The notes under the pieces: generated by a model
The model's input: only the letters and a program-made list of their open reading frames with translations
The model's database searches: none
What the model was told of the DNA's origin: nothing
NCBI RefSeq assembly: GCF_001984155.1
Contig: NZ_MTQO01000053.1
Span: 930,001 to 994,000, forward strand
DNA from: Actinosynnema sp. ALI-1.44
Lineage (GTDB): Bacteria; Actinomycetota; Actinomycetes; Mycobacteriales; Pseudonocardiaceae
DNA length: 64,000 nucleotides
Direction: 5' to 3'
Translations under genes and position numbers: made by a program
In this document: one piece after another, positions 1 through 64,000 of the stretch
Numbering within the stretch: the first letter of the stretch is position 1
Layout: the number at the start of each line of letters is the position of its first letter

Positions 1-1695
1 CTCGACTTCAACCAGAAGCGGACCCTCGTCATGTACCTCGACCGGGCGCGGATGTACGGTCGCGACTGGTCAGGCACCAACGACGTCGACGACGACGGCT
101 CCGGCACAGGTGAGATCACGCCCGGGTCGCTGCGCAGCACCCCTGGCCTGATCGACATCAACGAGGGCCACGCCAGCGAGATCTACGCCGACTCGTTCAT
201 CCGGGAGATGGACACGTTCGGCTACTACTACCGCAACGCCATGACCTCGTACCGGCAGCTACTGGAGGCCGCGTACAAAGCGGTCAGCGAGGGGCTGAAC
301 ACGTTCGCCCAGGCGATGCGGACCGCCAACACGACCATGTTCGACACCCTGCAGGCCCCCGGGACGGGCGGCGGGGGCAAGGACGACACCGGCGGTGGTG
401 GCAAGAAGGACGACACGGGCGGTGGTGGCAAGAAGGACACCGGCGGTGGCGGCTTCAAGGGCGGCCCCGGGGACACCGGCGGCGGGTACCAGCCGCCGCC
501 ACTGCCCAAGCCCGAGACGGAGATGCCGCCCACCCAGACCGATCCGTCCGCGGTGGACCCGGCCAAGGACTCGACGGCGACCGACCCGAACGCGACCGAT
601 CCAACCAAGGATGTGCCCGGGACCGGTGTGGACGGCGGTGCGGGCAAGCCGACCGGCGGCGAGACTGTCACCATCGACGAGGGCGGCCGCAAGATCTCGG
701 TCACCAGCCCGGACAGCAGCGGCCACGTCCAGGTGACCGTCGACGACGGCACCGGCCAGCCAAAGACGTACGACCTCGATTTCGGCCAGAGCCAGCCGGG
801 CGCGGCGACACCGGGCGCACCCGGTGCGGGAACGCCGGGCCAGCAGGGTTCCACCCCCCTCGGTCCGGACGGCCAACCGGTGCAGACCCTGCCCGCACCC
901 GCGGGCGGCGACCCGGCCGAAACGCTCAAGCCGGGGCCGGACGGCAAGATCGTCATGCACGACGGCGACGTCACGATCACCGCGGAGCACCCGCCGGGCC
1001 AGCCGGACCAGGTCAAGCTGACGGTCGACGACGGCACCGGCGAACCGACCACCTACGTGCTCGACTACAGCGACAAGACGGGCGGCGCGCAGACCCTCCA
1101 GGCCGAACCGGTTTCCGCCAACCTGGACGGGTCGCAGAACATCGCGGATCGGCAGCCCGCGCAGGCCCAGGGATTCGCCGGCGGGGGTTCGGACGGCTCG
1201 GCCGTGCCCGCGGGTTCCGGCGCTGGGGTGTCCGCCGCGACCGCCGAGGCTTCCGCTTCGGCCGCGCCGTCCAGCGGTGCGCAGGAGCCACTGCAGTCGG
1301 TTCCGGGCTCGGATCAACCGGTCCAGACGACCAGTACCCAGGCGGTGGCGTCCGACTTCGGAGGCGGTGGCGGTGGCGGCTTCGCCGACTCGGCGTGGTC
1401 CACTCAGGGCGACCTGCTGTCCGGTGACGACGGCAGCCAGGTCGCGCCCGCGGCCGGTGAGGCCGGACTCGCCACCATCTCCGACGACGGGGCGCAGCAG
1501 CCGCACCCGGCGCAGGTGAACGGTGCCGGGATGGGCGGCGGAATGCCGATGGGTGGCATGGGCGCCGGTGGCGCAGGCGGAGGCGACACCGAGCGCAGCG
1601 GCGGCCAGTGGTCGGTGGCGGGTGACCTGTTCGCCGAGGACGAGCTCAGCGAGCCTGCCAGGATCGCTGGCGTGCTCGACGACGACGCGCGCTGA
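1..1695 (+). CDS. Type VII secretion-associated Gly/Pro-rich protein, 5' partial
   Basis: The frame is open from base 1, and the first ATG (31) has no ribosome binding site, so the true start lies outside the window. Numbering from that ATG, residues 50-110 form a helical segment rich in Tyr and Ala, as in ESX substrates. Residues 111-152 are GGGGK/DDTG repeats. Two related beta-hairpin-like units follow (about 213-251 and 304-346), each ending VTVDDGTG-x-P and Y-x-LD. The C-terminus carries GMPMGGMG, a GGDTERS motif and GDLF, which recur in the protein at 2597-4060. I infer an exported or ESX-associated structural protein. The exact role is unknown. Confidence 0.6.
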   Translation, partial: LDFNQKRTLVMYLDRARMYGRDWSGTNDVDDDGSGTGEITPGSLRSTPGLIDINEGHASEIYADSFIREMDTFGYYYRNAMTSYRQLLEAAYKAVSEGLNTFAQAMRTANTTMFDTLQAPGTGGGGKDDTGGGGKKDDTGGGGKKDTGGGGFKGGPGDTGGGYQPPPLPKPETEMPPTQTDPSAVDPAKDSTATDPNATDPTKDVPGTGVDGGAGKPTGGETVTIDEGGRKISVTSPDSSGHVQVTVDDGTGQPKTYDLDFGQSQPGAATPGAPGAGTPGQQGSTPLGPDGQPVQTLPAPAGGDPAETLKPGPDGKIVMHDGDVTITAEHPPGQPDQVKLTVDDGTGEPTTYVLDYSDKTGGAQTLQAEPVSANLDGSQNIADRQPAQAQGFAGGGSDGSAVPAGSGAGVSAATAEASASAAPSSGAQEPLQSVPGSDQPVQTTSTQAVASDFGGGGGGGFADSAWSTQGDLLSGDDGSQVAPAAGEAGLATISDDGAQQPHPAQVNGAGMGGGMPMGGMGAGGAGGGDTERSGGQWSVAGDLFAEDELSEPARIAGVLDDDAR

Positions 1696-1711
1696 TTGAG
1701 GAGAACCGCGA

Positions 1712-2254
1712 GTGTTCGACCACGACTACGAGAGCCCTGATGCGCAGGCCGTCCGAATCCGATTCGAGGAGATCGAAGCGGCGTACCGCGCTGACCACGA
1801 CCGGCTGCTGTCCGACGATGACCAGCGGGGCAAGGAACTCGCGGAGATCGAAGCCAAGCACGCCGAGGCGGAGGAAGCCGCGCAGAAGGTCATCGCTGAG
1901 CGGGAGGGGCGGAGTGCGCCCACTGAGGAACCGTCGCCGTGGACGGCTCCGCAGAAGGAAACCGTGATGTCCTTCGGCGACTTCGACGAGGAGCAGTCGA
2001 AGGCCGACGTGTGGTCGACACCGACCCCGCCGATGGGTTTCCCGCCGCCGCCACCGATCCCCGAACCGGTGCCGGAACCGGAGGCCTTCCGCACGTCGGC
2101 GCCGGAAGCGGTGCTGTCGTTCGGCGGCTACGACGAGGAAGAGGAAGCCGCGCCGGTTCGGCAGACGCCGCAACCGCCGCAGGCGTCGGGCAGGCGCAGA
2201 GCCAGGGACGAAGACGAGGACGATGACATGTCCGGGCAGAGCTGGCTGCGCTGA
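1712..2254 (+). CDS. Small charged ESX-cluster protein
   Basis: The GTG start follows a TTGAGGAGAA ribosome binding site, 16 bases after the preceding stop, so the two genes are probably co-transcribed. The 180-residue protein has an acidic, probably coiled-coil N-terminal helix (about residues 15-70), then a Pro-rich region with two MSFGDFDEE / LSFGGYDEE-type motifs, and ends in a basic/acidic tail finishing SWLR. There is no signal peptide, membrane segment or enzyme motif. It resembles the 99-residue protein at 4057-4356 in position and layout (helical N-terminus, short aromatic C-terminal tag), so it may be a chaperone or partner for the large protein before it. That role is inference. 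Confidence 0.65.
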   Translation: MFDHDYESPDAQAVRIRFEEIEAAYRADHDRLLSDDDQRGKELAEIEAKHAEAEEAAQKVIAEREGRSAPTEEPSPWTAPQKETVMSFGDFDEEQSKADVWSTPTPPMGFPPPPPIPEPVPEPEAFRTSAPEAVLSFGGYDEEEEAAPVRQTPQPPQASGRRRARDEDEDDDMSGQSWLR

Positions 2255-2274
2255 AATGGTTGTGGGGGCGAGAA

Positions 2275-2610
2275 ATGACAGGGCGCAACGACAAGCTTGA
2301 GGTCAACAAGGAGCTTGTCACCGCGATCAGCAAGGAGATGACCGAGTTCGGCACCGCGTTGACGACCGCGCGGGCGTACGCGCACGCCGACAACGGGCTG
2401 ACCGCGGACAAGTTCGGCACGATCGCGGCGCGTACCGGCGTCGGCCAGACCTACACGCAGCTGCGCGAGACGCTGCGCGGCATCCTCGACAAGGCATCGC
2501 CCACAGTGGACGCTCTTGCCGAGGCGATGGCCAAGGCACACGAGAAGACCGTCGAGGCGGACGCCGAGGCGGCGGCGCGGTTCAGGAGGGCGGGCAATGA
2601 CCTCCGATGA
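2275..2610 (+). CDS. Small helical ESX (WXG100/EspC-like) protein
   Basis: This 111-residue, almost wholly helical protein has the size of type VII WXG100/EspC-like substrates. I chose the ATG at 2275 because GGGGGCGAG lies just upstream; an in-frame TTG at 2260 has no such site. Two helical stretches (about residues 8-45 and 58-105) flank a short turn. No WXG tripeptide is present, so the family call rests on size, helicity and neighbours. The last 14 bases overlap the start of the next gene, which implies translational coupling with that WXG-bearing protein and possibly co-secretion as a pair. Confidence 0.65.
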   Translation: MTGRNDKLEVNKELVTAISKEMTEFGTALTTARAYAHADNGLTADKFGTIAARTGVGQTYTQLRETLRGILDKASPTVDALAEAMAKAHEKTVEADAEAAARFRRAGNDLR

Positions 2611-4060
2611 CATCACCGCCCCGCTGAAGCCGGTCAACAGCAAGGACATCGACTCGACCACGGAGCTGCTCGACACGTTCAAGTGGTTCAAGGAGAACCT
2701 GTCCACGAGGCCCGGCCGGTTCGGCGAGCTGTACCAGCGCTGGAACGGCCACCCCGCCAGCAGGATGGGCGCGAGCGGGTGGTCCGCGCGGCCGTGGAAC
2801 CCGGAAGACGACCGGATGATCGACGATCTCGGCGGGATCGACTTCGGGCCGATGCTCGGCGACGTCGAGCGGTTCGGCAACCTGCGGGTCGCGGGCGACG
2901 AGATGCGTGGCACGGCCGATTCGATCCGCAACCGCCTGACCGACGCGTGGTCGGGCCCCGCGGCCGAGGCGGCGTTGGACAAGCTCGACGCGCTGGGCAA
3001 GGCGTCGGTGACGTTCCGGGACACGCTCAACCAGTTCGCCGCGGCCCTGGACGCGGCGAGGACGACGACGAAGGACGCGGTCACCGACCTGAAGACCGCG
3101 ATCGGCGGCCAGATCAAGCCGTTCGACCTGCCGGGCGGGGTGGATCTGCGCCGCCAGCAGGTCGACCGGATCGACACCGCGATGGCGGGCGGTCCGCCGT
3201 TCGGCCGTCCGTTCGTGCTCGCCGAACTCCGTCAACCGTCCACTGTGGATCTCAACAGCGGCGGCATCGGGCAGTGGTGGAGCAACGAGACGATCAACGC
3301 GCTCGATGCCCTGTGCGACAACTACTTCAACGCGATCGGCCCGTTGCGCAGGATCGTCGGTGAGACCACGACGGCGATCGCCAACTCGTGGTCGGCGCTG
3401 AACGAGGCGCTCAAACGGATCCAGGCGACCGCCGACCTCGACCCGTTCGGCAAGATCGCGCCCGCACCGGGCAAGACGTCGCCGCAGATCGGAATCCACG
3501 CCCAGTCCGCGGACCGCGTCGGTGTCACGGTGGACGGCAAGCGCTACGAGATGGACCTGAGCCGTTCCGAACCCACCGCGCCACCGGTTGCGCAACCGTC
3601 ACCCGCGGCCAACGCCGTGGGCGGCGGACCCGGCGGCACCGGCGCGTCAGGCGGTGGTGGTGGCGGAGGCGGTAGCCACAAAGCCGCCGGTGGCGGTGGT
3701 GGCGGTGGTGGGGGAGGTGGCGGCGGCCCCGCCGGTACAGGCGCGGCCGAGACGCCCGCTCCCGCCCCAGGTGCGATGGCGGGCGTGCAGATGCCCGCGA
3801 ACGCGGCCCCGGCGGCAGCGCCGCCCGCAGCGGGCCCGCCTGCTGGTGCGGCTCCCGGTGGCGCGCCGGGCGGCATGCCCATGGGTGGCATGCCGATGGG
3901 TGGCATGGGCGCCGGTGGCGGCCAGGGTGGTGACACCGAACGCCAGAGCAAGTGGCGTACCCAGGGCGATCTGTTCGACGACGCCGTGGACCTGGCCGTG
4001 CCGATGGTGATCGGTGACGACGACCCGTACGGTCCCTTCGGCCCGAAGGGGAAGAAGTGA
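2597..4060 (+). CDS. Large WXG-domain ESX substrate with Gly-rich C-terminus
   Basis: This 487-residue protein starts at an ATG preceded by AGGAGGGC. Residues about 85-180 form a helical WXG100-like region with WSG in the turn (AWSGPAAEAA), followed by a second helical region to about 310. A single unit ending VTVDGKRYEMDLS resembles the two units of the protein at 1-1695. A long poly-Gly/Ala/Pro stretch follows, then GMPMGGMPMGGMG, GGDTER and GDLF, almost the same C-terminal signature as that protein. The family architecture (N-terminal WXG domain, long low-complexity tail) fits a type VII substrate. The function of the tail is unknown. Confidence 0.7.
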   Translation: MTSDDITAPLKPVNSKDIDSTTELLDTFKWFKENLSTRPGRFGELYQRWNGHPASRMGASGWSARPWNPEDDRMIDDLGGIDFGPMLGDVERFGNLRVAGDEMRGTADSIRNRLTDAWSGPAAEAALDKLDALGKASVTFRDTLNQFAAALDAARTTTKDAVTDLKTAIGGQIKPFDLPGGVDLRRQQVDRIDTAMAGGPPFGRPFVLAELRQPSTVDLNSGGIGQWWSNETINALDALCDNYFNAIGPLRRIVGETTTAIANSWSALNEALKRIQATADLDPFGKIAPAPGKTSPQIGIHAQSADRVGVTVDGKRYEMDLSRSEPTAPPVAQPSPAANAVGGGPGGTGASGGGGGGGGSHKAAGGGGGGGGGGGGGPAGTGAAETPAPAPGAMAGVQMPANAAPAAAPPAAGPPAGAAPGGAPGGMPMGGMPMGGMGAGGGQGGDTERQSKWRTQGDLFDDAVDLAVPMVIGDDDPYGPFGPKGKK

Positions 4061-4356
4061 TCGACGAATCCGACCCGGCCGTCGTCGCCATGCGCGCCCA
4101 GTTCGCCGAGATCTCCGCACGGCACAAGGCAGGCGTGGCCCAGTCCGTCGCGGAGTACCAGCAGGGCGAAGCGGCCAACAAGGCATACCAGGACGAAGTG
4201 GCGCGCCGGGAGGCCGAGCAGGCGGCCGCGGTGAAGCCACCGGAGCCGGAGGCGAAGAACCCGTGGCTGTCGCGCCGGAACGCGCCGAACCGGCCGGAGC
4301 CCGAAGACGGAGACGAGACCGGTTACTACTCAAACACCTGGATGCAGAAGCGGTGA
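4057..4356 (+). CDS. Small charged ESX-cluster protein, second copy type
   Basis: The GTG start overlaps the stop of the previous gene in a GTGA junction, indicating translational coupling. The 99-residue protein has a helical, Ala/Glu/Gln-rich N-terminal two thirds, a Pro-Glu linker and the C-terminal end YYSNTWMQKR. Its layout mirrors the 180-residue protein at 1712-2254, so the cluster contains two tandem units of a large Gly-rich protein plus a small charged protein. The 3' end overlaps the convergent hydrolase gene by 27 bases. No known domain was recognised. Confidence 0.6.
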   Translation: MIDESDPAVVAMRAQFAEISARHKAGVAQSVAEYQQGEAANKAYQDEVARREAEQAAAVKPPEPEAKNPWLSRRNAPNRPEPEDGDETGYYSNTWMQKR

Positions 4357-5139
4357 CTCCTGGATCCTGGCGCCCTTGAAGTCGTTGTCCAGCAAGTCGT
4401 CGTAGGCGTCCGTACCAGTCAGGTGCTTGAGGAAGAACGCGGTCAGCATCGCGCGGGAGGTTCGCTGGGTCCTGCGTTCGCCCTTGCCCGGCAACAGCAG
4501 TTGGCTCCAGTGCCGTCCTTCGGTGAACCCGAGGTGCCCGGCTTTGGGCAGCTCACGCACCTGCACCGGCCCCGCCCACGCCTTGGCGATCAGGTCGGCG
4601 TTGCCGACAGCGGGGGCGACCAGGTCGTTCTCGGCGGTCAGGTGCAGTCCTGGCATCCGGCACGAGCGTGCGGCCTCGACAGCGGACGGTCGCGCCTCGG
4701 CCGCCGCCAGCGTCGCGACGGCACAGACCCGGGAGTCCTCGGCCGCGGCCAGCACCGCGCTCCCGCCGCCGAAGCAGTGCCCGGCCAGCCCCAGCCGATC
4801 GGGTGAAACCGTGACCTGGCCGTCGCCGAGCCGCACGTTGACGCACGTCTGGAGGGCGGTCCGGAGGTCGGCGGCGAACAGCCGGTGCGACCCGAGCGGG
4901 CCGACGTGCGTGTTCGGCGCGACCACGACGATGCCGTGGGTGGCCAGGTGACGCAGGAGACCGTGGTAGCGCAACGCGGGCTGCAGCCAGCCGTGTCCGA
5001 ACGCGACGGCCGGCAGACCGTGCCCTGACCTGGGCGTGAACAGCACTCCGGGCTGCCCGACCAGGCCGAGGTCACCCCGCAGTACCGAGTGCGGACCGGG
5101 AAGTGCCAGCTCGTAGGCCAGCTGCTTGGCGCGTGCCAT
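4330..5139 (-). CDS. Alpha/beta hydrolase, dienelactone hydrolase/chlorophyllase-like
   Basis: The 269-residue cytoplasmic enzyme has the alpha/beta-hydrolase fold. The oxyanion region (FGHGWLQ, about residue 48) is followed by a nucleophile elbow GHCFGG near residue 120, an acid in the segment TAENDLVAP and a histidine in AGHLGF. The elbow has Cys where esterases have Ser, as in dienelactone hydrolases. The substrate cannot be told from sequence. It runs against the ESX cluster and overlaps its last gene by 27 bases, so it is a separate unit. Confidence 0.75.
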   Translation of the reverse strand: MARAKQLAYELALPGPHSVLRGDLGLVGQPGVLFTPRSGHGLPAVAFGHGWLQPALRYHGLLRHLATHGIVVVAPNTHVGPLGSHRLFAADLRTALQTCVNVRLGDGQVTVSPDRLGLAGHCFGGGSAVLAAAEDSRVCAVATLAAAEARPSAVEAARSCRMPGLHLTAENDLVAPAVGNADLIAKAWAGPVQVRELPKAGHLGFTEGRHWSQLLLPGKGERRTQRTSRAMLTAFFLKHLTGTDAYDDLLDNDFKGARIQESPLLHPGV

Positions 5140-5181
5140 GAGGCGACGTTATCCGATGGCCGCCGGGCTCACCCGGTCACC

Positions 5182-5748
5182 TCACGGTTGCGAAGACCGC
5201 TCGGCGGTCAGGCGCTCGGCGGTCGCATGTGCCGCGCGCTCGTCGTGGTCGTGCGGATCGCTCACGGCCAGACCAGGGGAGACCGCCGTACCCGCGACAG
5301 GTCCGGCGGACTGCTGCAACGTGTGCGTCACCTCGTGCGCGAGCGTCTGGTAACCCTCGGTGGATTCGGGGTTGTAGGCGCCCGTGTTGAAGAAGACGTC
5401 GTTGCCCGTGGTGAAGGCCCGTGCACCGAGCTGGTTGGACAGGCTCGCCGCGGTGGCGTCCGTGTGCAGACGGACGTCGCCGAGCGACTGCCCGAGCCCG
5501 CTCTCCATCTGGGTACGGACCTGCGCGGGCAGCGGACTGCCCCCACCGAGTTGCCCCCGGATGCGGTCGGCGACGTCATCGCCGGGAAGTCCGCGGGACT
5601 CACCCTCGATGAGCCGGGCGACCATCTGATTCCCGCCCGCGAGAACGGCGTTTGCGGAATCGTCCTTGACGGCGGCTGTCTCGGTGGAGACTTGTGCCCG
5701 CTGCCGCGCGCTGCCAGCCTCCTCGGCGCGGATACGGTCAGGCTCCAT
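5182..5748 (-). CDS. DUF4157 (eCIS-core-type) zinc-motif protein
   Basis: This 188-residue protein carries the DUF4157 signature: an acidic N-terminal helix, a segment around LGDVRLHTD, a FFNTGAYNP strand, and the zinc-protease motif HEVTH within LAHEVTHTLQQ at about residue 137. DUF4157 is known from toxins and from proteins encoded near extracellular contractile injection systems, but here the domain stands alone with no injection-system gene nearby. No signal peptide is seen. It lies 4 bases downstream of the unknown gene at 5753-6196 and is probably co-transcribed with it. Peptidase activity is an inference from the intact HExxH. Confidence 0.8.
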   Translation of the reverse strand: MEPDRIRAEEAGSARQRAQVSTETAAVKDDSANAVLAGGNQMVARLIEGESRGLPGDDVADRIRGQLGGGSPLPAQVRTQMESGLGQSLGDVRLHTDATAASLSNQLGARAFTTGNDVFFNTGAYNPESTEGYQTLAHEVTHTLQQSAGPVAGTAVSPGLAVSDPHDHDERAAHATAERLTAERSSQP

Positions 5749-5752
5749 GAAT

Positions 5753-6196
5753 TCAGGTTAGGCGCCTCGGTGACCATTTCATACGGATGGCGACGACGAA
5801 GACCCTCTGGTCCTGCCTGCGCTGGTAAACGGTGACAACGAACGTGCCCGCCTTGGCGCCCCTTCGGGCTAGGAAGTCCTCGGCGCACGCCCTCGTGTAG
5901 GTGGTCAGCCAGGCCACCTTGTGCTCGGGTCGCTGGCTGAAACACCATCCCTGGTCTTCGACGGTCTCGGTGTACTCGAGGATCCGGTGGGACTTCGAAA
6001 TCTCCCGGCGGTACTCGATCTCATGGGTGTAGTTCCAAAACTTCGTCACGGTCGACGGATGATCGCGGTGCGAATCACTGGCTACGATTCGTACGGAATG
6101 CCTTCCGGGCAACAGGAATAGCGAAATCCGGCCGGTTCGCCGCAGCCGTGCTGCGGACTTCCCGGGACGCGGCGCCCCGCGAGTGCGAACGTTCAT
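5753..6196 (-). CDS. Unknown protein upstream of DUF4157 gene
   Basis: I do not recognise this protein. The frame ends 4 bases before the DUF4157 gene, suggesting an operon. The C-terminal 100 residues are rich in aromatic and charged residues with beta-strand character (VTVYQRR, RVFVVAIRMKW) and contain two cysteines (GWCFSQ, RACAEDF). The start is uncertain: ATG at 6196 gives 147 residues without a clear ribosome binding site, and GTG at 6049 gives about 98. Base composition of the first 150 bases is less coding-like, which favours a shorter protein. It could be the partner or inhibitor of the DUF4157 protein, but that is only context. Confidence 0.5.
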   Translation of the reverse strand: MNVRTRGAPRPGKSAARLRRTGRISLFLLPGRHSVRIVASDSHRDHPSTVTKFWNYTHEIEYRREISKSHRILEYTETVEDQGWCFSQRPEHKVAWLTTYTRACAEDFLARRGAKAGTFVVTVYQRRQDQRVFVVAIRMKWSPRRLT

Positions 6197-6279
6197 TTCG
6201 ACATAACCCGGTTTTGGGGTGCGCGTCGTGCGCCGGGGTGAGGGTGGCTCCCGGTGTAGATCCCGAACTGGGAGGTACT

Positions 6280-7815
6280 GTGTCCGTCCCCACCACACCC
6301 TCACGTCGTTCCGTCCTGCTCGGCGGTGCCGCCGCGTTGGGCATCACGGCGCTGGGCACCACGCAGGCGAGCGCGTCCGCCGACCGGCTCGCCGACCCGT
6401 TCACGCTGGGCATCGCGTCCGGCGACCCCGATCACCACAGTGTCGTGCTGTGGACCCGGTTGGCGCAGAACCCCCTGGCTGACAACGGCCTTGGCGGAAT
6501 GCCGGATCGGCCGTACCTCGTCGAGTGGGAGATCGCCACCGACGAGCGGTTCCGGCGGACTGTCCGGCGTGGTGTCGAGCTGGCCCGGCCGCAGTCGGCG
6601 CACAGCGTGCACGTGGAGGTCGACGGGCTGCGGCCCGGCTCGGAGTACTTCTACCGTTTCCGTACGCAGGGCCACGTCTCCGAAGCCGGGCGGACGAGGA
6701 CCGCGCCCGCACCGGGCACTCTGCGCACCGACCTGACGATGTGCTTCGCGTCCTGCAGCCATTTCGGCGCCGGGCACTTCACGGCGTACAAGCGGCTTGC
6801 CGAGGACGAGCCCGGCCTGATCCTGCACCTCGGTGACTACCAGTACGAGTACGCGGCGGGCGCCAACGACGTCCGCAAGGTCCTCGGCCCGGAGACCCGG
6901 ACGCTGGAGAACTACCGACTGCGACACGCGCAGTACAAGACCGACCCGGATCTCCAGCTCGCGCACGCGACCGCGCCCTGGCTGACGGTCTGGGACGATC
7001 ATGAGACGGAGAACAACTGGGCGGACGAGGTCCCGGAGCAGCCGGACCCCGATTTCCTCGCCCGGCGCAAGAACGCTTTCCAGGCGTACTACGAGAACAT
7101 GCCGTTGCGTCGCACCGCCCGCCCTCGTGGCATCGACATGCGGCTCTACCGCCGTATCCAGTGGGGCGCACTGATCAACTTCCACATGCTCGACACCCGC
7201 CAGTACCGCGATGACCAGGCGTGTGGCGACGGCGTCAAGGCGAACTGCGACGCGCGGCTGGAGCCGACCCGGTCCATCACCGGGGAGGAGCAGGAGCGGT
7301 GGCTGCTCGACGGCCTCCGGCGCTCCCGTGCGCGCTGGGACGTCCTCGGCCAGCAGGTGTTCTTCTCGCAGATCGACCTCACGCCCGGCGCCGCGCAGGG
7401 TTACAACATGGACGCATGGGACGGCTACAAGGCCAACCGCGACCGGGTCGCCGAAGGGCTCGGCCGGACTCGCAACGGTGTTGTGCTGACCGGTGACGTG
7501 CACCGGCACTGGGCCGCTGAGATCAAGTCCGACTACACCGACCCGACCTCGCGGGGACTGGGCACGGAGTTCGTCACGACGTCGATCACGAGCGGCGGCG
7601 ACGGCAACGACGACCCGAACGCCGGTGTGCTGGCCGAGAACCCGCACGTCAAGTTCCACAAGAACCGGCGCGGGTACATCCGGACGAAGTTCACCGCCGA
7701 CGAGTTGCGGGCGGATTACCGGATCCTGCCGTACGTCCGCCAGGCGGGAGCCGAAGCGTCGACCGCCGCCAGCTTCGTGGTCGCCGACCGTGACCCCAGC
7801 CTGCACCGGGCGTAA
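6280..7815 (+). CDS. Tat-exported PhoD-type alkaline phosphatase/phosphodiesterase
   Basis: The GTG start is preceded by GGAGGT. The 511-residue precursor has a twin-arginine signal (SRRSVLLGG, then a hydrophobic core ending ASA). A PhoD N-terminal domain follows (FTLGIASGDP, WTRL), then the calcineurin-like metallophosphatase core: FASCSHFG, HLGDYQYEY, WDDHETENNW, LDTRQYRD and LTGDVHRHWAAE, which supply the metal ligands of PhoD enzymes (Fe/Ca centre in the family). It probably hydrolyses phosphomono- or diesters outside the cell to gain phosphate. It is divergent from the DUF4157 unit. No PHO box was identified. Confidence 0.92.
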   Translation: MSVPTTPSRRSVLLGGAAALGITALGTTQASASADRLADPFTLGIASGDPDHHSVVLWTRLAQNPLADNGLGGMPDRPYLVEWEIATDERFRRTVRRGVELARPQSAHSVHVEVDGLRPGSEYFYRFRTQGHVSEAGRTRTAPAPGTLRTDLTMCFASCSHFGAGHFTAYKRLAEDEPGLILHLGDYQYEYAAGANDVRKVLGPETRTLENYRLRHAQYKTDPDLQLAHATAPWLTVWDDHETENNWADEVPEQPDPDFLARRKNAFQAYYENMPLRRTARPRGIDMRLYRRIQWGALINFHMLDTRQYRDDQACGDGVKANCDARLEPTRSITGEEQERWLLDGLRRSRARWDVLGQQVFFSQIDLTPGAAQGYNMDAWDGYKANRDRVAEGLGRTRNGVVLTGDVHRHWAAEIKSDYTDPTSRGLGTEFVTTSITSGGDGNDDPNAGVLAENPHVKFHKNRRGYIRTKFTADELRADYRILPYVRQAGAEASTAASFVVADRDPSLHRA

Positions 7816-7908
7816 TTCAGACACGAACTAGGCCTATTGGACGCAAGTTATTGACGAGCAGGACGTGGGGCCCCAGAGTAGGCGAGACCTCGTCAACAGG
7901 AGAACGCC

Positions 7909-9822
7909 ATGCGTCCTGCTCTCATCCTGGCCACGGTCACCGGGCTGGTTCTCGGCGTGACCACGGCCAGTGCCGACCCCGCCGACCAGGTGCGGCAGCG
8001 TGACTTCAGCGCGGCCGCCGCCGAGTTCGGCGTACCGGAAAGCGTACTGCTCGGTGTGTCCTATTTGGAGTCCAAGTGGGACACCAACGCCGGGACGCCG
8101 AGCACCAGCGCCGGTTACGGCCCAATGCACCTCACCGACGTGCGTACCGCGAACCCCAGTGGCGGCACACACCACGACGACGGCACCGAAGACCCGCGCG
8201 GTGACGACTCGCGGTCGCCGCTCAAACCCGAGCCAGCGCCGCCGGTCGAACCGGTTCCGCAACTGATGACGGTCGACCAGGCGGCCGCGTTGACCGGTAC
8301 GCCCACCGAGGACCTGCGGAGCAACGCCAAGCAGAACATCCGCGGTGGCGCCGCCCTGCTTGCGCAGTACCAGAAGGAAATCGGCGTCACCAGCGACAAC
8401 CCCGCGGACTGGTACGGCGCGGTCGCCCGCTACGGCGGCGCCGGTGACACAGGCGCGGCGGCGACGTTCGCCGACGAGGTGTTCGCGACCATCAACACCG
8501 GAGCCGACCGCGTCACCGACGACGGCCAGCACGTCCGGCTCGCCGCGACCCCGGTCCAGCCCGCCAAGGGCCAGCTCGACCGCCTCGGCCTCCGGAAGTC
8601 CACTTCGGACAACACGGAATGCCCGCGCAGCCTTGCCTGCGAGTGGATCCCGGCACCGTACGAGGAGTACGTGGACAGCAAGGGCAAGTTGACGTACGGC
8701 AACCACGACAAGGGCAACCGACCGGAGTCGCAGGACATCAGGTACATCGTCATCCACGACACCGAAGGCCGGTGGGACGGTGTGCTCAACATGGTCCGCG
8801 ACCCGAAGTACGTGAGCTGGCAGTACACCCTGCGGTCAGCCGACGGGCACGTCGCCCAGCACGTGAAGCACAAGGACGTGGCCTGGCAGGCGGGCAACTG
8901 GTACGTCAACTCCAAGTCGATCGGCCTGGAACACGAGGGCTTCGCCGCGCTCGGCACCTGGTACACCGAGGCGATGTACCGCTCGTCCGCGAAGCTCGTG
9001 CGCTACCTGGCGGCGAAGTACCGGATCCCGTTGGACCGCGCGCACATCATCGGCCACGACAACGTCCCCGGCACGATCCCGGACACCGTGAAGGGCATGC
9101 ACTGGGACCCGGGCCCCTACTGGGACTGGTCGCACTACTTCGACCTGCTCGGCGCGCCGCTGCGGCCCATGGGAAACCTCGGCCTCGTCACGATCAGGCC
9201 TGACTTCGACAAGAACAAGCCCGCGTTCGTCGGCTGCGTGAAGCCCGGGGAGCCGTGCACGCCGCGTGGATCCACCTCGGTCATCCTGCACACGCAACCG
9301 GACGCGAACTCGCCGCTGCTCAAGGATCCCGGTCTCAGGCCGGACGGATCACCCGGCACGATGCAGATCTCCGACCACAGCAGCCGCGTCGAGACGGGCC
9401 AGCAGTTCGCGGTCGCCGACGTCCGCGGCGACTGGACCGCGATCTGGTACCTGGGCCAGAAGGGCTGGTTCCACAACCCGCGCAAGGCGCCGACCGCCCT
9501 GGGGACCGGCGGGCTCGTGGTCACGCCGAAGAAGGGCAAGACCACGGTCCCGGTGTACGGCAGGGCGTATCCGGAAGCCTCGGCGTACCCGGCGAACATC
9601 CCTGTGCAGGGCGTCGTCCCGTTGCAGTACACGTTCTCCGCGGGCGAGCGGTATTCCGTCGGCCAGGCGTTGACGTCCGAGTACTACTGGGCCAGCACTT
9701 TCGACTCGTCGAACCACACCGTGGTCCGCGGCAGGACGAAGTACGTGCAGATCCAGTTCGGGCACCGGATCATGTTCGTCAAGGCGGAGGACGTCGACGT
9801 GAAGCCGTCGTTCCTGCGCTAG
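7909..9822 (+). CDS. Secreted N-acetylmuramoyl-L-alanine amidase with lysozyme-like N-terminal region
   Basis: The ATG start follows CAGGAGAAC. Residues 1-22 are a signal peptide ending ASA. Residues about 30-190 resemble a transglycosylase-type module ([11 protein letters not shown] with a possible catalytic Glu, [10 protein letters not shown], then [10 protein letters not shown]). Residues about 275-410 are an Amidase_2/PGRP domain with zinc-ligand candidates in [15 protein letters not shown] and MHWDPGPYW. The C-terminal 220 residues are beta-rich, SH3-like, perhaps wall-binding. The enzyme should cleave the lactyl-peptide bond of peptidoglycan. Its stop shares a CTAG with the convergent tsaD stop. 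Confidence 0.88.
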
Positions 9823-10868
9823 ACGTGCACCACGTCGACGGGCAGCCCAGGATCCGTCGGCAGCTCGAGAGATGACGGACGGACACCGGCAGCGACGACA
9901 TGAGCGCCCACAGCGGCGATCATGGCGCCGTTGTCGGTGCACAGCCGGGGCCGGGGCACCCGCAACTCGATCCCGGCCTGCTCGCACCGCTCACGGGCCA
10001 GTTCGGAAAGCCGTGAGTTCGCCGCCACGCCACCGGAGATCACGAGCGTGCCGATGCCGAGCTCCTTGGCCGCCCTGACCGCCTTCGCCGTCAGCACGTC
10101 AGCCACGGACTCCTGGAACGACGCGCAGACGTCCTCCACGGGAATCGGCTTGCCTTCGGCCTCGCGGGCTTCGACCCAGCGGGCGACCGCGGTTTTCAAG
10201 CCGGAGAACGAGAAGTCGAACCTGGGGTCACGCGGGCCGGTCAGGCCGCGCGGGAACTTGATCGCATTCGGGTCGCCCTGCTTGGCGGCCTTGTCGATCG
10301 GCGGGCCGCCGGGGTAGGGCAGGCCGATGATCCTGGCGACCTTGTCGTAGGCCTCACCGGCGGCGTCGTCGATCGTCGACCCGATCTCGGTGATCTTGCC
10401 TGCCAGGTCCTCGACCTTCAGCAGTTGCGTGTGCCCGCCGGAAACCAGCAGCGCCAGGCACTCCGACGGCAACGGTCCGTGCTGCAGGGTGTCCGCGGCG
10501 ACGTGCCCGGCGAGGTGGTTCACGCCGTACAGCGGCACATCCAACGCGGCGGCGTACGCCTTCGCGGCGGACACACCGACGAGCAGCGCACCGGCGAGCC
10601 CGGGACCGCACGTGACCGCGATCGCGTCCACGTTGGACAACGAGAGGCCCGACTCGTCCAGCGCCCGTTCCATGGTCGGCACCATGGCTTCCAGGTGCGC
10701 CCGGCTGGCCACCTCCGGCACCACCCCGCCGAACCGGGCGTGCTGGTCCACACTGGACGCCACCTGGTCGGCGAGCAGGGTCATGCCGCCGTCTTCGGCG
10801 AGCCGGACGATCCCCACGCCGGTCTCGTCGCAGGAGCTCTCGATGCCGAGAACTATCTTGTCACTCAC
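9819..10868 (-). CDS. tsaD: tRNA N6-threonylcarbamoyltransferase TsaD
   Basis: TsaD transfers threonylcarbamoyl from threonylcarbamoyl-AMP to A37 of ANN-decoding tRNAs, acting with TsaB and TsaE. The 349-residue length is typical. The N-terminal [10 protein letters not shown] and the metal site NHLAGH (HxxxH) are intact, along with [16 protein letters not shown] and the C-terminal CTDNGAMIA. The gene overlaps rimI by 8 bases at its 5' end and is the last of the leftward run tsaB-rimI-tsaD. Its TAG stop shares the four bases CTAG with the amidase stop. Confidence 0.97.
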
Positions 10869-11328
10869 TGGATCTCCCCGGCCTGGCCATGGTGTACGCG
10901 TCGGCGCCGGACGGCTGGTAGTACCGCCTGCGCAGACCGATCTGCTGGAAGCCGTGTGCCTTGTAGAGCCTGATCGCGGGCACGTTGTCGGTTCGCACCT
11001 CGAGGAACACCGGGGCTTGCGCCTCGTCGGCGTGGTCGAGCAGGTCCCGCAACAGCGCCTTGCCGATCCCCTTGCCCTGGTGGTCGGGGTCGACCCCGAT
11101 GGTGTGGATCTCGCCCTCGTAGTTGCCCGGCGTGCCGAGCATGGCGATCCCCGCGTAACCGACGAGACCGCCCGGCTCGGCGTGCGCGCCGACGTAGTGG
11201 TTGCCGGTCTCCAGCTCGAACTGGAAGGCCTGCACGCTCCACGGGTCCTCCCCGGGGAACAGCACCTTCTCCAGCTCCGCGCAGCGGGACAGGTCCTCGC
11301 CGCGCAGCGGTTCGAGACGGACAGTCAC
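10861..11328 (-). CDS. rimI: Ribosomal protein S18-alanine N-acetyltransferase RimI
   Basis: This 155-residue GNAT-fold enzyme has acetyl-CoA binding motif A ([11 protein letters not shown]) and the RimI-type C-terminal [13 protein letters not shown] followed by an arginine-rich RRRYY segment. RimI acetylates the N-terminal alanine of ribosomal protein S18; actinomycete homologues may have wider targets. The GTG start overlaps the tsaB stop in GTGA, and the 3' end overlaps tsaD by 8 bases, so the three genes are translationally coupled, in the order seen across actinobacteria. Confidence 0.95.
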
Positions 11329-11963
11329 GCCCGGCTCACCCGCTTGCGGGCGCCGGGTTCGACCGCGTCCGGCCTGCGCAGGTACAGCGGGGTCAAGGGC
11401 GGCGGCGTCCGGCCGAACAGCGGCGCGGCGGCCATGACCAGCCCGTTCGGCGTCGGCGACGCGGCTTCGACAGCCCGCCGCAGCAGCTCGGCGCCCACCA
11501 CGAGGTCGGCTTCCACGTCCTCCAGGTCGGCGGGTTTGCGCACGTCAGGCCCCTCGACGCGGCGGCCGTCGTGGTAGCGCGCCCAGTACGCCTCCTTGCG
11601 GCGGGCGTCGGTGACCACGAGCAGGTGGCGGACTTCGGGGAAGTCGGCGGCGATGGCGTCGAGCGTGGACACCGGGTACACCGGCTTGCCGAGCGCCTGG
11701 CCGAGGGCGGCGGCGGTGACCATGCCCGCGCGCAGTCCCGTGAACGGTCCGGGCCCCGACCCGCACACGACGGCGTCGAGGTCGGCGAAGTCCAGCCCGG
11801 CCTCGGCGAGCGCCTCCTTGCTGTGCGGGGTCAGCAGCTCGCCGTGCGCTCGGGCGTCGACCGTGACCCGGCTGGCCAGTGTGCGGGCCGTGCCTTCGTG
11901 ATCGAGGTCGACGACGCCGGCGGTGACCGCCGGGGTGGCGGTGTCAAGGGCGAGAACGAGCAC
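11325..11963 (-). CDS. tsaB: tRNA threonylcarbamoyladenosine biosynthesis protein TsaB
   Basis: TsaB is the ASKHA-fold scaffold that dimerises with TsaD in t6A synthesis. The 212-residue protein begins LVLALDTATPAV and has CGSGPGPFTGLRAGM, the signature region of the family, and a length within the usual 210-230. The GTG start lies 56 bases from the divergent merR start. Elsewhere in actinobacteria tsaE sits directly upstream; here tsaE is 6.1 kb away, with a block of accessory genes between. tsaB therefore needs its own promoter in the short divergent region. Confidence 0.95.
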   Translation of the reverse strand: MLVLALDTATPAVTAGVVDLDHEGTARTLASRVTVDARAHGELLTPHSKEALAEAGLDFADLDAVVCGSGPGPFTGLRAGMVTAAALGQALGKPVYPVSTLDAIAADFPEVRHLLVVTDARRKEAYWARYHDGRRVEGPDVRKPADLEDVEADLVVGAELLRRAVEAASPTPNGLVMAAAPLFGRTPPPLTPLYLRRPDAVEPGARKRVSRA

Positions 11964-11982
11964 TGACCAAGAGTACGCAGTC

Positions 11983-12013
11983 TGGACTTGACGCCGATGT
12001 CAAGGCCTAGCGT
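11983..12013 (+). promoter_or_regulatory. MerR-type promoter with operator dyad
   Basis: A perfect dyad CTTGAC-N6-GTCAAG (11987-12004) lies just before merR. A weak -35 (TGGACT, 11983-11988) and an actinobacterial-type -10 (TAGCGT, 12008-12013) would be 19 bases apart, the over-long spacer typical of MerR-activated promoters, with the dyad inside the spacer. Transcription would begin near the ATG at 12020, giving a leaderless message. The dyad is seen directly; promoter function is inferred. Confidence 0.55.
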
Positions 12014-12019
12014 GGACGC

Positions 12020-12400
12020 ATGATGCGGATCGGAGAGCTGGCCCAGCGCGCGGGCACGAGCACACGGTCCCTGCGCTACTACGAGGCACAGGGGCTGCTG
12101 ACCACCCGGCGGGCGGCCAACGGGCACCGCGAGTACGACGAGAGCGACCTGCGCCTGGTCAAGGAGATCCGGTCGCTGCTGGAGATCGGCTTCGCGCTGG
12201 AGGAGACCCGCCCGTTCGTCGAATGCCTGCGCGCGGGGCACACCGCGGGGGACGTCTGCCCGGCGTCGATCGAGGTCTACCGGCGCAAGCTCGCGGAGCT
12301 CAACGAAGGCATCGCCCGGCTGAGCGCGATCCGCGACCGGCTCGCCGCGCATCTGGACACAGTCACGGTCCCGGAGAGGAAACGACCATGCTCGAACTGA
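12020..12400 (+). CDS. MerR family transcriptional regulator
   Basis: The 126-residue protein has the MerR winged-helix domain at residues 1-70 (RIGELAQRAGTSTRSLRYYE, then NGHREY) and a coiled-coil dimer helix (about 80-118). One cysteine (GDVCPAS, about residue 79) lies near where MerR proteins bind metals or oxidants, but there is no multi-Cys metal site, so the inducer is unknown. The gene overlaps the thioredoxin gene by 13 bases. This arrangement suggests a regulator of a small redox operon that also controls itself through the dyad just upstream. Confidence 0.9.
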   Translation: MMRIGELAQRAGTSTRSLRYYEAQGLLTTRRAANGHREYDESDLRLVKEIRSLLEIGFALEETRPFVECLRAGHTAGDVCPASIEVYRRKLAELNEGIARLSAIRDRLAAHLDTVTVPERKRPCSN

Positions 12401-12717
12401 CGGACACGACATTCGCCGCGCACCTGGCGGACTCGGACCGGCCGGTGCTCGTCTACTTCTGGGCGACGTGGTGCCCGCCGTGCCGGATGCTCGCGCCGGT
12501 GCTCGCCGAACTGTCGGCCGAGCTCACGGACGTCGTCGAGATCGTCAAGGTCGACCTGGACGCGGAGGTCGCCACCGCCCGTTCCCAGCGGATCATGGCC
12601 GCGCCGACGCTGAACCTGTACCGGGACGGCGAACTGGTGCACTCCATGGTCGGCGCCCGGCCCAAGCACGCACTGCTGCGCGACCTCGAATCCCACCTGG
12701 AACTCACAGCCCGATAA
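12388..12717 (+). CDS. Thioredoxin with WCPPC active site
   Basis: This 109-residue thioredoxin-fold protein has the active site FWATWCPPC near residue 32 and the cis-Pro loop AAPTLNLY. The usual thioredoxin motif is WCGPC; the Pro-Pro variant tends to shift redox potential. The start is ATG at 12388, with GGAGAGGA 8 bases before, inside the 3' end of merR, so the two are translationally coupled. It is probably a cytoplasmic disulfide reductase made on demand under MerR control. Confidence 0.92.
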   Translation: MLELTDTTFAAHLADSDRPVLVYFWATWCPPCRMLAPVLAELSAELTDVVEIVKVDLDAEVATARSQRIMAAPTLNLYRDGELVHSMVGARPKHALLRDLESHLELTAR

Positions 12718-12723
12718 TTCCGC

Positions 12724-12837
12724 TCAGGGCCGGTGCCTGAGACCGTCCATGAGCAGGTCGAGCAGTCGTCCGACCTGCTCGTGTTCGCTCTGGTACCCGG
12801 CCATGGCGACGCCGCTGAGCGTCACCAGCATGTCCCA
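12724..12837 (-). pseudogene. C-terminal remnant of a TetR-like regulator
   Basis: Read on the minus strand, this encodes about 37 residues (DMLVTLSGVAMAGYQ through LLDLLMDGLRHRP and a stop) typical of the last two helices of TetR regulators. No N-terminal DNA-binding domain exists: coding character stops at 12837, where a second remnant on the other strand begins. The fragment cannot make a functional repressor. Confidence 0.55.
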
Positions 12838-12838
12838 C

Positions 12839-12973
12839 GGGCTGTACTTCGAGGACTCCGCTGAAGCCAAACCGTGCGTGCGGGATGGCGAACTCCGGGG
12901 CATCGCGTCGTACGCGCTGGACCCGGCGGCGGCAGAGCGGTTGTGGGAGGTGTCCCTCGCCACACTGGGCTGA
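12839..12973 (+). pseudogene. C-terminal remnant of a short-chain dehydrogenase
   Basis: The plus strand encodes GLYFEDSAEA, IASYALDPAAAERLWEVS and a stop, which matches the C-terminal end of retinol-dehydrogenase-like SDR enzymes (YFEDC-type and YALDPxxAxRLWE motifs). The Rossmann domain and the YxxxK site are absent. Together with the TetR tail on the other strand it looks like a divergent regulator/SDR pair collapsed by one internal deletion at about 12838. Confidence 0.55.
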
Positions 12974-13018
12974 CTCCACCCTGGGCTGATCCCCGCCGGC
13001 CCCGGCATAGTGGCGTGC

Positions 13019-14389
13019 ATGTTTGGTGAGCTGACCCGGGCTACCGACCGCCCTGCGCTGCGTTTCGGCGATGTGGACCTGACCTACCGGCAGTTGGCGG
13101 GTGCGGCGGGAGCTGTCGCGGCCCAGATCGAGGGCAAGGCGCGAGTCGCCGTGTGGGCGACGCCGACGGTCCAGACCGCGGTGGCCGTGATCGGCGCACT
13201 GGTCGCCGGGATCCCGGTCGTGCCGATCAACCCGAAGGTCGGCGAACGCGAACTGGAGCACATCCTCGCGGACTGCTCGCCGGACGTGATCCTGCGGGAA
13301 GCGGACATCGACGTCACCGCCTCCGCGCCGTTGCCCGGCGTGGACATCGCCGACACAGCGCCCGCGTTCATCGTGTACACCTCCGGCACCACGGGACCGC
13401 CGAAAGGTGTCGTACTGCCCCGCCGGGCCATCATGTCCAATTTGGATGCATTGGCGACGGCGTGGGAGTGGACGTCCGAGGATGTTTTGGTGCACGGGCT
13501 GCCGCTGTTCCACGTACACGGTTTGATCATCGGGATCGTGGGGCCGTTGCGGCGCGGTGGGTCCGTTCGGCACGTCGGCAAGTTCAGCTCCGCCGCTGTC
13601 GCACGGGAGCTCGGCGCCGACGCCACGATGATGTTCGGCGTCCCGACGATGTACCACCGGCTCGCCGCCGACGCCGAGGCCGATCCCGCGTTGGCCGAGG
13701 CGATCGGGAAGGCGCGGTTGCTGGTGTCCGGGTCGGCCGCGCTGCCCGCGAGCGACCACGACCGCATCTTCCAGGCGACCGGTCAGCGGATCGTGGAGCG
13801 CTACGGGATGAGCGAGACGCTGATGAACTGCAGCGTCCGCGCCGGTGGCGAACGCAGGCCGGGCACGGTCGGTCCGCCGGTGGACGGCGTCGACCTGCGG
13901 ATCGTGGACGAGCAGGGCTCGCGGGTGCCGGACGGTGAGATCGGTGAGATCGAGGTGCGCGGCCCGAACCTGTTCCTTGAGTACCTCAACCGGCCGGACG
14001 CGACTGCGGAGGCCTTGCGGGACGGCTGGTTCCGCACCGGCGACGTGGCCACTGTCGACCCGGACGGGTACGTCAGGATCGTCGGCCGCCGCGCCACCGA
14101 CCTGATCAAGAGCGGCGGCTACAAGATCGGCGCGGGCGAGATCGAGAACGTGCTGCTCGAACACCCGCAGGTGGCCGAGGTGGCGGTGACGGGCGAGCCG
14201 GACGACGACCTGGGCGAGCGGATCGTCGCCTGGATCGTGCCCGCGGGGGACCGGCCCGCCGAGCAGGACCTGATCGACCACGTGGCCAGGCTGCTCACAC
14301 CGCACAAGCGGCCACGGGTGGTCCGGTTCCTGGACGCCTTGCCACGCAACGACATGGGCAAGGTGACCAAGCGTGCCCTCAGCCAGTGA
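13019..14389 (+). CDS. matB: Malonyl-CoA synthetase (MatB-like acyl-CoA ligase)
   Basis: This 456-residue adenylate-forming ligase closely resembles Streptomyces MatB, which makes malonyl- or methylmalonyl-CoA from the diacid, ATP and CoA. The P-loop YTSGTTGPPKG (about residue 121), GLPLFHVHGL, RYGMSETLMN, RTGD, SGGYKIGAGEIE and the catalytic lysine in NDMGKVTK are present. The HGL/SGSAALP and RYGMSE context matches MatB better than acetyl- or long-chain ligases. The ATG at 13019 has no strong ribosome binding site (an in-frame GTG lies at 13010). It overlaps the next gene by 17 bases, a likely malonyl-CoA supply operon. Confidence 0.88.
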   Translation: MFGELTRATDRPALRFGDVDLTYRQLAGAAGAVAAQIEGKARVAVWATPTVQTAVAVIGALVAGIPVVPINPKVGERELEHILADCSPDVILREADIDVTASAPLPGVDIADTAPAFIVYTSGTTGPPKGVVLPRRAIMSNLDALATAWEWTSEDVLVHGLPLFHVHGLIIGIVGPLRRGGSVRHVGKFSSAAVARELGADATMMFGVPTMYHRLAADAEADPALAEAIGKARLLVSGSAALPASDHDRIFQATGQRIVERYGMSETLMNCSVRAGGERRPGTVGPPVDGVDLRIVDEQGSRVPDGEIGEIEVRGPNLFLEYLNRPDATAEALRDGWFRTGDVATVDPDGYVRIVGRRATDLIKSGGYKIGAGEIENVLLEHPQVAEVAVTGEPDDDLGERIVAWIVPAGDRPAEQDLIDHVARLLTPHKRPRVVRFLDALPRNDMGKVTKRALSQ

Positions 14390-15620
14390 CCCGCTGAGCT
14401 GGCCCGGGTACGAGGAAGCCAGAGTCCGGGCAAGAGCGGCGACCGGCGCCGAGGAATCGGTGACGTACGGTCAGGTGCTGATCGGCGACATCGACGTGAT
14501 GCTGGTCGAGTTCGACTTCCGGTTCCTCGGCGGCTCGGTCGGCACGGCGACCGGTGACCGCCTGGTGCACGCGCTGTCGACGGCGCGTACGCACGGCCTG
14601 CCGGTTGTGTCGTTGCTGGCGACCGGCGGAAGCCGAATGCAGGAAGGCATGCTTTCGCTGCTGCAACTGCAACGGGTGGCGCGGGAATGCCACCTGAACC
14701 GGGAGAGCGGGATTCCGCACGTCACCGTGCTGCGTAACCCCACCACAGGTGGTGTGTGGGCGTCGCTCGGCGCGAGCGCGGACGTCATCCTCGCCGCCGA
14801 CGGCGCCCAGGTGGCCTTCGGCGGCCGACGAGTGCGGGCCGCCCAGGACGCCGACCACCCGGCGTTCACGGCGACGGGCCAGTTCGCCGCCGGGCAGGTC
14901 GACGAGGTGGTGACACCCGAGTCGCTGCCCGACGCGTTGTCCACCTGGCTGGAACTGCTGACGGGCGGCGTCGACGAGCCGGCGGAGGTACCGAAAGCCC
15001 TGGGCAGCACGGAACTCCCGGCCACCGGCTGGGAAGCGGTCAGCCGCGCGCGTGACCCGCGGCGACCACGCGCCACGGCGTATCTGGATGCCTACTTCGA
15101 CTCCTACCGGCTGATCACCGGTGATCGGACCGGCGGCGTCGACCCGGGCACGCTGTGCGGAATCGGGTGGCGCGGTGGACGTTCGGTCGCCTTCGCCGCC
15201 CAGACGGGAACAGCGACCGAACCGCCCGGGTACCGGACGGCCTGCCGGTTGATCACGATGGCCGACCGGCTCGGCATCCCGGTCCTGACCCTGATCGACA
15301 CCCCTGGCGCGGCCAACGATCCAGCGTCGGAGTCGGCCGGGCTGGCCGCGGCGATCTCCAGTGTGTTCACCGCGGTCGCCGCGACCCGCATTCCCGTGAC
15401 CACCCTGGTGATCGGCGAAGGTGGCTCCGGCGGCGCGTTGGCGCTCGCCGGAGCGGGCCGGACCTGGATCACCCCGGACGCCTACTTCTCCGTGATAGCA
15501 CCGGAACTGGCCGCGGCCATCCTGAAACGGGGCCAGGGCGAGGCCGTCGAACTGGCCGACCACCTGCACCTGCGCCCGCAGGACCTGCTCGACCTGGGCG
15601 TGGTCGACGGCATCGCGTGA
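14373..15620 (+). CDS. Fused acyl-CoA carboxylase carboxyltransferase (AccD-AccA type)
   Basis: The 415-residue protein joins two crotonase-fold halves: an N-terminal beta-like half (residues about 30-190, with GGSRMQEGM and NPTTGGVWAS) and a C-terminal alpha-like half (about 220-415, with DTPGAANDP and GEGGSGGALAL). The zinc ribbon of E. coli AccD is missing. The oxyanion-hole glycines are conserved. It transfers a carboxyl group between biotin and an acyl-CoA, probably acetyl-CoA, or works in malonate metabolism. The GTG start lies inside matB, so the two are coupled. No biotin carrier or carboxylase gene is nearby, so partners must be encoded elsewhere. Confidence 0.82.
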   Translation: MPSASDPLSWPGYEEARVRARAATGAEESVTYGQVLIGDIDVMLVEFDFRFLGGSVGTATGDRLVHALSTARTHGLPVVSLLATGGSRMQEGMLSLLQLQRVARECHLNRESGIPHVTVLRNPTTGGVWASLGASADVILAADGAQVAFGGRRVRAAQDADHPAFTATGQFAAGQVDEVVTPESLPDALSTWLELLTGGVDEPAEVPKALGSTELPATGWEAVSRARDPRRPRATAYLDAYFDSYRLITGDRTGGVDPGTLCGIGWRGGRSVAFAAQTGTATEPPGYRTACRLITMADRLGIPVLTLIDTPGAANDPASESAGLAAAISSVFTAVAATRIPVTTLVIGEGGSGGALALAGAGRTWITPDAYFSVIAPELAAAILKRGQGEAVELADHLHLRPQDLLDLGVVDGIA

Positions 15621-15624
15621 CGGC

Positions 15625-16998
15625 CTAGGCGTCCACCGGCAAGGCTTGCTTGGCCTCGTTGCCGCTCGCTGCACTGCGCGACTTGACGAACACCAGCGCG
15701 AGCACGGCCGCGACAGCACCGACGACACCAGCGACCACATAGGACGATTCGAGCCCCTTGTCGAACTCCGTCGAGTGGCTGACGACTGTGCCGAGAACCG
15801 CCACGCCCAGGGCGAACCCGAGCTGCCGGAACGTGTTCAGCGCACCGGACGCCATTCCTGCCCGCTGGTGCGGGACCGTCGCCATGATGGCGCCCGGCAG
15901 AGCCTGAGCTGTCACCGCGACGCCCACGCCCGTGACGATCATCCCCGGCAGGGTCACTGTCCAGCTGTTCCCCGTTGTCATCAGGAAAGCACCCAGGCTG
16001 ACCACCGCCATCCCGATGCCGATCGTGTACCTGAACGGCACCGCGTGCAGGCGCCTGCCGAGCGTGCCCGCGATCACGAAGGAAGACAGGCTCATCGGCA
16101 GCAGGGCCAGCCCCGCCGTCAGCACCCGCAGACCCAGGCTCTGCTGCAGCCAGACCGACATGAACGGCAGGTAGCCGAACGCCGCGAACGAGAAAGCCAT
16201 CGCCGCCAACAGGATCACCAGCGAGGACGGCCTGCGCAACAGCGTCAGGTCCAGCATCGCCTTCGTGCTCCTGGCCTGCAGCACCACGAACACGACCAGG
16301 ACCAGCAGGCCCGCGCCGATCCAGCCGAGGACCTCCGCCGAGGCCCAGCCGTGCTGGCCCGCTTCCATCAGGCCGTACGTCACCGCTGCCACACCTGCCG
16401 TGAAGGTGATGACGCCGGGGACGTCCACGCCTTGGGCGTGCGGGTTCGTGGATTCCGCCACGACCTTCGCGGTCAGCCAGAGCGCGAGGAGCACCACCGG
16501 GATGTTGATCAGGAAGATCCAGCGCCAGCCGATGAACTCGGTCAGCACGCCGCCGACCACCGGTCCGAGCGCCGACGCGACCCCCGCGACCACGCCCCAG
16601 ATCCCGAGCGCGATTCCCCTGTCCCGGCCGTGGTAGACGACGTTCAGGATGGCCATCGTCGTCGCCATCATCGCCGCACCGCCGACGCCTTGCACCGCTC
16701 GTGCGACCACGAGGACCTCGGTGGACGGCGCCAGGCCGCAGGCGAGCGACGCCACACCGAAGACCACCAGGCTGCCGAGGTACGTCCGTTTGCGGCCGAT
16801 CTGGTCGGCCAGCGCACCGCTGGCGAGCACGATCGCCGCCAGTGCCAGCGCGTAGGCGTCGACCACCCATTGCATGCCGGTGAGCGACGCCTGCAAGTCG
16901 CTCGCGATGTCCGGCAGGGCGACGGTCACGATCGTGACGTCGACCAGCAGGATGAACCCGCCGAGGCACACCGCGAGCAGCGGCGACCACTTCCCCAT
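15625..16998 (-). CDS. MFS drug exporter, DHA2 (14-helix) family
   Basis: The 457-residue membrane protein begins at ATG 16998 after AAGGAGATCGAC. It has about 14 hydrophobic segments, the DHA2 motif A (GALADQIGRKR, about residue 63) and motif C (GPVVGGVLTEFIGWRW, about residue 140), as in EmrB/QacA-type proton-driven multidrug exporters. The substrate is unknown. It is divergent from the twin Lrp/AsnC regulator at 17162, which may control it, and converges on the carboxyltransferase with only 4 bases between stops. Confidence 0.9.
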   Translation of the reverse strand: MGKWSPLLAVCLGGFILLVDVTIVTVALPDIASDLQASLTGMQWVVDAYALALAAIVLASGALADQIGRKRTYLGSLVVFGVASLACGLAPSTEVLVVARAVQGVGGAAMMATTMAILNVVYHGRDRGIALGIWGVVAGVASALGPVVGGVLTEFIGWRWIFLINIPVVLLALWLTAKVVAESTNPHAQGVDVPGVITFTAGVAAVTYGLMEAGQHGWASAEVLGWIGAGLLVLVVFVVLQARSTKAMLDLTLLRRPSSLVILLAAMAFSFAAFGYLPFMSVWLQQSLGLRVLTAGLALLPMSLSSFVIAGTLGRRLHAVPFRYTIGIGMAVVSLGAFLMTTGNSWTVTLPGMIVTGVGVAVTAQALPGAIMATVPHQRAGMASGALNTFRQLGFALGVAVLGTVVSHSTEFDKGLESSYVVAGVVGAVAAVLALVFVKSRSAASGNEAKQALPVDA

Positions 16999-17161
16999 GT
17001 CGATCTCCTTAGGACACTGTCGTGTTCGACCGAAAGGATCTGTGTCCGACACCGCCGATGCCCATGACCGGAGCCACAACGACGGATTTCGACATCCGGT
17101 CAGCTCTTGTGGTGAAAACCGACACCTGACCGTGCGGCGGCACGGGCGCTACCGTGAAGCG

Positions 17162-18121
17162 GTGGAAGTCGACGAGATCGACAGGGCGCTGATCCACGCG
17201 CTCGAAGTGGACGGGCGCGCGCCGTTCAACAAGCTCGGCGAGGTGCTCGGGCTGTCCGACCAGACGGTCGCCAGGCGCTACCGCAGGCTGCGGGCGGAGT
17301 CGGTCGCGCGAGTGGTCGGCCAGACCGCGCCGTGGCGCGTCGGCCAGGTCCGCTGGTACCTGCGGATCCGGGTGGAGCCGAGTGTGGCGGTGTCCGTGGC
17401 GACGGCGTTGGCCCGCAGGCCGGGGACCTACTGGGTGCAGATGAACTCCGGTGGCACCGAGATCACGTGCGTGGCGCAGGCCGCCAGTGCCGAGGAGCCG
17501 GACAACCTGCTGCTGCGCCAGTTGCCGCGAACCCCGCGGGTCATCGACGTCACCGCGCAGAGCGTGCTGAACGTGTTCCTCGGTGACGAGGCCGTCTACC
17601 CCTCGTTGATCAACGCGCTCACGCCGGAGCAGGTGGCCGCGCTCCGGCCGGAACTGTCCATAACGGACGAGACGGTCGCGTTGGACGATGCCGACCAGCG
17701 CATGCTCGCCGTGCTCGAACAGGACGGCCGGGCCGGGTTCGCCGAACTGGCCAAGGCGACGGGCTGGTCGGAGAGCACCACCCGGCGGCGGCTGGAGTTC
17801 CTGCGCGAGTGCGGCGCGGTCTACCTGGACGTCGACCTGAACTCCACCGCGCTCGGGTTCTTCAGCGAGACGCACCTGTGGATGTCCGTCGCCCCTTCGG
17901 ACATCCAGCGCACCGGCGAGATCCTGGCCTCACACCAGGAGATCGCCTTCGTCGCGGCGATGACCGGTGCGGCGAACATCGGCGCGACGGCGGTGTGCCG
18001 CGACGTGCCGGAGTTCTACCGGTACCTGACCACGAAAGTGGCTTCGCTCAAGGCGATCCGCCAACTGGAGACCGCGCCGGTGATCCGCACGATCAAGCGC
18101 GGCGCCACGCTCGTCACGTGA
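17162..18121 (+). CDS. Lrp/AsnC family regulator with two HTH domains
   Basis: This 319-residue protein (GTG start) contains two AsnC-type helix-turn-helix units: residues about 3-60 (EIDRALIHALEVDGRAPF, LSDQTVARRYRRL) and about 175-230 (LDDADQRMLAVLEQDGRAGF, WSESTTRRRLEFL), each followed by a ligand-binding alpha/beta region. Such fused proteins occur in actinobacteria and probably bind DNA as pseudo-tetramers. The gene is divergent from the exporter at 15625-16998, its likely target, with a 163-base control region between. Its 3' end overlaps tsaE by 8 bases. Ligand unknown. Confidence 0.88.
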   Translation: MEVDEIDRALIHALEVDGRAPFNKLGEVLGLSDQTVARRYRRLRAESVARVVGQTAPWRVGQVRWYLRIRVEPSVAVSVATALARRPGTYWVQMNSGGTEITCVAQAASAEEPDNLLLRQLPRTPRVIDVTAQSVLNVFLGDEAVYPSLINALTPEQVAALRPELSITDETVALDDADQRMLAVLEQDGRAGFAELAKATGWSESTTRRRLEFLRECGAVYLDVDLNSTALGFFSETHLWMSVAPSDIQRTGEILASHQEIAFVAAMTGAANIGATAVCRDVPEFYRYLTTKVASLKAIRQLETAPVIRTIKRGATLVT

Positions 18122-18587
18122 GCTGGGCGACCCGAGCGGTCCAGGCGCCGTGCGGTTCGAGCCGGGCTGTCCGGGTGTCGTCCGGCTGCCTTTCCAGGCG
18201 TACCACCAGGTAGTCGTCCGCCAGTTGCTCGGCCAGGCCCTCGCCCCACTCGATCACGACGGCGGCTTCGGTCAGGTCGGAGTCGAGGTCCAGGTCGTCG
18301 ACCTCCTCGACGTGGCCGATCAACCGGTACGCGTCGACGTGCACGAGCGGAACGCCGCCCGGCTCACCGGGCTTGTGCACCCGCTCGATCACGAACGTCG
18401 GCGAGCTGACCCGGCCCCGCACCCCGAGACCCGCGGCGATTCCCCGTACCAGCACGGTCTTTCCCGCGCCGAGCGGACCGGCGAGCAACACGAGGTCGCC
18501 CGCGCCGAGCATCCCGCCGAGCTTCTGTCCGAACTCGACTGTGTCGTCAACTGTGGGAAGGGAGATCATGCTCTGCGCTGCCACCAT
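18114..18587 (-). CDS. tsaE: tRNA threonylcarbamoyladenosine biosynthesis ATPase TsaE
   Basis: TsaE is the small P-loop ATPase that drives turnover of the TsaB-TsaD t6A complex. The 157-residue protein has the Walker A motif GPLGAGKT near residue 38, SSPTFVI, the segment VDAYRL and VIEWGE, all typical. Two starts are possible: ATG 18587, or ATG 18569 which overlaps the upstream hydrolase stop in ATGA. It is coupled to the alr-hydrolase pair upstream but separated from tsaB by about 6 kb. Confidence 0.95.
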   Translation of the reverse strand: MVAAQSMISLPTVDDTVEFGQKLGGMLGAGDLVLLAGPLGAGKTVLVRGIAAGLGVRGRVSSPTFVIERVHKPGEPGGVPLVHVDAYRLIGHVEEVDDLDLDSDLTEAAVVIEWGEGLAEQLADDYLVVRLERQPDDTRTARLEPHGAWTARVAQLT

Positions 18588-19654
18588 CTACGTCCCGCGC
18601 CACGACCGCTGGCGCACTGCCTGACCAGGTCGACCAGGCCGGCGTTGACCTGGTCGGGTTGTTCGAGGATCACCATGTGCCCGGCGCCGCGCACCCGGAC
18701 CAGCTTCGCGTCCGGCAGTTCCGCGGCGATCCGCTCGGCGTGCGAGAACGGCGTCATCCGGTCGCGGTCCCCGCTGAGCACGAGCACGAAACAGTGTTGC
18801 AGGCCGACCAGCGCCTTGTACCTGTTGTGGCTGCCCAGCGTCTCGATGAAGTCGGCGAGCACCCGGACCGGGGTGACGTCGAGCATGTCCATCATGAAGT
18901 CGACCAGCTTCGGGCTGACGCCGCGGCTGCCGAACGCGATCAGCCGGACCGCGCGCCGGGTCAGTTGCCCACCGGCGGCCCTGACCAGTTCGACGAGGCC
19001 GGGCTGCCAGTCGGCGAGCGCGCCCATGCTGCGGGTCAAGGGGTTGTAGCGGGACAGCAGCGGCCTCGGCAGGCCGCTCGCGCCGATCTCACCGGCGGAC
19101 GTGCCGATCAGCGCCACGCCGCGGATCCGGTCGGCGAACAGGTCGGGTTCCTGCTCGGCGAGCGCGATGACGGTCATCGCGCCCATCGAGTGCCCGACGA
19201 GGACGATCGGCCCCTTCGGCACCATCGCGCGCAGGACGGCGGCGAGGTCGCGGCCCAGTTGGTCGATCGTGCTCGACACCTCGGTCGCCCGGCCGGACTT
19301 GCCGTGGCTGCGCTGGTCGTAGAGCACCTGGCGGACCCTCGGATCGGTCTGCTCGGCCAACATCCGCCGCTGGAAGTGCCACGACTTCCGGTTCAGGGCG
19401 AACCCGTGCACGAGCACGACGGTGATGTCGGGCGTGCCGCCGTCGTCCGGGTCGACTTCCTCGACCGACAGGGGCACGCCGTCGTCGGCCGCGACCGTGC
19501 TGGTCCGGCTCGGCGGAAGCAGGCCCAGCGGCTCGTCGGCGTACATGTCCGCTATATCGCGGCGTTTGGACCGAACGACAGCGGTTCCGATGGCCGCGCC
19601 TGTGGCGACGACTCCGACCGCGCCTCCGATCAGGCCCGCGACGCGACCGTTCAC
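18566..19654 (-). CDS. Membrane-anchored alpha/beta hydrolase between alr and tsaE
   Basis: The GTG start overlaps the alr stop (GTGA) and the 3' end overlaps tsaE, so it belongs to the operon. The 362-residue protein has an N-terminal hydrophobic segment (about residues 5-25), then the hydrolase core: oxyanion VHGFALN, nucleophile GHSMGA, acid in SGDRDRMTP and histidine in GAGHMVI. The alr-hydrolase-tsaE order is common in actinobacteria, but the substrate is not known to me. It probably faces the cytoplasm or outer membrane leaflet as a lipase/esterase-like enzyme. Confidence 0.88.
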   Translation of the reverse strand: MNGRVAGLIGGAVGVVATGAAIGTAVVRSKRRDIADMYADEPLGLLPPSRTSTVAADDGVPLSVEEVDPDDGGTPDITVVLVHGFALNRKSWHFQRRMLAEQTDPRVRQVLYDQRSHGKSGRATEVSSTIDQLGRDLAAVLRAMVPKGPIVLVGHSMGAMTVIALAEQEPDLFADRIRGVALIGTSAGEIGASGLPRPLLSRYNPLTRSMGALADWQPGLVELVRAAGGQLTRRAVRLIAFGSRGVSPKLVDFMMDMLDVTPVRVLADFIETLGSHNRYKALVGLQHCFVLVLSGDRDRMTPFSHAERIAAELPDAKLVRVRGAGHMVILEQPDQVNAGLVDLVRQCASGRGAGRRWWQRRA

Positions 19655-20757
19655 GACATGCCCACGTAACGGCGCCGCACGCGCGGCCGGTACATGTTCG
19701 TCACGATCTCGTAGTCGATCGTGCCCAGCTTGTCGGCCCATTCGCGGGCAGTCGGCTCGCCGTGGGCACCGGGGCCGAAGAGGATGACCTCGTCGCCTGG
19801 GTTGACCGGGTCGTCGCCCCGGTTGTCTCCGCAGTCGACGACGATCTGGTCCATGCACACCCGTCCGACAACCGGACGGCGCCGCCCGGCCAGGAAAACC
19901 TCGAAACGCCCCGACAGCCCACGGGGCACGCCGTCGGCGTAGCCAACGGGGACGAGCGCGAGCGTGGTGTCCCGCTCGGCGATCCAGGTGTGCCCGTAGG
20001 ACACGCCTTCGCCCGCGCGGGTGAGCTTGGTGCTGACCACACTGGACCGGAAGGTCATCACCGGCCGGAGGTCCTCGTGCCGGGGGACGGGATTGAGCCC
20101 GTACATGGCGATCCCGACGCGGACCATGTCGTAGGCGAGGTCCGGCCGGGTCAGCGCGGCCGCCGAGTTCGCGATGTGCCGGATCGGCGTGTGGCCCGCG
20201 GCCCGTGCGATCTCGTAGGCGTGGTCGAACCGCTTGGCCTGCAGGTCGATGGACGGGTTGCCGAGTTCGTCGGCCGAGGCGAGGTGCGACCAGATCCCGT
20301 GGACGTCGTGGTCACGGGCGGCTTGGACCAGGTCGGGCCATTCCTCGGCGGAGCACCCGTTGCGGTTGAGCCCGGTGTCGATCTTGAGGTGGATCCTGGC
20401 GCCTTCGGTCGCCCGCAACTCGGCGACGCTGGACACCCCGAGATCCACACCGGCCGCGATGGCGTCGGACAGGTCCTCGTCCGGCGCGTGCAACCAGGCC
20501 AGGATGGGCGCTTCGACACCGGCTTTGCGCAGGTCGACGGCCTCGGCGGGGGAGGCGGCCCCGATCCAGGTGGCGCCTGCCTCGAGCGCGGCCTTCGCCA
20601 CGGGCACGGCGCCATGGCCGTAACCGTCGGCTTTGACCACGGCCATCACCGGGACCTGGGCGCGGTCGGCGAGCAGGGCGACGTTGTGCCGCAGAGAGTC
20701 GAGGTCGACGACAGTCTCCGCACGCGGCGCGTATTGACCGGACATAACGTCGCCCAT
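19651..20757 (-). CDS. alr: Alanine racemase
   Basis: This PLP enzyme interconverts L- and D-alanine for peptidoglycan. The 368-residue protein has the PLP lysine in VVKADGYGHG (K42 from ATG 20757), the TIM-barrel residues HLKIDTGLNRNG, the catalytic tyrosine in GVSYGHTW and VGRVCMDQ. An ATG four codons further in (20745) is an alternative start. It heads the leftward unit alr-hydrolase-tsaE and shares GTGA with the hydrolase gene. Confidence 0.97.
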   Translation of the reverse strand: MGDVMSGQYAPRAETVVDLDSLRHNVALLADRAQVPVMAVVKADGYGHGAVPVAKAALEAGATWIGAASPAEAVDLRKAGVEAPILAWLHAPDEDLSDAIAAGVDLGVSSVAELRATEGARIHLKIDTGLNRNGCSAEEWPDLVQAARDHDVHGIWSHLASADELGNPSIDLQAKRFDHAYEIARAAGHTPIRHIANSAAALTRPDLAYDMVRVGIAMYGLNPVPRHEDLRPVMTFRSSVVSTKLTRAGEGVSYGHTWIAERDTTLALVPVGYADGVPRGLSGRFEVFLAGRRRPVVGRVCMDQIVVDCGDNRGDDPVNPGDEVILFGPGAHGEPTAREWADKLGTIDYEIVTNMYRPRVRRRYVGMS

Positions 20758-20786
20758 GCTCGCATATGTTTGTTACCAGCTCAGTG

Positions 20787-21668
20787 CTAGACCCTGCTCA
20801 GGAAGAACTCGTCAGAGACACGTCCCTCCAGCAGGAGCCAATCCAGCCTGCCGTTGACCACATACGTGCCGTACGGCGTCACGGCCGCGGTTGTCGGCGC
20901 CGAAATCGGCCACGCTGTGTGCTTCGTCACCGCCGCGCCTGCCCAGAGTCCCCTGGGTCGCAGCACGGTCACCGCGTCCTCGCCTGGCCCGCCGAGCTTG
21001 TTGGTGACGACGACCAGCGAACCGTCAGGCTGGAGCGCGAGGCCGTCCCCGCCGACGAGCGGCTTGTCCAAGGCGACCTCCACGAGACGGTTGTGTGTGA
21101 CCTTGTAGAGCTTGCCGTTCTCGTAGTGCACGACGAGCAGGAACCCGGCCGGGTGCCAGACCACGCCGTTCATGCCGTACGCCACGCCCGTCAGGCGCTT
21201 GTCCGTGACGAACGGTGTCGCGTTGCCGTTGACGTCGACCTTGTAGAGCGTCTCACCCGGCGGGTCGGTGACGTACGCGTTGCCGAACCAGTCGATCGCC
21301 AGGTCGTTGGCGGCCTTGCCGAACTTGACCAGATGCAGTGTGCGGCCGGTCGACAGCTCGAAGATGCCGAGACCCTGGCTGTACGCGGTCAGCACGCGGT
21401 TGCGCACGGCGTCGACGTGCACGCCGAGCGGCTGTGTCAACGCCGGGTCGCTGACCAGCGTGCGGGCCTGGCCGTCCTTGCCGACCACGGAGATCGTGCT
21501 GCGCACGATCGAGGTGACCAGGAACGCCTGCCTGGTCGGGTCCCACGCCACGCCTTCCGGGTGCAGCGCGTCCCCCTTGCCGTTGATCAGTTTCGGCATC
21601 GTTGACGCCGCGGCCGTGCCCGTGGAAGCCAGGAAGACGGCCAACGCCATCAGAACTATTCGCTTCAT
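20787..21668 (-). CDS. Secreted SMP-30/gluconolactonase-like beta-propeller protein
   Basis: The ATG at 21668 follows GGGGGCACG and opens a 293-residue precursor with a signal peptide (MKRIVLMALAVF through TAAAS). The mature part shows repeated propeller strands (HPEGVAWDP, QPLGVHVD, NDLAIDWFGNAYVTD, GMNGVVWHP, GGDGLALQPDGSLVVV) typical of six-bladed SMP-30-like proteins. A metal-dependent lactonase or ligand-binding role is possible. It is divergent from the MarR gene at 21753 with a palindrome between, so MarR control is likely. Confidence 0.82.
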   Translation of the reverse strand: MKRIVLMALAVFLASTGTAAASTMPKLINGKGDALHPEGVAWDPTRQAFLVTSIVRSTISVVGKDGQARTLVSDPALTQPLGVHVDAVRNRVLTAYSQGLGIFELSTGRTLHLVKFGKAANDLAIDWFGNAYVTDPPGETLYKVDVNGNATPFVTDKRLTGVAYGMNGVVWHPAGFLLVVHYENGKLYKVTHNRLVEVALDKPLVGGDGLALQPDGSLVVVTNKLGGPGEDAVTVLRPRGLWAGAAVTKHTAWPISAPTTAAVTPYGTYVVNGRLDWLLLEGRVSDEFFLSRV

Positions 21669-21702
21669 TCGTGCCCCCATCTTTATTAGGATCCATACAG
21701 TA

Positions 21703-21716
21703 ATCAGAGCTCTGAT
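21703..21716. promoter_or_regulatory. Candidate MarR operator palindrome
   Basis: The perfect 14-base palindrome ATCAGAGCTCTGAT lies in the 84-base divergent region between the SMP-30-like gene (minus) and marR (plus). It is AT-rich compared with its surroundings. Its size and place fit a MarR dimer site controlling both genes. Binding is inferred. Confidence 0.5.
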
Positions 21717-21752
21717 GATGGTCAAGGCTCTTGCTGGACGTAGCATGTTGAC

Positions 21753-22181
21753 GTGCGGATGCCGGTCGAAGAACGCCTCGGGACGAACCTGAAGCGGGCG
21801 GTCGACGCCCTCACCACCGCCAAGCAGGCCGCCGTGAAGCCGAGCGGGCTGACCATCCCGCAGTACTCGGCCATGCTGTTCCTCGTCGACAACCCGGGCA
21901 TCTCGGCGGCGGCGCTGGCCCGGCTGTGCATGGTGACCCCGCAGACGATGACCACGATCCTGCAGAACCTGGAATCGGCCGGGATGATCGTGCGCACCCC
22001 GCACCGCTGGCACCGCAACATGCTGGAAACGCGGTTGACCGACGCGGGGCAGGCGGCGTTCGACAAGGCCGACGAACGGGCGGTCGCGGTGGAACGCGGT
22101 TTGGCCGACGAGTACACCGAGGACGAACTGAACACCCTGCGCGCACTGCTGGACAGGTGCACGGCGGCGTTGTCGGAGTGA
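21753..22181 (+). CDS. MarR family transcriptional regulator
   Basis: The 142-residue protein has the MarR winged helix (IPQYSAMLFLVDNPG, AAALARLCMVTPQTMTTIL, then the wing RTPHRWHRNMLETRLTDAG). Start is GTG 21753, or ATG two codons later. Members of the family sense small phenolic compounds or oxidants; the ligand here is unknown. It is divergent from the SMP-30-like gene and probably represses it and itself through the palindrome at 21703. Confidence 0.9.
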   Translation: MRMPVEERLGTNLKRAVDALTTAKQAAVKPSGLTIPQYSAMLFLVDNPGISAAALARLCMVTPQTMTTILQNLESAGMIVRTPHRWHRNMLETRLTDAGQAAFDKADERAVAVERGLADEYTEDELNTLRALLDRCTAALSE

Positions 22182-22236
22182 ACGACTCGGCGTGGTAATA
22201 CCATCACCCGGGTGGGGGATACTGTAAGTTCGTTCG

Positions 22237-22869
22237 GTGGCGCAAGACAAGGCGGTTCGCCGGCGGGCGGCGCATCTGGGCCCGGAGAAGCGACGGCCCC
22301 TCATCCTTGACTCGGCGCTACAGGTCTACCTGGCACACGGGTATCGCGGAACGTCCATGCAGGCGGTCGCCAACGCGGCCGGTGTCACCAAACCCGTGGT
22401 GTACGAGTGCTTCCGCAACCGCGACGAGTTACTGCTCGCCCTGCTCGCCAGGGAGGAGACACGGCTGTTCGACGCCGTGATCGCGGCACTGCCGAAGACG
22501 CCGGACTTCGACAACATCCAGGCGCTGATCGAGTCGGGGCTCGAGGCGTTCCTGACCGCGGCGACCGGGGCGCCGGATTCGTGGCGAGTGGTCTTCGAGT
22601 CCTCCCGCAACTCCGATTCCCCGGTTTCCCAACGGGTCCAGGCGGCCAGGGAGACGGTCACCGGCAGGCTGCGCGACCTGGTGATGATGTACCTGGCCAC
22701 CTTCCAGGTCGAAGACAGCGAACGCAAGGCGCCGGTGCTGGCCGCGTTGCTCGCGTCGATCTGCGAGAGCTGCGGCCGGATGATCATCGTCGAGCGGCAG
22801 CCGTGGACACCGACCGACCTCGCCCAGTACGTGTCACGATTGATGACCCTCGGCGTCAAGCGCGCCTGA
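22237..22869 (+). CDS. TetR family transcriptional regulator
   Basis: This 210-residue protein has a TetR HTH at about residues 25-70 (ILDSALQVYLAHGYRGTS, AGVTKPVVYECFRNRDEL) and an all-helical ligand domain. The GTG start is preceded by a short inverted repeat TGGTA-A-TACCA (22193-22203) that could be its operator. The last 36 bases overlap the convergent LysR gene. Its target is not evident from the neighbours. Confidence 0.88.
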   Translation: MAQDKAVRRRAAHLGPEKRRPLILDSALQVYLAHGYRGTSMQAVANAAGVTKPVVYECFRNRDELLLALLAREETRLFDAVIAALPKTPDFDNIQALIESGLEAFLTAATGAPDSWRVVFESSRNSDSPVSQRVQAARETVTGRLRDLVMMYLATFQVEDSERKAPVLAALLASICESCGRMIIVERQPWTPTDLAQYVSRLMTLGVKRA

Positions 22870-23745
22870 ATTCCGCACGCAGCACTCCACGAAGTCCCTG
22901 GTGACGGCGTTGGCGTCGGCTGCGAACGCGACGCCGACCCGCGTCGGCTCGACGCCGGAGACAGGCAGGTAGGTGATACCGGGCCGGGCGTAGAAGCGCG
23001 CCGAGGACTCCGGGGCGAGGGCGATGCCGTAACCGTTGGCGATCGCGCTCAGCCACTCGTCCGGGGTGTCGGTGACCGCGCCGATGCGCGGCTGGCGCCC
23101 GTCCCGCTCGTCCGCTGCCAGCCAGTAGTCGCGCCACCGGCCTGTTTCCGGCGCGGCCGCGACGAACGGCTCGTCCCACAGCTCGCGGAAGTCGACCCGG
23201 TCACGTCCGGCGAGCCGATGAGTCGTCGCCAACGCGATCACCCTCGGTTCGGTCAGCAGCACCCGCACGTGCCAGTTCTCCTGACCGGGGAACGGAAGCC
23301 GGGTGATCGCGGCGTCCACGTCACCGTCGTCCAGCCCGGCACTGGGGTTCGACCAGGTGGCTTGCCGCATGTCGACACGCCAGCCCGGACGGCGCTCGGC
23401 GAACGCGGCGATGATCTCCGGCGTCGCCTCGTTCGCCGCGCTCGCGAGGAACCCGACTCGCAGTACCTTCGCGGCACGGCTCGCCGCGCTCTTGGTGTCC
23501 CGCAGCACGCCGTCCCAACCCGCCAGCAGCGCCGGGACTTGACGGGCGAATGTCGTGCCCAGGTCCGTGAGCGCCATTCCGGCACGGGAACGTGTGAACA
23601 GCTGGACACCCAGGAGGTTCTCCAACTGTTTGATCTGCTTGGTCAGCGCGGGCTGCGAGACGAACAGCCGCTGCGCGGCCCTGGTGAGGTTGCCTTCCTC
23701 GGCCACCACCACGAAGGAGCGCAGCAACCGGGTGTCCACATCCAT
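22834..23745 (-). CDS. LysR family transcriptional regulator
   Basis: The 303-residue protein has the LysR HTH (residues about 4-62, LLRSFVVVAEEGNLTRAA, SQPALTKQIKQLE) and a periplasmic-binding-like effector domain (LRVGFLASAANE onwards). It is divergent from the small DoxX-like membrane protein at 23806, with 60 bases between, the classic layout of a LysR regulator and its target. Effector unknown. Confidence 0.9.
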   Translation of the reverse strand: MDVDTRLLRSFVVVAEEGNLTRAAQRLFVSQPALTKQIKQLENLLGVQLFTRSRAGMALTDLGTTFARQVPALLAGWDGVLRDTKSAASRAAKVLRVGFLASAANEATPEIIAAFAERRPGWRVDMRQATWSNPSAGLDDGDVDAAITRLPFPGQENWHVRVLLTEPRVIALATTHRLAGRDRVDFRELWDEPFVAAAPETGRWRDYWLAADERDGRQPRIGAVTDTPDEWLSAIANGYGIALAPESSARFYARPGITYLPVSGVEPTRVGVAFAADANAVTRDFVECCVRNSGALDAEGHQS

Positions 23746-23805
23746 GCCATCAGGTTATAGACGCAGGTATTGGACGCAAGCCGGGCATCCGGCCACGGTG
23801 GGGGC

Positions 23806-24153
23806 ATGTCGACCAGCTATCTGATCGTCGCGGCCGTCACGGTCGCGGTGAACACCGCCGCCGCGGTCGCCGACTTCGTTCGCGCGAAGTTCGTCCTGGC
23901 CAACGCCGCCGAACTCGACCTGCCCGCGTTCTCGATCCTCCCGCTCGGCGTGCTGAAACTGGCCGGTGCCTCCGGGCTGGCACTGGGCATGGCGGGAATC
24001 GAGGCCGTCGGCATCGCCGCCGCCGTCGGCCTCGTGCTGTTCTTCGTCGGTGCGGTCGGGATTCACGTGTGGAAAAGCGTGTACCACAACATCGGGTATC
24101 CGGGCGCCTGCCTGGTGTTGGCAGGCGCCACGCTCGCTCTTTCGTTCAGCTAG
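23806..24153 (+). CDS. DoxX-like four-helix membrane protein
   Basis: This 115-residue protein has about four hydrophobic helices and resembles DoxX_2 proteins (NTAAAVADFVRAKFV, LPLGVLKLAGASGL, GAVGIHVWKSVYHN). Family members are inner-membrane proteins linked to quinone or thiol redox reactions; no firm activity is assigned. The start ATG 23806 follows GGTGGGGGC. It is divergent from the LysR gene, and its stop shares CTAG with the convergent carboxylesterase stop. Confidence 0.78.
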   Translation: MSTSYLIVAAVTVAVNTAAAVADFVRAKFVLANAAELDLPAFSILPLGVLKLAGASGLALGMAGIEAVGIAAAVGLVLFFVGAVGIHVWKSVYHNIGYPGACLVLAGATLALSFS

Positions 24154-25682
24154 GGCTGCAATCCCGCCCAGAACGCGCAATTGCTTTCGACGGCAGGGTT
24201 CTTCGGCGCCACGGCCGTCAAACCGAGTTCCTGGACGTCACCGTCCGAGGTGTACCGGCGCCACTCCGGCAGGCCGCGGGTGTTCGGGTTGCCGGTGTGC
24301 GCGAACGTCGTCCAGTAGCGGACCATGGTCGCCGACAGGGATTCCTGCCGCGGCGTCATCGGCTTGCCGAAGAACTGGCGCCAGGTGTAGTTCAGTTCGA
24401 AGGCGTGCGCCGCGCCCTCGTCGAACCCCGGCCAGTCCACAATGGCCGGTGCGGTCCGGTCGGTGAACTGGTACGCGTACACCGGAATCGGGAGCGGCTT
24501 GGCCGTGAACAGCTTGTAGCTGTCCAGATGACCACAGGTGGACAGCAGTTGCGACGGCGCGTCGGTCTGCCAGGTGGCCAGTGCGACGCTCGGCGACGAG
24601 TAGTTGCCGACCGGGTACCTGGCCAGCACCTTGTCGGCCGCCGGGCCGAACGTCTCGCGGGTGATCTGCTCGTACTGCGTGGCCGTGACAGGCTTGCCGA
24701 CGCCGTCGTAGAACAACCCGACGAACAGCCTGGCCTCGTCCAGGTTGCTGCCCCACAACAACGGCACGTGCTGGAACTTGTCACGCCGGATCGCGTCCGG
24801 TGGCTGCAACGGCAGTTCACGCCCGCCGACCACCGGTGCCCCGCCGGGCCACGCCGCCAGCAGGTCCTTGACCGGCTTGCCCCGCAGGCAAGCCGCGTCA
24901 GCGCAGCCGAGCTTCGCGGCGAACTGCGTTCCGGTGGCGTGTGCGGCGTCCGGAGTCAGCGTGTCGGCCGCACAGCTGAAACTCTGCCCGATCGCACGAT
25001 GGAACAAACCGGTGGTCAACGGCGAGACGACCATGTCGCAGACGCTCGACGCGCCCGCCGACTCGCCGAAGATGGTGACGTTGCCGGGGTTCCCGCCGAA
25101 CGCGGCGGCATTGCGTTGCACCCATCGCAATCCCGCCAGCTGGTCCTGGAGGCCGTAGTTACCCGACTGGTTGCCCGCTTCGGCGGTCAGACCGGGCGTG
25201 GCCAGGTATCCCAGCGGTCCCAGTCGGTATGCGACCGTCACGACGACGACGTCGCCTTTCGTCACCAGTTTGACCGGGTCGTAGTGGCTCGCGGCGCCAC
25301 TGGTGAACCCGCCGCCGTGGAACCACACCATCACGGGCAACGGCTTGTGCTGCCGCTTCGGTGCGGTGACGTTGAGGTACAGGCAATCCTCGGCCTCGGA
25401 CGCGTCCGGGCCGAGCGCGGGCAGTTGGGCGCAGATCGCCTTGGGTTTCGTCGCGTCCAACGGGTCCCGCCACGGCGCCGCCGGCCGTGGCGGTCGCCAC
25501 CGCAGCGTGCCGACCGGTGGCGCGGCGAACGGAATCCCCTGGAACGAGCGGACATCGCCGGTCACGGATCCCCGGACCGGGCCGCGATCGGTGCGGACGA
25601 CCGTGCCTGGCGCGGCATCCGCCGGGCCTGCGAGCAGTCCGAGCAGGCCGATGCTGGTGAGTACCAATCCTCGCCATTTCAC
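24150..25682 (-). CDS. Secreted type B carboxylesterase
   Basis: The 510-residue precursor begins at GTG 25682 with a signal peptide ending PADAAPG. The oxyanion FHGGGFTSG, nucleophile GESAGASS, acid region LDEARLF and histidine GAAHAFEL show an intact Ser-Glu/Asp-His esterase of the cholinesterase/PnbA family. It should hydrolyse carboxyl esters outside the cell. The gene is divergent from a GlxA-type regulator (108 bases apart) and converges on the DoxX-like gene. Confidence 0.9.
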   Translation of the reverse strand: MKWRGLVLTSIGLLGLLAGPADAAPGTVVRTDRGPVRGSVTGDVRSFQGIPFAAPPVGTLRWRPPRPAAPWRDPLDATKPKAICAQLPALGPDASEAEDCLYLNVTAPKRQHKPLPVMVWFHGGGFTSGAASHYDPVKLVTKGDVVVVTVAYRLGPLGYLATPGLTAEAGNQSGNYGLQDQLAGLRWVQRNAAAFGGNPGNVTIFGESAGASSVCDMVVSPLTTGLFHRAIGQSFSCAADTLTPDAAHATGTQFAAKLGCADAACLRGKPVKDLLAAWPGGAPVVGGRELPLQPPDAIRRDKFQHVPLLWGSNLDEARLFVGLFYDGVGKPVTATQYEQITRETFGPAADKVLARYPVGNYSSPSVALATWQTDAPSQLLSTCGHLDSYKLFTAKPLPIPVYAYQFTDRTAPAIVDWPGFDEGAAHAFELNYTWRQFFGKPMTPRQESLSATMVRYWTTFAHTGNPNTRGLPEWRRYTSDGDVQELGLTAVAPKNPAVESNCAFWAGLQP

Positions 25683-25789
25683 CCGCTCACTGTGGCACGG
25701 TCCGCGACGCCCGGCCTCCCCCGCAGGTCGGAGACCGGTCCAGTGCCGGGGAAAGCGGTCCACCTGAGGAATCCGGCCATAATGGGGGC

Positions 25790-26755
25790 ATGCCTGTTGC
25801 GGCGATCCTCGCGTTCGACAATGTGATCCCGTTCGACCTGGCGACTCCCATCGAGGTGTTCTCCAGGACGAAGGCCTACGAGGTCCGGGTCTGCGGCACG
25901 TCGACAGTCGACGCCGGAGCGTTCCGGCTGCAACCGCCGTGGGGTCTCGACGGGCTCGTCGGCGCCGACATGGTGATCGTGCCCGGCTGCGCCGACGTGT
26001 ACGCGCCCGTAGCGGACGACGTCCGCGAGGCACTCCGGTCGGCAGCCGAAGCGGGAGCCCGGATCGCGTCGATCTGCACCGGCGCGTTCATCCTGGCGGC
26101 GACCGGTTTGCTGGACGGCAAGCGCGCGACAACGCACTGGCTCGTCGCACAGGCGTTGGCCGAACGCTTCCCGGCTGTCACGGTCGATCCCAATGTGCTC
26201 TATGTGGACAACGGACAGGTGCTGACGTCCGCGGGAGCCGCGGCGGGATTGGACTTGTGCCTGCACCTGATCCGCAAGGACTACGGCTCCGCCGTGGCGG
26301 CGGACGCGGCGCGCCTGTCGGTGATGCCGTTGGAGCGCGAAGGCGGCCAGGCCCAGTTCATCGTCCACCCGCAGCCCGCGATGCCGCAGGGATCCGTGCT
26401 GGAACCGTTGCTGCAGTGGATGGTCGACAACGCGGGCCGAGATCTGTCCCTTGAGGACATAGCGGCGCACGCGATGATCAGCGCGCGAACGCTGAACCGG
26501 CGGTTTCGCGAGCAGATGGGCACGTCTCCGTTGCAGTGGTTGCACAACCTGCGGATCCGGCAGGCGCAGACGCTGCTCGAGTCCACGTCCGCCCCGGTCG
26601 AACTGATCGGCGCCCGCGTGGGATTCGGGTCACCGACCGCCTTCCGGGAACGGTTCAAGCGCGTGGTGGGGATCAGCCCGACCGCGTACCGGATCGCCTT
26701 CCGGTCAGTCGCGCAACCAGCGGATGGTCTCCGGCAAAGCGCCGGCGATCGCTGA
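25790..26755 (+). CDS. GlxA family (DJ-1 domain plus AraC HTH) regulator
   Basis: Residues about 3-165 form a DJ-1/PfpI-type domain with the elbow SICTGAFILAATGLL, whose Cys is at the nucleophile position. Residues about 205-305 are an AraC double HTH (LSLEDIAAHAMISARTLNRR, FGSPTAFRERFKRVVG). The ATG follows GGGGGC. The DJ-1 part probably senses a metabolite. It is divergent from the carboxylesterase, a possible target. The 3' end overlaps nnr by 51 bases. Confidence 0.9.
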   Translation: MPVAAILAFDNVIPFDLATPIEVFSRTKAYEVRVCGTSTVDAGAFRLQPPWGLDGLVGADMVIVPGCADVYAPVADDVREALRSAAEAGARIASICTGAFILAATGLLDGKRATTHWLVAQALAERFPAVTVDPNVLYVDNGQVLTSAGAAAGLDLCLHLIRKDYGSAVAADAARLSVMPLEREGGQAQFIVHPQPAMPQGSVLEPLLQWMVDNAGRDLSLEDIAAHAMISARTLNRRFREQMGTSPLQWLHNLRIRQAQTLLESTSAPVELIGARVGFGSPTAFRERFKRVVGISPTAYRIAFRSVAQPADGLRQSAGDR

Positions 26756-28090
26756 CGCCGGAGCGGGCGCGCCGGACGCGGCGTACGTGCCCGCGTGCGC
26801 GTGGGCGTACGCCGCGCATCCCGCTGCCAGCCACGGATCGATGCCCGCGGCGAGCAACGCGCCGAGAATCCCCGAGAGCACATCCCCCGACCCCGCCGTG
26901 GCCAGCCACGCCGAAGGTGCCTGGTTGACCAGCACGCGGCCGTCAGGCGCGGCGACGATCGTGTTGTACCCCTTGAGGAGTACGACCGCGTTGACCCGCC
27001 GGGCGAGCGATTTCGCCGATGCCACACGGTCTTTGCCCAGTGGTGCGAGCCTGGCGAACTCACGGTCGTGCGGCGTGAGGACAAGGGGAGTGTCCGGGTC
27101 ACGCCGATCCCACAACGCCGGGTGCTGCGACAGCAGCGTGATCCCGTCCGCGTCGACGCAGACCGGGACACCGACGCCGAGGACGTACTCCATCAGCTCA
27201 CGGCCCGCGCCGCCGGTCCCGACGCCGGGGCCGACCACCCAGGCCTGCACCCGTCCGGCGTCCTCGATCGCCCCGCTGACAACGACTTCCGGCCACCGCT
27301 GGCCCACGATCTCCGCGGCGGTCCCGGCGTACCGCACCAACCCGGACGTGGCGAGCACCGCACCGCTCGCGGACAGGACGGCGGCACCCGGGTAGGTGGC
27401 CGATCCGGCGGCGATCCCGGTGACCCCCTGGGTGTACTTGTCGTCATCCGGCCCGGGGACCGGCCACGCGCCTGCCACGTCCTGCCGGTCGATGATCCCG
27501 AAGTCCGGCTCGCCCAGCGCCGCGCCGAGACCGATGTCGAGCACCCGCACCTCGCCACACCGGGGGCTGAGCGCGTGCACGGGCTTGCGCCCGCCGAACG
27601 TGACGGTGATCGCCGCGTCGACACACGGGCCGTCCTCGGCCCCGGTGTCCGGGTCGACTCCGCTCGGCAGGTCGACAGCGATGATCGGAGCGGTGATCCG
27701 CTCGACGAGCTTGGCCGCGTCCGGCCGCAACGCGCCCTTGCCGGAGATACCCACGATGCCGTCGATCACCACGTCGGCCGGGCCCGGCTCGGCCACGATC
27801 CGGCCACCGGCGCGCCGGTACGCCGCCAGCCCCGCGGCATGGGCCCGCTCGGGCTTGAGCAGGATCGCATCGACCGCGATGCCCCGACGGCGCAGGAACG
27901 CACCCGCCCAGAGCGCGTCACCCCCGTTGTTGCCCGCGCCGACCAGGAGCAGGACCTTCCGCGGCCGGAGTTCGGCGGCGCAGACTGCCACCCCGAACGC
28001 CGCGCGCCGCATCAGCGTCGACTCCGGTACCGTCTGGAACAGCTTCTGCTCGGCCGCCTTGACCCGATCCGTCGTCCACACTCCACGCAT
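26705..28090 (-). CDS. nnr: Bifunctional NAD(P)H-hydrate epimerase / ADP-dependent dehydratase
   Basis: The 461-residue repair enzyme restores NAD(P)H from its hydrated forms. The N-terminal epimerase domain (about 1-200) has GAGNNGGDALWAG and DLPSGVDPDTG. The C-terminal ribokinase-like dehydratase domain (about 215-461) has LTPHDREFARL, LLKGYNTIV and the ADP-binding TAGSGDVLSGILGALLA. The start is ATG 28090. It lies just downstream of the duplicated groEL tail and terminator. In related genomes nnr is upstream of alr, as here, though a 5.3-kb block separates them. Confidence 0.95.
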   Translation of the reverse strand: MRGVWTTDRVKAAEQKLFQTVPESTLMRRAAFGVAVCAAELRPRKVLLLVGAGNNGGDALWAGAFLRRRGIAVDAILLKPERAHAAGLAAYRRAGGRIVAEPGPADVVIDGIVGISGKGALRPDAAKLVERITAPIIAVDLPSGVDPDTGAEDGPCVDAAITVTFGGRKPVHALSPRCGEVRVLDIGLGAALGEPDFGIIDRQDVAGAWPVPGPDDDKYTQGVTGIAAGSATYPGAAVLSASGAVLATSGLVRYAGTAAEIVGQRWPEVVVSGAIEDAGRVQAWVVGPGVGTGGAGRELMEYVLGVGVPVCVDADGITLLSQHPALWDRRDPDTPLVLTPHDREFARLAPLGKDRVASAKSLARRVNAVVLLKGYNTIVAAPDGRVLVNQAPSAWLATAGSGDVLSGILGALLAAGIDPWLAAGCAAYAHAHAGTYAASGAPAPASAIAGALPETIRWLRD

Positions 28091-28126
28091 GCGACCAAGG
28101 TACGGCCCAGGAGCGGGGTGGCGCTC

Positions 28127-28335
28127 ACGACAACGGCGCCTCTTCGCCGGAGCGAGGAGGCGCCGTTGGTGGCTACTGGGTGTCAGTGGCCGTGGCCATG
28201 TCCGTGGCCGTGTCCGGCCGCGGGTGGCTCTTCTTCTTTCTTTTCCACGACGGAGCTCTCGGTGGTCAGGACCATGCGGGCGATGGATGCCGCGTTGGTG
28301 ACTGCCGAGCGGGTGACCTTCACGGGGTCGATGAT
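28127..28335. repeat. 209-bp direct repeat, truncated copy of groEL1 3' end
   Basis: This segment matches 29034-29242 with one mismatch (28324 versus 29231), at a constant offset of 907 bases. It carries the groEL1 terminator hairpin and the last codons of groEL1 including the GHGHGH tail. Homology begins abruptly at 28127 and ends abruptly at 28335. The two copies bracket the toxin-antitoxin genes. Confidence 0.95.
28131..28168 (-). terminator. Duplicate groEL1 terminator hairpin
   Basis: A 12-base perfect inverted repeat (CAACGGCGCCTC and GAGGCGCCGTTG) with an inner loop that can pair further. It is the second copy of the hairpin at 29038-29075. Here it would end transcription of the toxin-antitoxin unit before nnr. 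Confidence 0.8.
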
Positions 28336-28351
28336 CGCCACGCCGGTCGCC
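28183..28351 (-). pseudogene. groEL1 3'-terminal fragment
   Basis: Encodes [16 protein letters not shown] through the GHGHGH tail and stop, matching the last codons of groEL1. The first 16 bases (28336-28351, ATGVAI) resemble a more upstream part of groEL1 (29393-29411 matches 28333-28351 with one mismatch), as if an internal part had been deleted. There is no start or ATPase domain, so no chaperonin can be made. Confidence 0.8.
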
Positions 28352-28367
28352 GACCAGGCGTGTTCGG

Positions 28368-28622
28368 TCAACCAACCCAGGTCACACTCACGACAATCAC
28401 CCGACGCTGATCTTCCAAGATCAGGTAGACGGCGATGCCCTCGGCGGAGGAGCCGAAGAGTACTTTGCGCAAATTCCCATCGGGGTTGTCGTCCCGGTAT
28501 GGGAGGGCGTCCCATGGGGTGAGTTCGAGAAATGCGATGAGTTCCGCGTAGTAGGGCAGCGCCGCTGTAGGGAGCCCGTCGACCTGGTCTCGTGCCTCGG
28601 GAAGGATCTCGTACGAGTACAC
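28368..28622 (-). CDS. RelE/ParE-like toxin of a toxin-antitoxin pair
   Basis: This 84-residue protein has the short RelE-superfamily layout: helix ([13 protein letters not shown]), helix ([14 protein letters not shown]), then beta strands ([30 protein letters not shown]). Such toxins are ribosome-dependent mRNA interferases or gyrase poisons. Which applies here cannot be told, and catalytic residues are variable in the family. The GTG start lies 4 bases after the antitoxin stop, so the pair is one transcript. The gene stops 17 bases before the groEL tail fragment. Confidence 0.72.
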
Positions 28623-28626
28623 GCGG

Positions 28627-28971
28627 CTAGTGACCCAGCCTCGCGTTGATCTGTGCCTTGTGTTCTTGGCTGGACACCGTGGGCACGTTCTCTCCGCGCT
28701 GCAGGCGGGCGACTCGTTCGAGCATGTTCTGGTGCGCGAGTGGCCCTTGCCGCTGGGTGATCTCGGCGATCTTCCGGTACGTGTCCAGCACGGTGAACAC
28801 GCCGGTCAGGTTCAAGGTGTGAGCGGCTGAGGCCATTTCCTCGGCGTAGCGCTGTTCGAATTCCCTGCGCTCGGAGCCGACGAGGGCGTCTCGGATCGCC
28901 TGCGGGGTGTTGGCTGACAGCAGCGCGGGCCCCGGCCGGGCGTCCGGTGTCGGCGAGGCGGGAGAAGCCAT
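28627..28971 (-). CDS. Antitoxin-like protein (DUF6247 type)
   Basis: The 114-residue, mostly helical protein precedes the RelE-like toxin by 4 bases. The N-terminal third is Pro/Ala-rich, then NTPQAIRDALVGSERREFEQRY and a long helix (DTYRKIAEITQRQG) typical of actinobacterial DUF6247 proteins, which pair with small toxins. No ribbon-helix-helix or HTH is obvious, so promoter control is unclear. Assignment as antitoxin rests on order and size. Confidence 0.62.
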   Translation of the reverse strand: MASPASPTPDARPGPALLSANTPQAIRDALVGSERREFEQRYAEEMASAAHTLNLTGVFTVLDTYRKIAEITQRQGPLAHQNMLERVARLQRGENVPTVSSQEHKAQINARLGH

Positions 28972-29033
28972 GGCTCACACCATAGACCGCGAAACGACTT
29001 AGGCGCGATCTGGAAGCAGGTTCCGCTGGTCCT

Positions 29034-30712
<1,679 letters not shown>

Positions 30713-30737
30713 TTACAACCTCTCTTTAAGACAAACA

Positions 30738-30769
30738 CCCCGGTGGCCCCGGTGAAGGGGACGCCGGGG
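30738..30769 (-). promoter_or_regulatory. Intercistronic hairpin between groES and groEL1
   Basis: A 13-base GC-rich stem with one mismatch and a six-base loop lies in the groES-groEL1 gap. On the minus strand it is followed by TGTTTGTCTT. It may stabilise or partly terminate the groES message and set the GroES:GroEL ratio. Confidence 0.5.
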
Positions 30770-30793
30770 CGCTTGACGTCGAGTGGCAGCGCG

Positions 30794-31087
30794 TCAGTTG
30801 ATGACGGCCAGCACGTCGCGGGCGGAGAGGATCAAGTACTCCTCGCCGTTGTACTTGACCTCGGTGCCGCCGTACTTCGAGTAGATGACGACGTCGCCGA
30901 CGCTCACGTCCAGCGGAACGCGGTTGCCGTTGTCGTCGATGCGGCCGGGGCCCACAGCCAGGACCTTGCCCTCCTGGGGCTTCTCCTTGGCGGTGTCCGG
31001 AATGACGAGACCGGACGCGGTCGTCGCCTCGGCCTCGCTGGCCTGAACGACGATCTTGTCCTCGAGCGGTTTGATGTTCACGCTCAC
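30794..31087 (-). CDS. groES: Co-chaperonin GroES
   Basis: The 97-residue lid of the chaperonin starts at GTG 31087 ([14 protein letters not shown]), chosen because GGAGG lies 8 bases before it; an ATG five codons earlier overlaps that ribosome binding site. The mobile loop region ([19 protein letters not shown]) and [16 protein letters not shown] are typical. It is the first gene of groES-groEL1, preceded by a CIRCE element. Confidence 0.97.
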
Positions 31088-31190
31088 CGGTGTGACCTCC
31101 ATGGGTCTTCCAAAGCGTTGGCAGGTACCTACAGCGGCTCCTGGCCACCCCGCCGTCGCGGGTGCCGGGGCGGTGTCTGGTGCCGTGCAA

Positions 31191-31217
31191 CTAGCACTCT
31201 ACCCACTCGAGTGCCAA
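31191..31217. promoter_or_regulatory. CIRCE (HrcA operator) upstream of groES
   Basis: CTAGCACTC, nine bases, then GAGTGCCAA: one base away from the consensus TTAGCACTC-N9-GAGTGCTAA in each arm. It lies about 100 bases upstream of groES. HrcA binding here would repress groES-groEL1 until heat shock. Confidence 0.9.
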
Positions 31218-31258
31218 CGCTTCAACGCGGCCCTCCTCGCACCGATAAAGTCGCTGCC

Positions 31259-31657
31259 GTGCGCATCGCAGCTCGAATCGTCCAGGGCATCCTCCTCGTC
31301 GGTGGCATCGGTCTCGGGATCTTCGCCGGGATCAGGGGAGCCATCCTCGCCAACAAACCGACTGTCTGCTTCAACCACTCGGGCAACGGCCCGCGCGAGT
31401 ACCCGTGCCCCGGCATCGGCGACATCCCGGTCGACCTGAACTACATGGTCGTCGTCGCGGTGCTCGCGGTCGGGCTGATCGTGGCCGCGTGCGTGTTCCG
31501 GCCGTATCCGCCGGGCCACGGGCGCCAGGGGCAGGCCCAGCCACAGGCGCAACCCCAGGGGCAGTCGCCGGGCTGGCAGCCGCAGGGGCCGCCGAGCGGT
31601 CAGGTCCCGGCGCAGCAGTACCCGCCGCAGCAGCCGGGCCAGTTCGGGCCGAGATAG
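31259..31657 (+). CDS. Small two-helix membrane protein with Pro/Gln tail
   Basis: The 132-residue protein begins at GTG 31259 with a first hydrophobic helix (about 7-30), an extracellular loop with two cysteines (TVCFNHSG, YPCPG) that may pair, a second helix (about 58-80) and a Pro/Gln/Gly-rich cytoplasmic tail. It is divergent from groES. I know no function. The tail resembles the N-terminus of the next protein, and the two may be co-transcribed. Confidence 0.65.
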   Translation: MRIAARIVQGILLVGGIGLGIFAGIRGAILANKPTVCFNHSGNGPREYPCPGIGDIPVDLNYMVVVAVLAVGLIVAACVFRPYPPGHGRQGQAQPQAQPQGQSPGWQPQGPPSGQVPAQQYPPQQPGQFGPR

Positions 31658-31738
31658 CGGTATACCGGAAGTCCTGCGCCGCCGCATGCCGCTGGTTATG
31701 CTCCCCGCGACTGGGCAAGCAGAAGCTGGGGGCAGTAG

Positions 31739-32356
31739 GTGAGTTATCCGCAGGGTCCGCAGTACGACGGCGGCTATCAGCAGCAACAGGGCGGTTATCC
31801 GCAGCCGGGTGGGTATCCCCCGCAGCAGCCGGGCTACCCGCCGCCCTACCCGCCGAAGAAGAACAACAACGCCCTGATCATCACGCTCGCGGGTGTCTCT
31901 GCGGCGGCCGTGATCGCGTTGGTCCTGGTGCTCGTTCTGTCCGGCAAGGACGACAGCTCCTCCACGGCGAGCGACAACAAGCCCGCGGGCGCGCCCGACG
32001 TGGAGATACCGGGGCCGAACGGCGGCGGGAAGCCGACCGGTGGCAGCCGGCCGACGGGTGGCGGGAGCAGCGGCGACAGCGGCGGCCCCGAGGAGCTCGC
32101 GAAGGCGGCCGTGGACGCCATCGAGTCGAGGTCGACCAGTCAGATCGACTCGCTGGCCTGCAGCAGCACGGCGGCCAGTGAGCTCAAGCGTGAGCTGGCC
32201 AAGGTCCCGTCCGGGGTGACCGCGACGGTCGACGACGTCAAGGAGACGGGCTCGACGGCGCAGGCGAAGATCACGATGAAGCTGGGCGGCCAGAGCGAGG
32301 GGTTCACCATGGAGATGCGCAAGAGCGGCTCGAAGTGGTGCATCAGCGGCATCTGA
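31739..32356 (+). CDS. Single-pass membrane protein with extracellular NTF2-like domain
   Basis: The 205-residue protein (GTG start) has a Tyr/Pro/Gln-rich cytoplasmic N-terminus (residues 1-40), one membrane helix (about 45-67), a Ser/Gly linker, and an 85-residue C-terminal domain with the helix-then-beta pattern of NTF2/DUF4878-like modules (AKAAVDAIESR, VTATVDDVKETG, KWCISGI). Two cysteines (LACSS, WCISG) may form a disulfide. It is a probable envelope protein of unknown role, followed by a bidirectional terminator. Confidence 0.7.
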   Translation: MSYPQGPQYDGGYQQQQGGYPQPGGYPPQQPGYPPPYPPKKNNNALIITLAGVSAAAVIALVLVLVLSGKDDSSSTASDNKPAGAPDVEIPGPNGGGKPTGGSRPTGGGSSGDSGGPEELAKAAVDAIESRSTSQIDSLACSSTAASELKRELAKVPSGVTATVDDVKETGSTAQAKITMKLGGQSEGFTMEMRKSGSKWCISGI

Positions 32357-32384
32357 CCGCCGGGTGTTCGAGAGCGGGACGTTA

Positions 32385-32412
32385 AAAAGGGGCGCCGGTC
32401 GGCGCCCCTTTT
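32385..32412. terminator. Bidirectional rho-independent terminator
   Basis: A perfect 12-base stem (AAAAGGGGCGCC, loop GGTC, GGCGCCCCTTTT) with A- and T-runs at its two ends lies between the convergent 205-residue membrane protein gene and whiB3. It can stop transcripts from both sides. Confidence 0.93.
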
Positions 32413-32441
32413 CGGATTCAGTTGTCTGGGGTGAGTGCGGT

Positions 32442-32744
32442 CTAGGTGCCCGCGCCGACGAAACTTCGTTTGCGGGTCTTGATGATGCTGTCTCGTTCGG
32501 ACTCGGAGAGCCCGCCCCAGATCCCGTACGGCTCGTGTACCGCGAGCGCGTGTTTGCGGCACAGTTCCAGGACCGGGCACGCGTGGCAGATAGCTTTCGC
32601 CCGCGCCTCCCGCCTGCTGCGTGCCGGCCCGCGCTCGCCGTCGGGGTGGAAGAAGAAGGCGCTGTCCATACCGCGACAGCTGCCTTCGAGCTGCCAGTCC
32701 CACACGTCCGCGTTGGGGCCGGGAAGCCTGCGCGTATCCGCCAT
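32442..32744 (-). CDS. whiB3: WhiB-family iron-sulfur regulator, WhiB3 type
   Basis: WhiB proteins are [4Fe-4S] redox/NO-sensing regulators that bind the main sigma factor. From ATG 32744, chosen for GAGGAGG just upstream, the protein has 100 residues with cysteines at 23, 53, 56 and 62, the same positions as M. tuberculosis WhiB3, then GIWGG (74-78) and a basic tail KTRKRS. The neighbourhood (groEL1 on one side, sigD and guaB on the other) also matches whiB3. Confidence 0.92.
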   Translation of the reverse strand: MADTRRLPGPNADVWDWQLEGSCRGMDSAFFFHPDGERGPARSRREARAKAICHACPVLELCRKHALAVHEPYGIWGGLSESERDSIIKTRKRSFVGAGT

Positions 32745-33004
32745 CTGGCCCGCCTCCTCGTCTCGTGGAGAGGACGTCAGTACTCCATTCGGTCCAACGA
32801 AGGCGACAGTAGAACCGCGCCAATACTTGTTCAAGGGTGATCACCAAGAGATCACCCAATCCAGTAACCGGCCCATTACGGACAGCGTCGGGTGACACCG
32901 GCGGTACACGCTGTGCCCGCAAACGATCACTCTGTAGGCATTCCTTGCTCACCAACACGACACGGCGGCGGCTCCGGTTGCCGGGGGCTCGGACCGACCC
33001 GACG

Positions 33005-33955
33005 ATGAGAGTTGTGGCGACGGGGCCGGATTCCATCCTCGGCATCCCCCTGCGGGGGGACGTGCCGGAGCCGTCATTGCCGGTGGCTGCCGTGGCCCGC
33101 AGGCTCGGCGTGGCACCGTCGACCCTGCGCACGTGGGACCGCAGGTACGGCCTCGGCCCACGGGGGCACACCACGGGCAGGCACCGCAGGTACGGACCGG
33201 AGGACGTGGCACGTCTCGAACTGATGCAACGGGCGTTGCTGCGTGGGGCGTCACCGGCCGAAGCAGCCGAGTACGCGCTCAGGGCGCACGTCGAGCCGGG
33301 CAAACCCGCGCCACAGCCGGTCGCTGTGCCGGACGAATCGGCATTGGCGCGGGGGCTCGGCAGGGCCGCGCTCGCGATGGACACCCCGGCCGTGCAGGAG
33401 CTGCTCAACGAGGCGATCGCGGCGGACGGCGTGATCTCGTGCTGGGACCGGGTCGTGCGGCCGGTGCTGACGGCCGTCGCGGGCCGCTGGGCGCACTCGG
33501 GCGCCTGCGTGGAGGTGGAGCACCTGCTCAAGGAGTGCGTCCTCGCCGCGATGATCGCCGCGACCCCGTTGCTCGGCCACGCCCGCAACCCGAGACCGGT
33601 ATTACTGTCGTGTGCGCCTGAAGAGCGGCACAGCCTGCCGCTGTACGTACTGCGCGCCGCGCTGGCGCGCCGCGAGATCGGGACCCAGATGCTCGGTGCC
33701 GCGCTGCCGGCCGACGCGCTCGCCGCGGCTGTCCGCCGGACGGCCCCCGCCGCTGTGGTGCTGTGGGCGCAACTGCCCCGGCACGGCGATCCGGACGTGT
33801 TCGAGCGGGTGCCGCAGACCCGGCAGCGGATCAGGATGTTCGGCTGCGGTCCCGGCTGGGTCACCGCCCGGCTGCCGGAGCAGGTCCGGCGGCTCGACGC
33901 GTTGGCCGACGCCGTCGACCAGATCGAGGCGGTGGTCGCGGGTGCGCGCACATGA
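33005..33955 (+). CDS. MerR-type regulator with CarH-like cobalamin-binding region
   Basis: From ATG 33005 the protein has 316 residues. Residues about 24-90 are a MerR HTH (LPVAAVARRLGVAPSTLRTW, GRHRRYGPEDVARLE). A helical bundle follows with W162, then nine residues, then E172-H173: the W-x9-EH motif that holds adenosylcobalamin in CarH/LitR photoreceptors. The next Rossmann-like part has EERHSLP near the place of the B12 lower-ligand motif ExHxxG, with Pro for the Gly. It may sense B12 and light, or be a degenerate relative. It overlaps the next gene in ATGA. It is divergent from whiB3. Confidence 0.78.
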   Translation: MRVVATGPDSILGIPLRGDVPEPSLPVAAVARRLGVAPSTLRTWDRRYGLGPRGHTTGRHRRYGPEDVARLELMQRALLRGASPAEAAEYALRAHVEPGKPAPQPVAVPDESALARGLGRAALAMDTPAVQELLNEAIAADGVISCWDRVVRPVLTAVAGRWAHSGACVEVEHLLKECVLAAMIAATPLLGHARNPRPVLLSCAPEERHSLPLYVLRAALARREIGTQMLGAALPADALAAAVRRTAPAAVVLWAQLPRHGDPDVFERVPQTRQRIRMFGCGPGWVTARLPEQVRRLDALADAVDQIEAVVAGART

Positions 33956-34935
33956 AGAGTGACCAGCTCCGCGCCGCGGCCTTCGGTGACCGCCCGGACA
34001 CCCGCGTGTCCCCCGGGGAGCGCCCGAGGGACCGTTGGCTGGCAGCGGTGGTGCTCGGCGGTCAGGGCCGCTACGCCGCGGCCTCCGCGGTCCTCACCGA
34101 TCTGGTCAGGCACCGGGACCCGGTGATCGCGTCGCTGGCCGCGAGCACCCTCGGTTCGCACCGCAGGCAAGTGGGTGGCCACGACGTCGCGCGGCGCCTC
34201 GACGCGACCGCGCTCGCCAGGCTGACCGACACCGCCGCCGACGGCGACTGCGACGGGATCGACGCGCTGGGCGCCCGGTCGGACGCGTTGCTCGGGCTCG
34301 CGGCCGACGCGCTGGGCACCGGCAGGCTGACCGCCGCGCGCAGGCTGATCGCGGCCGCGGACGCGCTCGGCGATGTCGGCTGGCGTGGGCAGGTCCGGCT
34401 CGGCTGGGTCAGGGCCGAGGTGGAGCTCGCCGCCGGACGTTCTTCTGAATCGGTACCGAACGCGGAGGCCGCCCTGCGTCGAGCGCTGGCCGCGGGGGCC
34501 GTCCGGCACATCGCGAAGTCCGGCATGGTGCTCGCGGCGGCGTTGACGGTTCGGGGCGGCGTCACGGAGCGCATCCGGGCCAAACACCTCGCGTCCGGGG
34601 TGGTGGACCAGGCGATCGAGTACGGCCTCCTGCCGCTGGTGTGGCCTTGCTCACTCCTGCTCGCGGATCTGGACCCCGCGAAGGCGGACAGCCACCGCGC
34701 ACGCGCGGCCGGTGCTCTGCACTGTGTGTTACGACGATCTGACCCGATCGCGCGTCGCCTGGCCGCGTCCTCCCCCTGGGTGCCGGACACGCTTCTGACA
34801 TCGGGTGAACCCACCCGGACGAGCATCCGGGCGAACTCGTTCACAGAATTACCACCAGATCGTGTCAAGGTTGGCGCGCAAGCGTCCGATAGGGGAGGAG
34901 GAACGTCACTCGGCTGCAGGAAGGAGTCCCCGTGA
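33952..34935 (+). CDS. Unknown helical repeat protein between carH-like gene and bldM
   Basis: The ATG overlaps the previous stop (ATGA) and the 3' end overlaps the next start (GTGA), so this gene is coupled to two regulators. The 327-residue protein is nearly all helical and Ala/Leu/Arg-rich, with a TPR-like pattern of paired helices (RWLAAVVLGGQGRYAAASAV, ALLGLAADALGTGRLTAARR). No signal peptide or enzyme motif is seen. It may be an interaction scaffold for one of the regulators. Confidence 0.65.
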   Translation: MKSDQLRAAAFGDRPDTRVSPGERPRDRWLAAVVLGGQGRYAAASAVLTDLVRHRDPVIASLAASTLGSHRRQVGGHDVARRLDATALARLTDTAADGDCDGIDALGARSDALLGLAADALGTGRLTAARRLIAAADALGDVGWRGQVRLGWVRAEVELAAGRSSESVPNAEAALRRALAAGAVRHIAKSGMVLAAALTVRGGVTERIRAKHLASGVVDQAIEYGLLPLVWPCSLLLADLDPAKADSHRARAAGALHCVLRRSDPIARRLAASSPWVPDTLLTSGEPTRTSIRANSFTELPPDRVKVGAQASDRGGGTSLGCRKESP

Positions 34936-35528
34936 CGACGGTCTTGATCTGCGACGACCGGCGCAGCGTGCGGGAAGGTCTCACCCGCGTTATGTCTGCT
35001 GTACCCGGGGTTAGTCGCATCGACTGCGTAGCGCACGGTGACGAGTTGCTCGCCCGCTTCTCCCGCCAGCCGGTGGACGTCGTGCTCGTTGGTACCCAGC
35101 GCGCCGTGCCGACTGGTGTGGAAGCGACGCGGCGGCTCGTGTCGGCCAACCCGCAGGCAAACGTCATCGTGTTCGGAGCGCCGGACGATGCGGGCAGCAT
35201 CGCCGCGGCGATCGCAGGCGGTGCCCGTGGTTACCTGCGTTGGGACGCCTCGCGCCCCGAACTGGTGGCCGCGCTGGCGCACACGCTGGCCAGCACCTCG
35301 GTGCCCGCGCCGCGTCAGCCGTCCGACCCCGGTGTCCAGCTCACCGATCGTGAGTTGCAAGTGCTGCGCGGGATGAGCCAGGGCAAGAGCAACGGACAGA
35401 TCGGGCGTGAGCTCTACCTGTCCGAGGACACGGTGAAGACCCACGCGAGGCGGTTGTTCCGCAAGCTGGGGGTGCGTGATCGTGCGCAAGCTGTCGCACA
35501 CGGTTTCCGCCGGGGCCTGGTTTCCTAG
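34932..35528 (+). CDS. bldM: BldM-like atypical response regulator (LuxR HTH)
   Basis: The 198-residue protein matches BldM, the orphan developmental regulator of streptomycetes, along its length: N-terminal VLICDDRRSVREGL, GARGYLRWDASRPEL, and a C-terminal HTH that is very close to BldM (LTDRELQVLRGMSQGKSN, LYLSEDTVKTHARRLFRKLG). The phospho-acceptor position is Gly (G54, in VVLVGTQ) and the conserved receiver lysine is Trp (W104), so it cannot be switched by normal phosphorylation. AGGAAGGAG precedes the GTG. It lies upstream of sigD. Confidence 0.85.
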   Translation: MTTVLICDDRRSVREGLTRVMSAVPGVSRIDCVAHGDELLARFSRQPVDVVLVGTQRAVPTGVEATRRLVSANPQANVIVFGAPDDAGSIAAAIAGGARGYLRWDASRPELVAALAHTLASTSVPAPRQPSDPGVQLTDRELQVLRGMSQGKSNGQIGRELYLSEDTVKTHARRLFRKLGVRDRAQAVAHGFRRGLVS

Positions 35529-35709
35529 CGGCGGATCGACGACTATCTCCAACGTGGTTCGGCCCGGGGGTTGGTGACCTCGGGCCGTTCCGCATGTCTT
35601 CACCGCACGTGGGCTTGATCACTCCTTCGAGTGGTCGGATCCGACTACAAAGCCCCATCCGGCGGTTAGTCCGCTTGGGGGTGACCGGTACGGTGGAGGA
35701 GTTGTCACC

Positions 35710-36357
35710 GTGACGGGGGATACTCCGCGCACGGTGACGGTTACTGTCGGACGCCTACGAGTAACGCCAAGGCTGTTGTCTGCGATGACGAATTTGGGGG
35801 ACGGACTGGACGCTTCAGTGAGCGCTGCCGTCGAGGGTGATCCTCGTGCGGTCGGTCGTGTATTGGAGTCCATTCGTCCCCTCGTGGTGCGGTACTGCCG
35901 CGCACGGGTCGGTAGGCAGGAACGTTCTTTCGCTTCGGCGGACGACGTGGCGCAGGAGGTGTGTCTCGCGGTACTCACAGCTCTGCCGAGTTACCGCGAC
36001 CAGGGCAGGCCCTTCCTCGCCTTCGTGTACGGCATCGCCGCGCACAAGGTGGCTGACGCCCATCGGGCGGCAGCGCGTAACCGTTCGGAGCCCGTGGCCG
36101 ACGTACCTGACGAACCGGAAACCGACGCGGGACCCGAACAACGAGCTATGCAGGGCGAACTCACCAGGCGCATGAAGCAACTGCTGGACGTCCTGCCCGA
36201 CAAACAGCGCGAGATCGTGGTGCTGCGAGTGGTCGTTGGACTGTCAGCGGAAGAGACCGCCGAAGCGGTGGGCTCGACTCCGGGGGCGGTGCGGGTCGCT
36301 CAGCACCGCGCTTTGGCACGGCTACGTAAGACTCTGTCAGCGGAGGAGGTGGTCTGA
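35710..36357 (+). CDS. sigD: ECF sigma factor SigD
   Basis: The protein resembles M. tuberculosis SigD: region 2 (VRYCRARVG, ADDVAQEVCLAVLTALP, YGIAAHKVADAHRAA) and region 4 (LLDVLPDKQREIVVLRVVVGLS, TPGAVRVAQHRALARLR). GTG 35710 (215 residues) follows GGAGGAG at some distance; ATG 35785 (190 residues) aligns with the conserved part and is the alternative. RsdA, its membrane anti-sigma factor, follows directly. SigD in mycobacteria serves stationary-phase and envelope genes. Confidence 0.93.
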   Translation: MTGDTPRTVTVTVGRLRVTPRLLSAMTNLGDGLDASVSAAVEGDPRAVGRVLESIRPLVVRYCRARVGRQERSFASADDVAQEVCLAVLTALPSYRDQGRPFLAFVYGIAAHKVADAHRAAARNRSEPVADVPDEPETDAGPEQRAMQGELTRRMKQLLDVLPDKQREIVVLRVVVGLSAEETAEAVGSTPGAVRVAQHRALARLRKTLSAEEVV

Positions 36358-37398
36358 ATGGCCGACCGGCACGAAAGTGACGGCAGAGAGTCACCCGAGT
36401 CGCCGCAGACCGGCCGATCGGGTGACATCTACCCGATCCCCTCGGGTGCTACATCCACGGAACGTGACGATACCCACGTTGCGCCGGAAAATGAATACTT
36501 CTCGGCAATCGACCTTGAAGAAGCTGAGGACCTGGCGCAGATCCGCGCCGACGACGAGCTCCTCGACGCCCTCGCGGCCAAGATCGACGACGCCGGTTCC
36601 GTGGATTTCGACGACGAGCAGCTGAACGCTCTGCTGCTCGCGTGGCGCCAAGACGTGGACAGCGTTCCCGTACCGGAGATCGTGGACACCAAAACCGCAG
36701 TGGCGACAGTCACCGCGGCGCGATCGGCACGGAGACGCAGGCCGCGCATGCTCGTCCCGGTCGCAGCTGCAGCAGCTGTGCTGGCGATAGCGTTCGCAGG
36801 TGTGGGGATGGCCGCTCGGGACGCCGTACCCGGCGACCCGCTCTGGGGTTTGAGCAAGGTCCTCTACGCCGATCACGCACGCTCGGTGGAAGCCGCCAAG
36901 TCCGTGCGCACCGACTTGAACGACGCACAGCAAGCACTGGAGCAGGGCCGGGTCAACGAGGCGAAGGACCGGCTGGACGCGGCGGGCACCGCGTTGTCGA
37001 ACGTCTCGAACGAAGACGGCAAGGACGTGCTGAAGGCCAAGCACGAGTCCCTGCTGGAGCAGCTGACCATGGGCCCGGCGCCGGAGAAGCCGACGAGCCC
37101 GCGGGTGGACGTCTCCAAGCCGTCATCGCCTTCGTCGTCCACGACGCCGACACCGAGCGGCACCCCGCCGTCGCAGCCGCCGTCGAACAAGCCGTCCGAG
37201 CCGTCGACGCCGAACAGCGGCTCCTCCGAGCCGGGCAAGCCACCTGGCTCGGGCACCAACGGCAGCGGAGGAACCCCGGACCCGGGCACGGGCAACGGGT
37301 CGACACGCAGCGACGCGCCCTCGCCAGGTGACGGCGGACGCCCGGGCAGCGTGGCCCCCGAGGGCAACGTCCCGCAGGCGAACCTCTCGGGCAGCTGA
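36358..37398 (+). CDS. rsdA: Anti-sigma-D factor RsdA
   Basis: The 346-residue protein starts immediately after the sigD stop. A cytoplasmic sigma-binding segment (residues about 45-110, with DDELLDALAAK and LLLAWRQDVDSVP) matches RsdA. A membrane helix lies at about 128-152. The outer part has a helical region (VRTDLNDAQQALEQGRVNEA) and a long Pro/Ser/Gly tail, probably in the cell wall. RsdA holds SigD until degraded by Clp after membrane proteolysis in mycobacteria. Confidence 0.9.
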   Translation: MADRHESDGRESPESPQTGRSGDIYPIPSGATSTERDDTHVAPENEYFSAIDLEEAEDLAQIRADDELLDALAAKIDDAGSVDFDDEQLNALLLAWRQDVDSVPVPEIVDTKTAVATVTAARSARRRRPRMLVPVAAAAAVLAIAFAGVGMAARDAVPGDPLWGLSKVLYADHARSVEAAKSVRTDLNDAQQALEQGRVNEAKDRLDAAGTALSNVSNEDGKDVLKAKHESLLEQLTMGPAPEKPTSPRVDVSKPSSPSSSTTPTPSGTPPSQPPSNKPSEPSTPNSGSSEPGKPPGSGTNGSGGTPDPGTGNGSTRSDAPSPGDGGRPGSVAPEGNVPQANLSGS

Positions 37399-37408
37399 AC
37401 GCAAGACA

Positions 37409-37471
37409 GGTCAACCCTCGTGAGGGGTTATCGGGGGTACTAACCCGGATAACCACTCACGAGGGTTGACC
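37409..37471. terminator. Long convergent hairpin (terminator-like)
   Basis: Sixteen-base perfect arms (37409-37424 and 37456-37471) with further internal pairing lie between the convergent rsdA and DUF5319 genes. The arms contain the same TCGTGAG/CTCACGA core as the hairpin at 50902-50943, so these may belong to one dispersed intergenic repeat family. Confidence 0.85.
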
Positions 37472-37476
37472 CGTCT

Positions 37477-39503
<2,027 letters not shown>

Positions 39504-39528
39504 CGCTCGCATACCTGGAGGATTGACA

Positions 39529-40662
39529 GTGCGGGACCTTGTCGAGATCGGCATGGGCCGGACGGCCCGGCGCGCCTACGAGCTTGACGACATCGAGATC
39601 GTGCCGTCGCGGCGGACGCGGTCGTCGAAGGACGTGTCCACCGCGTGGCAGCTCGACGCGTACCGCTTCGAGATCCCGCTGGTCACGCACCCGACCGACG
39701 CGGTGGTCTCGCCGCGGACCGCCATCGCGGTCGGTGAGCTCGGCGGGCTCGGCGTGATCAACGCGGAGGGCCTGTGGGCCCGGCACTCCAATGTGGACGA
39801 CGTGCTGTTCCGGCTGATCGAGGCCGCCGAGGAGGCGTCCGAGGCCGCCGAAGTGACCAAGGTGTTGCAGGAGCTGCACTCCGCGCCGATCCAGGCGGAA
39901 CTGGTCACCCAGTCGATCAAGGAGGTCCGCGACTCCGGTGTGACGGTCGCCGCGCGGGTCAGCCCGCAGCGTGCGGCTGAGCTGACGCCGGACCTGATCG
40001 CGGCGGGCGTGGAGATCCTGATCGTGCAGGGCACCATCGTGTCGGCCGAGCACGTGGCCCGCGACGGGGAACCGCTGAACCTCAAGACCTTCATCGAGGA
40101 CCTGGACATCCCGGTGGTCGCGGGCGGCGCGCACGACTACCGCACGGCGATGCACCTCATGCGCACGGGCGCGGCCGGTGTCATCGTCGGCTACGGCTAC
40201 AGCAGCGGCGTCACGTCGACCGACAGCGTGCTGGGCATCGGTGTTCCGATGGCGACCGCGATCGTCGACGCGGCGGCGGCGCGCCGCGACTACCTGGACG
40301 AGACCGGCGGCCGTTACGTGCACGTGCTGGCCGACGGCGGAATCGACACCAGCGGTCAGATCGCCAAGGCGATCGCCTGTGGTGCGGACGCCGTCATGCT
40401 CGGTGCCCCGCTCGCGGCCGCCAGCGAAGCGCCGGGCGGCGGGTTGTACTGGACGGCCGCCGCAGCGCACCCGTCGTTGCCACGCAGCCGGGTCGTGCCC
40501 GCGGCGGAGAGCGAGGTCGGGCTGCGCGAGCTGCTGTTCGGCCCGTCCAGTGACGCCGACGGCACGCTGAACCTGTTCGGTGCTCTGCGCCGGGCGATGG
40601 CCAAGACGGGATACTCGGACCTCAAGGAGTTCCAGAAGGTCGGCCTCACGATCCGGGGCTGA
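39529..40662 (+). CDS. guaB3: IMPDH-related protein GuaB3
   Basis: This 377-residue TIM-barrel protein is the actinobacterial GuaB3 paralogue. GTG 39529 was chosen because GGAGG lies 8 bases before it. It lacks the CBS domains, and the loop equivalent to the catalytic Cys of GuaB reads VGYGYSSGVTSTD, with Thr in place of Cys, as in other GuaB3 proteins. The substrate region YVHVLADGGIDTSGQIAKAIACGADAV is intact. Its reaction is not settled; it is always beside guaB. Confidence 0.93.
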   Translation: MRDLVEIGMGRTARRAYELDDIEIVPSRRTRSSKDVSTAWQLDAYRFEIPLVTHPTDAVVSPRTAIAVGELGGLGVINAEGLWARHSNVDDVLFRLIEAAEEASEAAEVTKVLQELHSAPIQAELVTQSIKEVRDSGVTVAARVSPQRAAELTPDLIAAGVEILIVQGTIVSAEHVARDGEPLNLKTFIEDLDIPVVAGGAHDYRTAMHLMRTGAAGVIVGYGYSSGVTSTDSVLGIGVPMATAIVDAAAARRDYLDETGGRYVHVLADGGIDTSGQIAKAIACGADAVMLGAPLAAASEAPGGGLYWTAAAAHPSLPRSRVVPAAESEVGLRELLFGPSSDADGTLNLFGALRRAMAKTGYSDLKEFQKVGLTIRG

Positions 40663-40685
40663 CCCCGACCAGCCTGGGGGTTGGG

Positions 40686-41189
40686 TTGCGCAAGATCGTG
40701 GTGCGGGGTGACGACGTCGCCCTCGCGGAGTTGTCCGACAAGGACAAGGAATGGCTCAAGGAGCAAAGCGACGGCGCGTTCGACGTCGACCGCGACGGGC
40801 GGGACATGCCGTTCACGACCCCGGTTCACCGTCTGGCGGTGACGACCGAGAGCGGCGAGGAGTTGCTGGGTGAGGTGAACTGGCATCCGGTGAAGTACGG
40901 CCCCTCGTACGGCTGTGTGGCGTGGAACTTCGGCCGCAACCTCTTGCCGCAGTCGCGTGGCAAGGGCATCGGCACGGAGGTGCTGAGGCTGCTCGTTCGG
41001 CACCTGTTCGACACGACCGACGTCGACCGGATCGAAGGCGGCACGGACACCACCAACGTGCGTGCCCAGCGCTCCATGGAGAAGGCCGGGTTCACCCGCG
41101 AGGGCATCATTCGCGGTGCTCAGCTGCGGGACGGCAAGCGCCATGACCTGATCAGCTACAGCATCCTGCGCTCGGACCCCCGTCCGTGA
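40686..41189 (+). CDS. GNAT acetyltransferase, RimJ/RimL type
   Basis: The 167-residue protein has the GNAT acetyl-CoA motif (PQSRGKGIGTEVLRLLVRHL) and the RimJ/L C-terminal pattern TNVRAQRSMEKAGFTREG followed by R-x2-Q-L-R-D-G. The TTG start follows TGGGGG. It could acetylate a protein N-terminus or a small amine; the substrate is not evident. It sits between guaB3 and choD on the same strand. Confidence 0.85.
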   Translation: MRKIVVRGDDVALAELSDKDKEWLKEQSDGAFDVDRDGRDMPFTTPVHRLAVTTESGEELLGEVNWHPVKYGPSYGCVAWNFGRNLLPQSRGKGIGTEVLRLLVRHLFDTTDVDRIEGGTDTTNVRAQRSMEKAGFTREGIIRGAQLRDGKRHDLISYSILRSDPRP

Positions 41190-41249
41190 AAGTTACTGGC
41201 GAGAAACTTACCGCTAGTCAGAACGCGCTCGCCGAACTAGCCTCGAGGG

Positions 41250-42902
41250 ATGGTTGACTACGACGTCATCGTCGTCGGCTCGGGCTTCGGCGGGAGTGTC
41301 GCCGCGCTCCGGCTGACCGAGAAGGGCTACCGGGTCGCCGTCGTCGAGGCGGGCAGGCGGTTCGCCGACGACGAGTTCGCCAAGACCTCGTGGGATCTGC
41401 GCCGCTACCTGTGGGCGCCCGCAGTCGGCTGCTTCGGCATCCAGCGCATCCACCTGCTGCGGGACGTCATGGTGCTGGCAGGCGCGGGTGTCGGCGGCGG
41501 GTCGCTGGTGTACGCCAACACCCTCTACCGTCCGCTCGACCCGTTCTACCAGGACAAGCAGTGGGCCCACATCACTGACTGGCGTGCCGAGCTGGCGCCG
41601 CACTACGACCAGGCGACCCGGATGCTCGGCGTCGTGACCAACCCGACCGTGACGCCGTCCGACGAGGTCATGCAGAAGGTGGCCGCGGACATGGGCGTCG
41701 CGGACTCGTACCACCCGACGCCCGTGGGTGTGTACTTCGGCAAGCCCGGCGAGTCCGTGGCCGACCCGTACTTCGGCGGCGCGGGCCCGGCTCGGACCGG
41801 CTGCACCGAGTGCGGTTCGTGCATGACCGGCTGCCGTGTCGGCGCCAAGAACACCTTGGTGAAGAACTACCTCTACCTGGCTGAACAGGCTGGGGCGAAG
41901 ATCATCCCGCTGACCACCGTGACCGGGCTGACCGAGCGCGCGGACGGCTCGTTCGAGGTCGCGATCCGCAAGACGGGCAAGCGGTTCCGGCACTCGCTGA
42001 CCGCGGCCAAGGTCGTCCTCGCCGCGGGCACGTGGGGGACGCAGAACCTGCTGCACCAGATGCGCCACACCGGCGCACTGCCCAGGCTCTCACCCAGGCT
42101 CGGCGAGCTGACCAGGACGAACTCCGAGGCGATCATCGGCGCAGGCCGGTTCACCGCCGATCCGGACATGGACTTCAGCCGGGGCGTCGCGATCACGTCG
42201 TCCTTCCACCCCGACTCGGACACACACATCGAACCCGTCCGCTACGGCAAGGGCAGCAACGCGATGAGTCTGTTGCAGACGATCGCGACGGACGGCGCGT
42301 CCGCGGTGCCGCGCTGGAAACAAGCTCTCCGGTTCATGGCCAAGCACCCCGTGCAGACCGCTCGGCTGCTGAACGGGTACCGGTGGAGCGAGCGGACAGT
42401 GATCCTGCTCGTCATGCAGTCGCTGGACAACTCGATCACCACCTATGTGGACAAGCGCGGGCGGTACACGTCCAAGCAAGGGCACGGCGAGCCGAACCCG
42501 GCCTTCATCCCGGCGGGTCACGAGGCCAACCAGCTGACCGCGAAGCACATCGACGGCATCGCCGGTGGCACGTGGGGCGAGATCTTCGACATCCCGCTGA
42601 CCGCGCACTTCATCGGCGGCTGTCCGATCGGGCTGGACGCCGGGTCCGGCGTCATCGACCCGTACCACCGGGTGCACAACTACCCCGGTCTGTCCGTTGT
42701 GGACGGCGCGGCGATCACGGCGAACCTCGGGGTGAACCCGTCGCTGACCATCACGGCACAGGCCGAGCGGGCATTCTCGTTGTGGCCCAACAAGGGCGAA
42801 GCGGACAACCGGCCGGAACAAGGTTCACCGTATCGTCGCGTCGACGCGGTTGCGCCGCGGTCGCCGGCCGTGCCGTCGTCCGCACCCGGAGCACTGCGTT
42901 AG
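41250..42902 (+). CDS. choD: GMC oxidoreductase, ChoD-type
   Basis: The 550-residue flavoprotein has the N-terminal dinucleotide fold VVGSGFGGSVAALRL (residues 8-22), AGAGVGGGSLVYANT and the C-terminal GMC block (HFIGGCPIG, NLGVNPSLTITAQAE). The position after guaB-guaB3 matches ChoD (Rv3409c), annotated as cholesterol oxidase though steroid activity is weak in mycobacteria. Four cysteines at 185, 188, 191 and 195 (TGCTECGSCMTGC) could hold an iron-sulfur cluster. No signal peptide is seen. Confidence 0.88.
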   Translation: MVDYDVIVVGSGFGGSVAALRLTEKGYRVAVVEAGRRFADDEFAKTSWDLRRYLWAPAVGCFGIQRIHLLRDVMVLAGAGVGGGSLVYANTLYRPLDPFYQDKQWAHITDWRAELAPHYDQATRMLGVVTNPTVTPSDEVMQKVAADMGVADSYHPTPVGVYFGKPGESVADPYFGGAGPARTGCTECGSCMTGCRVGAKNTLVKNYLYLAEQAGAKIIPLTTVTGLTERADGSFEVAIRKTGKRFRHSLTAAKVVLAAGTWGTQNLLHQMRHTGALPRLSPRLGELTRTNSEAIIGAGRFTADPDMDFSRGVAITSSFHPDSDTHIEPVRYGKGSNAMSLLQTIATDGASAVPRWKQALRFMAKHPVQTARLLNGYRWSERTVILLVMQSLDNSITTYVDKRGRYTSKQGHGEPNPAFIPAGHEANQLTAKHIDGIAGGTWGEIFDIPLTAHFIGGCPIGLDAGSGVIDPYHRVHNYPGLSVVDGAAITANLGVNPSLTITAQAERAFSLWPNKGEADNRPEQGSPYRRVDAVAPRSPAVPSSAPGALR

Positions 42903-42925
42903 CCCCCTCCCCACAGGATTTGGTT

Positions 42926-42980
42926 TGCAACCAATGTGGCCTTCGGTGCGCGAAACGCAACAAAGGCCACATTGGTTGCA
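42926..42980. repeat. Intergenic 18-base-arm inverted repeat
   Basis: Perfect 18-base arms (42926-42943 and 42963-42980, TGCAACCAATGTGGCCTT and its complement) with a 19-base loop lie between choD and the BBE-like gene. It may act as a terminator for choD. No transposase is near, so it is not read as an insertion-sequence end. Confidence 0.85.
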
Positions 42981-43052
42981 CCGGAACTGCGCGACATTGT
43001 CGTGCGAAGTCGCACCGGACGCCCGATGATGGACACGTCGGGAGGAGTCGGG

Positions 43053-44525
43053 ATGATGGATCGGCGCGCCTTCTTGCGGGCAGCGGGACTGGTCGGGGCC
43101 GGGTCTGTCCTCGTGGGCTGCTCGTCGGGCGGCCCGGCGGAGCCCGGCGCCGCCACTACGCCGCCGACGGCACCGCCGCCGACCACCACGACGACCGGCC
43201 CGCCGTCACCGCCGAACTGGGAGTCGTTGCGCGCCAGGATCTCCGGAACCGTCCTGCTACCGGGTGACGCGGAGTTCGACAAGGCCGGGCTGGCCTTCAA
43301 CCCGCTGACCGACACGCGCAAGCCTGCCGCGGTCGTCCGGTGCAAGAACAAGGATGACGTCCAGGCCTGCGTCGGCGTCGCGGCCGAGTCGAAGATCCCG
43401 ATCGCGGCCCGTGGTGGCGGGCACAGCTATGCCGGGTACTCGGTGCCCGAAGGCGGCCTGCTGGTCGACATGAGCGAACTTAAGGAGATCCAAGTCCGTC
43501 CGGACGGGACGGTCCGGATCGGCGCGGGTGCTCGGCTGATGGACGTCTACACCGAACTGGCGAAGGCGGGCCGGTGCCTGCCCGGCGGGTCCTGCCCGAC
43601 GGTCGGCATCGCCGGTCTCACGCTCGGCGGGGGAATCGGTGTGCTGTCGAGGAGGTTCGGGCTGACGTGCGACCGCCTCGACGCGGCGACGGTGGTGACC
43701 GCCGACAGTCAGGTGATCGAGGCGTCCGGTGCGAAGGGAACGGACCTGTTCTGGGCGCTGCGCGGCGGCGGTGGCGGCAACTTCGGCATCGTCACGGAGT
43801 TCCTGTTCTCGACGTTCCCCGCCCCGAACCTCGCGGTGTTCACCCTGCGGTTCCCGGCCGGGTCGGTCGCGACCGCCCTCGGCGCCTGGCAGGAGTGGAT
43901 CGCTTCGGCGCCACCGGAACTGTGGTCCAACTTCGTCGTGTCCGGTGCCTCCCGCGCTCCGGCGTGCCACATCAGCGGCTGCTACGTCGGTTCCGTCGGC
44001 GACCTGAACGGTCTGCTGGCCGGGCTGAAGGCCCGCCCGACCGCCCGCATCGTGCAGGAGAAGGACTACCTGCAGGGGATGCGGTTCTTCGCGGGCGGCA
44101 GCCAGCGCGAGTCCTTTGTGGCCTCATCGCGGATGCTGCCTGCCCCGGCGGACCCGGCGAGGGTCGCGGAGCTGATGACCGGCAGGCAAGGTGTGGACCT
44201 GTTGATCGACGCCCTCGGCGGTGCGGTCGCGGACCTCGGCCCGTCGGACACCGCGTTCCCGCACCGGAAAGCCTTCGCCAGCGCCCAGATCTACGGCAAG
44301 ACGGACGCCTCCGGTGCCGCGCGGGCGACCACCCAGGTCGCCGAGATCCGGGACGCCTTGGCGGAGTTCACCGGCGTCACAGGGTACGTCAACTACATCG
44401 ACCCCGCGATGCCGGACTGGGCGAACGCCTACTACGGCGCGAACCTGCCAAGGCTCCAGCAGGTCGCCAAATCCGTCGACCCGGACAAGGTATTCGGCTT
44501 TGCGCAAGCGGTACCGCGAACCTAG
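43053..44525 (+). CDS. BBE-like FAD oxidoreductase, Tat lipoprotein
   Basis: The 490-residue precursor starts at ATG 43053 after GGAGGAG. Its signal has both a twin arginine (MMDRRAFLRAAGL) and a lipobox (VLVGC), so it is probably exported folded and lipid-anchored. A Pro/Thr linker leads to a PCMH FAD domain (ARGGGHSYAGYS with H124, GGSCPTVGIAGLTLGGG with C181) and a BBE C-terminal motif (YVNYIDPAM, WANAYYGANLPRLQ). H124 and C181 match the two residues that bind FAD covalently in BBE-like oxidases. The substrate, perhaps a sugar or alkaloid-like compound, is unknown. Confidence 0.88.
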   Translation: MMDRRAFLRAAGLVGAGSVLVGCSSGGPAEPGAATTPPTAPPPTTTTTGPPSPPNWESLRARISGTVLLPGDAEFDKAGLAFNPLTDTRKPAAVVRCKNKDDVQACVGVAAESKIPIAARGGGHSYAGYSVPEGGLLVDMSELKEIQVRPDGTVRIGAGARLMDVYTELAKAGRCLPGGSCPTVGIAGLTLGGGIGVLSRRFGLTCDRLDAATVVTADSQVIEASGAKGTDLFWALRGGGGGNFGIVTEFLFSTFPAPNLAVFTLRFPAGSVATALGAWQEWIASAPPELWSNFVVSGASRAPACHISGCYVGSVGDLNGLLAGLKARPTARIVQEKDYLQGMRFFAGGSQRESFVASSRMLPAPADPARVAELMTGRQGVDLLIDALGGAVADLGPSDTAFPHRKAFASAQIYGKTDASGAARATTQVAEIRDALAEFTGVTGYVNYIDPAMPDWANAYYGANLPRLQQVAKSVDPDKVFGFAQAVPRT

Positions 44526-44531
44526 CTGCTC

Positions 44532-47147
44532 CTAGCTGCCGAGGCAGACGAACGGGCGGCGCAGCGGATCCACGCTCACCGCCTCGGCCAGCGCCACGGC
44601 GGGGGACGCGCCGGAACCCAAAGCCCGGTGGTAGTCGTCCATGGCCGCCGCTGCGGGCAGGTCCCCGACGCGGCTGGCCGCGGCCACCACCGTGCCGACG
44701 CCACCGGCCAGCAGGGCCCCGGCGAAGCCCAGTGCCTCGTCACCGGGGCGGATCCGGTTCAGCGCCAGTTCGCACGCGGCGAGCACGACCTGACGCGGTG
44801 GCTGGTGCAGCCGGGCGAGTTCGTGGGCGAACAGCGCGCCGTCGACCAGTTCCAGCCGGGAGAACAACGCGTTGTCAGCCTCGTGTTCACCGTGCGCGGC
44901 GACGTGCACCAGCGACGCGCCGTCCATGGTCTCCAGCACACGGGACGCCGTCGCGTCCGTACCCGCCAGCAGCGTCGAATTGTCGTAGTGCGCGGCCAGT
45001 TTGTCGATCTCGCCGATGGCCGCGGCCAATCCGGGGCCACGGACCAAGGCCGTGTGGCCTGCCGAGGGCGCCGCCCCGCGCGACGCGGCGAGCCACGCGG
45101 TCGCCGACGGCGCGACCACGACCGGTCGGGACCGCAGCGAATCCAAAGCGCCCCAAGGAACCGCGTAGAGCGAACCGGTCGGGACGATCACCCACTCGCC
45201 CGCCAGCCCGGTCAACGGCCGCATCAGCTGCTCGTCCAGCGCGGCGGCGTGTTTGCGGGCCGACGCCGAGATCGCGTCGAACAGCGGTTCCGGCAGGTGG
45301 TCGGGGGCCATGGCGTTGAGGTCCGCGTGCAGCCGCATGGCGTTCTCGCTCGCCGCTGCCGCCGAACCAAGCCGCACCAGCCGGACCCGTCCACCGGCAA
45401 GCACGACGGCCAGCAGCGAGTCACCGGACACCGCGAAGCTGACCAGTCCCGCCGATCCGAGCTGTGCCAACACATCCGCGACGCCCGCGACCGGGCGGGG
45501 CTTGCCCCAGCGGGACGCCGCGTGCCAGCCGAGCCGCATCGCGGCGCGCCGCCGCTCGGTGTAGCGGGACTGCAACTTCGCCGTCGGCCTGCCCTCGATC
45601 CGGGCCTGGCGCAGCGTGTAGCCCAGGTGCCGCGTCTCGGCGATGAGCTCACTGAGCCGCGGATCGTCGGAACCCGATGCCTCGTACCGGTACGTCTGTG
45701 CCCGCGTTCGTTCCAGCCAGTCGAACAGGCGCCGCGCCTCGGCGGCCGTGTCGCCACCGCCGAGCACCAGCCGGACCGCGAGGTCCCCGAGCTCCTGGCC
45801 GTGGATCGCGGTGCCGGACACCAGTTCCAGCCCGCCCATCCGGTCGCGTGCCCGGCTCAGTTCGTTCAGCCCGGCACGTGCCTGCGCGAACGCCTTCCGG
45901 CGGTTACCTTGTGCCACAGCGAGTTCGGCCTGGCAGAGCCGCAGCAGCATGCGCTGTTCGATCGGGGTCAGCTGACCGGGCCGCGGCACTTGGGCAAGCA
46001 ACTCCTCGGCTCGCGCGGGATCACCGCGCAGCAACTCCAGCCGTGCGGCCAGTGTGCCCGCGAGCATGGCGTCGTCCGTGAGCCGGAGTGTGCGTAGTTG
46101 TTGGGCGAGTTGGGTTGCCAGCGCGGGCAACCGGGCCGGGATGCGGCCGGAGCCGATGGCGCGCTTGGCGTCCACGCGCAGGCTGATCAACGCCGCGATG
46201 GTCGCCCACGATTCGTTGCCGCGTTTGAGCAGCCGCCGCCTCGCCGCGGTGGCCATCCGCTTGGCGAGGGTCAGCTCGTCCTCCAGCAGTGCCGCCGCCG
46301 CGCGGAACAGTTCGGCTTCCGCGAGGTCCTGGTAGACGCGCTGCTCCCGGGCGTGCGGGATGACCAGGTCCAGGTCCTGGCCCGCGTGGTCGGCCAGCCC
46401 GGCGGCCAGCAGCGCCTGCGCGCGGTCCAGCCGCAGCCGGGACAGCATGTCCGGACCCTGTTCCTGGCAGATCCGTTCGGCTTCCTCGTAACAGCGCAGC
46501 GCGCCGGGGATGTCACCGGTGCGGCGCTTGAGGTCGCCGAGCGAGATCATGGTGATGGCCAGCCGGATCGGCAGGTTGTGCTCGATCGCGATGGCGATCG
46601 CCCGGTTGAGGTCCCTCGTCGCCGGGCCGAGCCTGCCGGTGATCACGTACGCCAGGCCGCGGTTGGCGATCGAGGCGAGCAGCGACTCGGTGATCCGGGC
46701 GGGATCGTCGGTGCCCTCGGCCAGACAGCGTTCCTTGTGCTCGATGGCCGAGTCGAGCAGCGGGATCCCCTCTTCGTCACGGCCCGCGCGCATCAGAACG
46801 GTGGCGTGGTTGTGGTCGACGAACCCGTTGAGCTCCGAGCGGACCGGTCCGGCAGGCAGCCGCGCGATCTCCGGGCGCAGCGCCTGAAGGCCGTCGATGC
46901 CGACCGCGACAGTGCCCAGTTCGGCTTGCGAGTACGCCATGGTGACCTGGATCCGGAACCAGGCCCGCAGCCAGTCGGTCCGCTCGCTCGCCGCCTCCGC
47001 GACGCCGTCCAGTATCGCGAGGGCCTTCCGCATCACGCGGATGGCCTCGGCCTCCCTGGCCTTCGCGCCGAGGGCGAGCGCTCGCCGGTGGAGTTCGCCC
47101 GCCTGACGGATCGCCTCCGCTGTCCGGTTCACGAGGCCGCGACTCAC
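44532..47147 (-). CDS. TPR-CHAT cysteine protease-like protein
   Basis: The 871-residue cytoplasmic protein has about 500 residues of TPR-type helical repeats (for example LRCYEEAERICQEQ, RAEELLAQVPRPGQLTPIEQ) followed by a CHAT domain (about 580-871). The CHAT catalytic pair is intact: H752 in HVAAHGEHE and C792 in VVLAACELAL, 40 residues apart as in caspase-like CHAT and separase folds. CHAT proteins are proteases in bacterial defence and death pathways. A 111-residue protein with GGYHHD repeats is encoded just upstream on the same strand and is a candidate substrate. The GTG start at 47147 is provisional (GTG 47132 is alternative). Confidence 0.9.
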   Translation of the reverse strand: MSRGLVNRTAEAIRQAGELHRRALALGAKAREAEAIRVMRKALAILDGVAEAASERTDWLRAWFRIQVTMAYSQAELGTVAVGIDGLQALRPEIARLPAGPVRSELNGFVDHNHATVLMRAGRDEEGIPLLDSAIEHKERCLAEGTDDPARITESLLASIANRGLAYVITGRLGPATRDLNRAIAIAIEHNLPIRLAITMISLGDLKRRTGDIPGALRCYEEAERICQEQGPDMLSRLRLDRAQALLAAGLADHAGQDLDLVIPHAREQRVYQDLAEAELFRAAAALLEDELTLAKRMATAARRRLLKRGNESWATIAALISLRVDAKRAIGSGRIPARLPALATQLAQQLRTLRLTDDAMLAGTLAARLELLRGDPARAEELLAQVPRPGQLTPIEQRMLLRLCQAELAVAQGNRRKAFAQARAGLNELSRARDRMGGLELVSGTAIHGQELGDLAVRLVLGGGDTAAEARRLFDWLERTRAQTYRYEASGSDDPRLSELIAETRHLGYTLRQARIEGRPTAKLQSRYTERRRAAMRLGWHAASRWGKPRPVAGVADVLAQLGSAGLVSFAVSGDSLLAVVLAGGRVRLVRLGSAAAASENAMRLHADLNAMAPDHLPEPLFDAISASARKHAAALDEQLMRPLTGLAGEWVIVPTGSLYAVPWGALDSLRSRPVVVAPSATAWLAASRGAAPSAGHTALVRGPGLAAAIGEIDKLAAHYDNSTLLAGTDATASRVLETMDGASLVHVAAHGEHEADNALFSRLELVDGALFAHELARLHQPPRQVVLAACELALNRIRPGDEALGFAGALLAGGVGTVVAAASRVGDLPAAAAMDDYHRALGSGASPAVALAEAVSVDPLRRPFVCLGS

Positions 47148-47181
47148 CTGACTATGAGATCACAGAATCCGGACAAAAGAA

Positions 47182-47216
47182 GCCCCGTGGGCCGGACATT
47201 GCCCGGCCCGCAGGGC
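47182..47216 (-). terminator. Hairpin with T-run between the GGYHHD gene and the CHAT gene
   Basis: Fourteen-base arms with one mismatch and one G-U pair, loop of seven. On the minus strand the stem is followed by TTCTTTTG, a good intrinsic terminator for this GC content. It lies after the GGYHHD gene and before the CHAT gene, so it probably lets only part of the transcripts reach the protease gene. Confidence 0.75.
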
Positions 47217-47231
47217 GCGGCGTGCCGAAGA

Positions 47232-47567
47232 TCAGGAATTCGTGCTCGTGGTCGGCACGCTGTCGTGGTGGTAACCACCGGTGGGCCGAACCCGGGGCTC
47301 GGGCTGCGGCTCGGGCTCCGGCTCCGGGTCGACCGGAGTGCCGTCGTGGTGGTAGCCGCCGGTGGGCCGCGGCAGCACGCCGACCGGCCCGGTGTCGTGG
47401 TGGTAGCCGCCGTCGTCGGTCGTGACCTTGGGGTCCGCGGGCAGAGCGCCGCCACTGCTGTCCACGACCTCGGTCTGCTGGGCACCGGCCTGTGACCGGG
47501 TGTTCTCGCCCTGCTTCGGCTTGACCAGGCCTTGTAGGTCTTCGTTCTCCGTGTTGGCCGTCGTCAT
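47232..47567 (-). CDS. Small disordered protein with three GGYHHD repeats
   Basis: GAGGAGG lies 10 bases before the ATG at 47567, a strong site. The 111-residue acidic, Pro-rich protein has no cysteine, signal peptide or membrane helix. Its N-terminal half (MTTANTENEDLQGLVKPKQG) is polar; its second half holds three units: DDGGYHHDTGP, PTGGYHHDGTP and PTGGYHHDSVP, separated by Pro/Glu linkers. The layout is that of a repeat substrate or modified-peptide precursor. It is encoded upstream of the TPR-CHAT protein. Streptomycetes have small repeat proteins (DSHATG type) that I recall near CHAT genes, which supports a functional pair. No function is known. Confidence 0.8.
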   Translation of the reverse strand: MTTANTENEDLQGLVKPKQGENTRSQAGAQQTEVVDSSGGALPADPKVTTDDGGYHHDTGPVGVLPRPTGGYHHDGTPVDPEPEPEPQPEPRVRPTGGYHHDSVPTTSTNS

Positions 47568-47736
47568 GGGTAGTTCCCTCCTCGTAACGCGCTCTGGGCA
47601 CGTGTCCCCTGTCCGGAGTCGTGAACCGGTGATCACGACTCTCGGTGTTCAAACGCGGCTCCCCCCATGGAACCCGCCTGGAATGTACCGCACGAATGGG
47701 GGAATGGGAATTACGAAGAGAAACGAGATCTTGGTT

Positions 47737-47762
47737 CAATTGCTCCAATTGTGACGCAATTG
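47737..47762. promoter_or_regulatory. Triple CAATTG motif upstream of the GGYHHD-CHAT unit
   Basis: CAATTG occurs at 47737, 47746 and 47757, three times in 26 bases of an otherwise GC-rich chromosome, about 170 bases upstream of the GGYHHD start and just beyond the aldehyde dehydrogenase stop. It could be a regulator site or part of the promoter. Function is inferred from position only. Confidence 0.4.
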
Positions 47763-47768
47763 ATCCGC

Positions 47769-49214
47769 TCAGAGGCTAACGTTTGTCAGGACCGTTATCC
47801 GCTCCTCGGTCAGGTCGATCATCGCCGACCGGACGCCTTCCCGGCCGAATCCGGACCCCTTCACACCGCCGTACGGCATCTGGTCAGCGCGGAACGACGG
47901 AACGTCGCCGACGATGACCCCGCCGACTTCCAGCTCCGCGCCCGCCCGGGTCGCCGTCGGCAGATCGCGCGTGAAGATCCCGGCCTGAAGCCCGTACGCC
48001 GATGAATTCACCCGATCGAACGCCTCGTCGTTACCGTCCACAATTGACACAACAAGGACAGGTCCGAACACCTCCTCGGCCCAGACCTTGCTGTCCTCCG
48101 GCGCGTCGAGCAGCACGGTCGGCTCGACCAGCGTGCCGTCCCGGTGCCCACCGGCCAGCAGCTTCGCGCCCCGGGACGTGGCTTCCTCGATCCAGGACAC
48201 GATCCGCTCGGCGGCCGATTCGTCGACAACCGGACCGACCTCGACCTCGGGGTCATGCGGGTCGCCGTTGCGCAGCCCGCGGACCGCGTCGACGAGCTTG
48301 CCGACGAACTCGTCCGCGACGGCCCGGTCGACGAGGACCCGCTGGACGGCGATGCACGACTGCCCGGCCTGGTAGTTGCCGAACGTGGCGATCCGGGCGG
48401 CGGCGAAGTCGAGGTCGGGCCAGTCCGCGCACACCACGGCCGCCGCGTTGCCGCCCAGTTCGAGCACGAAGTGCTTGCGCGGCGCGGCGTCCATCAACGA
48501 CCAGCCGACCGGTCCCGACCCGGTGAACGACACCACGGGCAACCGGTCGTCCCGCACGAGCGCGGCCGTCGCCTCGTTGCCGACCGGCAGGACCGAGAAC
48601 GCGCCGTCCGGCAGATCCGTCTCGGCCAGCAGTTCGCCGAGCACCAAGGACGACAGCGGCGTACGCGGTGCGGGCTTGATCACAATCGGGGCGCCGACCG
48701 CGAGCGACGGCGCGACCTTGTGCGCCACCAGGTTGAGCGGGAAGTTGAACGGCGCGATGCCCAGCACCGGTCCGCGCGGGAACCGGCGGACCAGCGCGAC
48801 CCGCCCGGCCATGCTCGCCTCGGTGTCCAGCCGCTGGATCTCGCCGCCGAACCGGCGCGCCTCCTCGGCGGCCACCCGGAACGTCGACACCGCGCGCCGG
48901 ACCTCGATCTCGGCCCACTTCAGCGGTTTGCCGTTCTCGGCGGTGATCAGCTCGGCGAGCTCCTCGGCCTGCTCGGCGAGACCGCGCGACACGTGCTCCA
49001 GCGCGTCGGCCCGTACGTGTGCGGGCGTGCGCCGGAACTCGGAGGCCACGGCGGCGGCCGCCGCGACGGCGCGTTCGACCTGCTCGGGTCCGGGAACGGC
49101 GACAGTGGCCACTTCGGAACCGTCGAACGGGTGGTGCACGGTCAGTGCTTCCACGCCCTGCTCAGGGCGTCCCGCGATCCAACAGGGCCGAGGTGTGGGC
49201 GTGTAGGCATCCAT
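47769..49214 (-). CDS. NAD(P)-dependent aldehyde dehydrogenase
   Basis: The 481-residue enzyme (ATG 49214) has the ALDH motifs: NAPFNFPLN-like IAPFNFPLNLVAHK, cofactor GSGPVG, glutamate in LELGGNAA and the catalytic Cys in AGQSCIAVQR, then EEVFGPVLVV. The YGGVKGSGFGREG end is typical of succinate-semialdehyde or glyceraldehyde-3-phosphate (non-phosphorylating) types. The exact aldehyde is unknown. It is divergent from guaA with 128 bases between. Confidence 0.92.
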   Translation of the reverse strand: MDAYTPTPRPCWIAGRPEQGVEALTVHHPFDGSEVATVAVPGPEQVERAVAAAAAVASEFRRTPAHVRADALEHVSRGLAEQAEELAELITAENGKPLKWAEIEVRRAVSTFRVAAEEARRFGGEIQRLDTEASMAGRVALVRRFPRGPVLGIAPFNFPLNLVAHKVAPSLAVGAPIVIKPAPRTPLSSLVLGELLAETDLPDGAFSVLPVGNEATAALVRDDRLPVVSFTGSGPVGWSLMDAAPRKHFVLELGGNAAAVVCADWPDLDFAAARIATFGNYQAGQSCIAVQRVLVDRAVADEFVGKLVDAVRGLRNGDPHDPEVEVGPVVDESAAERIVSWIEEATSRGAKLLAGGHRDGTLVEPTVLLDAPEDSKVWAEEVFGPVLVVSIVDGNDEAFDRVNSSAYGLQAGIFTRDLPTATRAGAELEVGGVIVGDVPSFRADQMPYGGVKGSGFGREGVRSAMIDLTEERITVLTNVSL

Positions 49215-49342
49215 GGGGTCCAAGGTAACCACTCCAACGGGTACGGGCGCACGCACTCCCTGTGAACACGTTCACCCACCAAGCAGATCGGCAGGCCCGC
49301 CTGGGATGCTTGACCTGCGCTCATCCGAAAGGGGTCAAGCAA

Positions 49343-50896
<1,554 letters not shown>

Positions 50897-50901
50897 CCCG
50901 T

Positions 50902-50943
50902 CGTGAGTGTTCATCGGGGTTCCAACCCCGATGAACACTCACG
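50902..50943. terminator. Perfect 20-base-arm hairpin after guaA
   Basis: Arms 50902-50921 and 50924-50943 are fully complementary around a two-base loop, between the convergent guaA and protease genes. It shares the CGTGAG/CTCACG core with the hairpin at 37409-37471. It is a probable bidirectional terminator or a member of a dispersed repeat family. Confidence 0.88.
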
Positions 50944-50956
50944 AGGTTCTACTGGG

Positions 50957-51709
50957 TCAGCCGCCGGTGTTCTGGCGGATCCAGGCTGCCGTCGCGACGG
51001 TGTCGACGTAGATCGACGGGCCGGTCGCGCAGGTCGAGCTGTTGTTGCCCGCGCGGCTCGTGGCACCGATCAGCTGCCACACGCCGTTGACCTTCTTGAC
51101 CTGCGGGCCGCCGGAGTCGCCGTAGCAGGCACCCGCGCGTCCACCCGGGTTGTTGGTGCAGATCTCAGTCGCGCCGCGGATGCCGGTGCACCGGTTGTCG
51201 GCGACGATCGAGGTGTCCAGTTCCTGCAGGGTGATCGGCGCGCCGCCACAGCCGCGCGGTGCGCAGGTCTGGCCCCAGCCGATGATCCTGGTCGCCGTCC
51301 CGGCCGGGCCGGAGTCGGCGGCGATCGCGATCGGCGCCTGCGGCACCGAGGTCGCGAGTTGCAGCACCGCGAGGTCTTCGGACGGGTGAGCGATCCGACG
51401 GGACACGCGTGCGACCGTGCCGCCGCTGGTCCTGTTGGTGGTGCCGACGCGGACCTGGGCAGGCTGGCCGCAGTGCTTCGCGGTGACCACCCAGTTCGCC
51501 TTGACCAGCGAGCCGCCACAGCTGTGGCCGCCGGAGGTCGACTGCAGGGATGCCATGAACGTGTAGACCTCGGTGGCGTTGCGGCCACCGACAACCATCG
51601 GTTCGACGTCTGTTGGCTGACCCGCTGGTGCCGCTGCGGCTGGGGTGACCAGCCCGGCGAGCGCGACTCCAGCGGTGAACAGGCCGGCGAGCAGGGACCG
51701 TGCCTTCAT
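50957..51709 (-). CDS. Secreted trypsin-like serine protease (S1)
   Basis: The 250-residue precursor starts at ATG 51709 after AAGGAGAAC, with a signal peptide ending AAAAPAG and a short propeptide before the VVGGRNA activation site. The chymotrypsin triad is intact: TAKHCG, EDLAVL and GDSGGP, with six cysteines placed for three disulfides. The segment GACYGDSGGP has no Asp at the position six before the active Ser, so strict trypsin specificity is doubtful. Regulation is not visible. Confidence 0.92.
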   Translation of the reverse strand: MKARSLLAGLFTAGVALAGLVTPAAAAPAGQPTDVEPMVVGGRNATEVYTFMASLQSTSGGHSCGGSLVKANWVVTAKHCGQPAQVRVGTTNRTSGGTVARVSRRIAHPSEDLAVLQLATSVPQAPIAIAADSGPAGTATRIIGWGQTCAPRGCGGAPITLQELDTSIVADNRCTGIRGATEICTNNPGGRAGACYGDSGGPQVKKVNGVWQLIGATSRAGNNSSTCATGPSIYVDTVATAAWIRQNTGG

Positions 51710-51816
51710 GGAGTTCTCCTTTTGTGGCCTCGGAGTGATCCGGGTCACGGAGAACCGTAGAAAAGTTCGTTACTACACCGTAACCGTCATAAGTAGGAAA
51801 AAGATCCCATCTGGAG

Positions 51817-52494
51817 TCAGACGAGCCGCCGGTCCGAGGCCCAACGGGACAGTTCATAGCGGTTGGACAACTGGGTCTTTCGCAACACGCTGGAAACGTG
51901 GGTCTCCACCGTCTTGACCGAAATGAACAGCTCGGAAGCGATCTCCTTGTAGGCGTATCCACGCGCCAGCAACCGCAGCACGTCACGCTCACGCGGCGTG
52001 AGCAGATCCAGCTCGGGGTCGCTGATCGGCGCCGAACCCGGCCGGTCGGCGAACGCGTCGAGCACGAACCCGGCCAGCCGCGGTGAGAACACCGCGTCCC
52101 CCTCGGCCACCCGGCAGACCGCCCGGACCAGTTCCTGGCTGGAGATCGTCTTGGTGACGTACCCGCGCGCGCCCGCCCTGATCACCGTGATCACGTCTTC
52201 GGCCTGGTCGGACACGGACAGGGCGAGGAACACCACAGCGGGGTGCGTCTGCCGCATCTGGCGCAGCACCTCCGCTCCGCCGCCGTCGGGCATGTGCACG
52301 TCCAGCAGCACCACGTCGGGCAGTTTCGCGGCGATCCCGGCGACCGCCTCGCCGACCGTGCCCGCCTCGCCGACCACCTCGACCTCGTCGGTGATCGAGT
52401 CCAGCTCGGTGCGCACGCCCGCGCGGAACAACGCGTGGTCGTCCACCAGGAAGACCCGGACCTTGCGGGTGGTGTCCTGTGTCGTCTCGCTCAC
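51817..52494 (-). CDS. NarL/LuxR-type response regulator (LiaR-like)
   Basis: The 225-residue protein starts at GTG 52494, overlapping the kinase stop in GTGA. The receiver (residues about 12-130) has VFLVDDHALFRAG, the phospho-acceptor in VVLLDVHMPDGGG and the lysine in GYVTKTISS. The LuxR HTH (about 155-215) has LTPRERDVLRLLARGYAYKEI and VKTVETHVSSVLRK. It is the output partner of the PspC-type kinase and probably controls the divergent PspC genes. Confidence 0.93.
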   Translation of the reverse strand: MSETTQDTTRKVRVFLVDDHALFRAGVRTELDSITDEVEVVGEAGTVGEAVAGIAAKLPDVVLLDVHMPDGGGAEVLRQMRQTHPAVVFLALSVSDQAEDVITVIRAGARGYVTKTISSQELVRAVCRVAEGDAVFSPRLAGFVLDAFADRPGSAPISDPELDLLTPRERDVLRLLARGYAYKEIASELFISVKTVETHVSSVLRKTQLSNRYELSRWASDRRLV

Positions 52495-53747
52495 GCCTTG
52501 GCCTCTCTTCCGGCATTCCGCGACGAGGCGGTGCTCCTCGGCATCTCGAGGTGCACTTCGGTGCCTTCGCCGATGGCGGTCCGGATCCGTACCGAACCCC
52601 CGTTGCGGTCCATCCTGCCCTTGATGGAGTCGGCGAGGCCATGCCGGTCGGCCGGAACGGTCGATTCGTCGAAGCCCTTGCCCCGGTCGCGGACGAAGAT
52701 GTTCACCCGATCCGGCTCGACCTCGGCGTACACGCTGACCTCCGCGACGCCCGCGTGCTTGGCGGCGTTGACCGTCGCCTCCCTGGTCGCCTGGACCAAC
52801 GAGGTCAGCTTCTCGTCCAGTTCGCAGTCGCCGACGACGACCTGCTGGACCTTGATCGCGAACGTGTCCTCGACCTCGCCGCACGCCACCTCGACGGCCT
52901 CGGACAGCGTGGCCGGCCCGGACGCGTGGGTGGGCGGCGCGTCGCCGCGGCTGTAGCCGGTCGGCCCGTACAGCCAGGTTCGCAGTTGCCGCTCCTGGCC
53001 ACGGGCGAGCCGGAGCACCTCGCGGGGCGTTTCGGCCTGCTTCTGGATCAGCGCGAGCGTCTGCAGCACGGAGTCGTGCAGGTGGGCGGCGATCTCGGCC
53101 CGTTCCTCGGTCCGGATCCGCTTACGGCGCTCGTCACCGAGGTCGCGCACCAACCGCAACCACCACGGCACGGTCACGGCCGCGACACCCAGCAGGACAG
53201 CCACCACTGCAGCGATGACGAACTGAGGCTGGTCGTAGGCGCCCACGGCCTGCAGCAGGAACGCGGCGACACCCGACACGACCAGGGCGATACCGGACAA
53301 CGTGCGCACGAGCGCGCCACGTTCGCCCTTGCGGCGTTCGTCGGCCTCACGCCAGACGATCGCGGCACCGACCACGGCGAGCACCAGCGCGGCGCTGGCC
53401 CAGCCGTTGATCGACCCGGCCAGCGTGCCACCGGCGAGCGCGACCCCGATACCGAGCGCGATCAGGCCGATGGCCTGCTGGCGCTCCTTGGTCGAGATCG
53501 GCGCGACCTCGGCGTCCGCGTCCTGCTGCGGCACGAACGCCCACAACAGGCCGTACACGATCACCCCGACGCCACCGGCGGCCGCGAGCGCGGCGAACGC
53601 GAGCCGGACCCAGAGCACGTCGACGTTGAGGTGATCGGCCAGACCACCGGCGATGCCCGCGATCGTGCGCCCGGAACGCCGCCGGTGCATCCGGTTGAAT
53701 TCCGGGCCCGTCAGGGCATTGGTGTCCCGCCTGATCTGCAAACCCAC
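52491..53747 (-). CDS. PspC-domain sensor histidine kinase (LiaS-like)
   Basis: The protein has about 418 residues from GTG 53747 (start not certain). An N-terminal PspC domain (RTIAGIAGGLADHLNVD) is followed by several membrane helices, a HisKA_3 dimerisation helix with the phospho-His in AAHLHDSVLQTLALIQ, and an HATPase_c domain (EATVNAAKHAG, FVRDRGKGFD, HGLADSIKGRM). It probably senses envelope stress in the membrane. It is coupled to the response regulator and divergent from the PspC/LiaF-like gene. Confidence 0.9.
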   Translation of the reverse strand: MGLQIRRDTNALTGPEFNRMHRRRSGRTIAGIAGGLADHLNVDVLWVRLAFAALAAAGGVGVIVYGLLWAFVPQQDADAEVAPISTKERQQAIGLIALGIGVALAGGTLAGSINGWASAALVLAVVGAAIVWREADERRKGERGALVRTLSGIALVVSGVAAFLLQAVGAYDQPQFVIAAVVAVLLGVAAVTVPWWLRLVRDLGDERRKRIRTEERAEIAAHLHDSVLQTLALIQKQAETPREVLRLARGQERQLRTWLYGPTGYSRGDAPPTHASGPATLSEAVEVACGEVEDTFAIKVQQVVVGDCELDEKLTSLVQATREATVNAAKHAGVAEVSVYAEVEPDRVNIFVRDRGKGFDESTVPADRHGLADSIKGRMDRNGGSVRIRTAIGEGTEVHLEMPRSTASSRNAGREAKA

Positions 53748-53858
53748 ACGAGAATGGTCACACGCGCGAGCGAACCGGTCATCAGGGAACGACCCGGGGA
53801 CAAGCTCAGGGGCGGTCCCTGATGCGTGGAGCGGGCCAGTCGGCTCATCCTTGTCATC

Positions 53859-55127
53859 GTGAGTGGAGCGCAGCAGCAGAACCATCCGCTGGCCGGGGCG
53901 GAGGACACGCTGAGGGATTTCTGGAGCACCCGGCCGAGGCGGCCGAGGCGCGGCCGGAAGATCGCGGGTGTCGCGGCCGCCATCGCCAACCGGTACCAGA
54001 TCGATCCGATCCTGGTCAGGGTCCTGCTGGTGGTCGCGGCCGTGGTCGGCGGGTCCGGGCTGATGGTGTACGTCTTCGGCTGGTTGTTCTTCCCGGACGA
54101 GAAGGACGAGGAAGCGGCGCTGCCCGCGCTGGTCGGCCGTGGCCGCAGCAGCACGGGCTGGTTCTTCACGCTCTTGCTGTGCGCGGTGATGTTCGGCGTC
54201 TCGCTGTGGACCTTCAACGGCAACGGCGGCGAGGGGATCGTTGGCCTCGCCTTGCTGGTGACAGCGATGTTCCTGCTGCACCGCAGCCGTTCGTCGCTCG
54301 CGCCGCAGACCACGCCTCCGCCCGCCGCGCAGCCGACGATGCCGCTGGGGATGGACATGAACGCGCCGACGACCGCGGTACCCGTGCCGCCGGAGCCCGA
54401 GCAGCGGACCGGTCCGCCCGCGTGGGATCCGCTCGGTGCCGCCCCGTTCGCGTGGGACCTGCCGGAACCGGCACCGGCCACGCCTGAGCCGCAGCCGCCC
54501 GCGCCGCGCCGCAAGCGCTCCGCGATCGGCGGGATCACGCTCGGTGCCGCTCTCGCCGTCGGCGGTGCGTGCGCGCTCGTCGCGCCGTACGCCTCATGGC
54601 TCACGACGGGGCACATCATCGGCATCGTGCTGGCCATCGTCGGCCTCGGCATGGTCGGCGGTTCGCTGATGGGTGGCGGCCGTGGTCTGATCGGCCTGGC
54701 GGTTCCGTTGGCGCTGGCCGGTTTCGTGTTCACCGCGGCGCGCACCCCGGACGGCCCGTGGGACGGCGCTTCGCAGGACTGGGGCAACATCTCCACGCGC
54801 CCGACGGCGATCAGCTCGGTCGAGCCGAGCTACCGCGTGGACGGCGGAACCGTCGAACTGGACCTGACCGCGCTGCCCACCACCGGTGACGTCCGGACAT
54901 CGATCAACGTCGGGCTCGGCAACATCGAGGTGGTCGTACCGCCGGACGCGGACGTGGTGGCCAACTGCCGCGCCGGGTTCGGTGCGGTCCAGTGCCTCGG
55001 CAGTGAACGCAGCGCGGCCGACGCGACCGTCCAGACGATCGACAACGGCGCGGACGGTCCCGGTGGCCTCAAGATCTACCTGGACGCCAAGGTGAACTCG
55101 GGAACCGTGGAGGTGCGCCGTGGCTGA
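53859..55127 (+). CDS. PspC-domain membrane protein with LiaF-like C-terminus
   Basis: The GTG start at 53859 gives 422 residues. A PspC domain (about residues 30-90, KIAGVAAAIANRYQIDP, VYVFGWLFFPDEKDE) is followed by further membrane helices, a Pro-rich linker and a beta-rich C-terminal domain (VELDLTALPTT, NVGLGNIEVVVPPD) like the LiaF/toastrack fold. In Bacillus, LiaF restrains LiaS; a similar inhibitor role for the neighbouring kinase is inferred from this layout. It overlaps the next gene by 8 bases. Confidence 0.85.
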   Translation: MSGAQQQNHPLAGAEDTLRDFWSTRPRRPRRGRKIAGVAAAIANRYQIDPILVRVLLVVAAVVGGSGLMVYVFGWLFFPDEKDEEAALPALVGRGRSSTGWFFTLLLCAVMFGVSLWTFNGNGGEGIVGLALLVTAMFLLHRSRSSLAPQTTPPPAAQPTMPLGMDMNAPTTAVPVPPEPEQRTGPPAWDPLGAAPFAWDLPEPAPATPEPQPPAPRRKRSAIGGITLGAALAVGGACALVAPYASWLTTGHIIGIVLAIVGLGMVGGSLMGGGRGLIGLAVPLALAGFVFTAARTPDGPWDGASQDWGNISTRPTAISSVEPSYRVDGGTVELDLTALPTTGDVRTSINVGLGNIEVVVPPDADVVANCRAGFGAVQCLGSERSAADATVQTIDNGADGPGGLKIYLDAKVNSGTVEVRRG

Positions 55128-55335
55128 CGACAACACGGACAAGGCAACTGACCGCAAGCGGCTCGACCCGCTGACCCTGTTCGCCGGGATCGCGGCGCTG
55201 CTGATGTCGGCCTACGTGCTGACCGACGGCCAGACGTGGTTGCCTTCCTTCGATCCGCGTTGGTTGCTGGCCAGCGGCGCGGTCCTCGTCGGACTGCTGC
55301 TACTCGGCAGCTCGCTCCGTCGCCGCAACCGCTGA
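55120..55335 (+). CDS. Small two-helix membrane protein
   Basis: The 71-residue protein (GTG start) overlaps the PspC gene by 8 bases and is translationally coupled to it. It has two membrane helices (about 20-38 and 48-64) with a short loop (TDGQTWLPSFDPR) between, and a basic C-terminus. It probably belongs to the same envelope-stress complex. The 3' end overlaps the convergent transporter by 36 bases. Confidence 0.75.
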   Translation: MADDNTDKATDRKRLDPLTLFAGIAALLMSAYVLTDGQTWLPSFDPRWLLASGAVLVGLLLLGSSLRRRNR

Positions 55336-56262
55336 CGCGGGGGCCGGTGGTGCCGCCACAGCCGGAACGACGAGTTCCGGCTTCGTGGCGGCTTTCGGCT
55401 GCCAACGGGTCATGCCCACTCCCAGGAGGACCACGACCATGCCGGCCACCACGCGGAGCGTCACCGGTTCGCCGAGCACGACGGCGCCGAGCAGCACGGA
55501 GACCACGGGGAGCAGGTAACCGACGGCGGTCGCGGCGACCGCGCCTTCGTCGGCGATCAACCGGTAGTTCAGCGCGAAGGCGAACCCGGTCCCGAAAACC
55601 CCGAGGACGAGCAGTGCGATCACGGCCATCGGGTGCCACTCGACCGGCTCGAACCCGTCGATCGGCAGCGCCAGGGTGCTCAGCCCGGCAGCGGTGACCA
55701 GCTGGGCGGCCGACAACGCGATCGGGGAGGTGCCCTTCCCGGACAGCTTGAGCCCGATGTACGTGTAGCTGACGGCGTAACTGATCGCGGCGGCGAGGAT
55801 CCCGAGCGCGCCCCAACTGGTCAGCCCGCCCGCGTGCCACGGCGCGAAGATCAGCAGCGTCCCGGCGAAACCGACCACCATGCCGAGCATCCGCAGTGAG
55901 AAGAGGTTGCGCTCCTGGCGGATGAGCACACCGATCAACAAGGCCCACAACGGCGTTGTGGCGTTGAGCACACCGGCGACACCGGAGTCGACCGTCTGCT
56001 CACCGAAAGCGAAGAGGAAAAACGGCAACGCGTTGCCGAAGAAGGCGGCGAACGCCAGGTGGGCCCAGGTCTTGCCGTCCTTGGGAAGCCGCTGCCTGCT
56101 GGAGTAGCAGAGCACGACCAGCACGGTGGCGCCTAACAGCGTCCGCCCGAGCGTGATCTGGCCGGGGGACATCGACTGCAAGGCGAACTTGATCCACAAG
56201 AAGCTGGATCCCCAGAGCAGGGCGAGAACGCCCATCCTGATCAGCGTGCCCCTGCTGCCCAC
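55300..56262 (-). CDS. EamA/DMT family transporter
   Basis: The 320-residue membrane protein has ten hydrophobic helices in two EamA repeats (LALLWGSSFLWIKFAL, then LGILAAAISYAVSYTYIG). It is of the drug/metabolite type and probably exports an amino acid or metabolite. GGGAGA precedes the GTG start. It is divergent from a LysR regulator across an AT-rich 106-base gap, the usual arrangement for regulator and target. Confidence 0.9.
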   Translation of the reverse strand: MGSRGTLIRMGVLALLWGSSFLWIKFALQSMSPGQITLGRTLLGATVLVVLCYSSRQRLPKDGKTWAHLAFAAFFGNALPFFLFAFGEQTVDSGVAGVLNATTPLWALLIGVLIRQERNLFSLRMLGMVVGFAGTLLIFAPWHAGGLTSWGALGILAAAISYAVSYTYIGLKLSGKGTSPIALSAAQLVTAAGLSTLALPIDGFEPVEWHPMAVIALLVLGVFGTGFAFALNYRLIADEGAVAATAVGYLLPVVSVLLGAVVLGEPVTLRVVAGMVVVLLGVGMTRWQPKAATKPELVVPAVAAPPAPASAVAATERAAE

Positions 56263-56368
56263 CGCGATCTCCCATCCTCGAAGTACGCCCCAACGATGCC
56301 TGGGCTAACTAGCCAGAACAATTGAAAATAAGTGCATCGACCGTTAAGCAAATCTGTAAGATCGACAC

Positions 56369-57274
56369 ATGCTCGACGTACGCCGCATGCAGCTGCTCAG
56401 AGCCGTCGTGACCAGCGGGTCAGTCACCTCGGCAGCGGGAAACCTCGGCTACACGCCGTCCGCCATCAGCCAGCAACTGGCGGTGCTGGAGAAGGAGGCG
56501 GGAGTGGCCCTCCTGGAACGCGTTGGCCGTGGAGTCCGCGCGACCGCGGCGGGACGCCTGCTGACCGAGCACGCGGCGATCATCAGCAAGAACCTATCGG
56601 ATGCCGAAAGCGCACTGCGCGACCTGAAGGAAGGAAAAACGGGACAGCTGTCGATCCGCTACTTCTCGACCGCAGGTGTAGCCCTGGTTCCGCCGGCGAT
56701 GGCGCGTTTTCGCCAGGACCACCCGGGAGTGCAGATGGACCTGAAACTGATCGACCCGGAAGACCCGCTGCCGGAAGTGGAAGAAGGCAGAGCGGACGTG
56801 GCGATCGTGGTCTTCCCCCGGATGGACCCGCCGAGGAGGGGCGTGCAGCTGATCCACCTGATGCACGACCCGCTGCGGGCAGTGCTGCCCAAAGGCCACC
56901 GGCTGGCGTCGAAACGCAACGTGGACCTGGCGGACCTGGCGGAAGAACCTTGGATCAGCACGGAGTTCGTCCCGGGGCCGTGCGCGGACCTGATGGTGGA
57001 CGCCTGCGCGGCAGCGGGATTCACCCCGAACGTGGCCGTGGAGTCGGAGGACTACACGACCTCGCAGGGATTCGTGGCAGCGGGCCTCGGCGTGGCCCTG
57101 ATCCCCAAGCTCGGCCTGGACACCACCCACTTCGGCGTGGTCGCCAAGCGCGTGCGCAGGCCGGAGCCGGTCAGGGAGATCTACGCGGCGATCCGCGAGA
57201 CAAGCGCGGACAACCCGGCGGTCCAGGCCTTCCTGACAGCCCTGGGAGACGTGGCGGCCCGGATCACCCGGTAG
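56369..57274 (+). CDS. LysR family transcriptional regulator
   Basis: The 301-residue protein has the LysR HTH (residues about 3-60, MQLLRAVVTSGSVTSAAG, TPSAISQQLAVLEKEAG) and an effector domain. It is divergent from the EamA transporter gene and likely controls it. It stops 3 bases from the convergent kinase gene. Confidence 0.9.
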   Translation: MLDVRRMQLLRAVVTSGSVTSAAGNLGYTPSAISQQLAVLEKEAGVALLERVGRGVRATAAGRLLTEHAAIISKNLSDAESALRDLKEGKTGQLSIRYFSTAGVALVPPAMARFRQDHPGVQMDLKLIDPEDPLPEVEEGRADVAIVVFPRMDPPRRGVQLIHLMHDPLRAVLPKGHRLASKRNVDLADLAEEPWISTEFVPGPCADLMVDACAAAGFTPNVAVESEDYTTSQGFVAAGLGVALIPKLGLDTTHFGVVAKRVRRPEPVREIYAAIRETSADNPAVQAFLTALGDVAARITR

Positions 57275-57277
57275 CGG

Positions 57278-58936
57278 TCAGGCGGATCCGGCCTTGGCGA
57301 AGTCGTCGATCATCAGCTTGCCGTTCTGGACGATCACCGTGAACCGGTACGGCTCACGGGTTTCGTTGCCGTCCTTGAACTTGAACCGCACTGTGCCGCG
57401 GACGTTGCCCTTGCCGTCGTCGGAGACGTCGGTGATCCGGACGTCCGACATCCTGGCGTAGAAGTTGAAGTAGCCGTCCTTGCCGTTGGACTGGCCTTGT
57501 GCCTTCGGGGTGAGCCGGGCCCAGCCGGCTTCCGGGTTTTCCGGCAGCAGGTCGTAGTAGCTGTTGACGAAGCTGCCCGCGTCTTCCAGTTTCTCCGCGT
57601 CGTCATCGTCGTCGGGTGGGCTCGATGGCGTCACCGACGGGGTGGAGGACGGTGGTGGCGTCGAAGTGGTGTTCTTCTTCGGGGCTTCCGACGCTGTCTT
57701 GGTGACGGTGGCCGGCGGCGGCGCGGGCAGCGTCGTCTGCTGCCCTTGTGCGTTCGACGGGTTGCTCGAGGTGAAGAGGCTGGCGACGAGCACACCGATG
57801 GCGGCCGCGCCGAGGATTGCCAGGACGGTCAGGACGATCTTGCGGACGTCTCTGCCCTGTCTCTGCTGGGCCCCGGGTCTTGGCTGGGGCTCCGGTGACG
57901 GCTGCGAGCCGCGTGGCGGAGTGGTGGGCGGCGGGCCCATGGGGAAACCACCCGGCGGTGTGCGGCGCGGCTCAGCCAGCGGGTTGGCGTCGATCCGCGT
58001 CGCGGGGTGGTTGGGCGGCGGCTGCTGCGGGGGCATCGGCGCGGGCGGCTGGATCCGCTGCGCCACGGTCGGGCCGTCGTACGAGCCGCTGATCAGTCCC
58101 TGCGGGACCGGACGACCCGCGGCGATGGCGGCGAGCGCGTCCTTGGCCGCGGCCATGGTCGGCCGCTCCTCCGGTTCGGTACGCAGCAGGCGCATCAGCA
58201 GCGCGGTCAACGGCCCTGCCTGCCGTGGCGGCGTGATCTTGCCCGCGGCGACGGCGTGCAGCAGCGCGAGCGTGTTCTCGCTCAGCCCGAACGGCGAATG
58301 GCCCTCGACGCAGATGTACAGCGTGGAGCCCAGCGAGAACACGTCCGACGCCGGCGTCGGCTCCATGCCTTTGGCGACCTCGGGGGCGAGGTACGCGGGT
58401 GTCCCGGCGAGCATGCCGGTCGCGGTGACGGTCACGTCGCCGACCGCGCGCGAGATGCCGAAGTCGGTGATCTTCACCGAGGCGTCGTTGCCGAGCAGCA
58501 CGTTCGCGGGCTTGATGTCGCGGTGCACGATCCCGGCCGCGTGCGCGGCCACCAGACCGGTGGCGACCTCGGCACCGATCCTGGCCGCTTCCTGCGGCGG
58601 CAGCGTGATCCGGTCGTCCAGCTCGGCGGCGAGGCTGCGGGACGGCAGGTACTCCATCACCAGCCACGGCTGGCCGTCGTCCTCGACCACGTCGTAGACG
58701 GTGATCGCGTTCGGATGCTGCAGCCGTGCCGCGATCCGGCCTTCACGCATCGAGCGCAGGCGGCCTTCCTCGGCCTGAGCGGCGCTGAGACCGGGTTGCG
58801 TCAACAGCTGTTTCACCGCGACCGTGCGGTGCAACCGCTCGTCGTGCGCCTGCCAGACGACGCCCATAGCGCCGCTGCCGATGCGCTGACCCAGTCGGTA
58901 TCGACCCGCCACCAGGCGGTCTTCGTCGGAGGGCAA
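57278..58936 (-). CDS. Transmembrane Ser/Thr protein kinase with NTF2-like ectodomain
   Basis: The 552-residue protein (TTG start) has a Hanks kinase domain (residues about 13-275): GSGAMG loop, K42, HRDIKPAN at 138-145, DFG 158-160 and GTPAYLAPE 178-186. A Pro-rich juxtamembrane linker and one membrane helix (about 366-388) lead to a Thr/Pro/Ser stalk with DDDDD and a C-terminal extracellular domain (SFVNSYYDLLPENPEAGW, YARMSDVRITDV) with the helix-beta pattern of NTF2-like folds. It lacks PASTA repeats. The ligand is unknown. Confidence 0.92.
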   Translation of the reverse strand: MPSDEDRLVAGRYRLGQRIGSGAMGVVWQAHDERLHRTVAVKQLLTQPGLSAAQAEEGRLRSMREGRIAARLQHPNAITVYDVVEDDGQPWLVMEYLPSRSLAAELDDRITLPPQEAARIGAEVATGLVAAHAAGIVHRDIKPANVLLGNDASVKITDFGISRAVGDVTVTATGMLAGTPAYLAPEVAKGMEPTPASDVFSLGSTLYICVEGHSPFGLSENTLALLHAVAAGKITPPRQAGPLTALLMRLLRTEPEERPTMAAAKDALAAIAAGRPVPQGLISGSYDGPTVAQRIQPPAPMPPQQPPPNHPATRIDANPLAEPRRTPPGGFPMGPPPTTPPRGSQPSPEPQPRPGAQQRQGRDVRKIVLTVLAILGAAAIGVLVASLFTSSNPSNAQGQQTTLPAPPPATVTKTASEAPKKNTTSTPPPSSTPSVTPSSPPDDDDDAEKLEDAGSFVNSYYDLLPENPEAGWARLTPKAQGQSNGKDGYFNFYARMSDVRITDVSDDGKGNVRGTVRFKFKDGNETREPYRFTVIVQNGKLMIDDFAKAGSA

Positions 58937-59023
58937 CGCCTAACTCCCGTACGGCTGGATGTCTGCGACCAAAGGACTCTACCTATGTGTCGTTTGGGCG
59001 CACGCGGAGGTTGCTTTCGAATT

Positions 59024-60346
59024 TCAGGGACCGGTCGGTTCGCCGGACCCCGGAGGCGGCGTCTTCGATGTGGTCGTGGTCGTGGTCTTGCCCGTTGTCG
59101 TGGTCGTCGTGGTGGTTGTCGTCGTTGTCGTCGTCGTCGTTGTGCTCGACGTAGTCGGCTTCGTCGACTTCGGGGGTTGCTTGATTGGCGGCGCCGAAGA
59201 GGTTCCGGTGTCCGACTCGGAGTACGTGAACGTCGGCACCGAGGTGGTGGTGGACTGCGAGCTGTTCACCGGCGACGTCGACGGCCCGGTGTTCGGCTCC
59301 TTGTCGTTGGCGGCGATCAACCAGCCGCCCAGGCCTAAGACCAGTGCCGCCATCACACCCGCGACCACCAGCGGCCGCTTGGACTGCTTGCGCGGCGGCG
59401 GAGGCGGGGCGGTCGCGGGCCGGACACCCGTGCGGGATCGCGCGGACGGCGCGGTGACCGCCCTCGTCCGCGGATCGGTCGACGGACCCGCGAACATCGT
59501 CCGCGTCTCCGGCACGTCCGGGTGGTCGCCACGGGCGACGGCCGCCAGCATGTCCCGCGCGTGCGCCGCGGTCGGCCGGTCCTCGGCCTCCGTGGCCAGC
59601 AGGGCGATCAGGACCGGGGTCAGCGGCCCTGCCTGCTGCGGCGGGTTGATCCGGCCAGCGGCGACGGCGTGCAGCAGGCCGAGCGTGTTCTCGCTCAGCC
59701 CGAACGGCGGCTCGCCTTCGACGGCCGCGTACAGCGTGGAGCCGAGGGAGAAGACGTCCGTCGGCGGTGTCGGGTCCTTGCCGTAGGCCACCTCGGGCGC
59801 CAGGTACGCGGGCGTGCCGGCGATCAGGCCGGTCTTGGTAACGGTGACGTCGTCACTGGCCCGCGAGATGCCGAAGTCGGTGATCTTCACCGTGCCGTTG
59901 TCGGCCAGCAGGATGTTGCCGGGCTTGATGTCCCGGTGCACGATTCCGGCCGCGTGCGCGGCTGCCAGCGCGGCGGCGATCTGCGCGCCGATCGCGGCGA
60001 CCTCGTGCGGGGGCAGCGTGCCGCGCTCCTTGAGCGCCGCGGCCAGGCTCACACTCGGGACGTACTCCATGACCAGCCAGGGCGCGTCGTCCTCGTCGAC
60101 GACATCGAACACCGTCACGGCGTTCGGGTGGTGCAGTTTCGCGGCGATCCGGCCCTCACGCTGGACGCGTTCGAGCTGCTCGTTGATCTCATCCTGGGAC
60201 AGGCCGGTCTGCAACAGGACCTGCTTGACGGCGACGACTCTGTTGAGCCGCTCGTCCTTGGCCTGCCAGACGACGCCCATGGCGCCAGTGCCGATGCGAT
60301 GCACGAGCCGGTAGCGACCGGCTACCAGTCGGCCTTCGTCGCTCAC
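59024..60346 (-). CDS. Transmembrane Ser/Thr protein kinase with poly-Thr tail
   Basis: The 440-residue kinase is a paralogue of the one downstream (57278-58936): GTGAMG loop, K41, HRDIKPGN at 137-144, DFG 157-159, GTPAYLAPE. After the membrane helix (about 325-345) the outer part has no folded domain, only a Thr/Ser/Pro stalk with about 18 consecutive Thr. Such tails are often O-mannosylated in actinobacteria. The Thr tract is encoded by near-repeated ACG/ACC/ACA codons and may vary in length. Confidence 0.92.
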   Translation of the reverse strand: MSDEGRLVAGRYRLVHRIGTGAMGVVWQAKDERLNRVVAVKQVLLQTGLSQDEINEQLERVQREGRIAAKLHHPNAVTVFDVVDEDDAPWLVMEYVPSVSLAAALKERGTLPPHEVAAIGAQIAAALAAAHAAGIVHRDIKPGNILLADNGTVKITDFGISRASDDVTVTKTGLIAGTPAYLAPEVAYGKDPTPPTDVFSLGSTLYAAVEGEPPFGLSENTLGLLHAVAAGRINPPQQAGPLTPVLIALLATEAEDRPTAAHARDMLAAVARGDHPDVPETRTMFAGPSTDPRTRAVTAPSARSRTGVRPATAPPPPPRKQSKRPLVVAGVMAALVLGLGGWLIAANDKEPNTGPSTSPVNSSQSTTTSVPTFTYSESDTGTSSAPPIKQPPKSTKPTTSSTTTTTTTTTTTTTTTTTGKTTTTTTSKTPPPGSGEPTGP

Positions 60347-60475
60347 GACACCTCCTTGCCCGCGAACTGCTCGCCGGCGATCCCTTTTTCCTGGCGGTCG
60401 ACCCCGAAACCCGCCTCCAGGCTATGCGCTCACTCTTCGCGCACGGCCACAAGACCGTTACCTGGATACGAACGA

Positions 60476-60499
60476 CACCGGCGTGTCTGAGCGCCGGTG
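60476..60499. terminator. Weak hairpin upstream of the kinase gene
   Basis: Perfect 8-base arms (CACCGGCG and CGCCGGTG) around an 8-base loop lie in the 277-base gap downstream of the 291-residue protein gene. It is a possible terminator. Nothing else was recognised in this gap. Confidence 0.45.
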
Positions 60500-60623
60500 C
60501 GGAGAATGAGACCAATCCCACACACGGGCCCATTCCTCGGGCGTGCCCAGCTTAGCCCGATCGGGGTGCGCATTGGTGACGCGAGGTACGGACACGTCCC
60601 AAACGGGCGTATCCATCCAGGTG

Positions 60624-61499
60624 TCAGCTGCGCTGAGCGGAGAGGATCTCGGCGCCGGTGATCCGTTTGGGTTGACCGTCGGTGACCCTGAGCAGCTGTT
60701 GAACGCGGGCGGTGTCGCCGTCGGGCAGGACCATCTCGACCACGGCGAGCAGTGCGCCGTCGCCGCGCGACTGCACGTCGACCACGCGGATGTCGCGCGT
60801 CTGCGACCACGACGCCACGAAGCGGGACAGGTCGGTCTGCCGGAGGAGGCCGTCGAGCAGGGCGACAGCCTGTTGCGGCTGCTTGGCCAGCAGCTTGTAG
60901 TACTCGCGGACCAGCTCGGTGTCGGTCGGCACGGAGTCGGTCGGCTGCGTCGGCGGCGTGCTCGAACCGGACAGCTTCTTGGCGTCGACCGGGCGACGGC
61001 TTCCGGCCGGGTTCTCCACGGTCGCGGACGCGCTGCCCTTGTTGGGCGCGGGCAGTTCGGTGGTGATCCGCGGCGTGTTGCCCGCGGTCAGGGTGAACAT
61101 GTTGGGCAGCAGTGCCTGCTCGTTGGTCATCTCCGCGGCGGGGCGCTCCGCTGCCTCCGTGTTCGCCTGCCTGCGCGTGTTGATGATCGACGCGGCGGCG
61201 ATGGAACCGCACAGCACGACGGTCGCCACACCCAGACCGGCCAGTTTGGCCAGCTGCCCGGTGCGGGTCGCGCGGCGGCGGTGCGTGTTCGGAGCCGGTG
61301 ACTGGGCCTGCGCGGGCTCGTCCGTCGACGAGATCGGCGGCATCGGTTCCGTGTCGATGCCCGCGGGCATCTCCTCGGTGGCGGCCTCGTCCGCGTCGCG
61401 GGACGGGGCGTGAACCGGGGTCGGCCGGTTCTTGATCAGCTCCGCAACGGTGATCGCCCCGGCTCGGATGTGCCGGCGACCAGACGTCGGACGCTCCAC
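60624..61499 (-). CDS. Single-pass protein with NTF2-like ectodomain (A)
   Basis: The 291-residue protein has a basic/disordered cytoplasmic N-terminus (1-80), one membrane helix (about 85-106), a Pro/Thr linker and a C-terminal domain (about 192-291: TELVREYYKLLAKQPQQAV, WSQTRDIRVVDV, LRVTDGQPKRITG) with the same order of motifs as the ectodomain of the kinase at 57278. No catalytic motif is seen. It may share ligands with the kinase or help shape its signal. Confidence 0.75.
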   Translation of the reverse strand: MERPTSGRRHIRAGAITVAELIKNRPTPVHAPSRDADEAATEEMPAGIDTEPMPPISSTDEPAQAQSPAPNTHRRRATRTGQLAKLAGLGVATVVLCGSIAAASIINTRRQANTEAAERPAAEMTNEQALLPNMFTLTAGNTPRITTELPAPNKGSASATVENPAGSRRPVDAKKLSGSSTPPTQPTDSVPTDTELVREYYKLLAKQPQQAVALLDGLLRQTDLSRFVASWSQTRDIRVVDVQSRGDGALLAVVEMVLPDGDTARVQQLLRVTDGQPKRITGAEILSAQRS

Positions 61500-61660
61500 T
61501 GGTTACTTCCTTGCGTGTGTGTCACTGCTGCCCTGGGGTGTCGAGCACGCAGGGCCACATCAGGATCACCCGTTCGGGGTGGTACGTGGCGCTGTTCGTA
61601 CCTCGACTGGGCCAGCGGTCACCGCTGGCACTGTCGGTATCGGCCCGTTCGGCCCAGGAC

Positions 61661-62617
61661 TTAATGGGTAACTTCGGAACTGATTTTCGGATCGCGGCCG
61701 GAGGTGAACTTCAGCCGCCTGGGCTCGGTGAACGTCGATCCATCCTTTTTGGTGATCTTCACCTCACTGACGGTCGTGCCCTGGTTGGGGTCGATGTGGA
61801 TCTCGCGCACCTCGACCGACTCGATGTCCGCGTAGTTCTGCCGGAACGCCTGCTCACCCTGGCCGCGCATCCCGCCGGTGGTCATCTGGTACGCCGCAGC
61901 GGGGTCGCGGGTGATCAGGCTGTAGAAGGCTTCGGTGCGGTCACCGATCTGCTGCGGGTCGTTGGTCGCGAAAGCCCGCTTCGGTGTGGTCACCCGGACC
62001 GGCCCCGCGGGTGGCGCGAACGACTCCGACGACTCCGACGACTCCGATGACGTCGGCGAAGCGCTCACCTGCACGGAGGAGTTCTGCTCCGCCAACGAGC
62101 CGCCGGTGGTGCCGCGATGCGACTGGGTGGGCACCGGGCCTGCTGCCGGGCGCTCCGGACCGCGGCTGGTCGTCGGCTTCTGCGGCGACCGTGCCGAGGT
62201 CTCCGGCGGCGCGTCGAGGAAGGCGGGCGAGCTCGGCAGGGCGGGCAAGGCGTCGATGGAGTCGGTGTTCTTCGGCTTGCCGACCAACGCGGCCGCGGCG
62301 AACGAGAGCGCGAACACGACGGCGAGGGACGCGCCGACGGCGAACCACGCGGCCGTGCGCCAGGTCCGCGGCGGTGTGACCGAGGCGGGGATGCCGCCGA
62401 GGTCGAACTTGCGCAGGCCGGGCACCGTCGTCTCGGCCGCTGTCGGCGGCGGTACCGGCGGCACGGGGCCGGTGCGGGCCTTCGCCGGGTCGGCGCCGGG
62501 CAACGCCGGGTCGGACCGGGCGTGCGCCGGAGCGTGTGGGTGTGTGACCTGAGGCGTCCAACTGCCCTGGTGATGCCGGTGTCGTCCCGCCGGTGGTCCT
62601 GGCTCCCCGCTGGTCAT
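61661..62617 (-). CDS. Single-pass protein with NTF2-like ectodomain (B)
   Basis: From ATG 62617 (AGAAGGG upstream; earlier ATGs exist) the protein has 318 residues: a His/Pro-rich cytoplasmic part, a membrane helix (about 93-115), a Ser/Pro stalk with SSESSESSES, and a C-terminal domain (RTEAFYSLITRDPAAAY, YADIESVEVREI) similar in layout to protein A (60624-61499) and the kinase ectodomain. It lies 161 bases upstream of protein A and may be co-transcribed. Confidence 0.72.
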   Translation of the reverse strand: MTSGEPGPPAGRHRHHQGSWTPQVTHPHAPAHARSDPALPGADPAKARTGPVPPVPPPTAAETTVPGLRKFDLGGIPASVTPPRTWRTAAWFAVGASLAVVFALSFAAAALVGKPKNTDSIDALPALPSSPAFLDAPPETSARSPQKPTTSRGPERPAAGPVPTQSHRGTTGGSLAEQNSSVQVSASPTSSESSESSESFAPPAGPVRVTTPKRAFATNDPQQIGDRTEAFYSLITRDPAAAYQMTTGGMRGQGEQAFRQNYADIESVEVREIHIDPNQGTTVSEVKITKKDGSTFTEPRRLKFTSGRDPKISSEVTH

Positions 62618-62953
62618 GATGGTGTGACCCTTCTCACTGCCTGTCATGACGTGATGACTCATGATCACGACACGACGACTTTGTGAGCACGGCGCGGGGA
62701 CCTGCCACGCGGGTCGCGCGGGCGCCGGTCCACGGCACTGTCCTGCCAGCCGCACCGAAGTCGACGCCGTCGGTGATGGCGGCGCCGACCAACACTGATC
62801 CGGTGCTCACCTACGCCAGGGTATGCCGTCGCCCCGGACGCGAAAACGCTGGTAGGACCCCGAATTCATGGGCCACACGAAGGAGTGAACTCGCTTGACA
62901 GCCGGGCGGACCGGCGCGGTCGCTGCCGCGCCGGGCGGAGCCGGAGACACCAC
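62618..62953. other. 336-base intergenic region
   Basis: This gap lies between two leftward genes. It contains no supported gene; a possible 71-codon frame on the plus strand has no ribosome binding site or recognisable sequence. The part next to 62617 is rich in short palindromes (for example ATGACTCAT) and probably carries the promoter for protein B. I see nothing else. Confidence 0.5.
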
Positions 62954-63259
62954 TCAGGAGTCGGTCTTGTACTTCTTCTGGGTCGACTCGAGCGACTTGA
63001 CCGCGACGGCACCGGAGCCGCCACCGATCAGGATCGCGAGGATGTCGACGAAGCCGCTGCCGCCGGTGAGCAACAGCCCCAGGAGCGCCCCGGCTGTCGT
63101 CACACCGGCGACCGGCCACCGGGAACGGACGTACTGCGCGATGGGCCCACCGCCCGCGCGCTTGGTCGCCGCCGAGTTCAGCAGCGCCAAGTACCCGACG
63201 TGGGCGAGGGTGGCCACCAGGGCCACGATGACGACGATCACGGCGATCAGGTCCAGCAT
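62954..63259 (-). CDS. Small membrane protein, three predicted helices
   Basis: The 101-residue protein has an N-terminal helix (LDLIAVIVVIVALVATLAHV), a basic stretch (KRAGGGPIAQYVRSRW) and two more hydrophobic segments (VAGVTTAGALLGLLL, DILAILIGGGSGAVAV), ending in a Lys-rich tail. GGAG is close before the ATG. No function is known. It lies downstream of the chorismate mutase gene on the same strand. Confidence 0.75.
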   Translation of the reverse strand: MLDLIAVIVVIVALVATLAHVGYLALLNSAATKRAGGGPIAQYVRSRWPVAGVTTAGALLGLLLTGGSGFVDILAILIGGGSGAVAVKSLESTQKKYKTDS

Positions 63260-63322
63260 GACTCCAGTGTGCCCTTTCTCCGGGCGTGCACGGATGGGTG
63301 ATCGCCCTGATTTTCGTCGTTC

Positions 63323-63595
63323 CTACCGGCCGAGCCTGCCCCGGCCGAGGTTCAGCAGCGCCATCGCGAGCTGGCGGCCTTCCGGGCCGAGTTCGCGGTA
63401 GCGGGCGAGCACGTCCATCTCGCGGTTGTAGACGATCTTCGGGCCGCCCGCGGCCATCCTCGCCGCGCCGATCGTCTGCGACACCTCGACGCGGCGCTTG
63501 ACCAGGCGCAGGATCTCGGCATCCAGCCAGTCGATCTCCTTGCGCAGCGCGTCGATGTCGTCCGCGGCGGTCCCGTTCTCGGTCGTGGGGGTCAT
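63323..63595 (-). CDS. Chorismate mutase, AroQ type
   Basis: The 90-residue all-helical protein resembles M. tuberculosis Rv0948c, which turns chorismate into prephenate for Phe and Tyr. IDALRKEIDWLDAEILRLV gives the active-site Arg, and KRRVEVSQTIGAARM and YNREMDVLARYRELG supply the other conserved residues. It ends LGRGRLGR, as in the mycobacterial enzyme, whose C-terminus contacts DAHP synthase. No signal peptide, so cytoplasmic. Confidence 0.93.
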   Translation of the reverse strand: MTPTTENGTAADDIDALRKEIDWLDAEILRLVKRRVEVSQTIGAARMAAGGPKIVYNREMDVLARYRELGPEGRQLAMALLNLGRGRLGR

Positions 63596-63639
63596 CGGCT
63601 TTCCCGTCGTTCTGGGAGACCTGGCCAGGGAGCGCGAAA

Positions 63640-63664
63640 CCCCCGGGTCCGAGGACTCCGGGGG
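63640..63664 (-). terminator. Terminator upstream of chorismate mutase gene
   Basis: The stem CCCCCGG-GTCC pairs with GGAC-T-CCGGGGG (one bulged T, two-base loop), followed on the minus strand by TTTCGC. It would end the transcript of the membrane protein at 63752-64000 before the chorismate mutase gene. Confidence 0.75.
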
Positions 63665-63751
63665 CTTCGTGGTGTCTGGTGGCGTCAGAGGACCACGGGA
63701 GCCGGAGTCCGGTTCCCGTAGAAAAAGTAAAAGCGCTCTGTCCGCACGCAG

Positions 63752-64000
63752 TCATCTTGACACAACCGGCGTCCGCGCGTCGAGTTGAGGTTCCTGCTCC
63801 TCGTCGGCCCGCTCATCGGCGGCCTTGTCCAGCTTGCGGAACAGCTTGGTCATGATCACCCCGCCGACCACCACGCCACCGCCGACCAGTGCGAACGACA
63901 GCAAACCCGGGTCGATGACCTGGCTGGCCCCGGAAAGCGCGGCCCCGACCGCGGTCCACAGCGCCGCCCACACCACCGCGGAGATCGCGCCGAACGTGAC
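63752..64000 (-). CDS. Small membrane protein, 5' partial
   Basis: The frame is open to the window edge, so the start may lie outside; GTG 63976 would give 74 residues. Two hydrophobic stretches (AALWTAVGAALSGA, LLSFALVGGGVVVGGVIM) are followed by a charged helix (FRKLDKAADERADEEQE). No family was recognised. Confidence 0.55.
   Translation of the reverse strand, partial: VTFGAISAVVWAALWTAVGAALSGASQVIDPGLLSFALVGGGVVVGGVIMTKLFRKLDKAADERADEEQEPQLDARTPVVSR

Follow-up and report, generated by a model that had tools for sequence, protein, structure and literature searches.

A TPR-CHAT protease encoded beside a GGYHHD-repeat peptide: a possible undescribed protease-and-partner family of actinobacteria

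Introduction

Bacterial CHAT proteases have, to our knowledge, only a few identified substrates. In the Craspase system of type III-E CRISPR, which comprises Csx29, Csx30 and CASP-sigma, a TPR-CHAT protease is encoded together with a partner. The locus studied here, which lies in a 64,000-nucleotide stretch of the genome of Actinosynnema sp. ALI-1.44 (the window), likewise pairs a TPR-CHAT protease with a co-encoded partner, and genes for an ECF-type sigma factor and for a small protein also lie beside relatives of its CHAT. However, the window CHAT matches the NCBIfam csx29 model NF041237 only weakly over the CHAT core (17 bits, cut-off 300), and its partner is a disordered repeat peptide and not Csx30, for which PMC10028731 gives 565 residues. 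EACC1-caspase systems are two-gene pairs with a caspase-superfamily protease and are common in multicellular actinobacteria (PMC7159879). The window locus resembles them as a two-gene pair with such a protease, but EACC1 carries a conserved membrane helix (PMC7159879), whereas a membrane segment is absent from the window peptide. In a whole-word search, CHAT was absent from the main text of that paper.

The position of a TPR protein next to a small variable peptide gene also recalls the RRNPP systems. In these, TPR receptors are encoded beside small variable pro-peptide genes, sometimes with several repeats. Window-type peptides differ in having no export signal, as no hydrophobic segment was found in 72 peptides (hydropathy never above 0.81 over any 19 residues), and the output domain of CHAT is a protease domain. 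In multi-core RiPP precursors a leader is combined with repeated variable cores, and a near-constant leader with such cores is also seen within Kibdelosporangium. In contrast to RiPP loci, the shared neighbours of the peptide-CHAT loci include no modification enzyme. The literature searched, with most subscription papers outside its coverage, contained no description of the pair, which appears to represent a hitherto undescribed signalling family of proteases and partners.

Results

The CHAT gene (44532..47147, minus strand, as are all features below) starts with GTG and encodes 871 amino acids. Its product matched Pfam CHAT (PF12770) with 86.3 bits (cut-off 24) and TPR_12 with 37.6 bits (cut-off 30.1). 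As an earlier note on this DNA had claimed, it is encoded downstream of the peptide and has intact H752 (HVAAHG, codon 44892..44894) and C792 (AACEL, codon 44772..44774). Neither residue varies in an alignment of 5 sequences or in one of 47, and the dyad is kept in all 83 TPR-CHATs compared, 10 of which were missed by the regular expression and read by eye. The window CHAT is thus a predicted protease, a PF12770 member with its catalytic dyad intact. A PDB search with the CHAT profile matched 54 chains at E 0.01; none is a CHAT, and they are TPR proteins including the peptide binders LGN/Pins and a Rap phosphatase. The flanking genes were identified as metabolic genes (GMC oxidoreductase, berberine-type oxidase, aldehyde dehydrogenase and guaA) and a trypsin-like gene, with no sigma factor, ~150-aa protein or S8 gene among them.

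The peptide gene (47232..47567) runs from an ATG at 47567 to a stop at 47232, and has orthologues in Kibdelosporangium-type genomes. An in-frame GTG at 47636 would give 134 amino acids; the ATG is the predicted start, as it is preceded by a putative ribosome-binding site (GAGGAGG, 47577..47583) and is common to relatives. The resulting peptide of 111 residues is disordered, acidic (net charge -10) and without a hydrophobic segment. It gave no match in Pfam, so that no gasdermin was recognised in this CHAT partner, and a single NCBIfam match far under the cut-off. The three GGYHHD units (47394..47411, 47343..47360 and 47262..47279) that the earlier note had described in this disordered protein were confirmed, although their supposed P/T setting was not: the contexts are DGGYHHDTGP, TGGYHHDGTP and TGGYHHDSVP, with D, T and T preceding. 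When the motif was back-translated, exactly three sites were found in the 11.7-Mb genome, all inside this gene, and any repeated 6-mer occurred in only 26 of 20,000 shuffled window peptides. Chance or an annotation artefact was thereby ruled out as the source of the repeats.

The N-terminal leader MTTANTENEDLQGLVKPK (47514..47567) is nearly identical in five related peptides (L022, L032, L033, L034 and L036) whose repeats differ; in L117, from the same genus as those five, the leader is different. An N-terminal helix motif common to all peptides was also considered and was dropped because its pattern matched so few of them (6/20 REP, 0/35 CGGC and 0/17 CCG).

Between the two genes lies a GC-rich terminator-like hairpin (47182..47216, folding z score -4.3) followed by TTCTTTTG. 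A hairpin with z below -1.5 is found 3′ of the peptide gene in 70 of 72 loci; a simple terminator scan gave one weak site at the window hairpin against 0.4 expected. Hairpins also occur at 12 of 17 pre-sigma genes, but since they are likewise found 3′ of S8 genes (8/20 in one scan, 3/5 in another), they were rejected as a hallmark of all repeat partners and this evidence was restricted to the peptide-CHAT loci. Directly 5′ of the CHAT start codon we found a conserved block, TGTGATCTCATAG (47152..47164), which may act as a promoter; the form TGTGNTNTCAT is present in 51 of 72 loci. One site was found in the window (0.00 expected) and two in the whole genome, both at peptide-partnered CHAT genes. 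A 22-base template was also drawn from the same data. No known RNA element was detected at E 1 or better within 47000-48000, and no standard sigma-70 promoter within 47100-47900.

In the CHAT scan (best 80 of 140 relatives kept), 72 of the 83 compared TPR-CHATs formed one clade, and all 72 had an upstream peptide of 47-111 amino acids. The peptide core takes different forms in different CHAT clades, such as GPVHHQ, GGPYKPT, paired Cys or CCG...CPNHP, and paralogues within one genome have different motifs, each tied to its own CHAT clade. On the CHAT tree, partner class required four changes, which is the minimum possible (shuffled mean 41.9); classes were assigned by regular expression, with the Lentzea rows L073, L077, L078 and L082 moved to CCG, L089 moved to DUF and L025 labelled DUF by eye, and with REP assigned to L087 despite its lack of a repeat and to L040 despite its single copy. 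In the Cys-type peptides (CGGC and CCG), 49 of 52 contain no 5-mer twice and only the Cys motif, therefore a single repeat-reading rule does not cover them. For 17 of 17 pairs dN/dS was below 1.

We also checked for peptide homologues without CHAT, which would have spoken against the pairing proposed in the earlier note. A homologue lay beside CHAT in 12 of the 13 genomes with a match (three peptides searched in 150 genomes each; 4/4, which includes the window's own locus, 5/6 and 3/3). The lone match away from CHAT, in genome G161, is weak (E 7e-4) and contains two internal stops. Conversely, a peptide was present in 35 of 36 loci, window included, whose CHAT is nearest to that of the window among three references (no CHAT was matched in 3 of the 89 loci); this set and the named-locus set are not independent because many genomes are in common. 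The one remaining locus, L147, lacks a peptide although its CHAT is likewise nearest to that of the window.

The loci are chromosomal and syntenic, in fixed places with housekeeping neighbours, the commonest being gatC, gatA and gatB in one clade and guaA with an aldehyde dehydrogenase in another. The suggestion of a mobile defence system is therefore not supported. In addition, the best PADLOC match had E 0.054 for the window CHAT and 1e-4 for a relative's CHAT, and the sole match in a plasmid collection was a chromosome-sized record and no plasmid proper.

The window CHAT is related on the tree to TPR-CHATs from genomes of other families that belong to a fuller module of ECF-type sigma factor, ~150-aa protein, S8 (subtilisin) protease and TPR-CHAT, and we predict that the peptide-CHAT clade is derived from this module. 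In 21 of 30 scanned S8 partners, 3-8 identical 4-mers lie as short units in tandem ahead of the catalytic domain, and the last copy begins 43-56 aa N-terminal to the motif-defined catalytic Asp (3 of 33 S8 loci were unreadable by pattern). The other nine have fewer than three copies, and three of these have none. Such repeats were found in 0 of 13 control S8s, the readable part of 27 control loci; among 17 whole control S8 proteins (10 further ones were incomplete), none had at least 4 copies of a 5-mer and one had 3. Kutzneria genomes encode pre-sigma repeat peptides, and in a quick tree their CHATs form the sister group of the peptide-CHAT clade (SH-aLRT 94). Of 64 loci, 29 had a recognisable sigma ORF, 26 of them distinct, and with one upstream ORF taken per locus, no unit was found in 11 of these 26.

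Within genes, the repeats of 18 S8 linkers differ in 5.4% of amino acids and 39.9% of synonymous codons, and those of 15 peptides and fused repeats in 7.3% and 32.5%. Units that are alike in protein while about 40% of synonymous codons differ indicate that selection, and not fresh duplication alone, maintains the likeness. In 8 of 20 genes codon sharing among repeats exceeded the gene-wide expectation (L224, 0.82 vs 0.60; L038, 0.90 vs 0.64), therefore some recent duplication is involved. The motif is uniform within species and strongly different between species. The repeats show the behaviour of sites that a single protein reads, in line with the recognition sites first suggested for them.

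Discussion

We consider it slightly better than even that an actinobacterial protease module is present here in its smallest, derived form, with the co-encoded CHAT reading the repeats as a recognition or cleavage motif. A caspase-like TPR-CHAT protease would be encoded with a partner chain on which a short motif, recognised by the protease, is present in several copies. In the fuller forms this motif would stand just before the S8 catalytic domain, next to the sigma factor and the ~150-aa protein; in the window form those parts would have been lost, leaving three GGYHHD copies on a free acidic peptide. The TPR-CHAT would bind the repeats and, once activated, cut in or beside them. The peptide would serve as the dedicated substrate, probably produced in excess from a terminated transcript of its own, and would thereby brake the protease until it is consumed. 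This reading is favoured by the constant neighbourhood, the intact dyad, the selection on the repeats, the partner class following the CHAT tree and the separating hairpin; against it stand the repeat-less Cys-type peptides, the S8 partners with few copies, the recent duplication in some genes, the unit-less pre-sigma loci, the hairpins after S8 genes and L147. In the S8 forms the repeats could also be self-processing sites of the S8 protease.

TPR docking without cleavage fits the evidence equally well as cleavage. The peptide may accordingly be a multivalent inhibitor whose repeats bind the TPR superhelix or the CHAT cleft, and the protease would be released when the peptide is lost or modified; we regard this as unlikely although it comes first among the rivals. 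TPR domains bind short linear motifs, the PDB matches of the CHAT profile include LGN/Pins and a Rap phosphatase, the repeats are copies of one ligand and the separating hairpin suits an excess of peptide. However, repeats directly before the S8 catalytic domain suit a cut site better.

It is quite improbable that the peptide is a precursor from which CHAT releases repeat cores that signal within or between cells or that form a ribosomally synthesised peptide product. In Kibdelosporangium the leader is nearly constant and the multi-copy cores vary, and several copies face one protease partner, all of which is consistent with this, but none of the 72 peptides has a signal segment and the shared neighbours are housekeeping genes. 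The repeats may be modified cores; no modifying enzyme recurs across the loci, although one may be encoded elsewhere. Very improbable is a tripwire whose fast-changing repeats imitate the targets of foreign (phage) proteases and, when cut, set CHAT or S8 activity free: repeats do differ strongly between species, but same-genome paralogues have different motifs tied to CHAT clade, the loci keep their chromosomal place and no strong defence-library match was obtained. Least probable is a metal- or redox-responsive peptide that gates CHAT, since GGPYKPT, DGPVQQDG and most S8 linker units contain neither Cys nor His, although the CGGC and CCG classes have His-rich and Cys motifs and many repeats contain HH.

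If the repeats are CHAT sites, the substrates of a large actinobacterial family could be read from the neighbouring gene, specificity could be compared across dozens of naturally occurring combinations of motif and protease, and orthogonal protease-tag pairs would be obtainable. A broader reading, to which we give somewhat less than an even chance, is that each actinobacterial TPR-CHAT reads its own species-specific motif, maintained by selection on interchangeable partners, with specificity and motif changing together. The partner would then be the stretch before a subtilisin catalytic domain, a linker that precedes an unclassified ~85-aa domain, or a free peptide as in the window, giving isolated proteolytic circuits within one cell; Csx29-Csx30-sigma of type III-E CRISPR would be a relative captured by CRISPR. 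The sigma factor, small protein and TPR-CHAT in common would suggest an origin for its protease module.

The earlier note had also suggested a parallel with other repeat peptides in streptomycetes. In 10 loci of family f33, which is possibly streptomycete, no upstream multi-copy repeat gene was found with a test for three copies of a 5-mer in called upstream genes, which does not reach single-unit peptides. In families f31, f32 and f34 (10 loci), three 5-mer copies occur only in a divergent 494-aa neighbour, at L309. Elsewhere in the genome of the window, locus L025 contains sigma-like and ~150-aa-protein ORFs, as read by eye.

The protease and its peptide partner

Both genes described in the earlier note are present, as judged by ORF reading and Pfam. 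On the minus strand, the repeat peptide gene (47567 to 47232) encodes 111 residues with a net charge of -10 and three GGYHHD units, and the TPR-CHAT gene (47147 to 44532) encodes 871 residues with TPR repeats, His752/Cys792 and a CHAT domain scoring well above the Pfam cut-off. When GGYHHD was back-translated, only three sites were found in the 11.7-Mb genome, all in the window peptide; CHAT matches in this genome number 14.

Scanning an 84,980-species collection with the CHAT alignment yielded 140 relatives. The best 80 were retained and combined with the window protein, its same-genome paralogue L026 and L025, a distant paralogue. All 83 CHATs of this set (the best 80 of 140 plus these three) keep both catalytic residues, His and Cys; ten were missed by the pattern and read by eye. 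One clade (support 100) holds 72 of the same 83, and all 72 have an upstream short ORF that ends 57-175 bases before the aligned CHAT start. Among the named genomes in the best 80 of 140 relatives, the closest to the window TPR-CHAT are from Kibdelosporangium and Actinocrispum (68-69%). A peptide is present in 35 of the 36 loci (window included) whose CHAT is nearest the window's among three references; the exception, L147, has a protein of ~150 aa in its stead. A frameshift or an assembly error has shortened the CHAT of Lentzea indica (L108, about 5010-7403), which ends early after the catalytic Cys at 797 aa with an odd C-terminus. L036 and L042, filed under the title Rhodococcus rhodnii NRRL B-16535, form a tight group with Kibdelosporangium aridum at each of the two loci, and the record is probably mislabelled.

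The earlier note had asked whether peptide homologues occur without CHAT. Three peptides were each searched against 150 genomes, and 12 of the 13 genomes with a match have CHAT adjoining (per query: four, the window's own included; 5/6; 3/3). The lone match apart from CHAT, in genome G161, is weak and interrupted by two stops. Since dN/dS of the peptides is below 1 in 17/17 pairs (0.08-0.76; CHAT 0.05-0.29), they are real genes. None of the peptides has a membrane or signal segment.

Peptide classes and chromosomal setting

By core motif, the 72 clade peptides comprise 20 with repeats (REP), 35 in which a His- or acid-rich stretch is followed by a Cys pair, often C-x-GGC, close to the C-terminus (CGGC), and 17 of the Lentzea CCG type. 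A 5-mer occurs at least twice in 18/20 REP peptides, and twice in 1/35 CGGC and 2/17 CCG peptides. On the CHAT tree, peptide class requires four changes, the minimum possible (shuffled labels average 41.9), and REP is not monophyletic. Twelve named genomes and the window's have both REP and CGGC loci, in separate places and each with its own peptide type.

The locus is syntenic in Kibdelosporangium. Five related peptides share nearly the same first 18 residues, while their repeats vary together, with GPVHHQT, GPVSHQT, GPVHHES and GPVHHTG in relatives versus GGYHHD in the window; L117, also Kibdelosporangium, carries a different leader. Peptides from further genomes include DGPVQQDG x6 (L127) and GGPYKPLDEP x4 (L137).

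The pair lies downstream of gatA and gatB in 29 loci (12 REP, 17 Lentzea CCG), with gatC in 27. As these loci share the gatAB place, one ancestral place holds entirely different peptide cores. At gatCAB, Saccharothrix has GGPYKPT repeats, whereas Lentzea has a Cys-His peptide, CCG...CPNHP (L082, L085, L088, L097 and other Lentzea); the core is replaced, the place and protease retained. Neighbours of the pair are guaA and an aldehyde dehydrogenase gene, both names checked by Pfam, at the window locus and at five named loci from Kibdelosporangium-type genomes and Actinocrispum. A mobile element is not supported, because the loci sit at fixed chromosomal places by gat or guaA genes. The plasmid search gave one match, in a chromosome-sized record, and the phage search one, a metagenomic fragment of 33% identity.

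Repeats in relatives with subtilisin and sigma factor genes

Outside the peptide clade, the TPR-CHAT family adjoins an ECF-type sigma factor, the ~150-aa protein (a weak carboxypeptidase-regulatory-like match in one copy, none in others) and subtilisin S8. Simple gene calls at 20 loci of other families recognised S8 in 15 and sigma in 10, both lower bounds. In family f33 (L293-L302, 6-11 Mb genomes), gene calls placed sigma and S8 each divergently beside TPR-CHAT in 7/10 loci, and no multi-copy repeats were seen there.

Between three and eight identical short units precede the catalytic Asp in 21/30 S8 partners scanned, the last starting 43-56 residues before it (APFTRG x8, GHPITG x7, NPFHAS x6, VPFGSG x6, NPYHSG x4, NPFMKT x4 and others). 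Six of the remaining partners have a 4-mer twice, which is the shuffle level, and three have none; of the control S8 proteins, drawn from some of the same genomes, 0/13 have three-copy units. S8s by TPR-CHAT with tandem units immediately ahead of the catalytic domain were seen at L098, L107, L219, L224, L229, L246, L248, L250, L255, L256, L257, L258 and L262, with units (PFGSGV, PFTRGA, PFHASN, GHPITG, NPYHSG, others) that vary by genome and many synonymous differences among them.

At Pseudonocardiaceae sigma loci, the gene before sigma has at least two units in 10/26 distinct loci, one by eye in 5/26 and none in 11/26. The units lie on a free peptide (Kutzneria NGIPQAET, Streptoalloteichus GATDPS) or are fused to an unclassified C-terminal domain of ~85 aa (GWDPYxPP x4-5, GWEPYSPP x9, GAWDPNTPP x5). 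Fused-domain genes were seen at L145, L152, L163, L167 and L174, the last with one unit. The domain common to these five (GVWIAVxGxGWKxLSPASESGHSHL...YHEDxxGxIDQLVV) matched nothing in Pfam, nor any PDB entry at better than E 0.12. Because Kutzneria CHATs are the sister of the peptide-CHAT clade (SH-aLRT 94), a succession from S8-sigma-CHAT through peptide-sigma-CHAT to peptide-CHAT is suggested.

Selection on the repeats and a proposed mechanism

Among the units of one gene, residue differences amount to 5.4% in 18 S8 linkers and 7.3% in 15 peptides or fused proteins; the corresponding figures for synonymous codons are 39.9% and 32.5%. Collecting the units by their likeness to a single unit somewhat lowers the residue figure. 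In 12/20 genes the units are no more alike in synonymous codons than expected gene-wide (within 0.02); for the window repeats this identity is 0.78 versus 0.81 predicted. It exceeds prediction by 0.05 to 0.26 in 8/20 genes, so some recent duplication occurs. Duplication by itself is insufficient for the likeness of the units; the copies are constrained to one sequence, which is species-specific. Copies alike within and different between species are expected if a single recogniser per cell reads every copy, and TPR-CHAT is the sole protein common to the S8, fused and free repeat forms.

Pairing, selection and position are observed. We propose that each TPR-CHAT would read its own partner's repeats and cut within or next to them. 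In the S8 forms the cut would release subtilisin; in the window form the free peptide would be a dedicated substrate that occupies, and thereby restrains, the protease. The main rival is that the repeats dock on the TPR as an inhibitor that stays uncut. The Cys classes, which make up most of the clade, are not covered by the repeat rule and are the weakest part of the model.

The nearest studied system is Csx29-Csx30-CASP-sigma, where a TPR-CHAT protease cuts an inhibitor of a sigma factor (PMC10028731). The window CHAT does not belong to Csx29, scoring 17 bits where 300 are required. EACC1-caspase pairs (PMC7159879) resemble the window pair in layout only. A literature search on this peptide/TPR-CHAT pair found no report.

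Conserved DNA signals

A GC-rich hairpin lies 3' of the peptide stop in 70/72 loci (z below -1.5; class means -4.4 to -4.8), and in 1/4 comparison loci with the ~150-aa protein and 3/5 with S8. One block, 5' of the peptide, matches in 63/72 loci at 15/22 or more positions versus 3/216 Markov controls, its template being derived from the same data; it is absent at the window locus and its Kibdelosporangium and Actinocrispum relatives. The block TGTGNTNTCAT stands at a near-fixed distance 5' of the CHAT start in 51/72 loci, with a related variant in most of the 17 Lentzea loci (read by eye), and was not found in 11 loci with other partners. These blocks may act as promoters, and the simplest reading would be two transcripts under separate control and a surplus of the peptide. 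The TGTGNTSTCATAG block matched neither a standard promoter nor an Rfam entry. TGTGNTSTCATAG-N4-GTG has two sites only in the 11.7-Mb genome, in the window (47152-47164, minus strand) and at L313, each directly preceding one of the two peptide-partnered CHAT genes.
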